DNA from: Desulfurobacterium sp. TC5-1
Lineage (GTDB): Bacteria > Aquificota > Aquificia > Desulfurobacteriales > Desulfurobacteriaceae
Direction: 5' to 3'
Assembly (NCBI RefSeq): GCF_000421485.1
Contig: NZ_ATXC01000001.1
Span: 1-64,000, forward strand
DNA length: 64,000 bases
Part shown: positions 1 through 64,000 of the stretch, piece by piece
How positions within the stretch are numbered: position 1 is the first letter of the stretch
Layout: each line of letters begins with the position of its first letter
Translations under genes and position numbers: made by a program
Notes under the pieces: generated by a model
Told to the model about the DNA's origin: nothing
Database searches by the model: none
Seen by the model: the letters and a program-made list of their open reading frames with translations, nothing else

Positions 1-638
<638 letters not shown>

Positions 639-712
639 TCTATCTACTTGAGTAATCCGGCTTCCCTGTTCAGCTGTTAAGCTGACAATTGAATGTGAGA
701 AAGCAAGCGATA

Positions 713-830
713 GCCTGGTGCCCATAGCGGCGGGGAAACACCCGATCCCATTCCGAACTCGGAAGTTAAGCCCGCCAGCGCCGATGATACTGCCCTGGAG
801 ACGGGGTGGGAAAGTAGGGCGGTGCCAGGC
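713..830 (+). rRNA. rrf: 5S ribosomal RNA
   Basis: The ends pair as GCCTGGTG / GGTGCCAGGC, and the interior has the conserved stretches CCCATTCCGAACTCGGAAGTTAAG and the loop E/D region GGGTGGGAAAGTAGG. The length is about 118 nt. A run of seven T follows the terminal helix (831-837), so the helix itself may help end the rRNA transcript. Confidence 0.96.
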
Positions 831-873
831 TTTTTTTATGCCTTCTTTAAAAGCTCTGTTCCGGAGGTGGATT

Positions 874-1110
874 ATGGAACTCTGGGTAAGGGCTGGTGAT
901 GAGAAGGTAAAGCTCCAAGGTTCTTTAAAAGCCATCTATCAAGCACTCCTTGAAAAGTTCAAAGAGTCACCTCAAATACTTGCCTTTAACGGTTCTAAAA
1001 AAGAGAGAAGAAGATTTAAAAGGGAATTAAGGGCAGCTAAAAAAGATCTTTTAAAGGCTGCTGAAAATTACCTTAACTGGGTTAAAAGCTGCAAAAGGTT
1101 GTTTAATTGA
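874..1110 (+). CDS. Small basic protein of unknown function (78 aa)
   Basis: The ATG at 874 is chosen because GGAGGTGG lies just upstream; the longer reading frame back to 718 runs through 5S rRNA and is not credible. The product is short, Lys/Arg-rich and probably helical, with a charged stretch KKERRRFKREL near the middle and a Trp-containing C-terminal helix. There is no signal peptide or membrane segment. I do not recognise a family. It sits directly behind 5S rRNA and ahead of a hairpin terminator, so it may be transcribed by read-through from the rRNA operon. Confidence 0.6.
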   Translation: MELWVRAGDEKVKLQGSLKAIYQALLEKFKESPQILAFNGSKKERRRFKRELRAAKKDLLKAAENYLNWVKSCKRLFN

Positions 1111-1111
1111 T

Positions 1112-1130
1112 GGGGGTTATCCCCTTTTTT
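1112..1130 (+). terminator. Rho-independent terminator of the small gene
   Basis: GGGG-TTAT-CCCC is followed by six T. It works on the plus strand only and overlaps the last codons of the ATPase gene on the opposite strand. Confidence 0.65.
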
Positions 1131-2292
1131 CAATTAGGTTTAAAAAATCTTTTACCGAGGATATTAGCAGCTTTTTATTTGCTTTTAAACTTTCAAATAA
1201 CTTTCTTTGTCTTTCTCTTAGTTGGTCTTTATACTTAATCTCCAAAAGTATTCCGTCTTCTGTAAGGAAATCTATTTCTATACCGTTCCGGTAAATATAG
1301 CAGGGTTTACGGTTTTTTATAGTTATGTAAACGAGGTTTTCAAATACTGCACCTTTGTCTCTAAATCCTGTTACGGCGTTTCTTATACCAACGTCTCCAA
1401 CGTATAGCTTTTTGGGAGATTTTACCCTTTCGTTTATCTTTCCGCATCTTTCTACAAGGTTAACCATGAAAGTTTCTTCGAAGTAGCTAACAAACCTTCT
1501 AACGGTGTCGGGGCTAATACTAAGAATTTTAGCCAACCTGTTGATGCTTATTTGTTTACCCGCTCTTTCCATAAGAAGACAGAAAATCTCTCTTAATGCA
1601 CTCTTATCCTTTATGTTGTAGTAAGCGGCTATATCTTTGTAGAGAATATCATCTATCAACTGTTTAATGTATTCTACATCTTCTGTTAATACGTATTCGG
1701 GAATGCCTCCTATATTCATGTAGTTTTCAAAGTAACTTTCTAAAAGGTGTGCATCGGACTTTCTAATTTTTCTTCCTTTAAACTTTAAAAATTCAAAGAA
1801 ATCAAGAGGAAGAATTTCTACTATCCTTTCCCGACCTGTTAGAGTGGCTTTTTTATCTTTCAAAATTGATGATGAGGAGGAAGATGCAAAAATTTTTGTG
1901 TTATATAAATCATAAAGATTTTTAAGTTGCAAGGAAAAGTTTTCTTTGTAGGCTACTTCATCAAGGAATATGTATGTTTTGTCAGAAAAAGAGATAGATT
2001 GGGTTTTGTAGAATTCTTCAACTATTTCCAGAATTGAAAACTTTTCAAGACCGTAGAAATCAAGTGACACGTAAAATATCCTGCGCGGTTCTACTCCAGA
2101 TTCAATTAAATGATCTATAAAGAGTTTCATTATGGTTGTTTTACCCACTCTCCTGAGACCGGTTAAAAGAACCACATCTTTTGTATCAAGAAGCCGAGAA
2201 AGTTTAGAAGTATACTTTTCTCTTTCTATTTTTCCCTCTGCTGCCTTGTTTCCTTCCCACCATGGATTAAAACGGTAAAGGATAGTCTCCAT
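1117..2292 (-). CDS. AAA-type ATPase with C-terminal DUF4143 domain
   Basis: This is a P-loop protein of the AAA_14/DUF4143 group (391 aa). Walker A GLRRVGKT is at residues 45-52, Walker B YIFLDE at about 107-112, and the TGRER motif typical of the group at about 152-156, preceded by an unusual run of six serines (about 137-142). The C-terminal part carries IDFLT followed by LLEIKYK, resembling the D...ExK core of PD-(D/E)xK nuclease folds. The cellular role of such proteins is mostly unknown; they are often found alone or in mobile or defence contexts. The upstream region has operator-like repeats. No neighbour suggests a partner. Confidence 0.85.
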   Translation of the reverse strand: METILYRFNPWWEGNKAAEGKIEREKYTSKLSRLLDTKDVVLLTGLRRVGKTTIMKLFIDHLIESGVEPRRIFYVSLDFYGLEKFSILEIVEEFYKTQSISFSDKTYIFLDEVAYKENFSLQLKNLYDLYNTKIFASSSSSSILKDKKATLTGRERIVEILPLDFFEFLKFKGRKIRKSDAHLLESYFENYMNIGGIPEYVLTEDVEYIKQLIDDILYKDIAAYYNIKDKSALREIFCLLMERAGKQISINRLAKILSISPDTVRRFVSYFEETFMVNLVERCGKINERVKSPKKLYVGDVGIRNAVTGFRDKGAVFENLVYITIKNRKPCYIYRNGIEIDFLTEDGILLEIKYKDQLRERQRKLFESLKANKKLLISSVKDFLNLIEKRG

Positions 2293-2304
2293 CTTTACGT
2301 CACC

Positions 2305-2346
2305 ATCGTATAGATTTGCTCAATTTTATACGATATTGTCGTATAG
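2305..2346 (-). promoter_or_regulatory. Repeat cluster, possible operator of the ATPase gene
   Basis: ATCGTATA (2305-2312) and TATACGAT (2327-2334) form a perfect 8-bp dyad, and a third copy TCGTATAG lies at 2339-2346. On the minus strand a TTGTCC...TATAAA pair falls inside the cluster, so the repeats overlap a possible promoter about 15-55 bases before the ATG. Confidence 0.45.
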
Positions 2347-2391
2347 GACAAGTAGAGTCTTTTCACCTTTCCCCTGATAGGTTTGTTTTCG

Positions 2392-3369
2392 TCACTCTTT
2401 ATGTAAGTTTTTAAGGAGGTTGAGCGCGTCTTTGTATATTGGTTGGTCTATAAAAAGATCACCGCAGGTAATTCCGCCTTTTCCCTCTTTTAAGGCTTTT
2501 TCGTAAAGTTTAACTATCATCTGGGCTTTCTCTATCTCTTCTCTATCCGGCAGAAATATGCTATTAGCTATTTCTGTCTGTTTTACAGATATGCACGATT
2601 TTCCGTTGAATCCTATCATTCTGTCTTCTTTGCACTCTTTCTCAAACCCTTTTAAATCTTTGTAGTTTTGATAAGCTGGAGCTACAGGATTCACGTTAAA
2701 TGTCCGGCACGCTGTCACGAATCGCGTTTTTATGTAGGTTGTTGTAGGTGATTTTTCTATGAGATTTTGCGGCAAATTGAGGTCACTAAAAAGGTCAAGA
2801 ATACCAAGGTATGCAGTTTCGACTCTTTCTGAAGCAGTGAGAATTTTTTCAAGGTTTTTTATTCCTTTTCCAGTTTCTATTGATAAGTGTATTTTTATCG
2901 TTCTTTCAGGGAGTTCCCTTGATTTCTCAAATCCGCTTATAATTGTGTCAAGGGCTATTACGTCGTTTTCAGATTCCACTTTGCTGAGTCTTACGGCATG
3001 GGGAAGAGATGGCAGGATTTCCGTTATATCATCGTAAAAAAATGGGGAATCTATAGAGTTAATTCTCACAACAAGTTCTTTGTCCTGAGAGTTTCTCAGG
3101 GAAAGCAGGGTTTTAATAATTTTTCTTGCAACCTGTTTTTTTGAATCTGCAACACCGTCTTCTAAGTTGAATATGATTATGTCAACGTCTCTATCAAAGA
3201 TCTTTCTCAGATGTTTAACTCTGTCGCCTGAAACCAAAATGGCAGAGCGGATAAACCGTTTCCTGACAGGTTCTCTATATTTAACGGGATTTTCGAAAGG
3301 TTTTAACTCTTCAATGTTTCCCGTTTCTACTACCTTTTCAGCTGTTTCAAAAAACTTTTCTATATCCAT
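2392..3369 (-). CDS. HpcH/HpaI aldolase (CitE-like) family protein
   Basis: This 325-aa protein belongs to the citrate lyase beta / malyl-CoA lyase / HpcH superfamily, TIM-barrel enzymes that cleave or form C-C bonds in CoA esters with Mg2+. Visible family marks are the N-terminal LVSGDR, NLEDGVADSKK (acidic Mg2+ residues), VRINSIDS, SKVES, IETGKGI and a GFNGKSCIS segment. In most relatives the last segment reads GKxxIHP; here His-Pro is replaced by Ser-Val, so substrate use may differ. It has its own AAGGAG site and follows the TonB receptor gene by 22 bases, so it is probably the last gene of the cobalamin-type operon. Its link to that operon is not clear. Confidence 0.75.
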   Translation of the reverse strand: MDIEKFFETAEKVVETGNIEELKPFENPVKYREPVRKRFIRSAILVSGDRVKHLRKIFDRDVDIIIFNLEDGVADSKKQVARKIIKTLLSLRNSQDKELVVRINSIDSPFFYDDITEILPSLPHAVRLSKVESENDVIALDTIISGFEKSRELPERTIKIHLSIETGKGIKNLEKILTASERVETAYLGILDLFSDLNLPQNLIEKSPTTTYIKTRFVTACRTFNVNPVAPAYQNYKDLKGFEKECKEDRMIGFNGKSCISVKQTEIANSIFLPDREEIEKAQMIVKLYEKALKEGKGGITCGDLFIDQPIYKDALNLLKNLHKE

Positions 3370-3391
3370 TTCACACTCCTTTAAAACTCCT

Positions 3392-5209
3392 TTAAAAGAC
3401 CAATTTTAGACCGGCGAAGATACTCCTGCCCGGTTCGTTGTATCCATAAGCGAGCTGATAGTCCTTGTCTGTGATGTTTATGAACTTAACGTAACCCGTC
3501 AGGTTTTTCCTGAATTTCACGGATATGTAGCAGTTGTATATGGTAAATGGTGGAAGTGTTACTTTATTTGCCGGCCATGTACTGAAATTGTAATCGTACC
3601 GTTTCCCGTAATGAATAGCAGAGAGGGTTATTGAAGCTTTTTGTACATTTTTACTGAAGGAGATTTTATACATATCTTCAGGAAGTCTCAAGGTTGGTTC
3701 CCATCCATAACCGTTGTTCCATATAGAGTGGGTATGAGTGTAGGAGGCTTTTAAATTCGATTTTAACGGAAGTTTTAAATTGACGAATGATTCTGAGCCT
3801 TCAGTTTTTCCTCTGTTTCCGTTTATGTAGGTTAAATAGCCTTTTGCTGGATCGTAGGTTGTCGTTATTACGTCGTTAATTTCTGTTTTAAAGTAGCTTA
3901 CGCCAGCTGTTCCACAGTTTCCAAATTTTTGCTCTATACCTGCCGTTAAGCTCTTGCTTTTTTCAGGTTGAAGGTTTGGATTGCCGTAGAAGTTCCAGTT
4001 TGGATATTCACCATAAAGCTGGTCTATGGAAGGTGCCTTAAAGCTTTTTCCGTACTGTAATTTGAGAGTTGTTTTTGTCATTTTTACTGTGTAACTTCCG
4101 GCCAATTTATAGGAAGTGAACGTCCCGAATGAAGAGAAGTGGTCTTTTCTTACACCTGTGAGTATGTTCAGATTGTGCAGTTTAACATAACCGTTTAGCG
4201 ATGCAGAATCGGTCTGCTGACTTTTGTCTGAATAGGTTGTTGTGTCCGCTACGTCAACTCTGTGGCTAATTGACGGTACAAGTGTAAGAAACTTTGAAAT
4301 TTCTGTTTTTATGTTTGCATCTGCGTAATAGGTGCTTCCTGAATAGTATGTGTGGGTACCGAAGTCATAATCGTCAAAGTTTCTCTGAGATTGCGATGTT
4401 CCTAAGTCCACTCTGGCAATGGTTTTAGGTGATAATAGGAGCTTTCCGTTAAGTGTTGTTGTTAGACGGTGATATTTTTCAAGACCGTTATCGTATTCAC
4501 TTTCTCCTGTTTTGTAGTTAAAGTAGTTTTTAACTTTTAGGTTTTCTGTCAGAAAAGAGGAAAACGTATAACCGATGGTTTTGTAGTTTGCACTTTCCCT
4601 ATCGCCATCCCCTTTTATGTCGTAACCATCTGTTCTAAAGTTGGTGAAAAATATATCAAAAAGGGAAGTTCCCTTTTTCAGTCCTGCTTTTACTGTGCTT
4701 TTCAACGTGTTATATGAACCGTATTCAAGATGTATAGAGCTTTTTCCGTCGGGTTTTGTTATGATGTTCACAACACCTGCCACGGCTTCAGAACCATAAA
4801 GGGCGCTCTGTGGTCCTTTCAAAATTTCTATCCTTTCCACGTCTGATAGGTTTAAAAGGGATAGGTCAACAGTTCCGTCAGGTGTAGAAGGATCGTTAAC
4901 AGGAATTCCGTTAACCAGGAAAAGGATATATTTTTTATTGAGTCCGTATATGTAAACGTTGGACACTTCTCCCCATCCGTTGTCTGAAATGGCTATTCCA
5001 GTTGCTGTTTTAAGGACATCTTCTATGTTTTTCACTTCCAGTTTTTCTATGTCACTTTTAGTTATGATAATGATGTTATCACCTGTCTTTTCTTCTGTTA
5101 CGGGAATTTTGGTACTTTGAACAATTATCGATGGTGTTTCTGCTTTTACTGCGATCGGGATGGTTGAAACTGTCAGTATGATGGTTGTCAGTTTTAACAA
5201 CTGTTTCAT
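3392..5209 (-). CDS. TonB-dependent outer-membrane receptor, BtuB-like
   Basis: This is a 605-aa beta-barrel receptor. A signal peptide (about residues 1-23, ending VKAE) is followed by a possible TonB box (SIIVQST). The plug domain carries DVLKTATGI, RIEILKGPQSALYGSEAVAGVVNI and similar conserved steps. The long Tyr/Thr-rich barrel ends in a C-terminal Phe, as outer-membrane proteins require. GGAGGG precedes the ATG. It lies 15 bases after the ABC ATPase gene, so substrate crosses the outer membrane here and is handed to the binding protein at 6809-7579. Cobalamin or a related corrinoid is the likeliest cargo given the BtuF-like partner; an iron chelate is the alternative. Confidence 0.88.
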   Translation of the reverse strand: MKQLLKLTTIILTVSTIPIAVKAETPSIIVQSTKIPVTEEKTGDNIIIITKSDIEKLEVKNIEDVLKTATGIAISDNGWGEVSNVYIYGLNKKYILFLVNGIPVNDPSTPDGTVDLSLLNLSDVERIEILKGPQSALYGSEAVAGVVNIITKPDGKSSIHLEYGSYNTLKSTVKAGLKKGTSLFDIFFTNFRTDGYDIKGDGDRESANYKTIGYTFSSFLTENLKVKNYFNYKTGESEYDNGLEKYHRLTTTLNGKLLLSPKTIARVDLGTSQSQRNFDDYDFGTHTYYSGSTYYADANIKTEISKFLTLVPSISHRVDVADTTTYSDKSQQTDSASLNGYVKLHNLNILTGVRKDHFSSFGTFTSYKLAGSYTVKMTKTTLKLQYGKSFKAPSIDQLYGEYPNWNFYGNPNLQPEKSKSLTAGIEQKFGNCGTAGVSYFKTEINDVITTTYDPAKGYLTYINGNRGKTEGSESFVNLKLPLKSNLKASYTHTHSIWNNGYGWEPTLRLPEDMYKISFSKNVQKASITLSAIHYGKRYDYNFSTWPANKVTLPPFTIYNCYISVKFRKNLTGYVKFINITDKDYQLAYGYNEPGRSIFAGLKLVF

Positions 5210-5224
5210 ACAGACTTCCCTCCT

Positions 5225-5926
5225 CTATATTACAATCTGATTTTTACTGTCAACTTTCTTGATGTTTATGTTGCAATCGTAGAGGTATGAAAGAAACTGT
5301 TCAAGATTTTCTGAATGTTCTGCAGTTCTCCCTTCTTTTATTCCCACAATGGAATCGGCCGTATTTAGTATAAAGTTCAAGTCGTTAGACACAATTATAA
5401 CAATTTTCTGCAGTTCTTTCATCTTTAAGACAAACTCTTTTAAAAGTTTTAACACAGAAATGTCGAGGAAAGCACTGGGTTCATCTAAAAGGACAACTTT
5501 TGGATCTATTACTTCAAGTCTTGCAAGGAATAGGCGAACCTTTTCTCCTCCGCTTAACGTCAGCAGCGGTTGTTTTTTAAGGTTCTGCAAGTGGTATTTA
5601 TCCATTGCTTCGTATATCTTTTTTTCGCAGGTATATGTGAGATGAGATGTTATTCTTAATATTTCTTCAACTGTAAGTAATGACTGTGGAAATTCTTGAG
5701 GCAGTAGGTTTATCTGTTTAATTCTACTGGTCAGGGGAAGTTTTTTTACCTCTTTTCCATTTAGAACTATTTTACCCTGGTAATTTAAAAAACCGGTAAT
5801 AGCTTTTAACAACGTTGTTTTCCCGCTTCCATTTTTTCCGATGATGCCTGTTATGTTTCCTTCTTTTACTGAAAATGTGATTTGTCTGAGGATGTTTTTA
5901 TATCTGACATTTTTCACTTCAAGCAA
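5225..5926 (-). CDS. btuD: ABC transporter ATP-binding protein (BtuD/FecE type)
   Basis: This is the cytoplasmic ATPase subunit of an iron-complex/cobalamin importer. Walker A GKNGSGKTT, signature LSGGEKVRLFLARL and Walker B KVVLLDEPSAFLD are all present. I place the start at TTG 5926, which has GGAGG ten bases upstream and overlaps the permease stop by 8 bases. The same frame can be read back to another TTG at 5971, but that has no ribosome site and would overlap the permease by 53 bases. The C-terminal tail after the D-loop and H-region is short. Confidence 0.85.
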   Translation of the reverse strand: MLEVKNVRYKNILRQITFSVKEGNITGIIGKNGSGKTTLLKAITGFLNYQGKIVLNGKEVKKLPLTSRIKQINLLPQEFPQSLLTVEEILRITSHLTYTCEKKIYEAMDKYHLQNLKKQPLLTLSGGEKVRLFLARLEVIDPKVVLLDEPSAFLDISVLKLLKEFVLKMKELQKIVIIVSNDLNFILNTADSIVGIKEGRTAEHSENLEQFLSYLYDCNINIKKVDSKNQIVI

Positions 5927-6824
5927 GGTTTTTGTTCCTCCAGAGAATGAAGATAAATGCAGGTGCTCCAACGAGTGCTGTTACAGTTCCTGCAGGGATA
6001 TCGTAAGTAGCGAATACAGTTTTAATTATCCATTCTGAGAGTATTAAAGCTGTACCGCCGGCAAGGAGGGAAAATTTTAAAAGTTCTTTTGTTTTCTGTA
6101 TCTTTAACAGTCTTCCAAGGTGGGGAATAACTATTCCTATAAATCCTATTATGCCTGTTTGTGAAACGATAATGGCTGTGAAAAGAGAAGCTATTGTTAA
6201 ATAGACGATTCTTTCTCTTTCAGGACCTATTCCGGATAGATACGCAAAAAGGTCTCCCAGGGAAAGTGCGTCTATCCTTTCAGCTTTTTTATGAAAAATA
6301 TAAAGGAATATTCCTGGCAGTAATGATAAAAATATGCTTTCTTTTAAGGACAGAATCGGTATAAATCCTAAAAGAAAAAAGAGAACCGAAGGTGACTGTT
6401 CCGGACTTTTAAGGGCTGTTGTTATGACTATCAGTGATGAGAGTGTTGCGTTTATTCCAATGCCAAAAAGGATAAGTTTTAGTTTGCTTTCAAGCACTCT
6501 ACCAGATATTGCAAGTCCTGCTATTGTGAGGAGTCCTCCGATGAGAGCGCTTATTTCAGGATTAATGTTGGAAGCGTATCCTGCTACCGCTCCAAGTGCA
6601 CTTCCAGCAGAAACACCTAAAATGTAAGGGTCTGCAAGGGGATTTGATAAAACATTCTGGAAGATAACGCCTGCCATAGATAAGATACTTCCTGCGGCAA
6701 AGGCCGTTAAAAGCTGTGGAAATCTTATGATTTTTACTATTTTTATGTTTGGAAAGCCGGTAACTACAAAGAGGATGGAGGAGAAAATGAGAATGGCAGT
6801 AGCTATGTTTAATTTTCTTGACAA
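5919..6824 (-). CDS. btuC: FecCD-family ABC transporter permease (BtuC type)
   Basis: This is an integral membrane subunit of a type II ABC importer, about 301 aa and strongly hydrophobic throughout. Family marks are RFPQLLTAFAAGSILSMAGVIFQ, NPLADPYILGVSAGSALGA near residues 60-80 and GFIGIVIPHLGRLL, the ATPase-coupling region. The start is TTG at 6824 with GGAGG seven bases upstream; it overlaps the end of the binding-protein gene by 16 bases, which suggests translational coupling. Confidence 0.9.
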   Translation of the reverse strand: MSRKLNIATAILIFSSILFVVTGFPNIKIVKIIRFPQLLTAFAAGSILSMAGVIFQNVLSNPLADPYILGVSAGSALGAVAGYASNINPEISALIGGLLTIAGLAISGRVLESKLKLILFGIGINATLSSLIVITTALKSPEQSPSVLFFLLGFIPILSLKESIFLSLLPGIFLYIFHKKAERIDALSLGDLFAYLSGIGPERERIVYLTIASLFTAIIVSQTGIIGFIGIVIPHLGRLLKIQKTKELLKFSLLAGGTALILSEWIIKTVFATYDIPAGTVTALVGAPAFIFILWRNKNLA

Positions 6825-7579
6825 ATTTTTTCCTCCAGCTCTTTTATTCCCTTTATTATATAAGGTCCCGGCTTAAGGAGGTATTTACCGCTGATGTGAA
6901 TTGTTTTTGTTTTGAGGAAATTTAGCAGAGAGTTGTTATTCTTTGTCATAGAGATAAAAATTGTCAAATCGGGTTTGTGCTTCAGAATAAATTCCGGTGA
7001 GATTGTTTTATATCTACCGTCCCCAGCTATGTTTATGGCTTTAGCATCTTCTATTATTTCGCCTAAAAAGGTTTGATTTCCCGCAGTATAGATGGGATTT
7101 GTTGAAAATATGATAAGAATTCTTTTTCCTTTTATACAGTGAGAAAGTTTTTTCTCGGCCTGTTTATAATTTTTTAAAAACTCTTTAGCTTTTTTGTTGC
7201 CATTGTTGCTTAAAGTGTCTCCAATTTCTTTTATAGCTTTTGCAATGTCTTCTATTTTCTCTATTTTGAAGGTTATTACGGTGATATCGAATTTTTTAAG
7301 GGTTTCTATGATGGATTTTGGGTTGCCGTTCATACCTATAACGAGGTCGGGACGCAAGGAGATAATCTTTTCTATATCGGGATTTATGATGCCGCCGATT
7401 TTCTCTTTTTTCTTTGCCTCTTCGGGAATGGTACAGTATCGTGTATCAGCTATTAGCTTTTCTCCGTTTCCCGTGAAATAGACTATTTCTGTGATAGCTG
7501 GTGAAAGGGAAATTACTCTTGTAAAGGTTTGGGCGCTGGCGGTTAATGTGAGGAAAAGAATGAGGAGGAGTGTTTTCAT
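6809..7579 (-). CDS. btuF: Periplasmic cobalamin-type substrate-binding protein (BtuF-like)
   Basis: ATG 7579 is chosen because the following residues make a clear signal peptide (MKTLLLILFLTLTASAQ); extension to 7648 would run into a tRNA gene. The mature protein has the BtuF pattern: RVISLSPAITEIVY, an RYC...P motif and an NPDIEKIISLRPDLVIG segment. About 256 aa, near normal for the family. It delivers substrate from the TonB receptor to the FecCD permease. Only 18 bases separate its start from tRNA-Ser(GCU), leaving no room for a separate promoter or a cobalamin riboswitch. Confidence 0.87.
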   Translation of the reverse strand: MKTLLLILFLTLTASAQTFTRVISLSPAITEIVYFTGNGEKLIADTRYCTIPEEAKKKEKIGGIINPDIEKIISLRPDLVIGMNGNPKSIIETLKKFDITVITFKIEKIEDIAKAIKEIGDTLSNNGNKKAKEFLKNYKQAEKKLSHCIKGKRILIIFSTNPIYTAGNQTFLGEIIEDAKAINIAGDGRYKTISPEFILKHKPDLTIFISMTKNNNSLLNFLKTKTIHISGKYLLKPGPYIIKGIKELEEKICQEN

Positions 7580-7597
7580 TGTTAAATCCCTGTAAAG

Positions 7598-7692
<95 letters not shown>

Positions 7693-7710
7693 AGGGCATT
7701 AGTAAGAACA

Positions 7711-7786
<76 letters not shown>

Positions 7787-7791
7787 ATTAG

Positions 7792-7886
7792 TGGCGGAGG
7801 GGGAGGGATTCGAACCCCCGGAGGGCTGGTTAGGCCCTCAGGTGATTTCAAGTCACCCGCCTTCAGCCAGACTCGGCCACCCCTCC
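7792..7886 (-). tRNA. tRNA-Ser (UGA anticodon)
   Basis: On the minus strand, GGAGGGG/CCCCTCC acceptor arms, anticodon loop CTTGAAA, a long variable arm and encoded CCA. It is the first gene of the three-tRNA cluster that runs toward btuF. Confidence 0.95.
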
Positions 7887-7935
7887 AAAAAGGTGCGAAT
7901 AGAAAGATAGGTTTTTTACGCTTAGATGTCAAGAT

Positions 7936-7961
7936 TGTACGAGTTCAATACACGGTGGACA
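7936..7961 (-). repeat. Possible terminal end of a decayed insertion sequence
   Basis: The 26-base stretch starts TGTACGAG and ends GGTGGACA, 24 bases beyond the stop of the transposase remnant. Position and TGT/ACA ends suit an insertion-sequence terminus. No matching second end was found in the window, so this is tentative. Confidence 0.35.
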
Positions 7962-7984
7962 TTCGGATATTCTCCAATTCAAAC

Positions 7985-8176
7985 TCATTTCTCAGCGGGA
8001 GTCATATAACCTAAAGCATAATGAGGTCTCACAAAATTGTGGAACTTCAAATATTCAAACAGCTTCCTGTTCTTTATCATCAACAGAAAGTTCTGTACCT
8101 TCCAGCATCCACAATTCGTTCTCTGTCGTTTTAATGAATCTTTCTACATGAGCGATAGTCTTTGGTAACGTCGCAT
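7985..8176 (-). pseudogene. Transposase/integrase remnant (rve type), C-terminal fragment with frameshift
   Basis: Minus-strand translation gives LPKTIAHVERFIKTTEN, the end of a DDE integrase core (compare PKxNAHVERFN in IS3/IS481-type enzymes). A frame change near 8075-8085 leads to LFEYLKFHNFVRPHYALGY and MTPAEK followed by a stop, the classic C-terminal end of the same domain. The N-terminal two thirds are missing. The remnant starts 5 bases after the stop of the gene at 8182. It fills most of the 295-base gap between the tRNA cluster and that gene. Confidence 0.8.
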
Positions 8177-8181
8177 TGCTT

Positions 8182-8505
8182 TTAAAATTCGTCCTTTATA
8201 TCTTCATAATCTTTGTAGCGTTCATCTGTGATTATGGAATCTATGAATTTATCTATGTCATCTCTGTCAAGGAATGTGGCCGTTAGGAGTTTTCCTGTAA
8301 ATTTACCGTTTTTTATTTCCCAGAACATATAGAAGTCAGGATACAATTTTTTTAATTCTCTATATGCAACGCCGTATTTTGATTCTTTTGCCGGATTTTG
8401 TTCGAGATAGAATAGAGATGGTGAAATTACTATTCTGTAAAGTTCAGCACCGGTTTTTGTAACCACTTTTTGAAGTCTTATTTCTTTAGACTCTTTAACC
8501 TTCAT
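8182..8505 (-). CDS. Hypothetical protein (107 aa)
   Basis: AGGAGGGATC precedes the ATG, so it is well translated. The product is soluble and charged with no signal peptide; a central YPDFYMFWEIKNGKF stretch suggests a small alpha/beta fold. I do not recognise the family. It follows the FetB-like gene by 9 bases and is probably cotranscribed. The decayed transposase begins 5 bases past its stop, so the gene may have been shortened at its 3' end by an insertion. Confidence 0.65.
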   Translation of the reverse strand: MKVKESKEIRLQKVVTKTGAELYRIVISPSLFYLEQNPAKESKYGVAYRELKKLYPDFYMFWEIKNGKFTGKLLTATFLDRDDIDKFIDSIITDERYKDYEDIKDEF

Positions 8506-8514
8506 GATCCCTCC

Positions 8515-9282
8515 TTAGACTGTTTCGATTTTTAATCCGAAAATGTTTATCCACAAAAGCATAAACATTGTTGGTACAAGTGTATATTCAAACAGCATTG
8601 ATGACAGGACTGTAAATTGTATGATTGCAGCTTTTAAAGGGAATGTTCCAGCCATCAAAAGTCCAACCATTATGCCCGGAATGTGAACGATACCTGCTGC
8701 TTTCATCATATCTCTCATAGGGATGGTTGCGTTTCTTAGTATTTCCTTGAAGATGATGCTGAAGATTTTCATATCAGAAGCACCGATAGCTGCAAGAGAT
8801 ACAATGAAGTCTTCTAAATCTCTCAGTCTTGCTTTGTAAAAGTTAAAAGAGAGTGATAGAGCTCTCATTCCACCTGCGACTATGATGCCGCACATAGGAA
8901 TAATTTTTGTTGGTTTGAACGTTACAAATCCAATGCTCAGCAGTGGTCCTACGACTGTTAGCGTTACTACAAGAATGGTTAAAAATATCAGGCAGAAAAT
9001 TTTTTTCTTGCCATAAGATTTAAGTTTAAAGCGGCTTAAAGCTATCCACGAGGCGTTAAAAATCATGACGATGATTATTGATAATGTCATCAGTTTGGAG
9101 TTAAACTTTAATAGAAATATCAGGATAGCACCTATCCCTATGAGCTGGATGAGGGAAAGGATAGAGTTGACGGCAAGCTCTTTCCACAGTCCTATTTCCA
9201 TCTTTCTGTCAAACAGAATGACAAAAAGGACAAAAGTGTAGGAAAGAGCCAAAAACTTCAATATGTCTGTTTCAATAACCAT
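8515..9282 (-). CDS. fetB: UPF0014/FetB-family ABC transporter permease
   Basis: This is a membrane protein of about 255 aa with roughly seven hydrophobic segments. The family signature KAAGIVHIPGIMVGLLMAGTFPLKAAIIQF lies near the C-terminus and VAGGMRALSLSFN in the middle. E. coli FetB (with ATPase FetA) exports iron; plant STAR2 is a homologue. I place the start at ATG 9282, which shares one base with the hypE stop (TGATG) and has AAGGA at proper spacing; ATG 9288 is too close to that site. No FetA-type ATPase is adjacent. Confidence 0.82.
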   Translation of the reverse strand: MVIETDILKFLALSYTFVLFVILFDRKMEIGLWKELAVNSILSLIQLIGIGAILIFLLKFNSKLMTLSIIIVMIFNASWIALSRFKLKSYGKKKIFCLIFLTILVVTLTVVGPLLSIGFVTFKPTKIIPMCGIIVAGGMRALSLSFNFYKARLRDLEDFIVSLAAIGASDMKIFSIIFKEILRNATIPMRDMMKAAGIVHIPGIMVGLLMAGTFPLKAAIIQFTVLSSMLFEYTLVPTMFMLLWINIFGLKIETV

Positions 9283-10274
9283 CAGCATATCCTTGGTAAG
9301 GGATCATCTTCAAGAAGGTCAAGGAGTCTCTCTCCACCGATTCGCGTTTTTAGTCTTACGCCTTTAAATCTGTCTGTAACTTCTCCTATAATAGCGCTTT
9401 CCCTTCCAAGGGGATGGCTTTTGAGCACATTTAGAACCTTTTCAGCGTCTTCTTTATCTACAACTATAAGTGCCTTTCCTTCATTTGCCAGGTAGAGAGG
9501 GTCGTATCCTAACATGTCACAAACGAATTTCACCTCTTCCCTTACAGGAATTTTATCCTCAAATAGTTTTATCCCGTATCCGCTCATTTCCGACAGTTCA
9601 ACAGTTACCGTTGCAACACCACCTCTTGTGGGGTCTCTCATCCATCTGAGTCCTGAAATTTCAAAGAGGGGAACAAGAAGGGCGTTTAATGGTGCACAAT
9701 CGCTTTCTACGGGAATTTCCATGTCAAATTCTTCTCTTGCTAAAGATATTGCTATTCCGTGATCACCTATGTATCCGGTTACTATGATAATATCTCCTGG
9801 CTTGACATACTCCGGGGATAAACTCTTTTTTACTTCTCCAATGCCAGCAGTGTTTATGTATATGCCATCGCACTTTCCCGATTCCACGACTTTTGTATCG
9901 CCTGTAGCTATTGCAACACCTGATTCTTTTGCCGTTTTTGCTATTGTTGCTACTATCTCTTCAAGTTCTTTAAGCGGAAATCCTTCTTCTATGATAAGTC
10001 CAAGGGATAGATACTTTGGAACTGCCCCGCTTACAGTAAGGTCGTTTATTGTTCCGCATACGGAAAGTTTTCCTGTGTTCCCCCCTGGAAACTTGAACGG
10101 TTTAACAACGTAGGAGTCTGTTGTCATTGCAACGTTTTGAGAGGAAAGTTGCAAGTAAGAGGCATCCTGTAAAGATTTAAGTTCCTCAAAGTCAAAGTAT
10201 TTTAAAAAGAGGTTTTCTATGAGTTCTCTTGTAAGTTTTCCACCGCTTCCGTGGGCTATTTCAATCTTTTCCAT
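9282..10274 (-). CDS. hypE: Hydrogenase maturation protein HypE
   Basis: HypE dehydrates the carboxamide that HypF places on its C-terminal Cys, giving the thiocyanate that becomes the CN ligand of the [NiFe] centre. It has PurM-like ATP-binding architecture: HGSGGKLTRELIE at the N-terminus, TTDSYVVKPFKFPGGNTGKLSVCGTIND, SGAVPKYLSLGLI, DPTRGGVA, and the required C-terminal PRIC. Length 330 aa is normal. It is about 31 kb from hypC, hypA and hypB; hypD and hypF are not in this window. Confidence 0.96.
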   Translation of the reverse strand: MEKIEIAHGSGGKLTRELIENLFLKYFDFEELKSLQDASYLQLSSQNVAMTTDSYVVKPFKFPGGNTGKLSVCGTINDLTVSGAVPKYLSLGLIIEEGFPLKELEEIVATIAKTAKESGVAIATGDTKVVESGKCDGIYINTAGIGEVKKSLSPEYVKPGDIIIVTGYIGDHGIAISLAREEFDMEIPVESDCAPLNALLVPLFEISGLRWMRDPTRGGVATVTVELSEMSGYGIKLFEDKIPVREEVKFVCDMLGYDPLYLANEGKALIVVDKEDAEKVLNVLKSHPLGRESAIIGEVTDRFKGVRLKTRIGGERLLDLLEDDPLPRIC

Positions 10275-10314
10275 CTGTCTTCCTCCATTTTAAAGTCAAA
10301 CAGACATTTTAACA

Positions 10315-11076
10315 TTAAAAGAGCTTTATGCCACTGTTCAAGAACATTAAGAGAAATGGAGCAACGGCAATAGAACTGTCAAGCCTGTCAAACACACCAC
10401 CGTGTCCAGGAATGGTGCTGCCTGAGTCTTTCACGCCAAAGTATCTTTTAAGATAGCTTTCAAACAGATCTCCAATTTGAGAAATGATTGTCAGGGCAAA
10501 CAGGATGCCTATAGTTAGAAGAGATAGGTTTATTATACCTAATTTTACACCGACAAAAAGGGATATGGCAGTTCCCCCTAAGCTGCCGCCAATAGATCCT
10601 TCAACAGTCTTTTTAGGGCTGATAGACGGAGCAAGTTTACGCTTTCCAAAACACCGTCCTGTAAGATAGGCTAATGTGTCAACAGACCAGACGATGGAAA
10701 TTAGAAAAACTAAAAACTTCCAGTTAAAGGTAGATATACTTCCTATTCCTACCGTAACGTATATGAAAGTTAATGTAAACGGAAAGAATGTTTTGCTTTC
10801 TATCTCTTCAATTATTGTGAGATAAAAGAAAAGGGCTAAAACGGTAAGGGGAATGATGATTTCCCGGTAGTGGAGGTGGTTAAAAAGGACTATTGAGAAG
10901 GCAAAGATTACAAAGGGAATAAATCTGTATTCAGAAAGGCCTGTTATGTCTAACAGCTCTCCGATTATCTGTAGGCCTAAAAAGAGAACAAGAAAGAGGT
11001 AGAAAATGCCTGTGGCTTTAAGCATAAGAAGGGCGTAAACTACTACTATGAGAGCACCGATTATTCTATCCTTCAC
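10315..11076 (-). CDS. cdsA: Phosphatidate cytidylyltransferase
   Basis: CdsA makes CDP-diacylglycerol from phosphatidate and CTP in the inner membrane. The protein is polytopic (253 aa), with SPKKTVEGSIGG and the CdsA signature QIGDLFESYLKR...KDSGSTIPGHGGVFDRLDS near the C-terminus. Start is GTG at 11076, overlapping the end of uppS by 11 bases. The uppS-cdsA pair is a common bacterial envelope-lipid arrangement. Confidence 0.94.
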   Translation of the reverse strand: MKDRIIGALIVVVYALLMLKATGIFYLFLVLFLGLQIIGELLDITGLSEYRFIPFVIFAFSIVLFNHLHYREIIIPLTVLALFFYLTIIEEIESKTFFPFTLTFIYVTVGIGSISTFNWKFLVFLISIVWSVDTLAYLTGRCFGKRKLAPSISPKKTVEGSIGGSLGGTAISLFVGVKLGIINLSLLTIGILFALTIISQIGDLFESYLKRYFGVKDSGSTIPGHGGVFDRLDSSIAVAPFLLMFLNSGIKLF

Positions 11077-11761
11077 TTTTTATGCCCCCAAATCTTCGCT
11101 CTCTTTTCCCATAATCTTCTATTGCTTTTTTAAACTCCTTTGGTGTAAAGTCTGGCCACAGTGTTTTTGTAAACCAGAGTTCCGTATAGGCAGACTGCCA
11201 AAGAAGAAAGTTTGATATGCGCATTTCACCACTTGTTCTTATGAGAAGATCAAGGTCTGGAAGTTCTGGCATGTAAAGGTTGCGTCTTATCGTTTCTGCT
11301 GTTATTTCTTTTGCTCCTTCCTTTAAAGCTTTATTAACGGCATCTATTATCTCTTGTCTACCACCGTAGTTCACCGTAAATACAGCTTTCATGGTTTTGC
11401 AATGGGCAGTTTTTTCCTCAATCTCTTTAAAACCTTCTCTTAAGTAGTCGGGTAGCTGCCAGAGTCTTCCTATTGCTCTGAACTGGACGTCTTCTTCCAG
11501 GAATAGTGGAAGTTTTGATTTAACATACTCGTACATGAGGTTAAACAGAAATTCTACTTCCTCTTTTGGTCTCTTCCAGTTTTCCGTTGAAAACGCGTAC
11601 AGAGAGAGGTATTTTATGCCGAGTCTCTTTGCCGTTTTTACAATTTCGACGGTGACATTTGCGCCGACTCTGTGTCCTTCAATCCTTGGCAGACCTCTTT
11701 TTTGTGCCCACCGTCCGTTACCGTCCATAATTACGCCAACGTGAACAGGTATTTTATCCAT
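11066..11761 (-). CDS. uppS: Isoprenyl (undecaprenyl) diphosphate synthase
   Basis: UppS condenses isopentenyl diphosphate units onto farnesyl diphosphate to make the lipid carrier for peptidoglycan and LPS. The N-terminal VGVIMDGNGRWAQKRG motif with its catalytic Asp, SLYAFSTENWKRP, and RTSGEMRISNFLLWQSAYTEL are all present. ATG 11761 (MDKIPVHVG) is chosen over the upstream start at 11809 because AGGAG lies seven bases before it and it leaves a clean 19-base gap after metF. 231 aa. Confidence 0.94.
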   Translation of the reverse strand: MDKIPVHVGVIMDGNGRWAQKRGLPRIEGHRVGANVTVEIVKTAKRLGIKYLSLYAFSTENWKRPKEEVEFLFNLMYEYVKSKLPLFLEEDVQFRAIGRLWQLPDYLREGFKEIEEKTAHCKTMKAVFTVNYGGRQEIIDAVNKALKEGAKEITAETIRRNLYMPELPDLDLLIRTSGEMRISNFLLWQSAYTELWFTKTLWPDFTPKEFKKAIEDYGKRERRFGGIKSEG

Positions 11762-11780
11762 GGACAGGCTCCTAAAGGTT

Positions 11781-12668
11781 TTAGAATTTGTGGTTGTAAG
11801 GACTTTCATTTTTAAGATAGTCTATAAATTTTGCGAGCTCATAAGTTTTTCCGACTAACATAAAGTGTATGCCTTTCCCAAATTCGGCTATACCGTGGGC
11901 AATTTCAAGTGTGTATTCCCAGCCGTAAGCGTGGGGATCTTTTACTTTAGACAGTTTTTCTATAAAGGTGTCAGGAACAGATTCAGGGTTAAGTTTTTTT
12001 ATGAAGTTTGCCATCTTCAGAGATTTTATGGGAAGTAGTCCTATTATGGGTATAGCCCCTGTTTCTTTGATTATTTCGTGAGTTCTTTTAGCAGTTTCTA
12101 TGTCGTAAACGGGCTGTGTCTGTATGAATTTTGCACCCAACTCCACCTTTTTTTTCAGTTTTTCAATCTGCAGTTTTTCTGGTCCTGCAAACGGATTAAA
12201 CACTGCGCCGACGTTAAAAGAGGGTTTGCCTTTTAGTTCCTTTCCGTTTATTAAGTGTCCTTCCTCAAGGGTTTTAACTATCTTTAACATTAACAGAGAA
12301 TCAACATCGAATACCGGTTTTGCTCCCCTCTCGTCACCTAAGGTTGTAAAATCACCGGTCATCAAACAGATGTTTCTGATACCAAGCATGTAAGCTCCTA
12401 AAAGGTCCGACTGGAGAGCTATCCGGTTTCTATCCCTTGCAGTGAACTGGCATATCGGTTCAAAACCACTGTCAAGGAGTATCTTGGCCATTGCAATAGA
12501 TGAGGCTCTTACCATTGAACGTTGATTGTCTGTTACGTTAAATCCATCAACGTAGCCTTTTAGAGGTTTAATTCCTTCAATTATTGTCCGGTAATCTGTT
12601 CCTCTTGGTGGTGCCACTTCGGCTGTTATTATGAATTTGCCGTTGTTTATCTTTTCACTAAAGCTCAT
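11781..12668 (-). CDS. metF: Methylenetetrahydrofolate reductase, MetF family
   Basis: This TIM-barrel flavoprotein reduces 5,10-methylene-THF to 5-methyl-THF. Typical segments are FIITAEVAPPRGTD, VDGFNVTDNQRSMVR, LLDSGFEPICQFTARDRNR, NICLMTGDF and GAKFIQTQPVYD. ATG 12668 has GAGG ten bases upstream and overlaps the preceding metV stop by 11 bases. MetF next to the zinc protein MetV is the arrangement of the Wood-Ljungdahl type enzyme, so it probably serves carbon assimilation through the reductive acetyl-CoA route as well as methionine synthesis. Confidence 0.92.
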   Translation of the reverse strand: MSFSEKINNGKFIITAEVAPPRGTDYRTIIEGIKPLKGYVDGFNVTDNQRSMVRASSIAMAKILLDSGFEPICQFTARDRNRIALQSDLLGAYMLGIRNICLMTGDFTTLGDERGAKPVFDVDSLLMLKIVKTLEEGHLINGKELKGKPSFNVGAVFNPFAGPEKLQIEKLKKKVELGAKFIQTQPVYDIETAKRTHEIIKETGAIPIIGLLPIKSLKMANFIKKLNPESVPDTFIEKLSKVKDPHAYGWEYTLEIAHGIAEFGKGIHFMLVGKTYELAKFIDYLKNESPYNHKF

Positions 12669-13284
12669 TTTCAAACCGCCTCGGATGGTTTGATTTTGAG
12701 AAGTCACGAAAAGATAGATTTTCGATTTTGAATGTTTTTCCAGAGCTTCTAAGCTTTCTGTCTATTGTGAACCAGACACATTCAGTGTCGTTATTTACCT
12801 CGCACATTCCATTGATTGCGCCACCACAGGGTCCATTCTTTAGGGATTTTGGACATCTTGTTATTGGGCAGATACCTGCCGTTTCAGAAATTATGCAGTC
12901 ACCGCAGGCTATGCAGTATTCGTAGAACCACTCTTTGTGGCAATCGGCGCCGATAAAAAGAGTCGATACGCCTGTTACAACGGGTATTTCTGTCTCTTCA
13001 GCTATTACCTGTGTGCCTGCACCGCAGGCAAGGGAAACAATGACATCTGTTTCCTTAAATTCAAGCTTTCGTACCTTTTCTATCAAACAGGTACCACCTA
13101 TTGTTAAGACTTCAACTATCTCCTTGCCGTTGTTTTCAAGGAATTGGGCGACTTCTTTGGCTTCTTTTAAGCCGCCCTGCATACATCTTCCTGAGCCTAT
13201 TTCACACCCTATGACTGTTACTCGTTTAAAGGGGGATATCGTTTTAAGGATTTCATTGAAAGGTTTAAGTTCAACAACTACCAT
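12658..13284 (-). CDS. metV: MetV-type zinc-binding partner of methylene-THF reductase (MTHFR_C domain)
   Basis: This 208-aa, Cys-rich protein matches the MTHFR_C/MetV family. Cysteine groups GCEIGSGRCMQGG, GGTCLIEK, ACGAGTQ, CIACGDCIISETAGICPITRCPKSLKNGPCGG and MCEV lie in order; the GPCGG motif is diagnostic. In acetogens MetV joins MetF and passes electrons to it. GAGG lies before the ATG, 12 bases after the upstream chaperone gene, so surA-type genes, metV, metF, uppS and cdsA appear to form one operon. Confidence 0.9.
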   Translation of the reverse strand: MVVVELKPFNEILKTISPFKRVTVIGCEIGSGRCMQGGLKEAKEVAQFLENNGKEIVEVLTIGGTCLIEKVRKLEFKETDVIVSLACGAGTQVIAEETEIPVVTGVSTLFIGADCHKEWFYEYCIACGDCIISETAGICPITRCPKSLKNGPCGGAINGMCEVNNDTECVWFTIDRKLRSSGKTFKIENLSFRDFSKSNHPRRFENEL

Positions 13285-13295
13285 CTACACTGTCC

Positions 13296-14138
13296 TCACG
13301 GTTTGAAATGTTCAATGTGGGCGGTTGATTTTAACTTTTCAATGAGAGATTTAAGAGCTTTTTCATACTTTTTCTTCATGAGCTCTTCCCTTACCTTTTC
13401 CGTGTCACAGGGTTGCTGTTTTTCAGACTTTACGTAGATTACATAGATCTTTCCGTCGATTGTGACGGTTTCGGGAGTTCCTATCTGTGAATTCCAGACA
13501 ATTTCGTCTATTGGTTTTACAAGGTTTCCTTTCTTTACGTTTCCAATAAAACCACTTTTACAATGGTTCTCAGGTGTGCATATCTCTGTTGCATTTTCAA
13601 AGGAAAGTCCTTCTTTTAAAGACGATTCAATTTCTTTTGCTATAGTTGCGTTATCTGTCACTGCGTAGTAAACCTCTCTTGCCCTTGAACCTTCTGCCTC
13701 ACAGACCTTCTCTATATCCCGGTCGGAGATTTTTACGTTTCTCTTTACTTTTAGAGCTATTAGCTTCTGTATAAGGAGTTGCTCTCTGAGTTTTTTCTTC
13801 AGATCTTCCCAGGTGATTCCCTCCTTTTCTACGGCACGTTTAAAGTTCTCTATGGTGTCATAACCATTTGCTTTTGCGAGGTTTTCAAGTGCCGTTTCAA
13901 GTGTTTTGTCGTCTATCGATATTCTTTCTCTTTTTGCTTCCGATAGGAGGAGGGCTTTGTCAATTAGCTGCTCAACTGCAGCCTTTTCACTTACTTTATT
14001 TTCTATCTGGTATTTCTTAATTTCACTGTGAAGGATGGGAATGCCATTAACGGTTATCTCTACATAGTCCAAAATCCTGGCTTTGGTGGTGGTGGTTACT
14101 ATTGTAAAAATCAGGAAGAGAGGGACAAGCCACTTCAT
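13296..14138 (-). CDS. SurA-like periplasmic chaperone/peptidyl-prolyl isomerase
   Basis: An N-terminal signal segment (MKWLVPLFLIFTIVTTTTKA) is followed by a SurA_N-type chaperone region (VNGIPILHSEIKKYQ, KAAVEQLIDKALLLSEAKR) and a parvulin-like segment (REVYYAVTDNATIAKEI, GNVKKGNLVKPIDEIVW). 280 aa, shorter than E. coli SurA, with a single parvulin-like domain that contains a CTPENHC pair which may form a disulfide. It probably helps fold outer-membrane proteins. It overlaps the preceding small chaperone gene by 4 bases (ATGA). Confidence 0.82.
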   Translation of the reverse strand: MKWLVPLFLIFTIVTTTTKARILDYVEITVNGIPILHSEIKKYQIENKVSEKAAVEQLIDKALLLSEAKRERISIDDKTLETALENLAKANGYDTIENFKRAVEKEGITWEDLKKKLREQLLIQKLIALKVKRNVKISDRDIEKVCEAEGSRAREVYYAVTDNATIAKEIESSLKEGLSFENATEICTPENHCKSGFIGNVKKGNLVKPIDEIVWNSQIGTPETVTIDGKIYVIYVKSEKQQPCDTEKVREELMKKKYEKALKSLIEKLKSTAHIEHFKP

Positions 14139-14674
14139 TTCCCTTCTCCTACTATTTCAACTTTATGATTTTTCTTTATAGAGTTTATGTATTCTTCAAC
14201 CGCCTGTTGCTGCTTCTGTTTTATAAGTTGAGCTTTTAAAAAGGCTTTTATCTGATCAAAAGGTACAGGTTTTCCGTCAAGTCCTTTGAGTTCATTCTTG
14301 TGCTTTTCATAGAATGCCTTTAGTTCTTTGTCCGTAACCTTGATTTTATCTGCTGGAATTTTTTTGTTAAGAAGCGCTGTTGCAAGAATTTGTTTGATGG
14401 CATCGTCAATCTGTTTTTTTACTTTAGGGTCTTTATCTATGCCTTCCTTTTTTGCTTCCTGGACAAGGATTTCCTGGTCAACTAAGAACTTGATAAGTTC
14501 TTTTCTTATTTTGGGATCGTTTTTGTCGTACTGAGCAGGTAAGGTTTTGAGAAGATCATTAAGATCCTGCTGTGTGATCTCTACATTATCTACCTTTGCA
14601 ATGATTTTAGATTTTGCCATTACAGGTGATGCTGCAACTGTTATAATGGTTAGAGCGGTTAAGAGCTTCTTCAT
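14135..14674 (-). CDS. Small SurA_N-type periplasmic chaperone
   Basis: ATG 14674 has GGAGG five bases upstream and gives a normal signal peptide (MKKLLTALTIITVAASPVMAK). The mature part begins IIAKVDNVEITQQDLNDLLK and continues FLVDQEILVQEAKKEGIDKDPKVKKQID, the SurA_N/PpiC N-domain pattern, but no parvulin domain follows; it is a Lys-rich, helical protein of 179 aa. Encoded with the larger SurA-like protein as a chaperone pair at the head of the operon. Confidence 0.8.
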   Translation of the reverse strand: MKKLLTALTIITVAASPVMAKSKIIAKVDNVEITQQDLNDLLKTLPAQYDKNDPKIRKELIKFLVDQEILVQEAKKEGIDKDPKVKKQIDDAIKQILATALLNKKIPADKIKVTDKELKAFYEKHKNELKGLDGKPVPFDQIKAFLKAQLIKQKQQQAVEEYINSIKKNHKVEIVGEGK

Positions 14675-14829
14675 CATATCCTCCAATTTAAAGTTGTTTA
14701 ACTAAAAGTATTAATTTTTTCCTTGAGGTCAATTGCAATCTCGGAGCAGAAAGCATAACTTTACCTCTCGTAATTTTGTTATCATACCACACGACCGTTT
14801 ATTTAACCTTATTACAGATGGGTTTAGTT

Positions 14830-15336
14830 ATGAAGCGTTACGTTAATTTGAGAGAAATTACGGTTAAAGAGCCGTTAAAGGTTGATACAGAGTTTAGTGA
14901 AAGTGTTCTTGACCTTCCTGAGGATGAAGTTGTAAGGTCAACGCCGTTTTCTCTTCACGTTGAGATATATAAGAGAGCCATAGGTTATAATGTGAGGGGT
15001 CACATTAAAGGTAGCGTGACGTTAAGGTGTAGTCGTTGCGATGAGGAGTATCAGGAACAGATAGATAAAGATTTCTCTTTTAATCTTCTGCCCACTTCCG
15101 AGATAACGGAAGGGCAGATAAAACGCGGTGAGCTTGATGTTAAATTTTCTGATGAAGATGTTATTGACCTTTCTGAAGTTGTTAGAGAGCAGATTTTTCT
15201 TAATTTGCCGGTTAAACCTCTCTGTAGTGAAACGTGTGAGGTGGAAGGTTATAGAGAGTGGAATAGTGAGGAGAAAGATACACGCTGGGATAAGCTGAAA
15301 GAGCTGAAAGAAAAACTTGATAGAAAGGAGAAGTGA
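14830..15336 (+). CDS. DUF177 (YceD) family protein
   Basis: YceD proteins are encoded just ahead of rpmF in most bacteria, as here, and are linked to rRNA/ribosome metabolism. The family Cys pattern [10 protein letters not shown] (CxxC) is present, with a second C..C ([11 protein letters not shown]) near the C-terminus that could complete a zinc site. ATG 14830 ([10 protein letters not shown]) is preferred over upstream starts because it matches the family N-terminus, though its ribosome site is weak. rpmF follows after 1 base. Confidence 0.85.
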
Positions 15337-15337
15337 G

Positions 15338-15517
15338 ATGGCAGTTCCAAAGAGAAGAGTATCAAGTACAAGAAGAGATAAAAGGAGAACACACTGGAAG
15401 GCTGCAAAACCCGCAATTTCTGTGTGTCCCAACTGCTACCAGCCAAAGCTCCCTCATAGGGTTTGTAAGTATTGTGGCTACTACAACGGTAAGCAGGTAA
15501 TTGAGGTAGAAGAGTAA
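15338..15517 (+). CDS. rpmF: 50S ribosomal protein L32
   Basis: 59 aa starting [20 protein letters not shown], the universal L32 start, with two CxxC pairs (CPNC and CKYC), so the zinc-binding form. AGGAG precedes the ATG. It is followed by plsX with 1 base between, as in many bacteria. Confidence 0.97.
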
Positions 15518-15518
15518 T

Positions 15519-16535
15519 ATGAGAGTTATCCTTGACGCCATGGGGGGCGATAAAGCCCCCTATGTTCCCGTTTTGGGAGCCGTTCAGGCGGTAAAGGAGT
15601 TTGGTTATAGGGTTATTCTTGTTGGAAGGGAAGAGGTTGTAAAAAAGGAGCTTGATAAGTATTCCTTTCCTGCGTCTTCCATAGAAATTGTTAATGCGGA
15701 AGATATGGTGACCATGGAAGACCAGCCTTCTGAGGTTTTAAAGAAGAAGAGGAACTCTTCCCTTCATGTGGGAACAAAGCTTTTAAAGAGCGGTGAAGGT
15801 GATGTTTTTGTTAGTGCCGGTAACACCGGCGCGGTTATGGCTGTCTCCCTTTTTACTCTTGGCAGGATAAAAGGAATAGACAGGCCTGCTATCTCTGCTA
15901 TTTTGCCCAATCTGAAAAGTCAGACATTTCTCCTTGACGTTGGAGCTAATGTTGACTGTAAACCTGTTCACCTTTTTCAGTTTGCAATAATGGGTGAAGC
16001 GTATGCAAGGTACGTTTTGAAAGAGGAAAATCCGAGGATTGGACTTTTAAGTATAGGTGAAGAGGATACAAAAGGTAACGAGCTTACCAAGGAAACGTTT
16101 AAACTTCTTGCAATGGCAAGGGAAAGGGGTCTCAATTTTGTTGGAAATGCAGAAGGAAGAGATATTTACAACGGGAATTTTGACGTTATTGTTTGTGATG
16201 GTTTTGTAGGCAATGTCTGTCTTAAATTAAGTGAAAGTGTTGCAAAGATTCTTGCAAAAATATTGAAAGAAGAGATAGAGAAGCATTTTATTTCAAGACT
16301 TGGTGCAATAACACTGATTCCTGCCATAAAAGGTTTTAAAAAACGTATTGACTATGCAGAATGGGGTGGAGCACCTCTTCTTGGCCTTAAAAAGCCTGTT
16401 ATAATAGCTCATGGCAGTTCAAATGCAAAAGCGATAAAAAATGCTCTCCGTGTAGGTGTTGAATTTGCTGAAACAAAAGTTGTTGAGCATATAGAAGAAA
16501 ACATGGGAAAGTACGGGAAGATAGATGGGAATTAA
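15519..16535 (+). CDS. plsX: Phosphate acyltransferase PlsX
   Basis: PlsX converts acyl-ACP to acyl-phosphate, the first step of phospholipid synthesis in this route. The sequence starts MRVILDAMGGDKAP and contains FVSAGNTGAVMA, RPAISAILPN, LLDVGANVDCKP, GEEDTKGNEL and IVCDGFVGNVCLK. 338 aa is normal. It overlaps fabH by 11 bases. Confidence 0.96.
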   Translation: MRVILDAMGGDKAPYVPVLGAVQAVKEFGYRVILVGREEVVKKELDKYSFPASSIEIVNAEDMVTMEDQPSEVLKKKRNSSLHVGTKLLKSGEGDVFVSAGNTGAVMAVSLFTLGRIKGIDRPAISAILPNLKSQTFLLDVGANVDCKPVHLFQFAIMGEAYARYVLKEENPRIGLLSIGEEDTKGNELTKETFKLLAMARERGLNFVGNAEGRDIYNGNFDVIVCDGFVGNVCLKLSESVAKILAKILKEEIEKHFISRLGAITLIPAIKGFKKRIDYAEWGGAPLLGLKKPVIIAHGSSNAKAIKNALRVGVEFAETKVVEHIEENMGKYGKIDGN

Positions 16536-17466
16536 AATCGTTTCTACAGGTTCTTACGTTCCGGATAGGGTGCTTACGAATTTTGACCTTGAAAAAATGG
16601 TTGAAACTTCCGATGAGTGGATAACAACAAGGACAGGTATTAAAGAGAGGCGTATTGCCGAAAGAGAAACAACGTCTGAAATGGCAACGAAGGCGGTTTT
16701 AAATGCTCTTTCTGGTAGTTCAGCAGATGATGTTGAGCTTTTTCTGACAGCTACTGCCACCCCGGATATGTTTTTCCCATCCACCGCCTGTATGGTTCAG
16801 GCAAATCTTAAAAATAAAAAAGCTCTTGCTTTTGATATATCAGCAGCCTGTACCGGTTTTATATACGGTCTTTACATTGCAGATTCTATTATGCGTTCTA
16901 AAGGTATTAAAAAAGGTGTCGTTATTGGCGCTGAAAGATTCTCAAAGATTTTAAACTGGGAAGACAGAACAACATGCATACTTTTTGGTGATGGTGCTGG
17001 AGCAGTTGTTCTTGAGGAGTCTGAAGAAGAAGGAATCCTTGGTTTTGATATAGGTGCTGATGGTTCTTATGGTGATCTTCTTTATGTTGAGAGTGTCGGT
17101 TCAAACAGCGAGCCACCCCACTACCTCTATATGAAAGGGAATGAGGTTTTTAAAGTTGCGGTGAGAACGATGACCGATTCTGCCAAAAGGGTTCTTGAAA
17201 AGACAGGTATTTCTGCCGATGAGATAAACCTCTTGGTTCCTCACCAGGCGAACATCAGGATTATAGATGCCGTAGCTAAAAGGCTTGGAATTAAAGATGA
17301 TAAAATATTCGTAAATCTTAATCGTTATGGAAATACAAGTGCAGCTTCCATTCCGATAGCCCTTGATGAGGCTGTTAGAGAAGGGAAGGTTGAGAAAGGA
17401 GATCTGGTCTTAATGGTTGCGTTTGGTGGTGGATTTACGTGGGGTTCCTGCATAGTTAGACTTTAG
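16525..17466 (+). CDS. fabH: 3-oxoacyl-ACP synthase III
   Basis: FabH starts fatty-acid synthesis by condensing acetyl-CoA with malonyl-ACP. The catalytic triad is visible: Cys in DISAACTGFIYG, His in LVPHQANIRI and Asn in NRYGNTSAASIP. GDGAGAVVLE is also present. 313 aa is normal. It forms the usual rpmF-plsX-fabH cluster, here followed by fabK. Confidence 0.97.
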   Translation: MGIKIVSTGSYVPDRVLTNFDLEKMVETSDEWITTRTGIKERRIAERETTSEMATKAVLNALSGSSADDVELFLTATATPDMFFPSTACMVQANLKNKKALAFDISAACTGFIYGLYIADSIMRSKGIKKGVVIGAERFSKILNWEDRTTCILFGDGAGAVVLEESEEEGILGFDIGADGSYGDLLYVESVGSNSEPPHYLYMKGNEVFKVAVRTMTDSAKRVLEKTGISADEINLLVPHQANIRIIDAVAKRLGIKDDKIFVNLNRYGNTSAASIPIALDEAVREGKVEKGDLVLMVAFGGGFTWGSCIVRL

Positions 17467-17475
17467 GAGGGCGGC

Positions 17476-18423
17476 ATGATAAGAACACAGATATGTGAAC
17501 TGTTAGGTATTGAATATCCGGTTCTTCAAGGTGGAATGGCGTGGATAGCTGATGGTGAGTTGGCAGCGGCCGTTTCAAACGCCGGTGGTCTTGGAATTAT
17601 AGCCGGTGGTAACAGAACTGCTGATGAGTTGAGGCAGGAAATAAGAAAGTGTAAAGATTTAACAGATAAGCCTTTTGGCGTTAACATAATGTTAATGATG
17701 CCTAATGCTGAAGAGATCATTCAGGTTTGCCTTGACGAAGAGGTGCCTGTTGTTACAACAGGTGCGGGAAATCCTGGAAAGTATATTCCTGCTTTTAAAG
17801 AAAAGGGAATAAAGGTTATACCTGTTGTTGCAAGTGATGCTCTTGCAAAGAGAATGGAAAGGATAGGATGTGATGCTGTTATAGCAGAAGGTATGGAGGC
17901 TGGAGGTCACATAGGTAAGCTTACGACGATGGTTCTTATTCCGGCCATTGTAAGGGCCGTTTCAATACCTGTTATTGCAGCGGGTGGTATAGCCCTTGGA
18001 GAACAGGCGGCAGCTGCTTTTGCACTTGGTGCTGAAGGTATTCAGATGGGAACACGGTTTCTTGCTGCCAAGGAGTGTAATGTTCATCCTAAGTATAAGG
18101 AAAAAATTCTTAAGGCAAGATTTAATCAGGTTACCGTAACAGGCCTTACAACTGGGCATCCAGTTAGGCTTATAGAAAATAAGCTGACAAAGAAATTTGA
18201 AGAGCTTGAGTTTTCCGGTGCACCCAAAGAGCAGCTTGAGGAACTTGGAAGGGGAAGGCTCAGGCTTGCGGCGGAACAGGGAGATATAGAGTGGGGTTCC
18301 GTTATGGCAGGTCAGGTTGTTGGCTATGTTAATAAAGAAGAGACTGTTGAAGAGATAATAAAAGATGTTATGGAAGGTGCTGAGAAAACGTTAAAGGTTC
18401 TCTGTGATAGATTTGGAAAGTAA
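17476..18423 (+). CDS. fabK: Enoyl-ACP reductase II (FabK, FMN-dependent)
   Basis: FabK carries out the last reduction of the fatty-acid elongation cycle using NAD(P)H and FMN. It belongs to the nitronate monooxygenase-like TIM-barrel family: YPVLQGGMAWIADGELAAAVSNAGGLGII, PFGVNIMLMMPN, EGMEAGGHIG, and AAGGIALGEQAAAAFALGAEGIQMGTRFLAA. The gene follows fabH by 9 bases with a GGAGG site, which favours FabK over a catabolic nitronate monooxygenase. Confidence 0.93.
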   Translation: MIRTQICELLGIEYPVLQGGMAWIADGELAAAVSNAGGLGIIAGGNRTADELRQEIRKCKDLTDKPFGVNIMLMMPNAEEIIQVCLDEEVPVVTTGAGNPGKYIPAFKEKGIKVIPVVASDALAKRMERIGCDAVIAEGMEAGGHIGKLTTMVLIPAIVRAVSIPVIAAGGIALGEQAAAAFALGAEGIQMGTRFLAAKECNVHPKYKEKILKARFNQVTVTGLTTGHPVRLIENKLTKKFEELEFSGAPKEQLEELGRGRLRLAAEQGDIEWGSVMAGQVVGYVNKEETVEEIIKDVMEGAEKTLKVLCDRFGK

Positions 18424-18438
18424 TTTTCAGTTTAAAGT

Positions 18439-18457
18439 GGAAGGGTGTTTGCCTTCC
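18439..18457 (+). terminator. Hairpin after fabK, weak terminator candidate
   Basis: GGAAGG and CCTTCC pair around a 7-base loop, but no T-run follows. A TATAAT (18465-18470) just after it could be the -10 box of a ribH promoter, without a convincing -35. Confidence 0.3.
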
Positions 18458-18498
18458 CCTCTGATATAATCAACTCAAACCTTTGAAAGGGAAATGCC

Positions 18499-18951
18499 AT
18501 GAAAGTTTATGAAGGAAATCTTGACGCAGAAGGTTTAAAGTTTGCCATCGTTGTTAGCAGGTTTAACGCTTTTATAACAGATAGACTTTTAGAGGGAGCT
18601 ATTGATTGTATAGTTAGGCACGGTGGGAGCGAAGATAACATTGATATTTATAAAGTTCCTGGTGCTTTTGAGCTGCCCCTTGCCGTTAAAAAGGTTGGTA
18701 AGAGAGATTACGATGCCGTTATTGCCCTTGGTGCCGTTATCAGGGGAGAGACGCCTCACTTTGACTATGTAGCGGCAGAGGTCAGCAAGGGAATAGCGAA
18801 TGTTTCCCTTTCTCTCGAAAAACCGGTAGCCTTTGGGGTATTGACAACTGACACAGTTGAGCAGGCAATAGACAGAGCTGGAACAAAGGCAGGGAATAAA
18901 GGCTGGGAAGCTGCCCTTTCAGCGATAGAGATAGTCAATCTATTTAAGTAA
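18499..18951 (+). CDS. ribH: 6,7-dimethyl-8-ribityllumazine synthase
   Basis: RibH makes the direct precursor of riboflavin. Family motifs are [59 protein letters not shown] (catalytic His), and [28 protein letters not shown]. 150 aa is normal. It is followed closely by nusB, a frequent pairing. Confidence 0.97.
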
Positions 18952-18964
18952 ATGGGGATTAATA

Positions 18965-19387
18965 ATGCCGCTTTCAAATAAAGATAAAAGACGGGCAAGG
19001 GAGCATGCAGTTTTGATGCTTTATCAGTACGATATTGGAAATTTTGAGCCTGAAGAGGTGAAATCTATTTACAGAGAAGAGGTTGAAGGGGAATCTTCAG
19101 AGGTAATTTCTCTATCTGAAAAGCTTTTTGATACTGCTGTATCTCATCAGGAAGAGGTTGATGCTGTTATTTCAAAATTCCTTAAGAAAGGGTGGACTTT
19201 AGATAGACTTCTTCCTGTTGATAGAGCTATTTTGCGTCTTGCAACGACAGAGATACTTAACGGTTCTCTCTCTCCTGTTCCGGCCATTATCAACGATGCT
19301 GTTGAGATAGCTAAAGAGTATGGTGAAGATGAAAAATCACCAAAGTTTGTGAATGCCATTCTTGACAGGATTGCAAAGGAAAGATGA
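18965..19387 (+). CDS. nusB: Transcription antitermination protein NusB
   Basis: NusB binds boxA RNA with NusE in antitermination of rRNA operons. The all-helical family pattern is clear: RRAREHAVLMLYQYD, WTLDRLLPVDRAILRLATTEIL, PVPAIINDAVEIAKEYG, KSPKFVNAILDRIAK. 140 aa is normal. Its stop overlaps the lpxI start (ATGA). Confidence 0.96.
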   Translation: MPLSNKDKRRAREHAVLMLYQYDIGNFEPEEVKSIYREEVEGESSEVISLSEKLFDTAVSHQEEVDAVISKFLKKGWTLDRLLPVDRAILRLATTEILNGSLSPVPAIINDAVEIAKEYGEDEKSPKFVNAILDRIAKER

Positions 19388-20178
19388 AAATAGGGCTTCT
19401 TGCTGGAAGTGGAAATCTGCCTCTTGAATTTTTAAAAAGCACTTCACAAAAGGGAAATGAGACTGTTCTCTTTGCAATTAGAGGGATAACAGATAACAAA
19501 GTTTACAGTTTTGCTGATAAAGTTTATGAAATAGAACCTTTTAAACTTGGCAAATTTTTGTCGTTTGTTAAAAAAGAGCGTCCCGATAAGATGGCGATTC
19601 TTGGCAAGGTTGAACATTCTGAAGCTTTATCTTTAAAAAATCTTGACATTAAAGCTGTCACTTTCCTTTTTTCCCTTAAGGATAAAAGGGCTGAAGCGAT
19701 AATAGGCGGTATTATAAAGGAGATAGAAAAGTTAGGTGTTGAGGTCATTGATCCAACGCCTTTTCTTTCACACCTTCTTCCTGAAAGAGGTATTCTTACC
19801 GGAAAGGTTAACAGAGATCTTGAGAAAGATGTGGAGTTTGGATTTAGAATTGCAAAAGAGATAGCTTCTCTTGATGTAGGACAGACTGTTGTTGTAAAGA
19901 ATGGAGTTGTTATTGCCGTTGAAGGAATAGAGGGTACCGATAAATGTATTGAAAGGGCTGCCGAACTTGCAGGAAAAGGTTTTGTCGTTTGTAAGGCGGC
20001 AAGGAAGGGTCAAGATATGAGAATTGATGTTCCAACGATTGGCGTAAATACCATTGAAAAGATTGGTTCTCTTGGCGGTCGTGCCCTCTGTGTTGAGGCG
20101 GGAAAAACCTTTATTCTTGATAGAAACGAACTTATAAGGAAGGCCAGGAAGTTTGGTGTTACCGTTATCGCTGTCTAA
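19384..20178 (+). CDS. lpxI: UDP-2,3-diacylglucosamine diphosphatase LpxI
   Basis: LpxI hydrolyses UDP-2,3-diacylglucosamine to lipid X in lipid A synthesis, doing the job of LpxH in organisms that lack it. It matches the former DUF1009 family: MKIGLLAGSGNLPLEF at the N-terminus, AILGKVEH, and in the catalytic C-domain AVEGIEGTDKCIERAAEL, CKAARKGQDMRIDVPTIG and EAGKTFILDRNEL. 264 aa is normal. It shows that the cell makes lipid A. Its 3' end overlaps the convergent MBL gene by 14 bases. Confidence 0.95.
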   Translation: MKIGLLAGSGNLPLEFLKSTSQKGNETVLFAIRGITDNKVYSFADKVYEIEPFKLGKFLSFVKKERPDKMAILGKVEHSEALSLKNLDIKAVTFLFSLKDKRAEAIIGGIIKEIEKLGVEVIDPTPFLSHLLPERGILTGKVNRDLEKDVEFGFRIAKEIASLDVGQTVVVKNGVVIAVEGIEGTDKCIERAAELAGKGFVVCKAARKGQDMRIDVPTIGVNTIEKIGSLGGRALCVEAGKTFILDRNELIRKARKFGVTVIAV

Positions 20179-20974
20179 CAGGTTTTAGTGTTTCAAGATC
20201 AAAGATCATGTTATCCCAGGCAGCTACTGTTTCAATACCTGTTTCATCTGTTAACCTCCGGGCGATTTCCCAGGGTTTTGCATAAACCATCGTTCTTCCA
20301 AAGTGGGTCATTATGGCAATGTCCGGTTTGATTCCTTCAATCAGCCTTTTTGCGTCAATGGTGGAAAGATGTGGAATGTTCGGTTTTGGGTCTTTCAAAG
20401 TTACGTTCATTATGAGAACCTTAACTTTTGAGTAGGCTTCAATGAGTTTTTCGAAGAACTTTGTGTCTGCAATGTAACCTAAAGATATCGTTTCAGTGCT
20501 ATTTTTTATTACAATTCCGTAGGTTTCAACGCCGTGAACGTGCTTTATGGGGAATGAGACTTTTGCGTTACCTATCGCCCTTGAAAAACCTTCTTTTATA
20601 GTAACCGTTTCTTGAAGGTTGCTTCTTGTGAATTTAAGAACCACAGGGTCTTCGGAAATGGCGTCTTCGGGGCAGAGAAGAATACCTTTCTTCCTCTTTC
20701 CACCTAACGTTATCGTTTCAATAACGTGGTTAACATCGGCACAGTGGTCAAGGTGCCTGTGGGAAACAATTATCGCAGATAGCCAGTGAGGGTTTAAACC
20801 TTTTTTGTGAGTATAGATGAATGCGCCGGGTCCAGGGTCTATGTGAAAGTTTGTCCCGTCAATGTTAATCCACATTCCGCCGGCCTGTCTTATCAATCCA
20901 AAAGCGGCGTAGCGGGCGCCGGCCGTTCCTAAAAATACTATTTTGTTCTTTACCGTTTCTTCTGTAAGTTTCAA
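20165..20974 (-). CDS. MBL-fold metallo-hydrolase (RNase Z/PhnP-like)
   Basis: This is a metallo-beta-lactamase-fold protein of 269 aa. The metal motif SHRHLDHCAD, an Asp in GYIADTKFF and later His (MTHFGRTM) fit a two-metal site. Its likely start is TTG 20974, overlapping the coaD stop by 4 bases, with GGAAG upstream. The substrate is not evident; members act on phosphodiesters, cyclic nucleotides or RNA. Fairly sure of the fold, not of the role. Confidence 0.8.
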   Translation of the reverse strand: MKLTEETVKNKIVFLGTAGARYAAFGLIRQAGGMWINIDGTNFHIDPGPGAFIYTHKKGLNPHWLSAIIVSHRHLDHCADVNHVIETITLGGKRKKGILLCPEDAISEDPVVLKFTRSNLQETVTIKEGFSRAIGNAKVSFPIKHVHGVETYGIVIKNSTETISLGYIADTKFFEKLIEAYSKVKVLIMNVTLKDPKPNIPHLSTIDAKRLIEGIKPDIAIMTHFGRTMVYAKPWEIARRLTDETGIETVAAWDNMIFDLETLKPVRQR

Positions 20975-21468
20975 CCTTTTCTTCCCATCTTTTCAAGCAG
21001 TTTTTGCTTTACAAACGGCGTTACAAACTGCTCTACATCGCCACCGTAGAATGCCAGTTCTCTTACAACGGAGGAAGAAAGGTACGCGTAATCATCGGAT
21101 GGCATGAGGAAGACAGTTTCTATTTCTGGATAGAGCTTTCTGTTTATTGATGCCATAGTAAATTCGTGGTCCATGTCAGAGATAATTCTGATCCCTCTTA
21201 TTATTGCTACGGCGTTTTCCTGTTTTGCAAACTCAACCAGGAGAGAGTTAAACGTCTTTACTTTTACTCTTCCGTTTATTCCTGTCTCTTTGAGGCTCTC
21301 TATGAACATTTCTTTTCTCTCTTCAATGGAAAAGAGGGGCTTTTTCCTCGGGTTTTCCGCTATACCTATTACTAATTCAGGAAATATCTCAAGTCCTCTC
21401 TTGACAATGTCAAGGTGTCCAAGCGTTACAGGATCAAAAGTTCCGGGATAGATTGCCTTTCGTATCAT
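20971..21468 (-). CDS. coaD: Phosphopantetheine adenylyltransferase
   Basis: CoaD makes dephospho-CoA from ATP and 4'-phosphopantetheine. The start MIRKAIYPGTFDPVTLGHLDIVKRG contains the TxGH nucleotidyltransferase motif, with IIRGIRIISDMDHEFTMASINRKL and the closing YLSSSVVRELAFYGGDV. 165 aa is normal. One base separates it from gpmI. Confidence 0.97.
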   Translation of the reverse strand: MIRKAIYPGTFDPVTLGHLDIVKRGLEIFPELVIGIAENPRKKPLFSIEERKEMFIESLKETGINGRVKVKTFNSLLVEFAKQENAVAIIRGIRIISDMDHEFTMASINRKLYPEIETVFLMPSDDYAYLSSSVVRELAFYGGDVEQFVTPFVKQKLLEKMGRKG

Positions 21469-21469
21469 T

Positions 21470-23044
21470 TTATTCCTCTATGACAAGATTTTCACCTGTC
21501 ATCTCTTCAGGTTTTTCTTCGCCAAGAAGTGCGAGAACTGTGGGTGCTATGTCGGCAAGTATGCCGGCAATTTTAACACCGCCAAAGTTTTCAGGTATCT
21601 CAACTTCTTTGCTTTTTCTTCTGCCTATTTTGTAAGTTTTACAGGTGTTTCTTACAACTATGAACGGAACCGGATTGGTCGTGTGAGCGGTCTGTGGCTG
21701 TCCTGTTTCTCTGTTAATCATTTGTTCAACGTTTCCATGGTCGGCAGTTATTATGCAGGCTCCGCCCCTGGCAAGGACGGCTTTTACCACCTTTGACAGG
21801 CACATATCAACCGTTTCAACTGCCTTTATGGCTGCTTCCATTATTCCTGTGTGGCCAACCATGTCGGGATTTGCAAAGTTAAGGACTAAAAGCTTGTAAT
21901 CGTTGTTTTCCAGTTTTTCTATAAATTTCTCCGTTACTTCAAATGCACTCATTTCCGGCTTAAGGTCATAAGTTGCAACCTTTGGTGATGGAATGAGAAC
22001 TCTGTCTTCGCCAGGGAACGGTTCCTCCCTTCCACCGTTGAAGAAGTAGGTTACGTGGGCGTACTTTTCGGTTTCCGCTATTCTCAGCTGTTTGTATCCT
22101 CTCTTTGAGATAACTTCACCGAGAACGTTTGTGAGCTTTTGGGGAGGAAATGCAACGTCAAACGGGAAGCTTTTCTCATAAAGTGTCATTGTTCCTATCA
22201 GTGGTTTTACAACCTTTTTCCTGTTAAATCCGTCAAAGTTATCAAATCCAAGAGCTGATACTATCTGTCTCATTCTGTCTGCGCGGAAGTTGAAGAAGAA
22301 TACAGAATCCCCGTCCTTTATCGTTCCATTTTCGTCAAGGACAAAAGGTATGACGAATTCATCATTTTCACCGTTTTCGTAGGCTTCATGGAGTGCTTCA
22401 ATCGGGTCGTTTGCCCTTTTCCCTTCGCCTAACACCATTGCGTTGTAGGCTTTTTCTGTTCTTTCCCACCTTTTGTCTCTGTCCATGTAGTAGTATCTGC
22501 CACCTAAAGTTGCTATTTTGCCTATGCCTAATTCTTTCATCTTTTCTGTAAGTTCTTTCAGATACTTTTCTGCAGACCTGGGCGGTGTATCCCTTCCGTC
22601 AAGGATGGCATGAATGTAAACATCCTTCACACCTTCTCTTTTTGCCATTTCGAGGAGGGCAAAGAGGTGTTTTATGTGGCTGTGAACACCGCCGTCAGAC
22701 AACAGTCCAACAAGGTGGAGTCTTTTCCCTTTTGCATTTTCCATTAGATTTTTAAGTGTTTTGTTTTCAAAAAAACTTTTATCTCTTATGGCTTTTGTTA
22801 TCCTTACAATATCCTGATATACGATCCTTCCAGCACCTATGTTCATATGCCCAACTTCAGAGTTTCCCATCTGTCCGTCCGGGAGACCAACAGCTTCGCC
22901 GGAAGCCATGAGGAGAGCCTTTGGATATGTTGACCAGAGGTAATCCCAAAAAGGTGTGTTTGCTTGTGCAATTGCGTTTCCCTCTTTTTCGGGGCTGTAT
23001 CCGAATCCGTCAAGTATTATAAGCGCTATAAATTTCTCTTTCAT
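21470..23044 (-). CDS. gpmI: 2,3-bisphosphoglycerate-independent phosphoglycerate mutase
   Basis: GpmI interconverts 3- and 2-phosphoglycerate using two Mn2+ ions. [13 protein letters not shown] gives the first metal Asp, [16 protein letters not shown] the catalytic Ser, and [36 protein letters not shown] and [11 protein letters not shown] the remaining sites. 524 aa is the usual length. The 100-base gap upstream (23045-23144) holds a TATAAT on the minus strand at about 23120 but no firm promoter. Confidence 0.96.
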
Positions 23045-23144
23045 TTCCTCTCCTTGTTGAGAATAATTTGCAACTTAAATTTAAAAATGTAACATCTACT
23101 TTGCAACCGTGCAGGAAGGATTATATAGAAAACCGCTGATGTTT

Positions 23145-24830
23145 TCACTCAAAGGTGATGTACTGGACAACCTTTTCAAGTTCCGGAAAAAGTTTTAAGA
23201 ATTCATCTTTATTTTTAAACGGTCGTTTCAGGATTATGTCTGAAGCTGTTCTCTTTGATACCCCTGGTAAGAAAGAGATAAGTTTTAACGATGCTTTGTT
23301 TATGTTTAGCGGATAGGGGATTCCAATAACAGAGCGTTCTCTATGGCCTACAACGGCTATATCTATCATCGTTTTTAACGGGAGTTTTTCAGGAATTCTA
23401 ATAAGTATCGGATACGTTGCAAGCTGCCTGCCGAGGGTGTGGCCGCCATCGTAAGCTTCAAGGAGAACATCTTTGATTATAGTGCCTGTTGGGAAGACCT
23501 TTTTCATCATGGGAAGTTCTATTTCTTCTTTTACAAACTGTTTGAACCTTTCAAACTCTTTCTTATACTTTGTTTTAGGTTTTTTTACCATATCTGCTAT
23601 GTCTGTTCCTTCAAAGACCATAACCTGCCTTATGTTTATTCTTCTAAGGAGAAGTCCTTTATCCATAATTTTCTTCAGAAAGTTTCTATTTTTTTCAAAT
23701 GTTTTTTTTGTTTCGCCGGGAAGTCCAACTAAAAAGTTTATTCCCGGAAGGAGCTTGTAGAGTCCATTTTTTCTCTCTTTAAATCCCCCTACTCGATTAA
23801 CTATTTCTATCGCTTTTTCTATACCCTCTGGAGCCACCTTTAGGTTATTTTTCTCTATAACTGTCTCGTCCGCGCTTTCAAGTCCAAAAGCTGCCACATC
23901 ACCTTCCGTATCGTAGGTAGCTATGCACTTTAAAGCCTTTTCCGACTCTTCAGGAAAGGCATCAATCGTTCCAGCGTTTACATTGTCTATGTGGAGTGTC
24001 TTTATATCGCCGATTTCCCTTATACGTGAAAACAGCGTGCATATAGCTTCCGGAGAGGGTTTTGTGAAATCGCTATCAGAGGGTTTCCCCAGGTAACCTA
24101 AAATGTTTGGTTGCCGTCCTATTCTGAAGAACTTAACGCCGCAGTTGAAAAGTTCTTTAATTTCCCTTTCTATCCCTTCAATCGTTCTAAATTCCGGATT
24201 ACCGTAAAACTTTTCTGTACAGTAGGAACAGTGTTTCTTCCTTTCACAACCTCTATAGGTTTCTATTTCACATATGATGTATGGAAAGTTCGGATGTTCT
24301 TTTACTATAAACGCACCGGCAGGTGCTATCCTGTCTATTTCTTTAGCGGTTCTTTGAAATCTAACTGTTCCTTCGGGCAGTACCTTTTCGTTTAGAATAT
24401 TTTCTGCAACGATAGCAGCAGCTGCCTCTATGTCGCCTTTTACTATGAGGTTGTAGCCTGAAAGGTCCAGCTTCCTTGCCAGTGTGCCACCTTTCATTGA
24501 AAAGCCAAACTGTAAAGGACCGCCTATTATGGTAAAAGAGGGAAGTTTCCCTATTTCTTCTATCTCTTTAGCTGTTATGGGGGTTCCACCAAGGTAGCGT
24601 CCAGGAACGGTTAAACCTGCAACGACAAACACAATGTCGGCCGTTGTTACCTTTTCCCTCTCTCTTTCGTCTTTTCTGAACCCGTCAATAGTCGTGTACG
24701 TGATACTCTCTTCCGGTATGCCGCAGTAAGTTAAGGCACCGGCGATATACCTTGGGTAGGTGGATAGGTATGGTGGAACGCCAAGGCATGTTGGTTCATC
24801 AACGTATCCGTCAAGAATTGCTATTTTCAA
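23145..24830 (-). CDS. Radical SAM protein with C-terminal helix-hairpin-helix (COG1031 type)
   Basis: The 561-aa protein has an N-terminal Rossmann-like region (KIAILDGYVDEPTC, FTIIGGPLQFG), a radical SAM core whose cluster motif is CERKKHCSYC, that is C-x5-C-x2-C rather than the usual C-x3-C-x2-C, and a C-terminal HhH region (SLKLISFLPGVSKRTASDIILKRPF). This arrangement is best known from archaea and has no firmly assigned reaction that I know of. Start is TTG 24830, overlapping the antiporter gene by 20 bases, with AAGGA upstream. The overlap suggests cotranscription with the antiporter rather than shared function. Confidence 0.85.
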   Translation of the reverse strand: MKIAILDGYVDEPTCLGVPPYLSTYPRYIAGALTYCGIPEESITYTTIDGFRKDEREREKVTTADIVFVVAGLTVPGRYLGGTPITAKEIEEIGKLPSFTIIGGPLQFGFSMKGGTLARKLDLSGYNLIVKGDIEAAAAIVAENILNEKVLPEGTVRFQRTAKEIDRIAPAGAFIVKEHPNFPYIICEIETYRGCERKKHCSYCTEKFYGNPEFRTIEGIEREIKELFNCGVKFFRIGRQPNILGYLGKPSDSDFTKPSPEAICTLFSRIREIGDIKTLHIDNVNAGTIDAFPEESEKALKCIATYDTEGDVAAFGLESADETVIEKNNLKVAPEGIEKAIEIVNRVGGFKERKNGLYKLLPGINFLVGLPGETKKTFEKNRNFLKKIMDKGLLLRRINIRQVMVFEGTDIADMVKKPKTKYKKEFERFKQFVKEEIELPMMKKVFPTGTIIKDVLLEAYDGGHTLGRQLATYPILIRIPEKLPLKTMIDIAVVGHRERSVIGIPYPLNINKASLKLISFLPGVSKRTASDIILKRPFKNKDEFLKLFPELEKVVQYITFE

Positions 24831-25983
24831 CCTTGCTTTCCTTGTTGAGTATGTTGAAGAATACGGGTGATATGACGCCGGTAATTATAGCAAGTAGAAT
24901 GAGGGCGGCTTCCTGATGGTGGTTTATCAGGTTCATAGCTTTTCCCATTTCTGCCGTAACAATTACAAGGGTTAGAGGAGCGGATAGGAGAAAGCCGGCC
25001 GATACGGATTTTTTAAGGTCAATTCCTGTAACTACAAGAAGCAGGGAAGGAAGAATTTTTGCTATGTAACTACCGGCCGTCAGGAGGCCTAAAAGGACAA
25101 GCAAATGTTCGTTTATGTGGGGCATCTGGAATTTGATGCCTACATATATGAAGAAGACAGGAATTAGAAATCCGAAAGAGATACCGGATAGCTTTTCTTC
25201 TATCTTTTCAGTGTTGGGAAATACAGTTGAGAAAATCATGCCGGCTATAAACGCACCCAGAATTGGTTCAACGTCAATGAGTGTTGCAAGTGCCGATAGT
25301 GCAAACATTATGGCCAGGCTTATTCTTGCACCTATTTCTGTTGGGTTCTTTTCAAAGTATATCTTAATTTCTTTTGGATACCACCACATTAAGCTTTTTA
25401 GAATCAGAAGTATGATTCTTGCAACGGTAAAGAAGACAATTAGCTGGGCTATTTTCATGAAAAAGAGAAGCCCGACCCCGAACTTAACTATAATGGAGTA
25501 GATTGTCAGAACAAAGATACTCAAAAATTCACCCACCGTGCCTGTGAGAAAGAGGATCTTTCCATAGTGTGTTGACAGTATGCCCTTTTCTCTCAGTACG
25601 GATACGACAATGCCAACGGAAACTGCTCCTATAGCTATGGAGATTATCGTTTTAAGGTGGAAAAATCTGCCAAAGAGAAAGGCGACGGCAAATATCAGAA
25701 CGGGAACAAAAAATACGGTGAGCTTTTCTTTTAGTGTTAACTCTTTTATCTCTGTCAGTTTAACTTCAAGTCCTGCCATAAACATTAGAACGAGGAATCC
25801 AAAATTTGAAAGGAAATCAAGCCATTGAGACTGATGAATTAGATGGAGAAAGGAGTTGCCTAATATAATTCCGTAGATAACCTCACCAACTGCCACGGGT
25901 ATCCTTAACATATTGCTGGCAAACGGTGCCAGGAAGATTCCCGATGTTAAAAGAACGATAGAAACTACAAGGTGCTTATCCAT
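24811..25983 (-). CDS. Monovalent cation:proton antiporter, CPA2 (KefB/NapA-like) membrane domain
   Basis: This is a 390-aa membrane protein with about 11-12 hydrophobic segments. VAVGEVIYGIILGNSFL, FMAGLEVKLTEI and LIDVEPILGAFIAGMIFSTV are typical of CPA2 Na+(K+)/H+ antiporters; the usual membrane Asp pair is not obvious by eye. It lacks the cytoplasmic TrkA domains seen in KefB, but the next gene upstream encodes exactly such domains and shares one base with it (TAATG). The two probably form one regulated transporter. Confidence 0.86.
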   Translation of the reverse strand: MDKHLVVSIVLLTSGIFLAPFASNMLRIPVAVGEVIYGIILGNSFLHLIHQSQWLDFLSNFGFLVLMFMAGLEVKLTEIKELTLKEKLTVFFVPVLIFAVAFLFGRFFHLKTIISIAIGAVSVGIVVSVLREKGILSTHYGKILFLTGTVGEFLSIFVLTIYSIIVKFGVGLLFFMKIAQLIVFFTVARIILLILKSLMWWYPKEIKIYFEKNPTEIGARISLAIMFALSALATLIDVEPILGAFIAGMIFSTVFPNTEKIEEKLSGISFGFLIPVFFIYVGIKFQMPHINEHLLVLLGLLTAGSYIAKILPSLLLVVTGIDLKKSVSAGFLLSAPLTLVIVTAEMGKAMNLINHHQEAALILLAIITGVISPVFFNILNKESKVENSNS

Positions 25984-27407
25984 TATTCACCCACGCAGGT
26001 AAGTAGAGTTGAACACTTTGTTCTGTGGAGCATGTGGTAGGGCGGATACGGGCTGAACCAGTTTGTCTTTTTGCCCTTCCTCGCTCCCAAGATAACCAGG
26101 TCAAACTTTTTGCTGAGTTTAGCCACCTCCGATATAGGGTTCCCTTCCTTTACAATAAGATTGATTTCCTGCTTGTACAGGCTTGAAAACTTTGTAATTT
26201 TATCCTGGATAATTTTAATTTTTTCTTCCTCAAGAGAAGCATCGGTTGTTACATAGACTGCCGATATTTCTGCCTCAATCTGAAGAGCTATCTCTATACC
26301 AATCTCAAGGGCTCTATAACCGTTAAATGAGCCGGAAACAGGTACAAGAATTTTCTTATAAGGGGTTGTTCCTCTTCCTATAAGGACAGGTGAGAGTGTC
26401 TCTTCTGCTATTTCTACAGGTAATGTTTTAATTCCAAAATAGAGCGGCCACTCTTTGTAAAGGTCAGGCAGTATGATTATACCTATATCGTCATCTTTAA
26501 CTTTTTCTGCGAATTCTTTTTCGCACAGTTTTAGCTGTTCTGCCTTGATAGTTTGGTCTGGCGCTTCTGTTTCAAAAATATGTTTTATGTTTGAAAATTC
26601 CGGAAAGCAGGTGAATATAGATACAGAGTTTATCTTTGTACTTTTGGCCATGAATGTACCGTCTTTCACGGCGCGCATGTTTATGTGATCATCTGATTTA
26701 ACTAAAAGTGCCTCTTCAGCACCAAACTGAACGGGAAACTGGGCTTCACCGGAGCGGATAAGTCCTACAATATGTTTGAGAATTTTAGGTTCTCCTATAA
26801 TTAAGACTTTGTCGCCGGGTTTTATTACAGTTTTCTTTGTTGGAAGCAGAAGCTTGTTATTTCTAAATATTGCAACTATTCTCCACCTTCTTGAAGTAAA
26901 CTTGCTTACGGGGTAACCTACAAGCATTGATGTCGGTAGTATAGTTACTTCAACAATTTCACCTTTTCCAAGGCCGATGTTGGTTGCTGTAACTACACCT
27001 GAGGAAATTCTTCTCTCAAGTAAAGATGCAGTGGCGACAGCTTTATTTATACATTCTATGCCTTCGTGCTCAAACCATGCATCATGGTCTATGTGGTTTG
27101 ATACGGCGTATATTGAAGGAACGTTGTGTTCTTTTGCTATTCGGCATGCTTCAAGGTTTGCCTCATCGTCACCGGTACATGCCACAAAAACTTTTGCATC
27201 TTCGAGTCCTGCTCTTTTGAGTATAAGTTTACTCGTTCCATCTCCCTGAATAAGGACAGTCCTGTTAAGAGCGCCGCTGTCTAAAAATTCAACTATCTGC
27301 TTTAGCTTGTTTTCATCGTTATCAATAATGGTTATGTACCATTCCTTTTTTATTCTTTTTATTAATTCTTTACCGACCTGACCGGCGCCGACAATGATGA
27401 TTTTCAC
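25983..27407 (-). CDS. TrkA-N/TrkA-C protein fused to a C-terminal UspA domain
   Basis: GTG 27407 is chosen because GGGAG lies five bases upstream and the protein then opens with the NAD-binding KIIIVGAGQVGKELI. Domains in order: TrkA_N (about 1-130, with IQGDGTSKLILKRAGLEDAKVFVACT), TrkA_C (about 145-215, KPGDKVLIIGEPKIL), a linker, and a universal stress domain (about 340-474: KKILVPVSGSFNGYRALEIGIEIA, KKFDLVILGARKG). It probably gates the antiporter encoded directly downstream in response to NAD(H) or nucleotides. Fusion of both TrkA domains to Usp is uncommon. Confidence 0.85.
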   Translation of the reverse strand: MKIIIVGAGQVGKELIKRIKKEWYITIIDNDENKLKQIVEFLDSGALNRTVLIQGDGTSKLILKRAGLEDAKVFVACTGDDEANLEACRIAKEHNVPSIYAVSNHIDHDAWFEHEGIECINKAVATASLLERRISSGVVTATNIGLGKGEIVEVTILPTSMLVGYPVSKFTSRRWRIVAIFRNNKLLLPTKKTVIKPGDKVLIIGEPKILKHIVGLIRSGEAQFPVQFGAEEALLVKSDDHINMRAVKDGTFMAKSTKINSVSIFTCFPEFSNIKHIFETEAPDQTIKAEQLKLCEKEFAEKVKDDDIGIIILPDLYKEWPLYFGIKTLPVEIAEETLSPVLIGRGTTPYKKILVPVSGSFNGYRALEIGIEIALQIEAEISAVYVTTDASLEEEKIKIIQDKITKFSSLYKQEINLIVKEGNPISEVAKLSKKFDLVILGARKGKKTNWFSPYPPYHMLHRTKCSTLLTCVGE

Positions 27408-27486
27408 GTTTTCTCCCGTTCTTTTGTTATAACAATAATTTATCATAAGTTAAGAAGAATGGGGAGAGGGTTTGGTTAAAATTTAA

Positions 27487-27501
27487 TAGTAATTATTATC
27501 A
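27487..27501. promoter_or_regulatory. Fur-type box upstream of sufCB
   Basis: The reverse strand reads TGATAATAATTACTA, matching 12 of 14 fixed positions of the 7-1-7 Fur consensus TGATAATnATTATCA. It overlaps TATTAT (27494-27499), a possible -10 box with TTGGTT 16 bases upstream, and lies about 20 bases before the second promoter. Confidence 0.55.
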
Positions 27502-27519
27502 ATAACAGCCTGAAGAAGC

Positions 27520-27547
27520 TTGACATATTAGTATGTTTTAATAAATT
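27520..27547 (+). promoter_or_regulatory. Sigma-70 type promoter of sufCB
   Basis: TTGACA (27520-27525), a 16-base spacer and TAAATT (27542-27547). The transcript would start about 25 bases before the sufC ATG. Confidence 0.6.
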
Positions 27548-27576
27548 CAAGATGGAAACCAGAGGGAGGTAGATGG

Positions 27577-28323
27577 ATGGAACTGCCGATACTTATACTG
27601 AATGATGTGAGGCTTGAAATAGAAGGAAAGCCGATTTTAAGGGGTGTTAACCTCCAGATTAAAAAAGGTGAAATTCATTCTATTCTGGGTCCCAACGGTG
27701 CTGGGAAGTCAACGCTGGCATCTTTAATAATGGGAATTAACGGCCTTAGATTTCCAACGTCCGGGGAAATAATTTTAGAAGATAAGATAATAAACGGTCT
27801 TTCAATATATGAAAGAGCAAAACTCGGAATTACACTTGCCTGGCAGGAGCCTGCAAGATTTGAAGGATTAACGGTTGAGGAGTATTTAAGGATTTCCGGC
27901 AGGAACAATCCTGATCTTGATGTTGAAAAGTGTCTTTTGGCGGTTGGACTTGATCCAAAACTTTACCTTAAAAGGTTTGTTGATACGTCTCTTTCCGGTG
28001 GAGAGAGAAAGAGAGTTGAGCTTGCTTCCGTTCTTGCGATGAGGCCTAAACTTGCGATCCTTGATGAGCCGGATTCCGGTATAGATTTTGCTTCAATGGA
28101 GGATATTGCCGGAATGATAAAGGCTTTAAGGGATAATGGTGCAACAGTTCTGATGATTACGCACAGGGAAGAGATAGCGGAAATTTCAGACAGGGCTTCT
28201 CTAATGTGTGAGGGAAGAATAGTTCAGACTGGTGAGCCGGGAGAGATAGGCAGGAAGTTTAAAAGCACGTGTCTTAAATGTGAAATAAGAAATCCCGAAC
28301 TTTTTGGAGGGGAAGATGAATAA
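27577..28323 (+). CDS. sufC: Fe-S cluster assembly ATPase SufC
   Basis: SufC is the ABC-type ATPase of the SUF scaffold complex that builds Fe-S clusters. Walker A LGPNGAGKST, the signature LSGGERKRVELASVLAMRPKLAILDEPDSGID with Walker B, and TVLMITHREEIAE are all present. GGGAGG lies before the ATG. The sufB-type gene overlaps its end by 8 bases. No sufS, sufU, sufE or sufD is nearby. A CLKCEI cysteine pair occurs near the C-terminus. Confidence 0.94.
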   Translation: MELPILILNDVRLEIEGKPILRGVNLQIKKGEIHSILGPNGAGKSTLASLIMGINGLRFPTSGEIILEDKIINGLSIYERAKLGITLAWQEPARFEGLTVEEYLRISGRNNPDLDVEKCLLAVGLDPKLYLKRFVDTSLSGGERKRVELASVLAMRPKLAILDEPDSGIDFASMEDIAGMIKALRDNGATVLMITHREEIAEISDRASLMCEGRIVQTGEPGEIGRKFKSTCLKCEIRNPELFGGEDE

Positions 28324-29257
28324 TGATATTTTAAATACACTTGCGGGTAAGTTCAGACAGATAGGCTTTCCTTCTGAAATTATAGAACAGAGAAAACTTG
28401 GTCTGCTGGTTGATAGAAATAGGGTTCTTGTTAGAGAGCCGGCACCGGGTATTAGGCTTGAGGCAAAAGAAACGGAAAAAGGTGCTGAGGTAAAAGTTTA
28501 TATTGAGCCGGGAACGAAAATAAAAGAGCCTGTTAATGTTTGCTTCACTATGGGTGAAGTTGGAGGTGAGCAGGAAATATCAACGGAGATTCTTGTTGGT
28601 GAGGACGCTGATGTTACGTTTAAGGTTTACGGCGTTGTTGCGGACGGTTTAACGGTAAACCACAGGGCAAGAACAAAGGTTATCGTTAAGAAAAATGCAA
28701 AGTTTGTTTACGATGATGAACACTACTATGGAGAAAATTCTTCTATCGTTTTAAGAAACTATACAGAGGCAGAGATAGAAGAGGGAGCTTACTATTTTTC
28801 TTCGTTTAAAAGAGCAAAGGGAAGAGTTGGAGATGCAGAGATAACTTTAAAGGCAACCGTTGGTGATAGGGCGACGGCGGTTTTTGAAACCAAGCTTCTT
28901 GGAAAGAAAGATGATAAAATAAAAGTGACCGATATTATCAATCTTGAAGGTGAAGAATCGAGGGGAATTTCAAAAAGCCGCATTATAGCCCTTGATAAAA
29001 CGTACGCTGAGTTTGTAGGTGAAACTTACGGAAATGGTTCTTACAGCCGCGGACATATAGACTGTTCAGAAGTTATCAGGGGAAAAGACGTGGTTTTAAA
29101 AGCTGTTCCTATTGTTGTTGTAAACAACGAGACTGCAAAGGTTACTCATGAAGCGGCGATAGGAAGTCTTGATAAAAAGCAGCTTGAGACGCTTATGGCC
29201 AGGGGACTTTCCGAGGATGAAGCAGTTGACGTTATTGTCCAGGGAATGTTGAGGTAA
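28316..29257 (+). CDS. sufB: SufB/SufD-family Fe-S scaffold protein (short, SmsB-like)
   Basis: The protein (313 aa) has the right-handed beta-helix core of SufB/SufD: EPGTKIKEPVNVCFTMGE, VILVGEDADV-like steps, NETAKVTHEAAIGSLDKKQLETLMARGLSEDEAVDVIVQGML at the C-terminus, the last stretch being the SufC-binding end. It is much shorter than classic SufB (about 480 aa) and is the only SufB/D in the operon. A SufC plus one short SufB matches the ancestral two-gene SMS arrangement known mainly from archaea and deep-branching anaerobes. ATG 28316 follows GGAGGGG. Confidence 0.9.
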   Translation: MNNDILNTLAGKFRQIGFPSEIIEQRKLGLLVDRNRVLVREPAPGIRLEAKETEKGAEVKVYIEPGTKIKEPVNVCFTMGEVGGEQEISTEILVGEDADVTFKVYGVVADGLTVNHRARTKVIVKKNAKFVYDDEHYYGENSSIVLRNYTEAEIEEGAYYFSSFKRAKGRVGDAEITLKATVGDRATAVFETKLLGKKDDKIKVTDIINLEGEESRGISKSRIIALDKTYAEFVGETYGNGSYSRGHIDCSEVIRGKDVVLKAVPIVVVNNETAKVTHEAAIGSLDKKQLETLMARGLSEDEAVDVIVQGMLR

Positions 29258-29268
29258 ATGAAAATCAG

Positions 29269-29296
29269 TTGCATTTAATGTGTTCTGGCATATATT
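29269..29296 (+). promoter_or_regulatory. Promoter of the superoxide reductase gene
   Basis: TTGCAT (29269-29274), a 16-base spacer and TATATT (29291-29296), about 40 bases before the ATG, so the gene can be expressed apart from sufCB. Confidence 0.5.
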
Positions 29297-29335
29297 TTAA
29301 ATAGCAGATTAAAACCGTAATTAAAGGAGGAGAAG

Positions 29336-29671
29336 ATGAAAGTTTTTGGTCCGGAGCCTGAAGGGAAAAGAAAACATACTCCTGTAATTGAAGCACCTGC
29401 AAAGGTAAAGAAAGGTGAATGGTTTGATGTTAAAGTTGTAGTTGGAAAAGACATTGCCCATCCGAACACCAAAGAGCACTGGATACAGTTTATTTCTCTT
29501 TGGGCTGATGATTTTATAGTTGGAAGAGTTACGCTTGAACCTGAAGTTGCTGCGTCAGAAGTTACATTTAAAGTTAAACTTGAAAAGGATGCAGTTTTAA
29601 CAGCTCAGGCTTACTGCAACCTTCACGGTCTCTGGCACAGCGAAGAAGTTAAGGTGGAAGTTGAAGAGTGA
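29336..29671 (+). CDS. Superoxide reductase (neelaredoxin type, class II)
   Basis: This 111-aa enzyme reduces superoxide to hydrogen peroxide without making oxygen, the usual defence of anaerobes. The iron ligands can be read: His14 (KHTP), His42 (AHPN), His48 (EHWI), Cys94 and His97 (YCNLHGLW). It has no N-terminal rubredoxin-like desulforedoxin domain, so it is class II. AAGGAGG precedes the ATG. The peroxide made here could be removed by the peroxiredoxins at 35.1 and 53.8 kb. Confidence 0.95.
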   Translation: MKVFGPEPEGKRKHTPVIEAPAKVKKGEWFDVKVVVGKDIAHPNTKEHWIQFISLWADDFIVGRVTLEPEVAASEVTFKVKLEKDAVLTAQAYCNLHGLWHSEEVKVEVEE

Positions 29672-29674
29672 TTC

Positions 29675-29693
29675 AGCGGGGGAAATCCCCGCT
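29675..29693. terminator. Hairpin between convergent genes
   Basis: AGCGGGG pairs with CCCCGCT around a 5-base loop; a broken T-run follows on the plus side. It separates the superoxide reductase gene from the convergent NifX-like gene. Confidence 0.55.
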
Positions 29694-29698
29694 TCTGT

Positions 29699-30052
29699 TT
29701 AAAAATGAGAGTAGGATATTTTGATTTTTCCCTTAATGAAAAGTTCAACTGCTTCCTCTATTGTATTTACCTCGGGGGGTATTCTGTAAACCGCAATTTT
29801 CTTCATTAAAAGTTTTAGAAATGGTGTTTCTGCTATCTCTTTTGTAAGCAGTCCTTCAATGCCGTTTTCACAGAGAAGGTCAGCGGCATTTTTTCCTTCC
29901 GTGCAGCCGATGCTGCATCCGCCGCAGGCATAGATATTCTTTATGACTTCTATTTTCCCGGTTTCAGTGTCAACTTTCAAAAATGCTGGAGATGTTCCAA
30001 AGGAATAAAGAAGCTTTTCTCCAGTTATGTCTGTAGGTATTGCGACTATCAT
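29699..30052 (-). CDS. NifX/NifB-type (dinitrogenase iron-molybdenum cofactor) domain protein
   Basis: The 117-aa protein has the small alpha/beta domain of the NifX/NafY/YedF group: IVAIPTDITGEKLLYSFGTSPAFLKVDTETG at the start, DLLCENGIEGLLTKEI in the middle. An added ACGGCSIGC cysteine cluster replaces the plain linker of the family and may hold metal or Fe-S. No nitrogenase genes are present, so a general metal-cofactor or redox role is more likely. AGGAG lies six bases before the ATG. It diverges from csoR, so both share the control region 30053-30219. Confidence 0.78.
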   Translation of the reverse strand: MIVAIPTDITGEKLLYSFGTSPAFLKVDTETGKIEVIKNIYACGGCSIGCTEGKNAADLLCENGIEGLLTKEIAETPFLKLLMKKIAVYRIPPEVNTIEEAVELFIKGKIKISYSHF

Positions 30053-30156
30053 TTTTTTCTCCTGTGAAAAAAGGTTTTTATAAAAAATAGATAGAAATAG
30101 TATTAACTTCCTTGACTTTAATCAAACATTCAAACTTGATTATTGTCTTTATATGC

Positions 30157-30185
30157 TTGACATTTTATTCTGCGGTCATTATACT
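30157..30185 (+). promoter_or_regulatory. Near-consensus promoter of the csoR operon
   Basis: TTGACA (30157-30162), exactly 17 bases, TATACT (30180-30185). The start of transcription would fall at about 30192, inside the adjoining operator. Confidence 0.75.
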
Positions 30186-30201
30186 ATACCCCGTAGGGTA
30201 T
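30186..30201. promoter_or_regulatory. CsoR-family operator
   Basis: ATACCCCGTAGGGTAT is a perfect 6-bp inverted repeat (ATACCC / GGGTAT) around a 4-base centre, the classic form of CsoR/CstR operators. It abuts the -10 box, so bound repressor would block transcription of its own gene and the Fe-S protein gene. Confidence 0.75.
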
Positions 30202-30219
30202 GCAAACTGGAGGAAAAGA

Positions 30220-30498
30220 ATGATAAAATCCGACGTAAACGAGGAAAAGAAAAGAGTAATCCGGCGGTTAAGAAGAATAGAAGGACAGATCAGGGGACTT
30301 CAAAGAATGATAGAAGAGGGGGAACACTGTGAGGATGTTCTCATTCAGCTTTCGGCTGTTAAAAGTGCCATAGAATCTCTTTCTGTTGCAGTTATGGAAT
30401 CCTATTTAAAACACTGTTTCGTTAAAGAAGGCATTATACATCCGGAAAAAAAACAGGAGCTTGAGCAGGCTCTTAAGGTTTTAAAACGTCTAAAGTAA
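30220..30498 (+). CDS. CsoR/CstR-family transcriptional repressor
   Basis: ATG 30220 has GGAGG six bases upstream; the longer frame would cross the promoter and operator. The 92-aa all-helical protein opens with the family stretch RRLRRIEGQIRGLQRMIEEG. The two sensor cysteines are kept, Cys37 and Cys66, 29 apart as in copper CsoR, but the His that binds Cu(I) four residues before the second Cys is Tyr62 here. That is the pattern of persulfide sensors such as CstR rather than copper sensors. It lacks the N-terminal His of RcnR. It is cotranscribed with the 1030-aa Fe-S protein (12-base gap). Confidence 0.88.
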   Translation: MIKSDVNEEKKRVIRRLRRIEGQIRGLQRMIEEGEHCEDVLIQLSAVKSAIESLSVAVMESYLKHCFVKEGIIHPEKKQELEQALKVLKRLK

Positions 30499-30510
30499 AA
30501 GGAGGAAGAG

Positions 30511-33500
30511 ATGAGTTACATCTCAGTTCTGAAGGAAACATTTAAGGAAAACTTTGCCAATGACAAATTAAATAAGATTGCCTACGGCCACGACCTTGGC
30601 GAATTCCCGCCTCCGGTAAAGAAAATGATGGGTATCAGGGAACCTGATGCCGTGGTCAGAATTTTGTCTGAGGATGACGCCAGAAAACTTATAGAGCTTT
30701 CTAAAAAATACGGCTTTCATATTGTTCCGAGAGCTAAAGCTTCTTCTGGTTACGGTGGCGTTTTACCCGTTACAGAGGATACCGTTGTTGCTGATCTTGC
30801 GTGGATGAAAGAGATAATAAAAATAGATAAAGAGAATCTCACTGCTACTGTTCAACCTGCAGTTGTCTGGAAGGAGCTTGACGAAGAGCTTAAAGCGAGA
30901 GGTTTAACGTTAAGGCTTTACCCTTCAAGCTATCCTTCTTCCACTGTTGGTGGATGGCTTGCTCAGGGTGGTGCAGGTATCGGTAGCTATGAGTACGGCT
31001 GGTTTAAAGAAAATGTTGTATCTGCGAGAGTGGTTCTGCCTAACGGGGAGGTTCGGGTTTTTGAAGGGCAGGAACTTCTTGATTATGTTGCCGATGCTGA
31101 AGGTATTACAGGAATTATTACAGAGATAACGATTAAAGTAAGGCCTCTTGAAGAAGAGAGAGTAAAGGTAATTGCCTTTGATGATGAAGATGGAATTGGT
31201 AATGCGATTAATTTCCTCTTTGACAATAATGTCCCCGTGTGGAGTGTGTCTTTTATAAACCCTGCGGCATGTCACGTTAAAAATATTTTTCCTCCTCCTG
31301 CGCCCCACGGACATCCAGAGCCCGAGCACAGACCGACACTTCCGGAGAAATACATGCTTATTCTTGCCTATCCTGCTTCAAGAGAGAAAGAGGTAGGTGC
31401 GGCGATTGATTACATGGTTCAAAACTTTAAGGGGGAAGTTCAGTCTGAAGAGATAGCTGAACATGAGTGGGAAGAAAGATTCAAACCTATGAAAGTAAAA
31501 AGACTCGGCCCTTCTGTTGTTCCAGCTGAAGTTGTTCTCCCTGCCAAGAATGTTGCTGAATTCCTCAAAAGGATAAAGAAAGAGATTAAGCATCCTGTTG
31601 TTTTTGAAGGGTTTACGGTTAAAGGAGGCACTGTTATTCTTCTTGGTTTTATACCTCACGACATGAGAAAGAAAGACTTCCAGTTTGTTTCCAGCCTTGG
31701 TGTTACCGTTTCAAAAATAGGGAAATCTCTCGGTGGTAGAGCAATTACTCCAGGTTACTACTTTGCCCATGAAGCTGAGAAGATTTTTGGTAAGGAGAGA
31801 ATCCAGAAACTCAGGAAGTTTAAAAAGCAAATAGACCCTAAATCTCTTATGAACCCGTATAAAGTTGTTCAGGCAGGAAAACCTGCAAAAATAATGGCAC
31901 TTGCAAATGCAACGGAACCGATTACAAAGGTTCTTGCCAACATGTCAAGTAAGTGTGACTTGAAGGAGCATTTTGAGAGTAAAAAGGGATTTCCCGGTGA
32001 CATTCTCTGGTATGCTTACTCATGTACCCAGTGTGGTTACTGTGTTGACAACTGTACTCAGTACGGCGGGTATAAATGGGAATCAACGACACCAAGAAGT
32101 AAATGGATATTCTTAAGAGAGCTTGTAGAGGGAAGACTTGAGGAAAGTCAGGAGCTTGTTGACATATTCCTGGGCTGTACTCTCTGCAACTTCTGTGATA
32201 TTGAGTGTCAGATAGATCTTCCTATTCTTCATGCGTGGGACAGGTTGAGAGAAAAATTTGTTCTTAAAGACAAATTTTCTGCTTTTCCTGCTCTTGAGGT
32301 TATGGCGGCCGGACTTAAAAAGGAGAACAACATCTGGGCGGGTCCTTCAAAAGAGAGAGATAAATGGATGCCGGAAGACCTTAAAAAGTACGTTGAGGAA
32401 AACAGAGGAAAGACAGACATCCTCTACTTTGCAGGATGCACCGCGGCTTATGTTGAGCCGGATGTCGGGATCGGTGCTATGAGACTTATGAAAGATGCGG
32501 GCATTAAGTTTACAAACTTTGGTAAGCAGGAGGCCTGCTGCGGTATTCCGATGGTTGTTGCAGGTAGAATGGATCTTGTTGAGAGAATGTTTGACCACCA
32601 TACAAAACTTGCAAAGGAGATGGGAATAAAAACTATAGTTACTTCCTGTCCTTCCTGCTACAAAACATGGAAGATTTACTATCAGGAAATAGCGGAGAAA
32701 AAGGGAGTTGACTATCCTTTTGAAATAAAGCACTTTACAGAGCTTCTCGCAGATGCTGTTAAGGAAGGAAAGCTTGAATTTGAAAGAAAACCGAAAAATA
32801 TAGATGTTGTTACGTATCATGACACGTGTAAACTCGGCAGGAGTATTCCTATTACAGAGCCGCCGAGGGAACTTCTTAAAGCAGTTCCGGGTATTAAGCT
32901 TGTTGAAATGAAACATAACAGGGATAAAACTCTCTGCTGTGGTGGTGCCGGAACGCTTGTTAAAAATCCTGAAGTTGCTCATAAAATTGGTCTTAAGAAG
33001 CTTAAAGAAGCAACAGATGCTGGAGCGGATACTCTTACGACAATCTGTCCTTGTTGTGAATTTAAGATGAGGGTGGATAGAGACTACCTTGTTGAGAAAG
33101 GAAAGTTACCTGAACTTCAAATTGTTGATCTTGCTGCTCTTCTTGCCGATGCTAAAGGTTACGACCTTAAAAGTCCTGAGCCGTGGGTTAGAGAGCTCTG
33201 GGGGACATTTGAGGCTATGATAGCGATAATGGATCCTCCTGGTATGGCAAGATTTATGGCTGACTATCTTCCTGAGATGATAGATGCGATGCCTGAACCA
33301 TACAGGGGTATGATGAAGTTCATGATGTCTGCACCGATGGCTGTGAGAAAAGCCATGTTTGCAGCTATGAAACCGATGATGCCAAAGCTATTCCCGTCAA
33401 TGCTTGATGAGATGATGCCAAAGCTTCTTCCGATATTCCTTAAGGGTATGGAAGAGAGAATACCGATGCCTGACTTTTTAAAGAAGGAAATGCCGGATTT

Positions 33501-33603
33501 AATGCCGGAAGTAATGAAAAATTACATGTCAGGTCATTTACCTCAGATTATCAAACATTTTATGCCTTACATGGAAAGATACATCATGACAGGTAAAGCT
33601 TAA
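30511..33603 (+). CDS. FAD-linked oxidase / 4Fe-4S / double CCG-domain protein with Met-rich tail
   Basis: The 1030-aa protein is a fusion: FAD_binding_4 domain (about 45-215; PSSYPSSTVGGWLAQGG) and FAD-linked oxidase C domain (to about 470), two 4Fe-4S motifs (CTQCGYCVDNC from Cys505; CTLCNFCDIEC from Cys556), then two CCG domains as in HdrB/GlpC (ACCGIPM at about 676; LCCGGAG at about 809). This resembles GlcD-GlcF or D-lactate dehydrogenase fusions. Residues 900-1030 are an unusual tail with 27 Met in 131 residues plus many Pro and basic residues. No signal peptide or TM segment is seen. Its substrate is unknown; control by a CstR-like repressor suggests sulfur chemistry. Confidence 0.85.
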   Translation: MSYISVLKETFKENFANDKLNKIAYGHDLGEFPPPVKKMMGIREPDAVVRILSEDDARKLIELSKKYGFHIVPRAKASSGYGGVLPVTEDTVVADLAWMKEIIKIDKENLTATVQPAVVWKELDEELKARGLTLRLYPSSYPSSTVGGWLAQGGAGIGSYEYGWFKENVVSARVVLPNGEVRVFEGQELLDYVADAEGITGIITEITIKVRPLEEERVKVIAFDDEDGIGNAINFLFDNNVPVWSVSFINPAACHVKNIFPPPAPHGHPEPEHRPTLPEKYMLILAYPASREKEVGAAIDYMVQNFKGEVQSEEIAEHEWEERFKPMKVKRLGPSVVPAEVVLPAKNVAEFLKRIKKEIKHPVVFEGFTVKGGTVILLGFIPHDMRKKDFQFVSSLGVTVSKIGKSLGGRAITPGYYFAHEAEKIFGKERIQKLRKFKKQIDPKSLMNPYKVVQAGKPAKIMALANATEPITKVLANMSSKCDLKEHFESKKGFPGDILWYAYSCTQCGYCVDNCTQYGGYKWESTTPRSKWIFLRELVEGRLEESQELVDIFLGCTLCNFCDIECQIDLPILHAWDRLREKFVLKDKFSAFPALEVMAAGLKKENNIWAGPSKERDKWMPEDLKKYVEENRGKTDILYFAGCTAAYVEPDVGIGAMRLMKDAGIKFTNFGKQEACCGIPMVVAGRMDLVERMFDHHTKLAKEMGIKTIVTSCPSCYKTWKIYYQEIAEKKGVDYPFEIKHFTELLADAVKEGKLEFERKPKNIDVVTYHDTCKLGRSIPITEPPRELLKAVPGIKLVEMKHNRDKTLCCGGAGTLVKNPEVAHKIGLKKLKEATDAGADTLTTICPCCEFKMRVDRDYLVEKGKLPELQIVDLAALLADAKGYDLKSPEPWVRELWGTFEAMIAIMDPPGMARFMADYLPEMIDAMPEPYRGMMKFMMSAPMAVRKAMFAAMKPMMPKLFPSMLDEMMPKLLPIFLKGMEERIPMPDFLKKEMPDLMPEVMKNYMSGHLPQIIKHFMPYMERYIMTGKA

Positions 33604-33608
33604 TAAAC

Positions 33609-33626
33609 GTCCCCCTATTGGGGGAC
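33609..33626 (+). terminator. Hairpin between the Fe-S protein and porin genes
   Basis: GTCCCCC-TATT-GGGGGAC is a 7-bp perfect stem followed by TTTAAAA. It may partly end the csoR operon while allowing some read-through to the porin gene 30 bases on. Confidence 0.5.
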
Positions 33627-33655
33627 TTTAAAACTTAACTTTTCTGGAGGGAAAC

Positions 33656-34876
33656 ATGAGAAGGAAACTTCTAACACTGCTTGCAGTAGCTGTGGTAGCA
33701 GGGGGAATGACTCAAACAGCATTTGCTACCAACGGTGACGACATGATTGGGGTATCACCTGTATCAAGAGCGATGGGTGGTATCGGTGTAGGTATGCCGA
33801 TATGTGCTACAGATGCTCTCTACAGAAACCCTGCATGGATGTCGAAATCTAAAAATTTTGAAGTTAGCTTTGGTTCAACGCTTTTTATGCCTGATGTAAA
33901 GATAACCGCTACTATGGGAAATGCCACTTTAGCAGATGAAACCAGCAAAGCAGACACATTTGTAATTCCTGAGTTTGCGATTACACAGAGACTTAGTGAT
34001 AAACTCGTTTTAGGTGTTGGTGCTTTTGGTGTTTCTGGTATGGGAACAGATTACAGAAATGCAAATGACCCTGCTGGAGTTTTACAGTCAACAAATACCA
34101 ACTTTTCTTTTATGAGAATGATGCCGGGTATTTCTTATCAGCTAACGGATAATATTGCTCTTGGTGCGGCTGTCCATATGACATGGGGTTCTCTTGATAT
34201 GGGGCAGGGATTTTCTCAGGATTTTGGTATTGGAGCAAGCCTTGGTCTTTCTTACGAAACAAATATGTTTACGGCAGGTTTCTCATATATGTCTCCTGTG
34301 AAAATGACTTACAAAAGGGTGTATGATTCAAATGGTGATGGAACATTTGAAGACATGAAACTTGAGCAGCCTCAGGAAGTTGCCGCTGGTGTCGGTGTTA
34401 GGCCCATTGATGGATTAAAGGTTGGTTTTGATGTTAGATGGATTAACTGGGCTGGTGCTGACGGATACAAACAGTTTGGCTGGAACAATCAGGTTGTTTA
34501 CGCTTTAGGTGCTGAGTATCAGGCAACAGAGGCTTTAACTTTAAGAGCCGGTTTTAACTATGCTAAGAGTCCTCTTGATGATTACACTGCAACAGCAGCT
34601 TCGTTTGCACCGAGTGTAAATATTCCCGATTTTGCTGTTCCTTTCCCGGAATATAATGTTGCTGCTCTTAATGCCCTTGGATTTCCTGCCATTACAGAAA
34701 CGCACCTTACACTTGGTGCGGGATATAAGTTTACCAAGCATTTTGCAGTTAATGTAGCTTACGTTCACGCGTTTGAAGGTGATTTTAAAGTTGAAGATAC
34801 CACTGGTTTGGCTCCAACCTATGAAGCTAAAAATTCTCAGGACAGCGTATCCATGGGTCTCCACTGGAACTTTTAA
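33656..34876 (+). CDS. FadL/OmpP1-family outer-membrane transport protein
   Basis: A signal peptide (MRRKLLTLLAVAVVAGGMTQTAFA) is followed by the FadL-type N-terminal hatch (GVSPVSRAMGGIGVGMP, DALYRNPAWM) and a barrel of alternating strands with repeated KLVLGVGAFGVSG, IDGLKVGFDVRWINW-like elements, ending in Phe (GLHWNF). 406 aa. FadL proteins let hydrophobic compounds cross the outer membrane. GGAGG precedes the ATG. Its place after the csoR operon and near a hydrogenase suggests a substrate used in respiration, possibly a hydrophobic sulfur species; that is inference. Confidence 0.85.
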   Translation: MRRKLLTLLAVAVVAGGMTQTAFATNGDDMIGVSPVSRAMGGIGVGMPICATDALYRNPAWMSKSKNFEVSFGSTLFMPDVKITATMGNATLADETSKADTFVIPEFAITQRLSDKLVLGVGAFGVSGMGTDYRNANDPAGVLQSTNTNFSFMRMMPGISYQLTDNIALGAAVHMTWGSLDMGQGFSQDFGIGASLGLSYETNMFTAGFSYMSPVKMTYKRVYDSNGDGTFEDMKLEQPQEVAAGVGVRPIDGLKVGFDVRWINWAGADGYKQFGWNNQVVYALGAEYQATEALTLRAGFNYAKSPLDDYTATAASFAPSVNIPDFAVPFPEYNVAALNALGFPAITETHLTLGAGYKFTKHFAVNVAYVHAFEGDFKVEDTTGLAPTYEAKNSQDSVSMGLHWNF

Positions 34877-34908
34877 TCCTGCGGAACCTCCCTCCTTTTC
34901 TTCTGGAA

Positions 34909-34934
34909 CCCTCCCTTCGGGGAGGGCTTTTTTT
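34909..34934 (+). terminator. Rho-independent terminator of the porin gene
   Basis: CCCTCCC-TTCG-GGGAGGG with a UUCG tetraloop, then C and seven T. Strong and unidirectional. Confidence 0.92.
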
Positions 34935-35026
34935 GGCAATGAGTGATTCTGCTGTTCTATTAACTTTCAGAATTTCTCTTTTGGCTTTAAGTGTAATTTC
35001 TTCCTGTTTTCCTGAGTATGTTTTCC

Positions 35027-35053
35027 GTCACCCTGAGCGTTAGCGAAGGGTCT
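35027..35053. repeat. REP-like intergenic element
   Basis: CACCCTGAGCGTTAGCGAAG (part of the element) is an imperfect palindrome. Very similar intergenic sequences recur in many unrelated bacterial genomes. It sits between the porin terminator and the convergent bcp gene; only one copy was noticed in the window. Confidence 0.4.
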
Positions 35054-35088
35054 ATGAAACTTTTCAGTAACGGTAGAGAGAACTTGAT

Positions 35089-35559
35089 TTAATTATCGCT
35101 TAACTTCTTCAGCATTTCTAAAACCTTCTCAACATGTCCTTTGACTCTTACGTTTTTCCATACATGTACCACTTTTCCTTCAGGATCTATTAAATAGGTT
35201 GTTCTTACCACACCGTAATACTCTTTACCGAATCTTTTCTTGAGTTTCCATACTCCGTATTCTTCAATTACTTTATGTTCCGGATCACTTAGAAGTGTTA
35301 CTTTGAGATTTTTCTTCTCTTTAAATTTTCTGTGGCTTTCCACAGAATCGGGACTTATACCTACGACTTCCGCGTTTAGCTTTTTAAATTCGTCTAACTT
35401 TTCAGTGAATCCTTCTGCCTCTTTTGTACATCCTGGTGTATTATCTTTTGGATAAAAATAGAGAACAACCCATTTCCCTTTAAAGTCTTTTAAGCAGGTC
35501 TCTTTTCCCGTGTCGTCTTTTAAGCAAAAACCTGGTGCTATTTTCCCTGGTTCTACCAT
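35089..35559 (-). CDS. bcp: Thioredoxin-dependent peroxiredoxin, Bcp/PrxQ type
   Basis: Bcp reduces peroxides using thioredoxin. The peroxidatic Cys lies in VVLYFYPKDNTPGCTKEAEGF, normal TGA-free coding. Typical later parts are NAEVVGISPDSVESHRKF and RTTYLIDPEGKVVHVWKNV. The second Cys of the PrxQ motif (CTxxxCxF) is absent here, as the text reads GCTKEAEGF, so it is the 1-Cys-motif variant. ATG 35559 has AGGAGG upstream; the longer frame to 35589 does not add family sequence. 156 aa. Confidence 0.93.
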   Translation of the reverse strand: MVEPGKIAPGFCLKDDTGKETCLKDFKGKWVVLYFYPKDNTPGCTKEAEGFTEKLDEFKKLNAEVVGISPDSVESHRKFKEKKNLKVTLLSDPEHKVIEEYGVWKLKKRFGKEYYGVVRTTYLIDPEGKVVHVWKNVRVKGHVEKVLEMLKKLSDN

Positions 35560-35655
35560 TGATTCCTCCTGTGAATTTCGGTTCGTCATCTTAAAATATA
35601 GGTGAATTTTTTAGACGCTGGTAGAATTTTTAAGATGGGTAGTTAAGTTAAAGTG

Positions 35656-35681
35656 AAAAAAGGGGGGTAGTACTCCCCCCT
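35656..35681 (-). terminator. Terminator of the octaheme cytochrome gene
   Basis: On the minus strand GGGGGG and CCCCCC pair around a 7-base loop and are followed by six T. It lies 20 bases after the stop codon. Confidence 0.85.
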
Positions 35682-35701
35682 CAAAATCATGGAAGTTTAT
35701 G

Positions 35702-37309
35702 TTAGCTCTTTTTCCTTCTATAGATGTAATAGACGCCACCTGCAAGGATAATAGGTGTGAATATCATTCCAAGTCCGAACGCTACTGCCGGAAAGTGACC
35801 ATATCCGAGTTCTACGAGCGGGAGTCTGTGCTCTGACCACCATGGACCATGACAGTCAAGACAGTGGAGAGCTTTTTCTTTTGGTAGAACACCATGGTTG
35901 AGCTGGAAGTACCTTGAGATTTCAACAAAGCTTTTTCCATCCCAGTACAGTCCTGCCGCTTTGGCGCCTGCTTTTATAGCTTTATCCCTGTTTCCGGTTG
36001 CAAAAATGATTCCTACCTTTATAGGTATTGGGACATTGTGCTTTGTATCATATGGAACAATGGCATAGTGATATTTAAATGGATAAATTTTTCCATCTTC
36101 CATGTTGCCCACAGGTTCTGTAAAGGAGATTTTTCCTAAAACGCCTTCAACGCCTTCGTCAGGTTTTTCAAGCTTGGCCGGATTGAGCTTGCCGTTAACA
36201 GTTGGAAGATAGAGTTTTCTTTTACCGTTCCACCACGCATATTCTGGAATGATGTTTTCTTTAATCTCCCTCTCCTCTCCCCATTTAACACCTTCAAATT
36301 TAATTTTACGCCAGTCTCTGTGGAGTTCGCTCTTGTGAATTACAGGTATATGACATGTTTGACATGCTATATGTTCTGTATGGAAGTGTTCTATGAACCA
36401 GCCTGTTACGCCTTTATGGGGATGTTTATGGCAATCGGTACATGAAACCGGTTTTGCTTCTCTTGAAAAAGTATCAACGCCGACAGTTCCAACCTTGTGA
36501 TTTCTGAATGCATGACAGTCAACACAGTCCATACCAGCAGCCATGTGGACATCTATATCTTTCGTTACTTTTTTTGTGAAGAGGGCAGATGAAAGATTTG
36601 GACGTTTGACGCCATCTCCACCACCTGAAAAGGCGTGACAGAGAAGGCATACATCTTTGGAAGGTTTTGCCATTATTTTTGATGCCACCTTTTGAAGGTC
36701 AATATTTGCCTCATAGTGCCATGTGCCGTTTTCATTCACGGGAACTTTCAGTCCTGTTTTGACACCTTTTCCACCGCCGTATCCTGCAAGGTGACATACG
36801 AGACAATCAATATCGGCTGCAGCCTCTTCAAACGTCATGTCCGGTCTGCCGGGTTTACCCATGCTGACACCGTGACACATAGAACATCCGCTCATCAGTA
36901 ATTTGCCGTTTATCTTATCTTCGTGTCCCGGCGGTGCTTTTTTAAGCATTACCTTTCCAATCCAGTTGACAGTTTTTGTTGTATTCCAGAAGATAGCCAT
37001 ACAGTAGTCGTTATAGTTGTGCCTTCCGCCGCCTTTAGGGTTGTGCAAGTTCACAACATCCTTTTCGTCATTGCTCATCTGGAAGTGGTAAGAGTGAAAA
37101 ACGTCTTCCACTTCTTTCTTGTGGCACGGAAGGCAGCTTTTTGCCCCTTCGTACTTTGTCCTTCCCAGCATTTTAAAGACTTCTGTGTGGTCTGCGTACC
37201 TGTTCTCTGCATCGGTGAACAGGCTTCTCCTTACAGCTGCGTGCCCGGCACCCGTAATTAACATAAAGCCGGCAGTAATAAGGGTGCACGTCTTTAGGGC
37301 CCTTTTCAT
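35702..37309 (-). CDS. Membrane-anchored octaheme cytochrome c (OTR-like family)
   Basis: A signal peptide (about 1-24), eight CxxCH haem sites (CLPCH from Cys59, CSMCH, CLVCH, CLLCH, CVDCH, CTDCH, CQTCH, CLDCH) and a single C-terminal membrane helix (about 505-530, ending YRRKKS) are seen, 535 aa. Shared features with the octaheme tetrathionate reductase family include GGGDGVKRPNLSSAL, IDVHMAAGMDCVDCH, ACQTCHIP, IPEYAWWNGK and LNHGVLPKEKALHCLDCH. Known relatives reduce tetrathionate, nitrite or hydroxylamine in vitro. The added anchor would fix it to the periplasmic face of the inner membrane, near the hydrogenase encoded divergently. Confidence 0.85.
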   Translation of the reverse strand: MKRALKTCTLITAGFMLITGAGHAAVRRSLFTDAENRYADHTEVFKMLGRTKYEGAKSCLPCHKKEVEDVFHSYHFQMSNDEKDVVNLHNPKGGGRHNYNDYCMAIFWNTTKTVNWIGKVMLKKAPPGHEDKINGKLLMSGCSMCHGVSMGKPGRPDMTFEEAAADIDCLVCHLAGYGGGKGVKTGLKVPVNENGTWHYEANIDLQKVASKIMAKPSKDVCLLCHAFSGGGDGVKRPNLSSALFTKKVTKDIDVHMAAGMDCVDCHAFRNHKVGTVGVDTFSREAKPVSCTDCHKHPHKGVTGWFIEHFHTEHIACQTCHIPVIHKSELHRDWRKIKFEGVKWGEEREIKENIIPEYAWWNGKRKLYLPTVNGKLNPAKLEKPDEGVEGVLGKISFTEPVGNMEDGKIYPFKYHYAIVPYDTKHNVPIPIKVGIIFATGNRDKAIKAGAKAAGLYWDGKSFVEISRYFQLNHGVLPKEKALHCLDCHGPWWSEHRLPLVELGYGHFPAVAFGLGMIFTPIILAGGVYYIYRRKKS

Positions 37310-37352
37310 GCTTGCCTCCTTATAATTTGTTTAGGTGAATATCTTAATAAGT

Positions 37353-37381
37353 AGTATATATTTCCGATAGATGTATGTCAA
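37353..37381 (-). promoter_or_regulatory. Promoter of the octaheme cytochrome gene
   Basis: On the minus strand TTGACA (37381-37376), exactly 17 bases, TATACT (37358-37353), about 45 bases before the ATG. The start site has GGAGG. Confidence 0.75.
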
Positions 37382-37534
37382 TTCTTTCATAAAAAAACAT
37401 AATAGATGCTGAATAAAATAGTAATCAAGAAATCAAGAGAAAAAGAGATTTAGAAAAAGATGTAACTTTTTGATATAAAAGTAAAACCGAAGTAGCACCA
37501 AATCTATATTAGATACCACTAATATAAGAAAGTA

Positions 37535-37563
37535 TTGACTTGTCCGAAAGAGACTCTTATAAT
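37535..37563 (+). promoter_or_regulatory. Promoter of the hydrogenase operon
   Basis: TTGACT (37535-37540), 17 bases, TATAAT (37558-37563), 43 bases before the ATG. The rest of the 297-base divergent gap (37310-37606) is AT-rich and shows no other clear feature. Confidence 0.75.
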
Positions 37564-37606
37564 CAGATTACAGTATTGTCCAATCCAAGAAAAGGAGGGT
37601 TTAAAC

Positions 37607-38686
37607 ATGGACAGAAACATGTTCACGGGGGGATTTCCAGGAACAATCTCCCGTCGTGGTTTCTTGCGTGCTTGTGCTATAGCCACAGCGGCTATGGGGC
37701 TTCCAATGGAAATGGTATCAAAGGTGGCTGAAGCTGCAGAAGACCCTAAGAGACCGAGAGTCGTTTGGCTTCATTTTCAGGAGTGTACAGGATGCTCCGA
37801 GTCTCTCTTGAGGGCTTCACATCCAGACCTTGCTACCTTAATACTTGACCTCATTGATCTTCAGTATCATGAAACTCTTATGGCTGGTGCAGGACCTCAG
37901 GCTGAAGAAGCTTTTGAAAAGGCTATTGAAGAGCCAAACTACATTCTTGTGGTTGAGGGTTCTATCCCAACCGGTGACTGTGAAGATTTCTGTATGATTG
38001 GTGGCCACTCTGCTGCTCATAACCTTAAGAGAGCCGCAAAGAACGCTCTTGCAATTATTAACATCGGTACATGTTCAGCTTATGGTGGTCTTCCTGCTGC
38101 AAGACCGAATCCAACAAAGGCAGTTGGAACCGGTGATATTATTAAGGATAAGCCAATTCTTAACATACCTGGTTGTCCACCTAACCCACACAACTTCCTT
38201 TCTGCGGTTCTTTACTTCCTCACATTTAAGAAGCTTCCTCCAACAGATATTTACGGAAGGCCACTCTTTGCTTACGGAAGGAGAATTCACGATCACTGTG
38301 AAAGAAGACCTCATTTTGACGAAGGAAGATATGTTGAGCAGTTTGGTGATGAGGGACACAGGCGTGGTTACTGTCTCTATAAGATGGGATGTAAAGCTCC
38401 AGAAACATTCTCTAACTGCTCAATAATCAGATTTAATGATGTTGAAGTATGGCCTGTTTCCGTTGGTAACGGTTGTTACGGATGTACAGAGCCGAATTTC
38501 TGGGATACTATGACACCATTCCACGAAAGATTACCAGGTGTAAGCTTACCTGTTAATGGTGGAATAATTGCAAATGCCACAAACATTGGTAAGAAGGCTC
38601 TTGGCATAACAGCAGCAGCTCTTGCTATCCACGCTGGTATTGGTGTTGCTAAAAGTTTGGCAAAAGGCAAAAAAGAGGAAGAATAA
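37607..38686 (+). CDS. hyaA: Uptake [NiFe] hydrogenase small subunit
   Basis: The 359-aa small subunit passes electrons from the [NiFe] site through three Fe-S clusters. A Tat signal (SRRGFLRAC, residues 15-23) sends the folded dimer to the periplasm. Cluster cysteines include QECTGCSESLLRA, GTCSAYGG, IPGCPPNPHNF, the C-terminal HDHCERR, KMGCKAPETFSNC and CYGCTEPNFWD. A C-terminal hydrophobic helix anchors it. ATG 37607 has AAGGAGGG upstream; the frame extension to 37535 starts inside the promoter. First gene of the operon. Confidence 0.96.
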   Translation: MDRNMFTGGFPGTISRRGFLRACAIATAAMGLPMEMVSKVAEAAEDPKRPRVVWLHFQECTGCSESLLRASHPDLATLILDLIDLQYHETLMAGAGPQAEEAFEKAIEEPNYILVVEGSIPTGDCEDFCMIGGHSAAHNLKRAAKNALAIINIGTCSAYGGLPAARPNPTKAVGTGDIIKDKPILNIPGCPPNPHNFLSAVLYFLTFKKLPPTDIYGRPLFAYGRRIHDHCERRPHFDEGRYVEQFGDEGHRRGYCLYKMGCKAPETFSNCSIIRFNDVEVWPVSVGNGCYGCTEPNFWDTMTPFHERLPGVSLPVNGGIIANATNIGKKALGITAAALAIHAGIGVAKSLAKGKKEEE

Positions 38687-38719
38687 ATTTTAAATAAAAC
38701 CCCAGACGGAGGTTAAACT

Positions 38720-40444
38720 ATGGCTAAGAGAGTAGTTGTTGACCCTATTACGAGAATTGAGGGTCACTTACGTATAGAGGTTGCGGTAGAAAACGGCAGA
38801 ATTAAAGATGCTGTTTCTTCTGCTCAGATGTGGAGAGGTCTTGAAAACATCCTTATTGGAAGAAAGGCAGATGATGCCTGGATGTTTGCTCAGAGAACTT
38901 GCGGTGTTTGTACAACAGTTCACGCTATTGCGTCTGTTAGATCGGTTGAAAATGCTCTTAAGCTTGAAATTCCTTACAACGCACAGATGGTAAGAAACAT
39001 TATTATTGCTGCTCATGCACTTCAGGATCACATTGTTCACTTCTATCATCTTTCTGCTCTAGACTGGGTTGATATTGTTTCAGCTCTCAAGGCAGATCCA
39101 AAGAAAGCTGCAGCAATAGCAGACAGCTATCAGAACTGGAAACTCAACGGTGATTCTGTATTCAGGGCAGTTCAGGAAAAACTCAAGAAATTTGCAGCTT
39201 CAGGGCAGCTTGGCCCATTTGCAAGTGGTTACTGGGGACACCCGGCAATGATACTTCCACCGGAAGTAAACCTCATTGCCGTTACCCACTATCTCCAGGC
39301 TCTTGACTTCCAGAGAAAGGCATGTCAGGCAATTGCTATTCTTGGTGGTAAGAACCCACACATCCAGAACCTTGCAGTTGGTGGTGTTTCTACAGCTATC
39401 AATCCTGACAATGTGGCTACACTTAACATGGAAAGACTTGAGTACATTAAAACACTTCTTGATGATGTCAAAGATTTTGTTCAGAACTGCTATCTTCCTG
39501 ATGTTATTGCTATTGCATCTTTCTACAAAGACTGGCTCGCTTACGGTAAGACAGGTGAATACTACCTTGCTGTTCCTGATCTTCCTCAGGATACAAAAGG
39601 AGAAACATTTGACCTTCCAGGTGGAACGGTAGTTAACAACAAGGTTACACCTATTAAGAGCTTCTACGATCCATACTTTATTAATAACGTTGCTGAAAAC
39701 ATTACTCACGCCTGGTACGACGGTGACTGGACAAGGCATCCCTGGGAAGAAGAGACAGTTCCTAAGTACACCGGCTTTAAGTCTGACGGAACGGTTGATG
39801 AGAATGGTAAATACTCCTGGTCTAAGGCACCAAGATTTAAGGTTAATGGTGAATATGTTCCTATGGAAGTTGGTCCTCTTTCTCAGGTTCTTGCGGGATA
39901 TCTTCAAGGGCATGCTCTTACTAAGAAATGGGCTGACTACGCACTGAACCAGCTCAGCAGCATGGCTGGAACAAAGGTTACAATTGAAAACCTCAAGTCA
40001 ACACCGGGTCGCCACCTTGCGAGAGCAATCAGAGCTGCAATGATGGCAGACCTTGCTATCAAGCAGTGGGAGCAGCTTGTTAACAATATCGGAAGAGGTG
40101 ATCTTGAAATCTTCAATCCACCATCCTATCCGCAGGGAGAAATTAGAGGTTGCGGATTCCATGAAGCACCTCGTGGTGTTCTCTCTCACTGGTGTGTTGT
40201 TCACAATGGTGGCATTCTTAAAAATTATCAGGAAGTTGTTCCTTCTACATGGAATGCTGGTCCAAGAGATAGTAAGGGACAGAGAGGACCATACGAAAAT
40301 GCTCTTATCGGTAATCCAATTGCCGATCCTGAGAAACCTCTTGAAGTTCTCAGAACTGTTCACTCATTTGACCCATGTATCGCATGTGCTGTTCACATGA
40401 TTGATCCAGAGGGTAAGGAAATAGTTAAAGTTAAAGCTCTGTAA
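38720..40444 (+). CDS. hyaB: Uptake [NiFe] hydrogenase large subunit
   Basis: The 574-aa catalytic subunit oxidises H2 at the Ni-Fe centre. The Ni ligands are in RTCGVCTTVHA (Cys61, Cys64) and DPCIACAVH (Cys553, Cys556); all four are Cys, not selenocysteine. The protein ends 15 residues after His559, the usual peptide that the maturation protease removes once nickel is in. IEGHLRIEV at the start is typical. The hairpin after the stop may adjust the ratio with the cytochrome gene. Confidence 0.97.
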   Translation: MAKRVVVDPITRIEGHLRIEVAVENGRIKDAVSSAQMWRGLENILIGRKADDAWMFAQRTCGVCTTVHAIASVRSVENALKLEIPYNAQMVRNIIIAAHALQDHIVHFYHLSALDWVDIVSALKADPKKAAAIADSYQNWKLNGDSVFRAVQEKLKKFAASGQLGPFASGYWGHPAMILPPEVNLIAVTHYLQALDFQRKACQAIAILGGKNPHIQNLAVGGVSTAINPDNVATLNMERLEYIKTLLDDVKDFVQNCYLPDVIAIASFYKDWLAYGKTGEYYLAVPDLPQDTKGETFDLPGGTVVNNKVTPIKSFYDPYFINNVAENITHAWYDGDWTRHPWEEETVPKYTGFKSDGTVDENGKYSWSKAPRFKVNGEYVPMEVGPLSQVLAGYLQGHALTKKWADYALNQLSSMAGTKVTIENLKSTPGRHLARAIRAAMMADLAIKQWEQLVNNIGRGDLEIFNPPSYPQGEIRGCGFHEAPRGVLSHWCVVHNGGILKNYQEVVPSTWNAGPRDSKGQRGPYENALIGNPIADPEKPLEVLRTVHSFDPCIACAVHMIDPEGKEIVKVKAL

Positions 40445-40449
40445 TTTGT

Positions 40450-40465
40450 GGGGGCTTTTGCCCCC
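40450..40465 (+). terminator. Hairpin between the large subunit and cytochrome b genes
   Basis: GGGGGC-TTTT-GCCCCC, a strong 6-bp stem with only two T after it. It is more likely an RNA-stabilising or attenuating hairpin within the operon than a full stop. Confidence 0.45.
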
Positions 40466-40489
40466 TTAACTTCCTCAAGGAGGGAACTA

Positions 40490-41149
40490 ATGGCAGGTCA
40501 TGGAAAAGATTATGAAAAGGTGTATGTTTGGAGCGTCCTGCTCAGGGTTTACCACTGGGTGTTTGCTCTTTCCATATTTGTCCTGATTGCCACGGGCCTT
40601 TACATAGATTGGCCGTGGACAAATACATGGATGGAAGGAAGCCATCAGTGGCCTATGGCTATGGCTAGATACATTCACTATGTTGCAGGAATGCTCTTTA
40701 CAATGGCTGTTATTACAAGAATTTACCTGTGGTTTTTCGGTAATAAGCATGAAAAGGTGTGGGACTTTGCTCCTATTACGCCGAGGAATATTAAGAACAT
40801 GATAACTACATCCTTTTACTATGCTTACCTTACTGACAGCCACGAGCACAGAACAGGTCACAACGCTATGGCAGGTATGTCATACGTTATGACTATTTTC
40901 CTAGCAGTGGTTCAGTTTATTACAGGTTTCTACCTCCTCTATCCTGAAAACAGTTTCTTTGTAAGCCTCGGTTCTATTTTTGGGACTCAGCAAACTGCAA
41001 GATTTATTCACCACATTCTCAACTGGTATTTCGCAATCTTTGCGCTTGTTCACATCTACATCGCTTCCTGGAATGATATTAGAAATCCTGAGGGACTTAT
41101 ATCGTCTATCTTCTCAGGGTATAAGTTCTTCCCTAAGGATCATCACTGA
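40490..41149 (+). CDS. hyaC: Ni/Fe-hydrogenase cytochrome b subunit
   Basis: This 219-aa di-haem cytochrome b passes electrons from the hydrogenase to the menaquinone pool. Four to five membrane segments are seen, with haem-ligand His in RVYHWVFALSIFVLIATGLYI, ARYIHYVAGMLF, and HHILNWYFAIFALVHIYIA. ATG 40490 has AAGGAGG upstream. Gene order small, large, cytochrome is the standard group 1 arrangement. Confidence 0.94.
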   Translation: MAGHGKDYEKVYVWSVLLRVYHWVFALSIFVLIATGLYIDWPWTNTWMEGSHQWPMAMARYIHYVAGMLFTMAVITRIYLWFFGNKHEKVWDFAPITPRNIKNMITTSFYYAYLTDSHEHRTGHNAMAGMSYVMTIFLAVVQFITGFYLLYPENSFFVSLGSIFGTQQTARFIHHILNWYFAIFALVHIYIASWNDIRNPEGLISSIFSGYKFFPKDHH

Positions 41150-41170
41150 TTGCTGAAAGTGGTATATAAT

Positions 41171-41203
41171 AAGGGGGGAGATTTTTCTCCCCCTTATTTT
41201 TTT
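41171..41203 (+). terminator. Terminator of the hydrogenase operon
   Basis: AAGGGGGGAG and CTCCCCCTT pair around a T-rich loop and are followed by ATTTTTTT. It separates the structural genes from the maturation genes. Confidence 0.9.
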
Positions 41204-41265
41204 GGTGGTTTTACTAAAGGGGAGAGACCCTTTTGGTAAGACTATCAACTTTTAAAGGAGAGAGC

Positions 41266-41802
41266 ATGGAAAAGATTGGCATAATGGGTGTTGGCAACAT
41301 CCTTCTTGGTGATGAGGGTTTTGGTGTTCATTTTATAGAGTACTTTAAAAAGCGGTATGATGTTCCGGAGAATGTTGAACTTATAGATGGTGGAACGGCT
41401 GGAATATTTCTTTCACCTTTGATAGATTACATAAAAAAGCTCATAATAATAGATGTTGTAGCTGTTGATGCAGAGCCCGGTTCTCTCTTTACTTATGATA
41501 AAGAGGATTTTTATATAGATAATCTTCCTCTTAAGCTTTCTCCCCACCAGATAGGACTCCAGGAGGTTTTACTGCTTAACGATATAAAAGGTTCATGTCC
41601 TGAATATGTGAAACTTATAGGTGTTGTTCCTGCGTCTCTTGAGCCTGATACAGAGCTTTCACCTATTTTAAAAGAGAAACTTAAAGATGTTGAAAAACTT
41701 GTGATAGAAGAACTTGAGGCTCTTGGGGTTAAAGTTAAACCAAAGGCAGCATCTGGCGAGGAAGAGCGGATATGGTGGGAAAGGGATAAAAAGGAGGTTT
41801 AG
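41266..41802 (+). CDS. hyaD: Hydrogenase maturation protease (HyaD/HybD family)
   Basis: It cleaves the C-terminal peptide of the large subunit after nickel insertion. It opens IGIMGVGNILLGDEGFGVHFIEY, with the nickel-sensing Glu in DEGFG, continues LIDGGTAGIFLSPLI and IIDVVAVDAEPGS, and has SPHQIGLQEVLLL with the His ligand. ATG 41266 follows AAAGGAG. 178 aa, slightly longer than usual because of a charged C-terminal tail. One base from hypC. Confidence 0.94.
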   Translation: MEKIGIMGVGNILLGDEGFGVHFIEYFKKRYDVPENVELIDGGTAGIFLSPLIDYIKKLIIIDVVAVDAEPGSLFTYDKEDFYIDNLPLKLSPHQIGLQEVLLLNDIKGSCPEYVKLIGVVPASLEPDTELSPILKEKLKDVEKLVIEELEALGVKVKPKAASGEEERIWWERDKKEV

Positions 41803-41803
41803 T

Positions 41804-42043
41804 ATGTGCGTTGGCGTACCTATGAAGATAGTGGAGATAAACTATCCTATGGCTGTTGCAGAAGCAAAAGGTGTTAAGAGGAATATAAATTTGATGCTTA
41901 TTCCCGAAGATGAGGTTAAGGTTGGGGATTATGTAATGGTTCATGTTGGTAGCGCCATAGAGGTTATAAGTGAAGAAGCGGCTAGCGAAATATGGGAAGC
42001 ATTAGATGAGCTTATTGAATTTATGGATCAGGAGACTGGCTGA
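41804..42043 (+). CDS. hypC: Hydrogenase maturation chaperone HypC
   Basis: HypC carries the Fe(CN)2CO unit with HypD. It begins MCVGVPMKIVEI, with the essential Cys2 and the conserved Pro, followed by VKVGDYVMVHVGSAIEVI. 79 aa. The ATG is one base after the protease stop, and its stop overlaps the hypA start by one base. Confidence 0.95.
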   Translation: MCVGVPMKIVEINYPMAVAEAKGVKRNINLMLIPEDEVKVGDYVMVHVGSAIEVISEEAASEIWEALDELIEFMDQETG

Positions 42044-42393
42044 TGCACGAAACCTCTCTTGTAATGGGAATGTTTGATAACATCGTGAAGGTTGCAGAAA
42101 AAGAGAATGCCAAAAAGGTTTTAAAGGTCAGAGTAAAAATAGGGAAATTGGCAGGTGTTGTGATAGATTCTTTCATTTTTGCCTTTGACTCTTTGAAAGG
42201 TGAGTATCCTTATATGAAGGACGCAGTTTTGGAGATAGTGGAAGTTCCTGCTGTTTACAGGTGTTTTGACTGCGGTGAAGAGTTTGAAGTTGATAACGCC
42301 TATTTCCCTGAATGTCCAAAGTGCGGTTCTTTAAATGTTATGATGATTTCTGGAGAGGAGTTAGAAGTTGTTGATATAGAGATTGATGTTTAG
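42043..42393 (+). CDS. hypA: Hydrogenase nickel-insertion protein HypA
   Basis: HypA binds nickel through its N-terminal Met-His-Glu (MHETSL) and a structural zinc through two CxxC pairs (CFDCGEEF and CPKCGSL). 116 aa is normal. It works with HypB, encoded next. Confidence 0.96.
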   Translation: MHETSLVMGMFDNIVKVAEKENAKKVLKVRVKIGKLAGVVIDSFIFAFDSLKGEYPYMKDAVLEIVEVPAVYRCFDCGEEFEVDNAYFPECPKCGSLNVMMISGEELEVVDIEIDV

Positions 42394-42402
42394 GAGGAGA
42401 TT

Positions 42403-43149
42403 ATGTGTGACGTTTGCGGGTGTGGAACGCCTTCTCACGAACATGAACATACTCATGAGCACAGCCATGAAAGTGTCAAAACCGTTAGGCTTGAAGAGAG
42501 TCTTTTTAAGCAGAATGATAAATATGCTGAGGAGAACAGAAAGCATTTTGACGAGAAAAATCTACTTGCTATTAATCTGATAAGCTCTCCCGGTTCAGGT
42601 AAAACGACACTTCTTGAAAAGACGGTTGAGAGGTTGAAGAATGAGTTTACTATTGGTGTCCTTGAGGGAGACATTGAGACAGAGAGGGATGCTGAAAGGG
42701 TAAGGGCTAAGGGCGCTTACGCTGTTCAGCTTACGACAGGAGGTGCCTGTCATTTAGAGGCGCCCCTTGTTCATAAAGGGTTTCACGCTCTTGAGCATCA
42801 GCTTGAAGGGAAAGAACTTGACGTTCTCTTTATAGAGAACGTTGGAAACCTTGTTTGTCCAACCTCTTTTGACCTTGGCGAGCATGTTAGGGTGGTTCTG
42901 GTTTCTGTGCCGGAAGGTCCTGATAAACCTGCCAAGTATCCAAAAGCTTTTAAAACTTCAGATGTTTTTATAATTTCGAAAATAGATCTTCTTCCCTACT
43001 TTGATTTTGATATTGAAAAGGTGAAAAAAGAAGCTCTTTCTCTCAACCCAAAACTTAAGATTTTCACAATTTCGACGGTTACCGGTGAAGGGCTTGATGA
43101 GTGGATTGAATATTTGAAAGAGCTTATAAAAAATAAGAAAGGCGTTTAA
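42403..43149 (+). CDS. hypB: Hydrogenase nickel-insertion GTPase HypB
   Basis: HypB is the GTPase that drives nickel insertion. It opens with the nickel motif CDVCGCG and a His-rich stretch (HEHEHTHEHSHE) that may store nickel, then the P-loop SSPGSGKTTLLE, GDIETERDAERVRA, GGACHLEA and IENVGNLVCP. 248 aa. It closes the protease-hypC-hypA-hypB operon; hypE is at 9.3-10.3 kb. Confidence 0.96.
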   Translation: MCDVCGCGTPSHEHEHTHEHSHESVKTVRLEESLFKQNDKYAEENRKHFDEKNLLAINLISSPGSGKTTLLEKTVERLKNEFTIGVLEGDIETERDAERVRAKGAYAVQLTTGGACHLEAPLVHKGFHALEHQLEGKELDVLFIENVGNLVCPTSFDLGEHVRVVLVSVPEGPDKPAKYPKAFKTSDVFIISKIDLLPYFDFDIEKVKKEALSLNPKLKIFTISTVTGEGLDEWIEYLKELIKNKKGV

Positions 43150-43178
43150 GGTGAAGGGGCTTTTCCCCTTGCCTTTTT
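43148..43178 (+). terminator. Terminator of the hyp operon
   Basis: AAGGGG and CCCCTT pair around a T-rich loop, extended by AAGG/CCTT outside, followed by five T. Confidence 0.82.
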
Positions 43179-43214
43179 ATGTTTCGATCATATATTTTTC
43201 TCTGTGATTTTTCT

Positions 43215-43291
43215 GCCCACGTGGCTCAGGAGGTTAGAGCGCACCCTTGGTAAGGGTGAGGTCGGCGGTTCAACTCCGCCCGTGGGCACCA
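43215..43291 (+). tRNA. tRNA-Thr (GGU anticodon)
   Basis: GCCCACG/CGTGGGC acceptor arms, anticodon loop TTGGTAA in CACCC...GGGTG, T-arm GGCGGTTCAACTCCGCC, encoded CCA. 77 nt. Confidence 0.95.
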
Positions 43292-43310
43292 CCTGTAAAA
43301 GAGGGGAAAT

Positions 43311-45181
<1,871 letters not shown>

Positions 45182-45182
45182 C

Positions 45183-45194
45183 TATAATAAAAGT
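45183..45194 (+). promoter_or_regulatory. -10 box placed for a leaderless mRNA
   Basis: TATAAT (45183-45188) ends six bases before the ATG at 45195, so transcription would begin at or within a base or two of the start codon. No ribosome-binding sequence is seen before that ATG. The -35 is unclear. Confidence 0.5.
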
Positions 45195-46871
45195 ATGAAA
45201 AGATTTTCCGTAATTATACTTCTATTTTTTCTCTCTTTTGCCGCTCCTTCACTGGCAATGACCGAGAAAGAGGTGAAATCTTTTACCTCTTTGAGTCCAT
45301 CTTCTCCTATATCTTACTTGCTGTTTCTTCAGAAGTATCCCGATTCGCCTTTTGAAAAGACAGTGAAAGAGATGTTTATTGATTCTATCTTTCAAAGTGG
45401 AAATTATTCTGACTTTGCCGATATTGGTTTTGATGATATTGACGATTTCTATAAACTTGAGCTTGCCAGGATTTACAGGAAGAGAGGTTTAGAGGAAGAA
45501 GCGCAGAAGATTTACAGGGAGGTTTTTTCAAGGACGAACAGCTACGATGAGCAGATTTTAATTGATAATGCTGGAAACACGGCGTTTTTAACAGGTAACC
45601 AGACTGTAATTGCCAATAAAATCTGGTTTGCGATAAAGCGCAGGAATTTTGAAATTGCCAGGTTTTATCTTTCCCTTCTCCCTCCAGATAACAGGTTCTA
45701 TCTCTACTTTAAAGGAGTGATTCTATATAAAACCGGTAAGTACAGGGAGGCCGTTTTCTGTTTTGAGAACTCTTCCATTCCGGAAGCTCTCTTTTTTCGC
45801 CTTCTCCTTGAGAGGAATCCTTTTAAAAAGATAGAGCTTTTAAGAAAATTAATTGCTTCAGATGCTAAGAGGAATTTTAAGATTTCAGGTATAAGGATAA
45901 CTCTTAATAAACTTCTTGTTACTAACCTGCCGCTATTTAAGTTGGCCCTTGAGGGTGTTAAAAGTTTTGATTATAACCTGTACAAAGAGTACCTTGCTAA
46001 ATATTACATCAATGTTGGACAGTTCATAAAGGCACTTTCTATCTTGAAAACTTTAAATACGGAGTTTGGAAGAGGTCTTTCTGCAGCTATAGAAAAAACA
46101 GTTTTAGGCGAAGAGGTAAAGCTTGCTAACAACAGTTTTTACAAATTCATTTTAACAGGAAAAGGGCCTGCAGTTAAGTTTGAGAAGCCTTCTGTTTCAA
46201 TGATAAAAGACGAAGGCTTGAGGTATATAATTAAGAGTAAGAAGTATTTTTTACTGAACTTTCTTGATCTTTCTCGCTTTTCTCCCTTTGATTCTGCAGT
46301 TGCCTGTTATTTTGCAGGAAGATTTAGAGATGGAATAAAATTTGCCTCAAAAGCTGTTGCCTCAGTTTCTCCTGAAAAGAGAAATGTGCTTTATACAATT
46401 TTGTATCCGGCACCCTCTATGTTCAAAAACAGTGTTGTGACTCTTTCTATAGCGAGGCAGGAAAGTCTTTTTGATCCCGGTGCTTTTTCAAGAAGTGGTG
46501 CGATAGGTTACATGCAAATAATGCCTTCAACAGGGAAACATATAGCTTCTGTTATGGGAGATGATTTTAACGTTTCTGACCTTTATGATGAGAAGGTTAA
46601 TATTTCTTATGGGGCGTTTTACATAAAGAAGCTTATTAAAGAGTTTGGCTCTCTACCTGTTGCGGCAGCTGCGTACAATGCAGGTCCCGGACGTATAGCA
46701 AGGCTTTTGAAACTTTACGGTGGCGTTGATTCTAATGGTGAGTTTGTCCTTTTTGTTGATGCGTTTCTTCCCCTTGACGAAACGCGCAATTATGTGAAGA
46801 GGGTTGTTTCTAACTGTTTCTTTTATTCAAAGAGATTTGGTTTAAAGAATAACATCTGCCGGGTTAAATAA
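45195..46871 (+). CDS. slt: Soluble lytic murein transglycosylase, Slt70-like
   Basis: A signal peptide (MKRFSVIILLFFLSFAAPSLA) leads into a long helical-repeat superhelix (about 25-400), then the lysozyme-like SLT domain: ARQESLFDPGAFSRSGAIGYMQIMPSTG with the catalytic Glu, and AAAYNAGPGRIARLL. 558 aa. It cleaves peptidoglycan to 1,6-anhydromuropeptides in the periplasm. The ATG is fixed by the signal peptide; upstream extension would cross the tgt gene. Confidence 0.92.
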   Translation: MKRFSVIILLFFLSFAAPSLAMTEKEVKSFTSLSPSSPISYLLFLQKYPDSPFEKTVKEMFIDSIFQSGNYSDFADIGFDDIDDFYKLELARIYRKRGLEEEAQKIYREVFSRTNSYDEQILIDNAGNTAFLTGNQTVIANKIWFAIKRRNFEIARFYLSLLPPDNRFYLYFKGVILYKTGKYREAVFCFENSSIPEALFFRLLLERNPFKKIELLRKLIASDAKRNFKISGIRITLNKLLVTNLPLFKLALEGVKSFDYNLYKEYLAKYYINVGQFIKALSILKTLNTEFGRGLSAAIEKTVLGEEVKLANNSFYKFILTGKGPAVKFEKPSVSMIKDEGLRYIIKSKKYFLLNFLDLSRFSPFDSAVACYFAGRFRDGIKFASKAVASVSPEKRNVLYTILYPAPSMFKNSVVTLSIARQESLFDPGAFSRSGAIGYMQIMPSTGKHIASVMGDDFNVSDLYDEKVNISYGAFYIKKLIKEFGSLPVAAAAYNAGPGRIARLLKLYGGVDSNGEFVLFVDAFLPLDETRNYVKRVVSNCFFYSKRFGLKNNICRVK

Positions 46872-46879
46872 CCCGGCAG
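46856..46879. terminator. Bidirectional terminator between slt and the RND pump gene
   Basis: CTGCCGGGTT-AAAT-AACCCGGCAG is a perfect 10-bp stem covering the slt stop codon, followed by TTTGTT. Confidence 0.82.
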
Positions 46880-46884
46880 TTTGT

Positions 46885-49800
46885 TCACTCTGATAGTTCC
46901 TTTTTCGTATTGCCGTATGTGTAAACAAATAGGAGCGGAATGAATACAAGGGTTAAAAATGTCCCCACTATTAAACCGCCAATTGCCACGGCGCCAAGTG
47001 GAGCCAGTCTTTCAAGTCCTATGGCATTCCCCATGGCAACGGGTAACATTCCTGCAGTTGTTGCGAATGCGGTCATAAGAACCGGCCTTGTTCTGATTTT
47101 TATACTTTCAAGGATTGCCTCTTCAGGGTTCATTCCGTTCTTTATTCCGTTAAGTGCAAAATCTATTAGGAGAATTGCGTTGTTGACGATGATACCACTC
47201 AAGAGAACAAATCCCATCATTGCAGGCATTGATATATGATAATCGAAAATAAGCAGTGACCATGCTGCTCCGATAAGTGTAAGGGGAATGGACACAATTA
47301 TAAGCAGCGGTGCTTTTACCGAGTTGAACATGGGAACAAGAACGAAGAAAATGAGTAAAACGGCGAATCCTATTGCTTTGAGCATTCTTTTGGCAGAATC
47401 CGTAAACTGCTTTATGTCGCCTGTCTGTTCCATTTTTACATCTGGCGGAAGCTTTTTCCCTTTGAATGCTTTTTCAAAGCTTGCCATTATGTGAGTTATT
47501 GCTGCTTTTTTTCTGAAGCCGTAAACATCAAGGGTGTACTGAAGGCCTTCTCTTGTTATTACGTTAGGTTCATAAACATAGCTTATCCTTGCAACTGTTG
47601 AAAGAGGGATTTTGCCGGCTTTACTGTTTATCAAAGTGGTTTCAAGTGTTTTTACAGAGTCTCTGTCTGTTTTTTCAAGCCATACTCTTATCGTGAAATC
47701 TTTTGCATTTACTACGGGAAAAGATGCTGCTTTTATGCCTCTTAAAACAGTTGTTAATTGCATGGCTATATCTTCAGGTGTTAAACCGTATGCTGCCGCC
47801 TTTTTCTCATCTACGTTGAGGACGTAAACTTTTTTATTTTTGTTCCATGTTTTTGCAACACAGGTTATACCTTTGGTGTTGTATACTGCCTGTTCTATAA
47901 TTTTTCCTGCCTTTTCAAGGGAATCAAAATTTGAGGAATATAGTGTAACGTCAATGTTTCCTTTGATGCTGGATAGGGCAGTTGCACCGTAGTCTGAAAC
48001 TGTAAACTGCTCTATGTTTGGTATTTTGGCTATTTTTTTTCTTAACTCATCTTCTATCTGCCAGATTGATTTCTTTCTCTCAAACCGGTTAACATAGGTT
48101 GCTGTGATGCTTATGGAATCTATACCTCCGCCGCTTCCGATAGATAGTATGCCCGGTTCGCTTCCAATGGAGGAAGAAACTCTCAAAACTTTACCACTTG
48201 AGTATATTGCTTTTATAGTTTTTTTCAGCACATCTTCGCTATCTTTTATTTTCAGATTGGGATCAACTGTTATTCCAATTTTGACAATGCCTGTATCCAT
48301 GGGGGGCATTAGTTCTTTACCGACGATGGGCATTAGTCCTTTTACGCTCATTATAAAAAGGAAAATTAAAAATAAAACGTATCCTGCTGCAACTTTCTTG
48401 CTTTCCAGCCCTTTTTTAACAAGGTTGTGGAAAAACATTCTGAAAATGTTGTTAATTCTGGAAATGATGCTTTCAAATATTTCTTCTGCTTTCAGAATAA
48501 GGGGATTTTTTATGGCAAGAAGTCTCAGTGAAAGTAAAGGAACTGCTGTTATGGAAATTGCATAGGATGCTGCAAGTGCAAGGAGCAGTGTTCCTGCAAG
48601 GGGTCTGAATATTGTTTGTGGATAGTCTCCTACGAACATAATCGGAAACAGAGCGGCCATTGTTGTTATTGTTCCTGCAAGGTCTGAGAACATAATCTCT
48701 TCAGTTCCTTCCACTACTGCTTTTCTAATAGGCTTTTTAAGTTCTCTGTAGTGTCTTTCTATGTTTTCCATTACAACCACGGCATCATCTAAAAGGAGTC
48801 CCAGAGCCAGGATTATTGCGGTAAGTGTAACAACGTTGAACTCTATTCCTGTGAGCCACATGAGAGCTACGGTTGTCGCATATACAAGGGGAATTGTGAA
48901 TAGAACAACAAGAACCTGCCGGAAGCTTGCGAGGAAGAAGAAAACTACAATTGTTGACATAACAATTGCATCTCTCAGTGATTCAAACATGTTGGTGGTG
49001 CTTTGAAGAATTGTATCTTTTTGTGTGTCAGTTATGTGAAAGTTGAGTGCAGGATATTTTTTCTTTATAACTTTTAGGGTTTTTTCAACTTTATCTATTG
49101 TTTTTATCACGTCCGCATTTGTTTCTCTCTGGACGGCAAGGGCTATCGCAGGTTCTCTGTCACCGTAGTAGAGTGCACTGTTTTCGTAGTGACCGAAATA
49201 GACTTTTGCGATATCTCCTATGGTTATATTTCTTGTTACTGGAATGTTTTTTATCTTATCAAGGATGTCTCTCTTTCCTTTTATTTTCAGCAGTACTTTA
49301 CTGTAATTGCCTGTTATTGAACCTATTGCAAAGTCTCTGTCGTGTTTGGATAGTGCGGCGATGACCATTGAAGGAGATAGTCCATACTTATCAAGTTTTT
49401 TCTTGTCCGGTGTAACGATTACTTCTTTCCTGTATCCTCCAAAAACATCCACGTTTGCAACACCGTCGATCTTTAAAAGAGTGTCTTTAATATCATTTTC
49501 GGCGATTTCCCTTACATCGGTCAGGGGAAGTTTTTTTGAGGACACTGATATGACTACGATTGGTTGCAGTGTGTCATCTATCTTGTAAACTTGAGGTTCT
49601 CTGATATCGGGGGGAAGGTCATTTTTAATTTTTGAGAGAGCCTGCGTAACTTCCGTGGTGGCGGCATCTATGTTTTTACCGTAGTTAAATTCTGCATGAA
49701 TAACTGTAACTTCGTCGATAGTTGTTGAGTAAACACGCCTTATCCTGTCGAGGGTGTAAAGTTCTCTTTCAACGGGCACAGCAACGTTAGATGCAATTTC

Positions 49801-49965
49801 TTTTGCTGATGCCCCTGGCTCTACTATTACGACAGCAACTTCGGGCCGGTTTGAATTCGGGAACAGTTTTCTATTTATGCTGTTGTAGCCGAATATACCT
49901 AAAAACAGAAACAATGCCAGGAATGAGTAAATAAAATAAGGTCTTTTTAGTAAACTCTTAATCAT
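46885..49965 (-). CDS. RND-family efflux pump, inner-membrane permease
   Basis: This 1026-aa pump exports substrates using the proton gradient. The RND plan is clear: one N-terminal helix, a periplasmic loop (about 30-330), six helices with the proton-relay pair in ALGLLLDDAVVVMENIERHY, a second periplasmic loop, and five further helices ending GTFLTLVFIPLLFVYTYG. It resembles the HAE-1/multidrug group more than the heavy-metal (CusA) group, as there is no Met-rich channel. It overlaps the adaptor gene by 4 bases. Confidence 0.93.
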   Translation of the reverse strand: MIKSLLKRPYFIYSFLALFLFLGIFGYNSINRKLFPNSNRPEVAVVIVEPGASAKEIASNVAVPVERELYTLDRIRRVYSTTIDEVTVIHAEFNYGKNIDAATTEVTQALSKIKNDLPPDIREPQVYKIDDTLQPIVVISVSSKKLPLTDVREIAENDIKDTLLKIDGVANVDVFGGYRKEVIVTPDKKKLDKYGLSPSMVIAALSKHDRDFAIGSITGNYSKVLLKIKGKRDILDKIKNIPVTRNITIGDIAKVYFGHYENSALYYGDREPAIALAVQRETNADVIKTIDKVEKTLKVIKKKYPALNFHITDTQKDTILQSTTNMFESLRDAIVMSTIVVFFFLASFRQVLVVLFTIPLVYATTVALMWLTGIEFNVVTLTAIILALGLLLDDAVVVMENIERHYRELKKPIRKAVVEGTEEIMFSDLAGTITTMAALFPIMFVGDYPQTIFRPLAGTLLLALAASYAISITAVPLLSLRLLAIKNPLILKAEEIFESIISRINNIFRMFFHNLVKKGLESKKVAAGYVLFLIFLFIMSVKGLMPIVGKELMPPMDTGIVKIGITVDPNLKIKDSEDVLKKTIKAIYSSGKVLRVSSSIGSEPGILSIGSGGGIDSISITATYVNRFERKKSIWQIEDELRKKIAKIPNIEQFTVSDYGATALSSIKGNIDVTLYSSNFDSLEKAGKIIEQAVYNTKGITCVAKTWNKNKKVYVLNVDEKKAAAYGLTPEDIAMQLTTVLRGIKAASFPVVNAKDFTIRVWLEKTDRDSVKTLETTLINSKAGKIPLSTVARISYVYEPNVITREGLQYTLDVYGFRKKAAITHIMASFEKAFKGKKLPPDVKMEQTGDIKQFTDSAKRMLKAIGFAVLLIFFVLVPMFNSVKAPLLIIVSIPLTLIGAAWSLLIFDYHISMPAMMGFVLLSGIIVNNAILLIDFALNGIKNGMNPEEAILESIKIRTRPVLMTAFATTAGMLPVAMGNAIGLERLAPLGAVAIGGLIVGTFLTLVFIPLLFVYTYGNTKKELSE

Positions 49966-51086
49966 TCTTCACCACCTGCCACGAGTCTTATTAATTTTGA
50001 TTCGCTGCCGACAGCAACGGGCTCGTTTATAGAAGGCTTTATAACGGCCTTTTTGTTGTCTTCTGCTACCACAGTTACTTTTTTGAGCTTAAATTTGCCG
50101 TTCTCTCTGGCAACTATGTAAGTACCTTTGTCTTTATGAACTAACGCATTTAAAGGTACGGTTGTTCCTCTGACTTTTTTGAGAATAACTATTACGTTGA
50201 TAAGGCTGCCCTGGGGAATTTCTTTCCCATTTTCTAAGACTGCTTCCGCTGTTGGTAGTCCGTTTTCTGCTTCCAGATAGATTTTTGTTATCTTTCCGAT
50301 TCCGTACTTTGGTATTATCACCGGTTGTCCTGGTTCTAAACGGATATCGTCAGGAAATGTGAATACTACTTTTTCATAACCTGTCAGGATTGAAAGGATT
50401 GGTTTACCCGGAACTGCAAGATTCCCGTCTTTGAGGAAAACTTTTCCTACAATGCCGTTAACCGGTGAGGTTATAGTTGTATAGTTTAATAGACTTTCTT
50501 TTCCTTTTATAGCTTCTTTTAGACCCAATATTTCCTTCTGCTTTGCTTCAATTAATTTTTTCGTGCTTTCTACTTTTATCGTTTTGAGTTTAAGTTCTGT
50601 TTGAGCTCCTTCAAGTTGTTCTTTTGAAGCTCCTCCAGCTTCGTAGAGTGCCTTTACTCTTTTGAACTTATCTTCTGCAAATGTTTTTTCTGTTTGAGCA
50701 GCTTGAAGTGATAGTTTGAGAGCTTCTAACGATTTCTCTGCAGCCTGGAGGTTTTCTTTTAGTTGTTTTATCCCGCTTTCAATCTCACTGCCGTCTATCT
50801 TTGCCAGAAGGGTTCCTTTGCGGATCTTCTGGTTTTCAGTAACATAAACCCGGTTTATATATCCGGAAAGTTTTGTGGAAACAAGAACGGTGTTCTCTCT
50901 CAGTGCCCTTCCTGTGAAAACGGTCTTTTCGGTCACAGTTCCTGTTTTCGGAAGAACAGTTTTGACGGTGATTGAAGGAATGGTAGGTAAGGAAGCAGCT
51001 TCCATTTCTGCTTTTCTTTTCTTTACCAGTCTGATTCCTGCAAACACAACTGCTGCTACCACGACAATAGTCAGGATTTTTCTCAT
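49962..51086 (-). CDS. RND efflux periplasmic adaptor (membrane fusion protein)
   Basis: The 374-aa adaptor joins pump and outer-membrane channel. An N-terminal membrane anchor (ILTIVVVAAVVFAGIRLV) is followed by the lipoyl-like half GYINRVYVTENQKIRKGTLLAKID, a long coiled-coil hairpin (about 105-205), the second half NYTTITSPVNGIVGKVFLKDGNLA, and the beta-barrel region. It shares one base with the TolC-type gene. Confidence 0.92.
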   Translation of the reverse strand: MRKILTIVVVAAVVFAGIRLVKKRKAEMEAASLPTIPSITVKTVLPKTGTVTEKTVFTGRALRENTVLVSTKLSGYINRVYVTENQKIRKGTLLAKIDGSEIESGIKQLKENLQAAEKSLEALKLSLQAAQTEKTFAEDKFKRVKALYEAGGASKEQLEGAQTELKLKTIKVESTKKLIEAKQKEILGLKEAIKGKESLLNYTTITSPVNGIVGKVFLKDGNLAVPGKPILSILTGYEKVVFTFPDDIRLEPGQPVIIPKYGIGKITKIYLEAENGLPTAEAVLENGKEIPQGSLINVIVILKKVRGTTVPLNALVHKDKGTYIVARENGKFKLKKVTVVAEDNKKAVIKPSINEPVAVGSESKLIRLVAGGEE

Positions 51087-52330
51087 TATTTCACCTCACC
51101 TTTTACAAACTTCAGATAGTATATTGCGTCAAGCAGGTCGTACTTTGCTGTTATCAGGCGGCTTTTAGCGCTTTCAAACTTTGCCTCCGCGTTTAAAAGG
51201 TCGTAGATTGTTCCTGCTCCTGTGTCATACTTTACCTTTTCTATTTCTTTCACCTTCCTGGCGAATTCCAGCTCTTTCTCTATTCCTTTTATCCTTTCTT
51301 TTGCGGTTTCTATTTTTGCCAGTGCTTCTGTTAAACTTTTTTGTAAAGATAGTTTCTCTCTTTCCACTTCAAGCTTTGATGAAAGTGTTACTTCTTTTGC
51401 CATTTCCAGTTTTGCTTCTCTGCTTCCGAAATCAAATACAAGCCAATTGAAGCTTATGCCTATCTGCCAGAGTTTTGCACTTTCTCCTGCTCCGTAGTTT
51501 TTGCCGTAGTAAGCGTCAAGGTTGATTGATGGAAAGTAGGATGCTTTCAGTTTTTTTGTGTATTTTTTACTCTTTTCTAATTGAAGTTTAGCTATTTTTA
51601 TTCTTATGTTTTTGGAGATATTTGTGTCGGGTCTTACATCGGGAGTTTTTTTAACAGGTTCAAGTGTTCCTATCTCTTTTTTGCCCATCAGAAAGGCAAG
51701 CGCTGAACGTAGAGTTTTTATGTTTCCGTTTATAGTTTCTATTTCAGTGTTGATTCTTTCTATCTCTGCTTCAACTTTCAGGAGATCAATTTCAGGTCTC
51801 TTTCCGGTTTTTATACCCAATTTTATATTTTTTTTCAAAGTATTAAGGGCGTTAATATAGGAAGATAAAGCACTTCTATTTTCTTTTAGGGATAGAATTT
51901 TCAGGTATATTGATCGGACGTTGTAAGCAATTTGGGATTTTGAGAGCTGAAGATAATCTTCTGCAAGTTTCTTTTCCAGATTGGCTATTTTGACATCCTC
52001 AATTTTTGAAAATCCAGAGAATATGTTTACAGTGTAAGCAATTCCCAGGTTTCCTATATCTCTGTCTGAAGGTACCGGTGAAATAATAGGAGGAACAATG
52101 GGGGTCAGTGTTCTTGGGATGTTGTATCTTGTGTAACTTCCTTTGAATATAACTTTTCCAAAGTTGCTTCTCTTTTTGCTTTTTATGTTCATTTGTGCAG
52201 AGCGGACTTTTCTCTGTGTTATAAGTATATCGTAATTATTTTTGAGTGCGGTGTTCACTGCTTCTTCCATCGTAAGCCCGTATGCCGTTATTGGAAGCAG
52301 TACGGCGAGTACTGGTAAAAGTCTTTTCAA
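51086..52330 (-). CDS. TolC-family outer-membrane efflux protein
   Basis: TTG 52330 is chosen: GGAGG lies five bases upstream and it opens the signal peptide KRLLPVLAVLLPITAYG. The mature protein (414 aa total) has the duplicated TolC pattern LTMEEAVNTALKNNYDILI, with long coiled-coil helices, KTGKRPEIDLLKVEAEI in repeat one and YDTGAGTIYDLLNAEAKFESAKSRL in repeat two. First gene of the TolC-adaptor-pump operon. Confidence 0.9.
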   Translation of the reverse strand: MKRLLPVLAVLLPITAYGLTMEEAVNTALKNNYDILITQRKVRSAQMNIKSKKRSNFGKVIFKGSYTRYNIPRTLTPIVPPIISPVPSDRDIGNLGIAYTVNIFSGFSKIEDVKIANLEKKLAEDYLQLSKSQIAYNVRSIYLKILSLKENRSALSSYINALNTLKKNIKLGIKTGKRPEIDLLKVEAEIERINTEIETINGNIKTLRSALAFLMGKKEIGTLEPVKKTPDVRPDTNISKNIRIKIAKLQLEKSKKYTKKLKASYFPSINLDAYYGKNYGAGESAKLWQIGISFNWLVFDFGSREAKLEMAKEVTLSSKLEVEREKLSLQKSLTEALAKIETAKERIKGIEKELEFARKVKEIEKVKYDTGAGTIYDLLNAEAKFESAKSRLITAKYDLLDAIYYLKFVKGEVK

Positions 52331-52422
52331 TATTTCCTCCATGTAAAATGGTCTGTGTTTAAAGATACATTTAATTTTCTCTCTTTCATTGATGTTCGTC
52401 AAAAGTTTAAGGATTATCTTCC

Positions 52423-52451
52423 TTGACAGCGTTTGTTTAAAGAGTTATGCT
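52423..52451 (+). promoter_or_regulatory. Promoter of the ankyrin gene
   Basis: TTGACA (52423-52428), 17 bases, TATGCT (52446-52451); transcription start about 52458. Confidence 0.7.
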
Positions 52452-52453
52452 AA

Positions 52454-52468
52454 TGATAATCTTTTTCA
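52454..52468. promoter_or_regulatory. Fur-type box at the ankyrin gene start site
   Basis: TGATAATCTTTTTCA matches 12 of 14 fixed positions of TGATAATnATTATCA and lies across the predicted +1, where a repressor would act. T-richness makes a chance match possible. Confidence 0.4.
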
Positions 52469-52481
52469 AAAAGAGGTGAAG

Positions 52482-53678
52482 GTGAGAAAGGTTCTGAGTG
52501 TTGCAGTAATTCTTCTCTTTTTAACAACTGGAAGTTATGCGGGTGTTTCAAATCTTGAAATGTATAGAGGGCTTTTTTTGAGGGAGACGGCTCACCTGAA
52601 AAAGAGTGCTCTTCATGAAGCGGTTTTGAGGAACGATTTAGAAACAATAAAAAAACTTGTTTCGGAAGGTGTGAACGTTAATGTTCGCGATTCAAAAGGG
52701 ATGACACCTCTTGATTATGCATCGGCGCTTGACGAAGCAGATATTGTTAAATACCTGATAAATCACGGGGCAAGGATTGATGTTAAGGATAGGGAGGGTT
52801 ATCAGCCGATTCACTTTGCAGCGGAAAATGATGCTCTTAACTCTCTTAAGGTTTTAATAGAGAATGGAGCGGATGTAAACAGCAGGGATCGTTTAGGATT
52901 TACACCTCTTCATAGGGCAGTTCTGAACGGTAATCTTGACGTTGTTAAGTATTTGATAAAAACAGGAGCTGATATTAACTGTAAGAATGCTGGTGGTTAT
53001 CAGCCGATTCACTACGCTTCTATAAAGAACTATCCCGGTATTCTTGAATTTTTAATTTCAAAAGGTGCAGATGTAAATGCAAAAAACTTTATGGGATTTA
53101 CGCCACTGCATTTTGCCGTTTTTAAGGGAAATTTTGATATTGTGAAAATTCTTGTTAAGCACGGGGCTGATGTTAATGAGAAGGATGTTCATGGGTGGAC
53201 TCCTCTTTTGAAAGCTATAATAAAGCATAGAAACAAAATAGCGGTGTTTCTTATTAATAACGGTGCTGACGTTTCTGTTGAAACTTCCCTTGGTGAAACG
53301 CCCCTCCATTTTGCTGCCGGAGAAGGAGAACTTAACATTGTTAAGATTCTTTTAGAAAAAGGGGCAAATATTAATGTCAAGAATAGAGCGGGTAATACTC
53401 CTTTACATTATGCCGTTTACATGAACAGATTAAACATTGTGAGGTATCTTCTCTCTAAAGGGGCTTATGTTAATGTTCAGAATAGAGCAGGTGAGACGCC
53501 TCTCTATCTTGCTGCTAAAAATGGTAACTACAGAATTGTGAAGTTATTGTTAGACTCTGGAGCAGATGTTTCTCTTAAAACTAAAAAGGGTCTTACTCCT
53601 CTTTCCATCGCGACGATGAAAGGATATATTAATATAGTGAAGCTTCTTGAGAAGTGTGGGAGAGCGGGGAATATCTAA
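52482..53678 (+). CDS. Periplasmic ankyrin-repeat protein
   Basis: GTG 52482 with GAGG five bases upstream gives a clean signal peptide (VRKVLSVAVILLFLTTGSYAG). About 11 ankyrin repeats of 33 residues follow with the pattern G-TPLH-A---G---IVK-LL--GADVN-K, from SALHEAVLRNDLE to INIVKLLEKC. It is 398 aa with little outside the repeats, so it is a pure binding scaffold. It stands alone after its promoter and 143 bases before the selenoprotein peroxiredoxin. In Pseudomonas a periplasmic ankyrin protein (AnkB) supports catalase KatB; a similar link to peroxide defence is possible but unproven. Confidence 0.88.
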   Translation: MRKVLSVAVILLFLTTGSYAGVSNLEMYRGLFLRETAHLKKSALHEAVLRNDLETIKKLVSEGVNVNVRDSKGMTPLDYASALDEADIVKYLINHGARIDVKDREGYQPIHFAAENDALNSLKVLIENGADVNSRDRLGFTPLHRAVLNGNLDVVKYLIKTGADINCKNAGGYQPIHYASIKNYPGILEFLISKGADVNAKNFMGFTPLHFAVFKGNFDIVKILVKHGADVNEKDVHGWTPLLKAIIKHRNKIAVFLINNGADVSVETSLGETPLHFAAGEGELNIVKILLEKGANINVKNRAGNTPLHYAVYMNRLNIVRYLLSKGAYVNVQNRAGETPLYLAAKNGNYRIVKLLLDSGADVSLKTKKGLTPLSIATMKGYINIVKLLEKCGRAGNI

Positions 53679-53751
53679 TAATTTCTGGGAGAAGGGGTTA
53701 TGAAAAAAGTAAAGGAAACTTCTTTAAATAGAAAAAAGTATGATAGGTGCG

Positions 53752-53780
53752 TTGACATTAAAGTTTCTTTTCGTTACAAT
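53752..53780 (+). promoter_or_regulatory. Promoter of the peroxiredoxin gene
   Basis: TTGACA (53752-53757), 17 bases, TACAAT (53775-53780), 41 bases before the ATG. Confidence 0.75.
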
Positions 53781-53788
53781 TTTACTGC

Positions 53789-53803
53789 AAATAATTCTTA
53801 TTA
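53789..53803. promoter_or_regulatory. Possible PerR/Fur-type box in the peroxiredoxin leader
   Basis: AAATAATTCTTATTA matches 10 of 14 fixed positions of the PerR box TTATAATnATTATAA and lies at the predicted start of transcription. Confidence 0.3.
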
Positions 53804-53821
53804 CCAATAAGGAGGTGGAGT

Positions 53822-54439
53822 ATGGCTCTGGTAGGACAGAAGGCGCCGGAATTTGAGCTTCAGGCGTACGACCCAACAACAGATAGCTACACTTCAGTGA
53901 AACTTGCCGATTATGTTCCGAACAATGATGGTAAGTTTTTAATTGTATGCTTCTATCCGGCAGACTTTACGTTTGTCTGACCAACAGAATTAGCTGCGGT
54001 CGCAGCTATGCACGAGGAGATCAAAAAGCGTGGTGCTGAAGTTATTGCTATTTCAACAGACACAGTGTTTAGTCACCAGATTTTCTGTAAGGTGGAACCT
54101 CTTATGAAGGATGTTAAATTCCTGCTTGCTGCTGATCCAACGGGTGAAACTGCAAGGAAGTATGGCGTTTACATGGAAGATGCAGGAATTGCAAGAAGAG
54201 GAAGATTTATTATCAACCCTGACGGTGTAATTGTTGCTGAGGAAGTTCTTAATCCACCGGTTGGTAGGAGCGTTAAGGAACTCCTCAGGCAGCTTGATGC
54301 CTGGAAGTATGTTTATGAACATCCTGATGAAGCATGTCCTGCTAACTGGAGACCGGGTAAAACAACACTTAAGCCAGGTCCTGACATTGCAGGTAATGTT
54401 GGAAGTGTAGTAACCATTGATGAAATTCTTTCAGAGTAA
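53822..54439 (+). CDS. prxU: Selenocysteine-containing peroxiredoxin (AhpC/typical 2-Cys Prx family)
   Basis: The gene reads as one frame from ATG 53822 (AAGGAGG upstream) to TAA 54439 if TGA 53978-53980 is decoded as selenocysteine, giving 205 aa. The TGA is codon 53 and falls exactly on the peroxidatic position: FYPADFTFV-Sec-PTE, where relatives have FVCPTE. The resolving Cys is present near the C-terminus (EACPANW, Cys172). A SECIS-like hairpin lies just downstream of the TGA. A gene caller that stops at TGA would report only the part from about 54008. No sel genes or tRNA-Sec are in the window. Confidence 0.93.
53991..54008 (+). promoter_or_regulatory. Bacterial SECIS element
   Basis: TAGCTGC and GCAGCTA form a perfect 7-bp stem closed by the loop GGTC, beginning 10 bases after the UGA and with the loop 17 bases after it. 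E. coli fdhF SECIS has a GGUC apical loop 18 bases after its UGA. It lies inside the coding sequence. Confidence 0.8.
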
Positions 54440-54458
54440 AAGTGTATTAGAAGTTTAT

Positions 54459-54493
54459 AAAGAGAGATGGGAGCTAAATCCCCATCTCTCTTT
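54459..54493 (+). terminator. Terminator after the peroxiredoxin gene
   Basis: AAAGAGAGATGGG and CCCATCTCTCTTT form a perfect 13-bp stem around a 9-base loop, followed by GCTTTT. Confidence 0.85.
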
Positions 54494-54544
54494 GCTTTTA
54501 AAAGTAAAAGATTTAAGACGACAAAAAACTTTAAGGAGGACAAG

Positions 54545-55918
54545 ATGGACTTTCTCCTGACGTTATCCCGTCTGCAGTTTGCGATGACGGCCTTTTTCCA
54601 TTTTATTTTCGTTCCTCTTACACTTGGCCTTTCAACCCTTATTGCGATTATGCTCACTCTTCACTACAAGACGGGTAAAAAAGTTTATAAAGATATGGCC
54701 AAATTCTGGACAAAACTTTTTGCTATCAACTTTGCCATTGGTGTAGCGACAGGTATTGTTCATGAGTTTGAATTCGGTATGAACTGGTCGGTCTATTCCC
54801 GTTTTGTAGGTGATATTTTTGGTGCACCGCTTGCGTTTGAAGGACTGATGGCGTTCTTCTTAGAGTCAACTTTTATAGGTATTCTTATCTTTGGGTGGGA
54901 TAGAGTGCCCCAAAAAGTTCACCTGTTGGCTGCGTGGCTCACAGCTATTGGCAGTAATATTTCTGCTTTCTGGATTCTTGTTGCTAACGGTTGGATGCAA
55001 CATCCTGTTGGTTCAAAGCTCGTTGAAGGCCTTGCAGGTAAGAAGGCGGTTCTTACAAACTTTGCCAGCATAGTATTTAATCCTGTTGCCGATACAAAGT
55101 TCATGCATACCATAACTGCCGGATTTATTCTTTCTGCAGTTTTTGTTCTCAGTATCAGTGCCTATCACCTGCTCAAAGGAAGGAATATTGAATTGTTCAA
55201 AAAGTCAGCGTTTATTGCGATTATTTTTGGACTGATGGCTTCTGTTGCTGAAATGGGTATTGGCCACGCTCATACAATAGAGGTTGCAAGAGTGCAGCCC
55301 ACCAAGATAGCAGCTGCTGAGGCTTTATGGGAAACGAAAAAAGGTCCTGCCATTGCAATTGCTGCGTGGGCTGACCAGAATGGAAAGCGCAACGTTTTTG
55401 AAATTCCTTCAATTCCAGGAACGCTCAGCATGATGCTGTACAATTCACCGTCTGCTGAGGTGAAAGGTCTTAAAGACCTCCAGAAGGAATTTGAAAAAAT
55501 CTGGGGACCTGGAAACTATATCCCGCCTGTTAACATTACTTTCTGGTCATTCCACCTTATGATATATCTTGGAATGTTCTTTGTCCTTCTATTTGCTGTT
55601 GGACTTCTTAAGTTTAAAAATCTTGAAAATAGCAGGACTTATCTGAAAGTTGCTCTTTTTTCTCTGCCTCTTCCATACATTGCAAACTGGCTTGGATGGG
55701 CAATGGCAGAGGTAGGAAGACAACCGTGGATAGTGTATCCTCTTAACTGGAAGGATAATACTTCCGTTGCACTTAAAACGGCAGAAGCTGTTTCTAAGAT
55801 TACGAACTTTGAGATTCTGGCAAGTTATGTTGTTTTCCTTGTGATATTTACGGGTCTTGCAATTGCAGACTTTTACCTCCTTGCAAAATATGCTTCAAAA
55901 GCACCTGAAAATCATTAA
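54545..55918 (+). CDS. cydA: Cytochrome bd ubiquinol/menaquinol oxidase subunit I
   Basis: CydA holds the three haems and the quinol site of the bd oxidase, which reduces O2 to water with high affinity. Typical parts are LSRLQFAMTAFFHFIFVPLTLGL (haem ligand His), EFGMNWSVYSRFVGDIFGAPLAFEGLMAFFLESTFIGI, GWMQHPVG, MGIGHAHTIEVARVQPTKIAAAEALWET and GRQPWIVYPL. It is 457 aa, with a short Q-loop. ATG 54545 has AAGGAGG upstream. In an anaerobe it would serve mostly to scavenge oxygen. Confidence 0.95.
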   Translation: MDFLLTLSRLQFAMTAFFHFIFVPLTLGLSTLIAIMLTLHYKTGKKVYKDMAKFWTKLFAINFAIGVATGIVHEFEFGMNWSVYSRFVGDIFGAPLAFEGLMAFFLESTFIGILIFGWDRVPQKVHLLAAWLTAIGSNISAFWILVANGWMQHPVGSKLVEGLAGKKAVLTNFASIVFNPVADTKFMHTITAGFILSAVFVLSISAYHLLKGRNIELFKKSAFIAIIFGLMASVAEMGIGHAHTIEVARVQPTKIAAAEALWETKKGPAIAIAAWADQNGKRNVFEIPSIPGTLSMMLYNSPSAEVKGLKDLQKEFEKIWGPGNYIPPVNITFWSFHLMIYLGMFFVLLFAVGLLKFKNLENSRTYLKVALFSLPLPYIANWLGWAMAEVGRQPWIVYPLNWKDNTSVALKTAEAVSKITNFEILASYVVFLVIFTGLAIADFYLLAKYASKAPENH

Positions 55919-55936
55919 TCTGGTGGAGGTGTAGCT

Positions 55937-57142
55937 ATGAATTTTGATTTACAATCAATCTGGTTTCTCCTTGTAGGGGTGCTTATCATTGCCTACCTTG
56001 TAACTGATGGCTTTGACTTTGGGGTTGGTATTCTGCACCCATTTGTTGCTAAGACAGATGTTGAAAGGAGAACGATGCTTAACTCTATCGGTCCTGTTTG
56101 GGACGGAAACGAGGTGTGGCTCATTACTGCAGGTGCGGCAGTTTTTGCTGCATTTCCGGAACTTTACGCTGCACTCTTTAGTTCTCTTTACATAGCGCTT
56201 TTTGTTGTTCTTGTTGCGCTGATTATGAGAGCATGTGCCTTTGAATTTAGAAGCAAAGAGGAAAATCCTTCCTGGAGGAACTTCTGGGACTGGATGGTTT
56301 TCTTTGGAAGCGCCGCGCCGGCTCTCCTGGTTGGTGTTGCGATAGGTAACGTTTTAGGAGGCCTTCCTGTTATTAACAGTCTTGCAAAAGGAGATTCTCT
56401 TTCAGGTTTTGTTTACGCTGAAAAGTTCCCGGTTAGCTTTTTAAATCTCATTAATCCCTTTACAACACACGGTCTTTACGGACTAATTGTTGGTGTAACG
56501 ACGTTCCTTTTCTTTACGCTTCACGGCGTTTCTTGGCTCCTGTGGAAAACAGAAGGAACGGTAGCAGAAAGAGCAAAATCAATAGCTACAAAACTCTGGT
56601 TTGCTTTTGTCATTTTCTACGTTCTATGTCTTGGTTTCGGTTACACTATTTCTTTCAGGATAGGTGATGCTTCAAAGCTTGCGTTTTTGGGTCTTCCACA
56701 GAATCTTATAGAGGCCATTAAGCCTCATATAAACAACGGTGTTGTTGAGCATGCACTCTTTAGAAGTATGCCTCTTGAGATTGTAATGATTCTTGCAGCT
56801 GTTGTGTGTGCGGTTCTTTACTTCCTATCTCTTCAAAAGTCTGACGGAAAGAGAGCTTTCCTCTTTTCGGCTTTAACGGTTGCTTTTGCAACACTCGGTG
56901 CAGCTATCGGTGCTTATCCGTTTATGGTTCCATCATCTCTTGGTGTTGAAAACAGCATTACTGTTTACAATGCTGCTTCAAGTACACTAACTCTCACCGT
57001 TATGCTTATAGCAGCGCTCATTTTCGTGCCCATTGTTATTGCCTATCAGGTTTGGGCATACAGAGTCTTCCTCTTTAAGATTTCACCGGAAAGCCTTGAG
57101 AGAGAGCTTAAGGCTGAAGGCGAGGAGGCAGAACTTTACTAA
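55937..57142 (+). CDS. cydB: Cytochrome bd oxidase subunit II
   Basis: CydB is the second core subunit, 401 aa with about eight membrane segments. It opens WFLLVGVLIIAYLVTDGFDFGVGILHPF and continues IGPVWDGNEVWLITAGAAVFAAFPELYA, the family signature, with PSSLGVENSITVYNAASS near the end. It follows cydA by 18 bases and is followed by a cydX-type gene. Confidence 0.95.
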   Translation: MNFDLQSIWFLLVGVLIIAYLVTDGFDFGVGILHPFVAKTDVERRTMLNSIGPVWDGNEVWLITAGAAVFAAFPELYAALFSSLYIALFVVLVALIMRACAFEFRSKEENPSWRNFWDWMVFFGSAAPALLVGVAIGNVLGGLPVINSLAKGDSLSGFVYAEKFPVSFLNLINPFTTHGLYGLIVGVTTFLFFTLHGVSWLLWKTEGTVAERAKSIATKLWFAFVIFYVLCLGFGYTISFRIGDASKLAFLGLPQNLIEAIKPHINNGVVEHALFRSMPLEIVMILAAVVCAVLYFLSLQKSDGKRAFLFSALTVAFATLGAAIGAYPFMVPSSLGVENSITVYNAASSTLTLTVMLIAALIFVPIVIAYQVWAYRVFLFKISPESLERELKAEGEEAELY

Positions 57143-57156
57143 TACCGGAGGTAACC

Positions 57157-57240
57157 ATGTGGTTTTTCCTTTCAATTGTCTGGTATGCGGTGCTTGCTAT
57201 AGCAACGATTAAGATAGCACAGGCGAAACTGGAGGGTTGA
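57157..57240 (+). CDS. cydX: CydX-like small subunit of cytochrome bd (27 aa)
   Basis: The ATG at 57157 has CCGGAGG five to six bases upstream. The product, MWFFLSIVWYAVLAIATIKI plus AQAKLEG, is a single membrane helix starting Met-Trp-Phe, like CydX (MWYFAW...). It lies 14 bases after cydB, the usual place, and is too short for ordinary gene calling. CydX stabilises the haem b595/d site in E. coli. Confidence 0.75.
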   Translation: MWFFLSIVWYAVLAIATIKIAQAKLEG

Positions 57241-57251
57241 TCCTCCAGTTT
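57226..57251 (+). terminator. Hairpin at the end of the cydABX genes
   Basis: AAACTGGAGG and CCTCCAGTTT form a perfect 10-bp stem overlapping the cydX stop, but only CCTTT follows. It may attenuate rather than fully end transcription, since more small genes follow. Confidence 0.6.
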
Positions 57252-57276
57252 CCTTTAAGGTTTAAGGAGTCGCGGC

Positions 57277-57642
57277 ATGAAAAATCTCGATAAAGATATT
57301 GAGCAGTTGCTTTGTCAGGGATTATCACCTTTGGAGGTAAGAGAATATTTGGAGAAAAAGTATGGTAAGGACCTTTCGTTTACGAAGTTTTCTTACTTTA
57401 CCTACTTTTTTGTTTTTGGCCTTCCCGTTCTTGTATTTTCGACTGTTCTGCTCAAAGCCGGGAACCTGACAGGAACTGCTTATTACATTGATAGACTTAT
57501 TCTTTTATTATCTGCCATGGCGACCCTTAAAGGTTTTGTTGGCCATTTTGTTTCTGTTTTCTTGAGAAGAGAAAAGTTTGAAGAAGAGTTGAAAAAAATA
57601 AGGCGTTGTAGGGAGGCAGAGTATGGAAAAAGTTCAGGATAA
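57277..57642 (+). CDS. Hypothetical membrane protein (121 aa), cyd-linked
   Basis: The N-terminal part is a soluble helix-turn segment (DIEQLLCQGLSPLEVREYLEKKYGKDLSF), followed by two hydrophobic segments (FTYFFVFGLPVLVFSTVLL and IDRLILLLSAMATLKGFVGHF) and a charged C-terminal helix ending KIRRCREAEYGKSSG. Upstream AAGGAGTCGCGGC gives a fair ribosome site. I do not recognise the family. It lies 36 bases after cydX and overlaps the next small gene by 20 bases, so it may act with the bd oxidase. Confidence 0.65.
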   Translation: MKNLDKDIEQLLCQGLSPLEVREYLEKKYGKDLSFTKFSYFTYFFVFGLPVLVFSTVLLKAGNLTGTAYYIDRLILLLSAMATLKGFVGHFVSVFLRREKFEEELKKIRRCREAEYGKSSG

Positions 57643-57721
57643 TACTTTAAGAAATCTCTTTTTCGCTATATTTGGTGTTTATCTTCTTGTCCTTTTGCTG
57701 ACTTCTATTTCTATGCTGTGA
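57623..57721 (+). CDS. Small single-pass membrane protein (32 aa)
   Basis: The ATG at 57623 has GGGAGG six bases upstream. The product is a charged N-terminus (MEKVQDNTLRN) and one hydrophobic helix (LFFAIFGVYLLVLLLTSISML). It overlaps the end of the 121-aa gene in another frame and is followed at once by a strong hairpin, so it is the last gene of the cyd operon. The function is unknown; it resembles small oxidase-associated peptides in size and topology only. Confidence 0.6.
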   Translation: MEKVQDNTLRNLFFAIFGVYLLVLLLTSISML

Positions 57722-57751
57722 TTTAAGGGGAAGGATTCCCTTCCCCTTAAA
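57722..57751. terminator. Bidirectional terminator between the cyd operon and serS
   Basis: TTTAAGGGGAAGG and CCTTCCCCTTAAA make a perfect 13-bp stem around ATTC. AT-rich ends on both sides allow it to act on both strands. Confidence 0.88.
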
Positions 57752-57752
57752 A

Positions 57753-61455
<3,703 letters not shown>

Positions 61456-61522
61456 TTTCTGGATTGCCTCCTGAGCAAAGACCTAAGGAAAGTTTGCGAA
61501 TACCTATTTTATCACAGAAACT

Positions 61523-63166
61523 TTAAGTTAATTTACACACTTTGTTTCTTCCCGACTCTTTGGCTGAATATAGCGCTTTGTCCGCTCTTGCAAGAATGGT
61601 ATCTACGGTATCTCCGTACCTGTATTCTGTTACGCCAAGAGATATTGTTATTTTTCTATCTATAGGGAATGAATGGTTTTCTATAAGTTTTCTTATCTTT
61701 TCGGCGAATTTCACGCCGCCCGTTATGTCTGTTTCAGGAAGTATGATTAGGAATTCTTCACCGCCATATCTGCCAAAAATATCTGGCCTTCTTATATTTT
61801 TCTTGATGATTTGCGCTATTTCTCTCAAAATTTTATCACCCATGAGATGACCATAGGTATCGTTTACCTCTTTGAAGAAATCTATGTCAAAAATGATTAC
61901 TGATAGAGGATTGCCATATCGTTGCGTTCTCATTATTTCTTTTTCAAGTTCCTCTAATACTTTTCGTCTGTTGTATATACCAGTTAGACAATCTATATCG
62001 GCCAATTTTTTAATTTCTCTGTTTTTCTTCTCAAGTTCTTTCATGACGGTGTTAGCAAGATGGACAAGCATCTCTATTATTATGTGCTGGATATCGTTTT
62101 CGGTTTTCTGGTGGTATGGACAGAATTTTTTAAAGTTTCTTCCCTTTCTTTTTTCATTTTTGTATTTTATGCCTATGGCTGTTAGAGAATGATTTAGTAA
62201 GATAGGTTTTTTCCTTCCAAATATTTCACCAAAAACAAATCCACCTGTTGTTTCACCTATTGAGTCAAAAGGGGAAATTTCTATAAGAGTTTTTCTTCCT
62301 AAAAATGTCTTCCTGCCAAGGCAGGAAAAAATAATGATTTTATCCGGTGAAAATTTTGTCATTTTCCACCATAGATCCCTTGAAGCGAGGAGAATTTTTC
62401 TCTCACCGCCAACACCAAAGTAGGCGTATTCTCCCTCTCTAAAGTTTCCCGTGTAGGACATTGATTCATCTTCGTTTATTCTTATACAGGCTCTGGCGAC
62501 GAGGATGCCTTTCCTCCTCACCATTAAAGGAAAGCATAGTGTAACGGCTTCAAGGTTTTTCAGAAACATATCACCAAGGTAGTGGCGGTAGAATTCAATA
62601 ACCGGTTTATCCTCTATTTCGTAAATTCTGTTTTTGAAAGCCTTTGTTATTTTGAATTTTTTTTCAAGGTGCTTCCAGCCAAAAGCGTAATCTCTGAAGG
62701 TCTCTATACTTTCACCTTTTATAGCCAGGAATACAATACCTTCGGAGATTATCTTGTTTTTTGTGAATACATACGTATTTACGAATCCTTTCGGGTTGGA
62801 AGCTAAACCACCGACGAGGGGAGCTTCTGGATATATGCGGCCAAACTGATTTAAGTACTCTTCTACGTTACCATCTAAGTCGCTTACAAGCATAATAATG
62901 ACTTTTGGCTTAAAAGACTTAAGCTTGACAGCAGCTTTAGTTGCGGATTCCTTAGATAAGTTTTCCTCTTCCAATATCATGTATTCTAAGTCTTTTAGTG
63001 GAAAGGTGGAATTTACAGATTCAGAAGTTATGTTTGCACCGTTTATCCCTCCGGCTGTTGTCATGCCACAAACAAAGTCGTAACTATTTAGAGAGTTTAT
63101 GAGTTTTTTTATTTCTCCCTTAGAATATTTACTGGCAAAAACGAGAACTCCCTCTCCACCGGTCAT
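61523..63166 (-). CDS. FIST-domain diguanylate cyclase
   Basis: A sensory protein of 547 aa: FIST_N (about 1-190; FVCGMTTAGGINGANI, PEAPLVGGLASNP), FIST_C (about 200-345; SIGETTGGFVFGEIFGRKKPILLNHSLTAIGI), and a C-terminal GGDEF domain (about 390-547) with the active motif GGEEF and DIDFFKEVNDTYGHLMGD. FIST domains are thought to bind small ligands such as amino acids. It should make cyclic di-GMP in response. No membrane segments are seen. A TATAAT-like sequence lies upstream at about 63195. Confidence 0.9.
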   Translation of the reverse strand: MTGGEGVLVFASKYSKGEIKKLINSLNSYDFVCGMTTAGGINGANITSESVNSTFPLKDLEYMILEEENLSKESATKAAVKLKSFKPKVIIMLVSDLDGNVEEYLNQFGRIYPEAPLVGGLASNPKGFVNTYVFTKNKIISEGIVFLAIKGESIETFRDYAFGWKHLEKKFKITKAFKNRIYEIEDKPVIEFYRHYLGDMFLKNLEAVTLCFPLMVRRKGILVARACIRINEDESMSYTGNFREGEYAYFGVGGERKILLASRDLWWKMTKFSPDKIIIFSCLGRKTFLGRKTLIEISPFDSIGETTGGFVFGEIFGRKKPILLNHSLTAIGIKYKNEKRKGRNFKKFCPYHQKTENDIQHIIIEMLVHLANTVMKELEKKNREIKKLADIDCLTGIYNRRKVLEELEKEIMRTQRYGNPLSVIIFDIDFFKEVNDTYGHLMGDKILREIAQIIKKNIRRPDIFGRYGGEEFLIILPETDITGGVKFAEKIRKLIENHSFPIDRKITISLGVTEYRYGDTVDTILARADKALYSAKESGRNKVCKLT

Positions 63167-63210
63167 TATCTTCTCTCTTGCTTTATGATAATTTAAGAAT
63201 GTATTATATA

Positions 63211-64000
63211 CTATCTTTGCTTTTCTGCATAGTCAAGGATTTTTCTCATTCCTTCTGGTAGATCAATTTCGAACTCCATTCTTTTTTTAGTTGATGGATG
63301 ATCAAATGCAAGGTAGCAGGCGCATAGAGCGTGCATGTTCATTTCTTTTATAAGTTTTCTAAGTGTTTCGTCTTTTATTCTTGATAGCTTAAACCCGTAA
63401 ATTTCGTCACCAAGGAGCGGGTGTCCGAGGTAGGACATGTGGACTCTTATCTGGTGAGTTCTTCCTGTTTCTAACTTGCACCTTATGTCTGTAAAGTTGA
63501 GTTTTTCAAATCTGTTGATTACCTGATAGTTGGTTATGGCCTCTTTTGGCGAGGTTGTATTTGGGGAGAACTTCTTTCGGTTAAATTTATCTCTTCCTAT
63601 TGGCAGAACGATTCTTTCTTTATCTTTTTTAACTGTTCCGTGCACAAAAGCTCTGTAGAATCTTCCGACGCTCCTTTTTTTGAACTGCTCTATCAGGCTG
63701 TTCTGAGCGGTGTCATTTTTTGCAACTACTAAAAGCCCTGCTGTGTCTTTGTCTATTCTGTGAACGATGCCGGGCCTTATGGTTCCGTTTATTCCCTGAA
63801 GATCTTTACAGTGGTATAGTAGAGCGTTTACTAAAGTTCCCGTGTAATGTCCCGGCGCAGGGTGAACTACCATTCCTGCTGGTTTGTTGACAACTACAAC
63901 GTCTTTATCTTCGTAAACGATTTCAACGGGTATGTTTTCAGGTTCTACGTTTAAAGGTACAGGTTCCGGTATTTCAAAACTTACAATATCACCTTCTTTA
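63211..64000 (-). CDS. rluD: 23S rRNA pseudouridine synthase, RluD family (5' end beyond the window)
   Basis: The frame stays open to the window edge: from residue MVVHPAPGHYTGT (ATG 63873) it continues upstream as VEIVYEDKDVVVVNKPAG and further, so 63873 is an internal Met and not the start. The catalytic Asp is in GIVHRIDKDTAGLLVVAKN and GRTHQIRVHMSYLGHPLLGDEIYG is present. About 263 codons are visible; the N-terminal S4-like domain is only partly in view. It modifies uridines of 23S rRNA. Confidence 0.93.
   Translation of the reverse strand, partial: KEGDIVSFEIPEPVPLNVEPENIPVEIVYEDKDVVVVNKPAGMVVHPAPGHYTGTLVNALLYHCKDLQGINGTIRPGIVHRIDKDTAGLLVVAKNDTAQNSLIEQFKKRSVGRFYRAFVHGTVKKDKERIVLPIGRDKFNRKKFSPNTTSPKEAITNYQVINRFEKLNFTDIRCKLETGRTHQIRVHMSYLGHPLLGDEIYGFKLSRIKDETLRKLIKEMNMHALCACYLAFDHPSTKKRMEFEIDLPEGMRKILDYAEKQR

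Follow-up and report, generated by a model that had tools for sequence, protein, structure and literature searches.

A conserved promoter–operator switch with a Tyr-type CsoR-family repressor, probably of the sulfur-sensor side, in Desulfurobacterium sp. TC5-1

A conserved regulatory switch, which is probably autoregulated and whose CsoR-family repressor probably falls on the sulfur-sensor side, was found in the window, that is, in the whole 64,000-nucleotide stretch analysed (contig NZ_ATXC01000001.1, positions 1 to 64,000). It is composed of a promoter, a putative operator over the expected transcription start, a small repressor gene and, closely behind it, the gene for an FAD/Fe-S/CCG oxidoreductase, which is the likely target of the repressor. 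The type of switch is already known, and what is new here is the combination of residue (Tyr62 of the repressor) and target.

The repressor and its key residues

30220..30498, + strand: gene for a CsoR-family repressor of 92 amino acids with Cys37, Tyr62 and Cys66 (PF02583, E 3.5e-27)

The PF02583 profile gave 95.1 bits on this protein (curated cut-off 22.8), which is the sole CsoR-family (PF02583) member of the genome. In the initial annotation the feature was placed at 30157-30498; its end was confirmed, while the open reading frame starts at 30220 and position 30157 falls in the -35 box of the promoter. As was read there, Cys37 and Cys66 are kept with the CsoR spacing, 29 residues apart, and the place of the Cu(I)-ligand His, four residues before Cys66, is taken by Tyr62. 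The likeness to CstR that was drawn from this replacement did not hold, because the CstR references have Asn. The proteins of two further species of the genus showed 89% (G125) and 70% (G124) identity to the repressor, and all three species carry Cys37/Tyr62/Cys66 instead of the Cys-His-Cys ligand set of copper CsoR.

An initial alignment of 103 rows (two copies of the query, one under L001, plus two genus members, 98 others and one truncated row) served to compare residue 62, which was Tyr in the genus and His in the 98 others, within a set picked by similarity and mostly actinobacterial. After the set was widened with loci from plasmid and phage-collection records, Asn was observed at this place in 7 loci, later Gly in 2, and Tyr in 8 out of 8 Deinococcota homologues (L112, L153-L159); 8 further loci on viral contigs were all of the His type. 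Locus L111 of the Asn type is the annotated cstR of Staphylococcus, located beside cstA, cstB and TauE, and locus L221 of the Gly type lies beside TauE, rhodanese and an MBL-fold gene. Asn is shared by all 7 Asn-type loci and the solved chain 7mq1, whereas the repressor has Tyr; this chain, labelled CsoR in its file and presumably CstR, is the best solved match of the Staphylococcus CstR (E 8e-18). Rhodanese, TauE, YeeE or MBL-fold genes were present near 5 of the 8 Deinococcota Tyr-type loci, and none of these sulfur genes is annotated near the other 3.

Promoter and operator

30157..30185, + strand: promoter, TTGACA (30157-30162), 17 nt, TATACT (30180-30185), with 11/12 consensus positions
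30186..30201, no strand assigned: putative operator ATACCCCGTAGGGTAT with a TAC-N8-GTA core, over the expected transcription start, 16/16 columns identical in three species
30209..30213, + strand: ribosome-binding site GGAGG, read from the sequence and conserved in the three-species alignment

Both the near-consensus promoter and the perfect palindrome joined to it, as originally described, stood up to an alignment of the source genome (G000) with G125 and G124, in which the -35 and -10 boxes are unchanged and the palindrome abuts TATACT directly. The -10 box and the operator together form a 22-bp block with 22/22 identical columns. Elsewhere in the alignment, identical columns amounted to 42/102 upstream, 8/17 in the spacer and 8/18 behind the operator. 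At the upstream and spacer rates the chance of 22/22 is 3e-9 to 6e-8, when the columns are treated as independent and for a stretch chosen after the fact. Identity over 22 bp in three species despite diverged upstream DNA argues that the site is more than a chance palindrome, and the case for its proposed function as operator rests on position and conservation.

Within the window ATACCCCGTAGGGTAT has a single exact match and near-matches are at chance level (18 found, 14.8 expected); in the region, 15 promoter-like sites were counted and shuffles gave 15.5, hence no enrichment. For ATACCC-N4-GGGTAT, about 0.08 exact chance matches are expected genome-wide. A divergent promoter over the operator (30206-30178, - strand) was also considered, and was rejected since, in the alignment as read by eye, G125 and G124 do not preserve its -35.

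Spacing of the operator core

Copper CsoR sites are described as TAC-X9-GTA in the accessible part of PMC3902906; the operator in the present case has 8 bases between TAC and GTA. The spacing of TACC...GGTA was then counted within 3 kb of the repressor gene at 140 loci:

His type, 118 loci: N9 106, N8 5
Asn type, 7 loci: N9 1, N8 16
Gly type, 2 loci: N9 0, N8 6
Query genus (Tyr), 3 loci: N9 0, N8 5
Deinococcota Tyr type, 8 loci: N9 2, N8 1
No readable residue, 2 loci: N9 1, N8 0

The N8 sites of the query genus are the three operators plus one each in G000 and G125 inside a neighbouring gene, and no TACC...GGTA was seen within 3 kb at 32 His-type and 5 Deinococcota loci. The share of N8 among the N8 and N9 sites was 22/23 in the Asn and Gly types, whereas N9 made up 106/111 in the His types; when the His and Asn types were compared locus by locus at an earlier stage, Fisher p was 4.5e-8, although the contrast tracks one split of the tree and the loci are not independent. 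The Deinococcota Tyr types do not follow the contrast cleanly. The site of ScCsoR, a sulfane-sulfur repressor, is given as 16 bp with ATACC-n6-GGTAT (PMC7533328, available text), which corresponds to N8. The spacing of the core might separate sulfur sensors and metal sensors in a large part of the CsoR family, a contrast that was not found stated in a literature search of limited reach. If upheld by wider sampling, it would allow proteins annotated as 'metal-sensitive transcriptional regulator' to be sorted into sulfur and metal sensors from DNA only.

Position in the CsoR family tree

Three maximum-likelihood trees were constructed with rows hand-picked from the sampled loci. In the first tree a single starred set contained the query genus and every other His-less row (19/61 rows, 97/93). 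With residue 62 masked, the same His-less set was recovered in the second tree (19/58 rows, 98/95), from which L114, L187 and L188 were dropped, and a His-less starred set was again obtained in the third (20/56 rows, 100/97), to which Gly-type rows were added and from which some rows were left out. This side of the tree includes CstR (Asn), the Streptomyces-type sulfane-sulfur regulator (Gly) and the Deinococcota rhodanese-cluster regulators (Tyr).

Grouping with copper CsoR, the outcome named beforehand as contrary to a sulfur sensor, did not occur in the trees, but the AU tests failed to exclude it significantly: p was 0.052 when the query genus was forced with the Aquificota His types and 0.117 when forced with the actinobacterial His types, neither significant in tests on 93 columns with low power. 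On vertical descent from an Aquificota CsoR, the value of 0.052 gives no decision either way. The query genus and the Deinococcota Tyr types formed one group in the unmasked tree (94/48); this group was lost when residue 62 was masked, so that Tyr need not have a single origin. AU p was 0.417 with these two held together, and 0.491 with the query genus placed with the Asn types (masked set). Taken together, the sequence data speak for a sulfur or dithiol sensor rather than a copper sensor.

Downstream genes and their distribution

30511..33603, + strand: gene for a 1030-aa FAD_binding_4/FAD-oxidase_C/4Fe-4S/CCG oxidoreductase, the likely target, 12 bases behind the repressor gene
33609..33626, + strand: intergenic RNA hairpin between the oxidoreductase and FadL-type genes, folding in all three species
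33656..34876, + strand: gene for a FadL/TodX-type outer-membrane protein (PF03349), possible third gene of the unit
35702..37309, - strand: gene for an octaheme c-type cytochrome, a neighbour outside the unit (TIGR04315, 197 bits, below the cut-off of 375)

The oxidoreductase carries two CCG domains, and its CCG half matches structures of HdrB (heterodisulfide reductase, best E 6e-14). The FAD half matches D-lactate dehydrogenases and related oxidases, with a resemblance to glycolate oxidases. A Met-rich C-terminal tail of about 150 residues (33148-33600) is conserved and gave no Pfam match better than E 0.019. Full-length oxidoreductase was detected in 3 of the 22 family genomes, the PF02583 repressor in the same 3, and the two genes are always adjacent in these carriers; at E 1e-30 the oxidoreductase matched in 3/136 Aquificota genomes. 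The initial annotation had overlooked this co-inherited gene. The genome G126, of the same genus and 85% complete, lacks the repressor, a full-length oxidoreductase and the cytochrome. None of 294 matching plasmid records covered 80% of the oxidoreductase, and a defence library gave 0 hits for either the repressor or the oxidoreductase.

The intergenic hairpin (also at L029 12274-12307) is kept in structure, with different letters in G124. A second operator at 33609-33626 had been considered, and was rejected in favour of an RNA hairpin because of these other letters in G124. The conserved hairpin in front of the FadL-type gene makes its cotranscription uncertain. Close orthologues of the FadL-type protein (71-79%) were found in G124 and G125 alone. 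The octaheme cytochrome is present in 3/22 family genomes with the same distribution as the repressor and the oxidoreductase, and TIGR04315, which it matches below cut-off, is a tetrathionate-reductase family model. One in-frame TAA was noted in the G125 copy of the cytochrome gene (G125:C6:28238-29839).

Comparison with known regulators

The repressor resembles CstR, the persulfide sensor of Staphylococcus (L111), in its fold, in two Cys 29 residues apart and in the lack of a metal-ligand His. The CstR site TACCTATAAGGGTA has an N8 core as in this operator, and the CstR regulon is suggested to be one operon in S. aureus, as here (PMC5480029, accessible part). CstR differs in having Asn for Tyr and shows 36% identity to the repressor; it adjoins cstA, cstB and TauE, whereas the repressor adjoins the FAD/Fe-S oxidoreductase. 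ScCsoR of Streptomyces coelicolor shares Cys37, Cys66, the N8 site and autoregulation, and its Cys37 is persulfidated with both Cys needed, by the part of PMC7533328 at hand; in difference, its plasmid relative L221 has Gly at position 62 and the neighbours named above. The Deinococcota plasmid regulators share Cys/Tyr/Cys in 8/8 cases and the same side of the tree, but often lie beside rhodanese, TauE, YeeE and MBL-fold genes. TTHA1953 of Thermus, perhaps a Tyr-type relative, is described with Cys39 and Cys68 and as controlling sulfur oxidation; it differs in binding TACNNTACNNNNGTANNGTA and in acting on distant genes. An inter-monomer disulfide is reported to weaken its binding, an effect that metals lack under reducing conditions (PMC10318464). 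Copper CsoR (Geobacillus 4m1p, Streptomyces lividans 4adz and the Aquificota His types) shares the fold and the Cys pair, and its sites are likewise TAC/GTA palindromes with G-tracts. It differs in the Cu(I)-ligand His at the place of Tyr, and in an operator core one base longer, and the genome analysed here has no heavy-metal P-type ATPase for such a regulator to control.

Proposed mechanism and alternatives

In our judgement, a reasonably well-favoured explanation is that the repressor belongs to the His-less, sulfur-sensing branch of the family and works as an autoregulated switch. The reduced repressor, with Cys37 and Cys66 as thiols, would bind as thiol-form tetramers to the 14-bp TAC-N8-GTA operator at the start site and block the promoter. 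Cys37 would be modified by an oxidised sulfur species such as persulfide or polysulfide, and would probably be linked to Cys66 of the neighbouring subunit. The modified repressor would then leave the DNA, and the genes for the repressor and the HdrB-like FAD/Fe-S oxidoreductase would be transcribed, with the FadL-type porin gene perhaps derepressed along with them. Binding, effector, cross-link and transcription as one unit are presumed here; for DNA binding, effector and chemistry the models are CstR, YrkD (PMC9918477), ScCsoR and TTHA1953 (PMC10318464), as far as these are covered in the accessible texts. The oxidoreductase itself, we infer, may handle the sensed compound. The sulfur-responsive switch proposed in the initial annotation was supported in part: an autoregulated switch of the sulfur-sensor side agrees with the trees, with the operator spacing, with a genome that lacks a heavy-metal P-type ATPase and with the sulfur genes around most Tyr-type relatives, and the effector stays a presumption. 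Strict co-inheritance with the oxidoreductase, whose CCG half matches HdrB, also speaks for a sulfur sensor. Against it stand the AU tests that fail to reject His-type placements, a Tyr that matches neither the Asn of CstR nor the Gly type, the lack of recognised sulfur genes beside the operon, the Deinococcota loci (3/8 without sulfur genes, mixed spacing) and the dependence of the spacing contrast on a single split of the tree. In addition, TTHA1953, a possible relative, was unreleased by NaHS according to the portion of PMC10318464 available.

The main rival, credible although rather improbable in our estimate, is a general dithiol redox sensor, in which oxidants such as oxygen, peroxide or Cu(II) would form a Cys37-Cys66 intersubunit disulfide and the operon would serve oxidative-stress or electron-balance handling. 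It draws on TTHA1953, which loses DNA affinity via disulfide-linked dimers upon Cu(II) or H2O2 (PMC10318464, accessible part), and on the presence in the window of desulfoferrodoxin (29336-29671) together with a peroxiredoxin-like ORF (35089-35589) and cytochrome-bd-like ORFs (54467-57142), these latter named by eye. However, CstR and ScCsoR, which among the well-characterised relatives stand closest in tree side and spacing, sense sulfane sulfur as far as their available descriptions go, and the neighbouring stress genes are without an operator copy outside coding sequence. A copper-sensing CsoR drifted at residue 62 is highly unlikely. The best solved-structure matches of the repressor are indeed copper CsoRs (E 1.6e-16, against 3.8e-11 for the CstR-like 7mq1), and His-type placements are left possible by the AU tests; but Tyr, which all three species retain, is not among the usual Cu(I) ligands, the operator is N8, and the trees put the repressor among His-less rows. 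Moreover, no match to the heavy-metal P-type ATPase model (TIGR01525) was detected in the 99.77% complete genome, the model being positive in 14/14 controls. Equally slight chances are given to a sensor of an electrophile or organic acid tied to the substrate of the enzyme. This would suit the glycolate- and D-lactate-oxidase-like FAD half, and FrmR proves that the fold is able to sense formaldehyde (PMC5016687, accessible part); the FrmR reference, however, is without the second Cys and sits on a long branch that is not part of the query's tree set, and the FrmR NCBIfam model gave 65.2 bits on the repressor against a cut-off of 133.

Should the sulfur-sensing switch be correct, a further and rather doubtful extension is that a Tyr-type sulfane-sulfur repressor governs sulfur respiration instead of sulfide detoxification, via a genus-specific module of sulfur or polysulfide reduction. 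The module would comprise the oxidoreductase, an HdrB-like flavo-Fe-S enzyme, and a porin of FadL type serving hydrophobic sulfur; the octaheme cytochrome lies beside them. Sulfur respiration by the source organism is itself presumed. How Desulfurobacterium thermolithotrophum reduces thiosulfate is described as unknown in PMC12724263, and a sulfur-triggered promoter before an uncharacterised flavo-Fe-S enzyme would offer a candidate gene for this question.

Direct regulon and genome content

A genome search for further operator copies, as had been suggested, found none outside coding sequence. Exact TACCC-N4-GGGTA occurs once genome-wide, as the operator. Allowing one mismatch gave 17 sites in total, the operator and 16 others, as compared with 21 for the reversed control pattern. 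Of the 16, the 13 beyond the window are every one within ORFs of at least 180 nt, and the 3 in the window (18827, 28336 and 29768) are in ORFs as well. A single exact operator and the location of all 16 near-sites in ORFs suggest that the direct regulon is one promoter; a wider regulon was rejected. For TACC-N6-GGTA, the three genomes gave 22, 18 and 23 sites (control 33, 13 and 22). A site with the letters of the Staphylococcus cst site (G000:C1:917058) was set aside as coding and absent among the G124 and G125 matches.

Genes for rhodanese, TauE, PDO or an SQR-type protein could not be recognised beside the operon, and cstA/cstB, rhodanese, TauE and sqr were not found adjacent to the repressor in G000, G124 and G125. 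The genome has three rhodaneses, none near the operon. Shared neighbours in G000, G124 and G125 are the genes for desulfoferrodoxin, the NifX-like protein, the FAD/CCG oxidoreductase and FadL.

Several minor observations were made in the same regions. The NifX-like (Nitro_FeMo-Co) protein, with a CGGCSIGC motif, is encoded divergently at 29699-30052 (- strand) and in the same place in G124 and G125. Inside its gene lies an N8 operator-like site, TACCTCGGGGGGTA, at 29768-29781. In G125, TACCTCTGGAGGTA was found about 420 bp upstream of the operator, with no counterpart found at that place in G124. The window opens (1-830) in the final part of a 23S rRNA gene, with a 5S rRNA gene also there.

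Follow-up and report, generated by a model that had tools for sequence, protein, structure and literature searches.

A predicted selenocysteine-containing AhpC-type peroxiredoxin shared by most Desulfurobacteriaceae genomes

The DNA analysed here (the window) comprises the first 64,000 nucleotides of a contig from Desulfurobacterium sp. TC5-1 and carries a reading frame interrupted at a single codon. The frame lies on the plus strand (53822-54439) and extends for 205 codons from an ATG at 53822 to a TAA at 54437-54439. It follows a ribosome-binding site, AAGGAGG (53809-53815, plus strand), located 6 nt 5' of the ATG, and its sole internal stop is a TGA at 53978-53980, codon 53. Does this codon end translation, mark a damaged gene or specify an amino acid? 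A sequence-only reading had proposed that it replaces the peroxidatic cysteine of an otherwise intact AhpC-type peroxiredoxin, which translation and alignment bear out. The gene very probably encodes a selenocysteine (Sec)-containing AhpC/Prx1-type (2-Cys-type) peroxiredoxin by SelB/SECIS recoding. This reading is based on the location of the UGA at the peroxidatic position, on a conserved SECIS at fixed spacing, on the presence of tRNA-Sec, SelA, SelB and SelD and on purifying selection 3' of the UGA.

Profiles and homologue alignment place the protein in the AhpC/Prx1 family. With UGA read as Sec, the 205-aa product includes AhpC-TSA (121.9 bits) and 1-cysPrx_C Pfam domains, and its active-site run is YPADFTFV-U-PTE. 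The first-ranked NCBIfam profile is PrxU (NF040737, a full-length match at 223.5 bits, below the equivalog cut-off of 270) and the second is AhpC (TIGR03137, 178.4 bits, below its cut-off of 272). In an alignment of 15 diverse homologues P46, T50, residue 53, R126 and C172 are invariant. This is, as judged by alignment, the peroxiredoxin active-site set together with the resolving cysteine (Cys172, 54335-54337, plus strand). As in bacterial selenoproteins, the in-frame UGA (plus strand) aligns with cysteine, here the invariant peroxidatic residue of 14 homologues and of 16 Cys paralogues. The product thus combines the two Pfam domains, PxxxTxxC/U, the arginine and a C-terminal resolving cysteine, as do typical 2-Cys enzymes. 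In the monomer model (pLDDT 86.7) residue 53 is located in the first turn of a helix spanning residues 52-62. The nearest PDB structures are those of a plant 2-Cys peroxiredoxin and Salmonella AhpC, the latter being the best match.

The second element of the argument is a stem-loop immediately downstream. The region 53978-54020 folds exactly as first described: a 7-bp stem (53991-53997 paired with 54002-54008, plus strand) begins 10 nt 3' of the TGA and closes a GGUC loop (53998-54001). In the window sequence alone this hairpin is unremarkable (folding z-score -1.5), and among synonymous recodings of the same peptide about 12% give a 7-bp stem at this place and 0.14% one with GGUC. Since the single-sequence test is unconvincing, we relied on comparison across genomes. 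Among 19 orthologues codons 58-62 (AAVAA) form the least synonymously variable five-codon stretch of the gene, with a synonymous difference of 0.17, where other invariant four-fold codons have 0.56; in 20000 random draws a value this low never came up. Stem positions are paired in 99.2% of alignment cells. The wobble pair 15-30 varies between G-U, G-C, A-U, U-A and C-G, and a U-A to C-G stem change occurs in one genome. The loop is GGUC in 18 of the 19 and AGUU in the other (G002), while the sixth stem pair is broken in one Sec copy (G018). The arrangement corresponds to that of bacterial SECIS elements, in which a structurally conserved hairpin follows closely on the UGA and at least one of the first two loop bases is a G. 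The Cys paralogues encode AAVNA at the corresponding site, with free codon choice and no comparable hairpin.

The genome also carries the apparatus that such an element would need. As the sequence-only reading had suggested checking, tRNA-Sec with a UCA anticodon (C1:1066406-1066496; 83.4 bits, cut-off 47), selA (C1:496107-497438; 613.6 bits), selB (C1:866928-868769; 381.6 bits) and selD (C1:1349303-1350229; 365.4 bits) were all found, at scattered loci. A tRNA-Sec has already been reported in Desulfurobacteriaceae (PMC4227106). In the sister family f2 (two genomes) matches to SelA and SelD are absent and only a Cys AhpC is present. The selD gene is itself a UGA gene (codon 11, G000:C1:1349333, L094:2034); its 7-bp stem and GGUC loop have the spacing of the peroxiredoxin element and different stem letters. 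Across the family the selD and peroxiredoxin elements share the 7-bp stem and a GGUC about 20 nt after the start of the UGA and differ by compensatory pairs. Aligned jointly, they contain 26 compensatory cells, whereas shuffles give 11.6 and slid controls no more than 3. The fdhA element of the family shares the GGUC loop but has it 1 nt further away, on a shorter apical stem, and was left out of the covariance model, which was built from the peroxiredoxin and selD elements. In the genome of the window this model finds only selD and the gene described here (E about 1e-7; next match E 3.6), a survey that is partly circular as both genes were in the training set. Three weak matches (E >3) fall in short or unrelated frames and were discarded.

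Bacteria are known to recode UGA in ways other than Sec, and the Sec reading here is drawn from sequence. The codon might therefore be decoded without selenium, as cysteine by an unusual tRNA or as tryptophan by near-cognate readthrough. We consider this very unlikely given the canonical tRNA-Sec with its UCA anticodon, the complete SelA/SelB/SelD set and the SECIS common to the peroxiredoxin and selD. Moreover, TGA is a normal stop elsewhere: it terminates 13 of 50 long open reading frames of the window, none of which is readable for at least 60 codons beyond it, indicating that the code is standard and not reassigned.

Conservation bears on a second alternative, that of a decaying or misread AhpC gene in which a nonsense mutation or a sequencing error turned TGC or TGT into TGA. 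Only one base separates these codons, and pseudogenes usually contain internal stops. However, the 19 independent assemblies that carry the identical TGA, among 22 Desulfurobacteriaceae genomes, have no other stop or frameshift at protein identities down to 80%. They include Desulfurobacterium, Thermovibrio and Desulfurobacteriaceae records. The 18 genomes with the same TGA besides that of the window exclude a read error at 53978. A scan of 136 Aquificota genomes matched 81 homologues outside the family, none with TGA at this site; apparent TGA matches in two other Aquificota (G070, G033), one of them from an earlier scan, proved to be ordinary C-terminal stops. Among the Sec genes dN/dS is 0.042 3' of the TGA and 0.068 5' of it, against 0.038 and 0.055 in the corresponding parts of the intact Cys paralogues. 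The equivalence of the downstream values indicates that the sequence 3' of the TGA is translated and under selection at the protein level. With the SECIS conserved as well, a lesion or misread base has almost no probability left. The sequence-only reading had held that one such gene in Aquificota would be notable; the gene proves to be a trait of the whole family rather than an isolated oddity.

We give equally little credence to the hairpin being an attenuator, the product then being either a peptide of 52 aa or a 143-aa protein made by reinitiation. An ORF caller does begin the second half at ATG 54008, but the methionine of this codon is lysine in every genome from outside the genus. The 143-aa part does not contain the catalytic residue, and the residues on either side of the TGA make up a single conserved Prx domain. 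Mechanical ORF calling indeed retains only this 143-aa 3' part. Ordinary annotation would mis-call the gene and lose its catalytic half, much as had been anticipated.

The selenocysteine reading leads to the question of where this form originated. A single branch of the tree (support 100/99) divides the Sec group from the Cys group. Eleven of the 22 family genomes carry both copies, eight the Sec copy only and three the Cys copy only, one of these three (G021) being just 83% complete. The Sec gene of most genera adjoins rpoD, dnaG and a gene resembling that of a pseudouridine synthase, names that we take from the sequences (BLAST alone was used to group the neighbouring ORF families). Sec and Cys copies stand in tandem at the rpoD place in G006, and a Cys copy alone occupies it in G011 and G016. 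In the genus of the window the Sec gene lies directly upstream of cydA and cydB. Probably, a Cys AhpC was duplicated in tandem at the rpoD place in the family ancestor and one copy changed from Cys to Sec; gene order suggests subsequent reciprocal losses and moves. The outgroup-rooted tree nests the Cys clade within the Sec group and could be read as a reversion from Sec to Cys. A Sec clade is, however, not rejected (AU p 0.33), so that the direction from Cys to Sec is taken from outgroup state and parsimony. The Cys paralogues outscore the Sec form on the PrxU profile (243.1 and 238.7 versus 223.5 bits), which makes the Sec form look like a local Aquificota AhpC branch rather than an import of PrxU. 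No PrxU-like gene was found at threshold in 46 genomes of another phylum.

Downstream of the gene, cydA and cydB (cytochrome bd oxidase; 54545-57142, plus strand) are maintained throughout the genus, an oxygen-defence neighbourhood. Directly 5', in each of the four genus members, lies a gene for a protein with ankyrin repeats and a possible signal peptide (52389-53678, plus strand). Ankyrin proteins are known elsewhere next to peroxide enzymes, as in the AnkB/KatB case. A consensus scan detected a sigma-70-like promoter candidate (TTGACA-17-TACAAT, 11/12 matches; 53752-53780, plus strand), which is suggestive only, as the overall number of such sites does not exceed that in shuffles. A hairpin followed by a U-rich stretch 3' of the gene (54458-54494, plus strand; -21.3 kcal/mol, z -5.2) is a probable intrinsic terminator. 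With its own promoter candidate and this strong terminator, the peroxiredoxin may be expressed separately from cydAB. Two other peroxiredoxin homologues occur in the genome, one in the window (35164-35481, minus strand, 37% identical) and one at G000:C1:942375-942878 (minus strand, L098, 33%). Both lack a stop in the matched stretch and may share in peroxide defence.

A plausible catalytic cycle can be outlined from what is known of the family. SelB bound to the GGUC hairpin would bring Sec-tRNA to the UGA. Sec53 would attack H2O2 or an organic hydroperoxide and become a selenenic acid, which would condense with Cys172, that of the partner subunit if the protein is a typical 2-Cys enzyme, to give a selenenylsulfide. 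Thioredoxin and thioredoxin reductase would then reduce this bond. The reductant, the peroxidase activity and the oligomer state are all inferred by analogy with family members. A single thioredoxin reductase of the genome scores 402.9 bits; its next homologues reach at most 63.9 bits, and no AhpF-like partner is apparent in this reductase homologue search.

The selenoproteome of the genus was surveyed with protein families and the SECIS model. Its four genomes (g1, G000-G003) gave no match to the formate dehydrogenase alpha subunit and none to PF00384, the molybdopterin oxidoreductase domain, and a second AhpC-type gene was not found. Other genera of the family possess formate dehydrogenase/molybdopterin oxidoreductase, some with a Sec FdhA. 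SelD and the Sec peroxiredoxin may therefore represent the entire selenoproteome of this genus. Zhang et al. (2006; PMC1794560) noted that no selenoproteome was without FdhA or SelD, and proposed that these proteins maintain the Sec trait. Formate dehydrogenase is otherwise among the two commonest reasons for keeping the Sec apparatus. We propose tentatively, as a possibility that falls somewhat short of probable, that the genus lost formate dehydrogenase and keeps the Sec apparatus for SelD and for a peroxide-defence enzyme that is its sole AhpC-type peroxidase.

These genes add a deep-branching thermophilic clade, from a hydrogen-using family, to the Sec peroxiredoxins. They also constitute a natural experiment in which close relatives carry a Sec copy, a Cys copy or both, in one case in tandem. 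What Sec contributes at a peroxidatic position can thereby be tested directly in these hot and mostly anaerobic cells; in the genus of the window they have the Sec gene next to cytochrome bd. The locus is equally an example of a principal antioxidant enzyme losing its catalytic half to ordinary gene calling.

Peroxiredoxins with a TxxU motif are an established kind of selenoprotein (PMC13188914). The sequence-only reading was right that such proteins are known, but they are less rare than it held, 91 having been counted in 78 organisms (PMC5029168). A literature search returned no paper linking selenoprotein or selenocysteine-peroxiredoxin terms with Desulfurobacterium; it covered papers outside their supplementary tables, where an earlier listing is possible. 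The Bcp/PrxQ-type set from the Sargasso Sea (COG1225, PMC1088965) shares TxxU and a predicted peroxidase function but belongs to another Prx subfamily; the papers file it under COG1225, and the present protein is AhpC-type. AhpC and typical 2-Cys enzymes (Salmonella AhpC, 4xra and 1n8j; plant BAS1/PrxA, 5zte) are similar in predicted fold (TM 0.85-0.96 for the model) and in PxxxTxx(C/U), the arginine and the resolving cysteine in a CPANW motif. They differ in having Cys where Sec is predicted here and in the AhpF-like reductase not apparent in this genome. Within the family, the Sec form is distinguished from its Cys paralogues by a 4-residue insert before GKF. Another close counterpart is PrxU, the Sec peroxiredoxin of Eubacterium (Peptoclostridium) acidaminophilum (Soehling 2001, as cited in PMC13188914). 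The two agree in Prx1/AhpC-like length, in domain order and in Sec at the TxxU peroxidatic position, but the score of 223.5 bits lies below the NF040737 cut-off of 270, a comparison made by profile rather than directly with the PrxU sequence. The Desulfurobacteriaceae proteins most likely correspond to a new clade of this known, PrxU-like kind.
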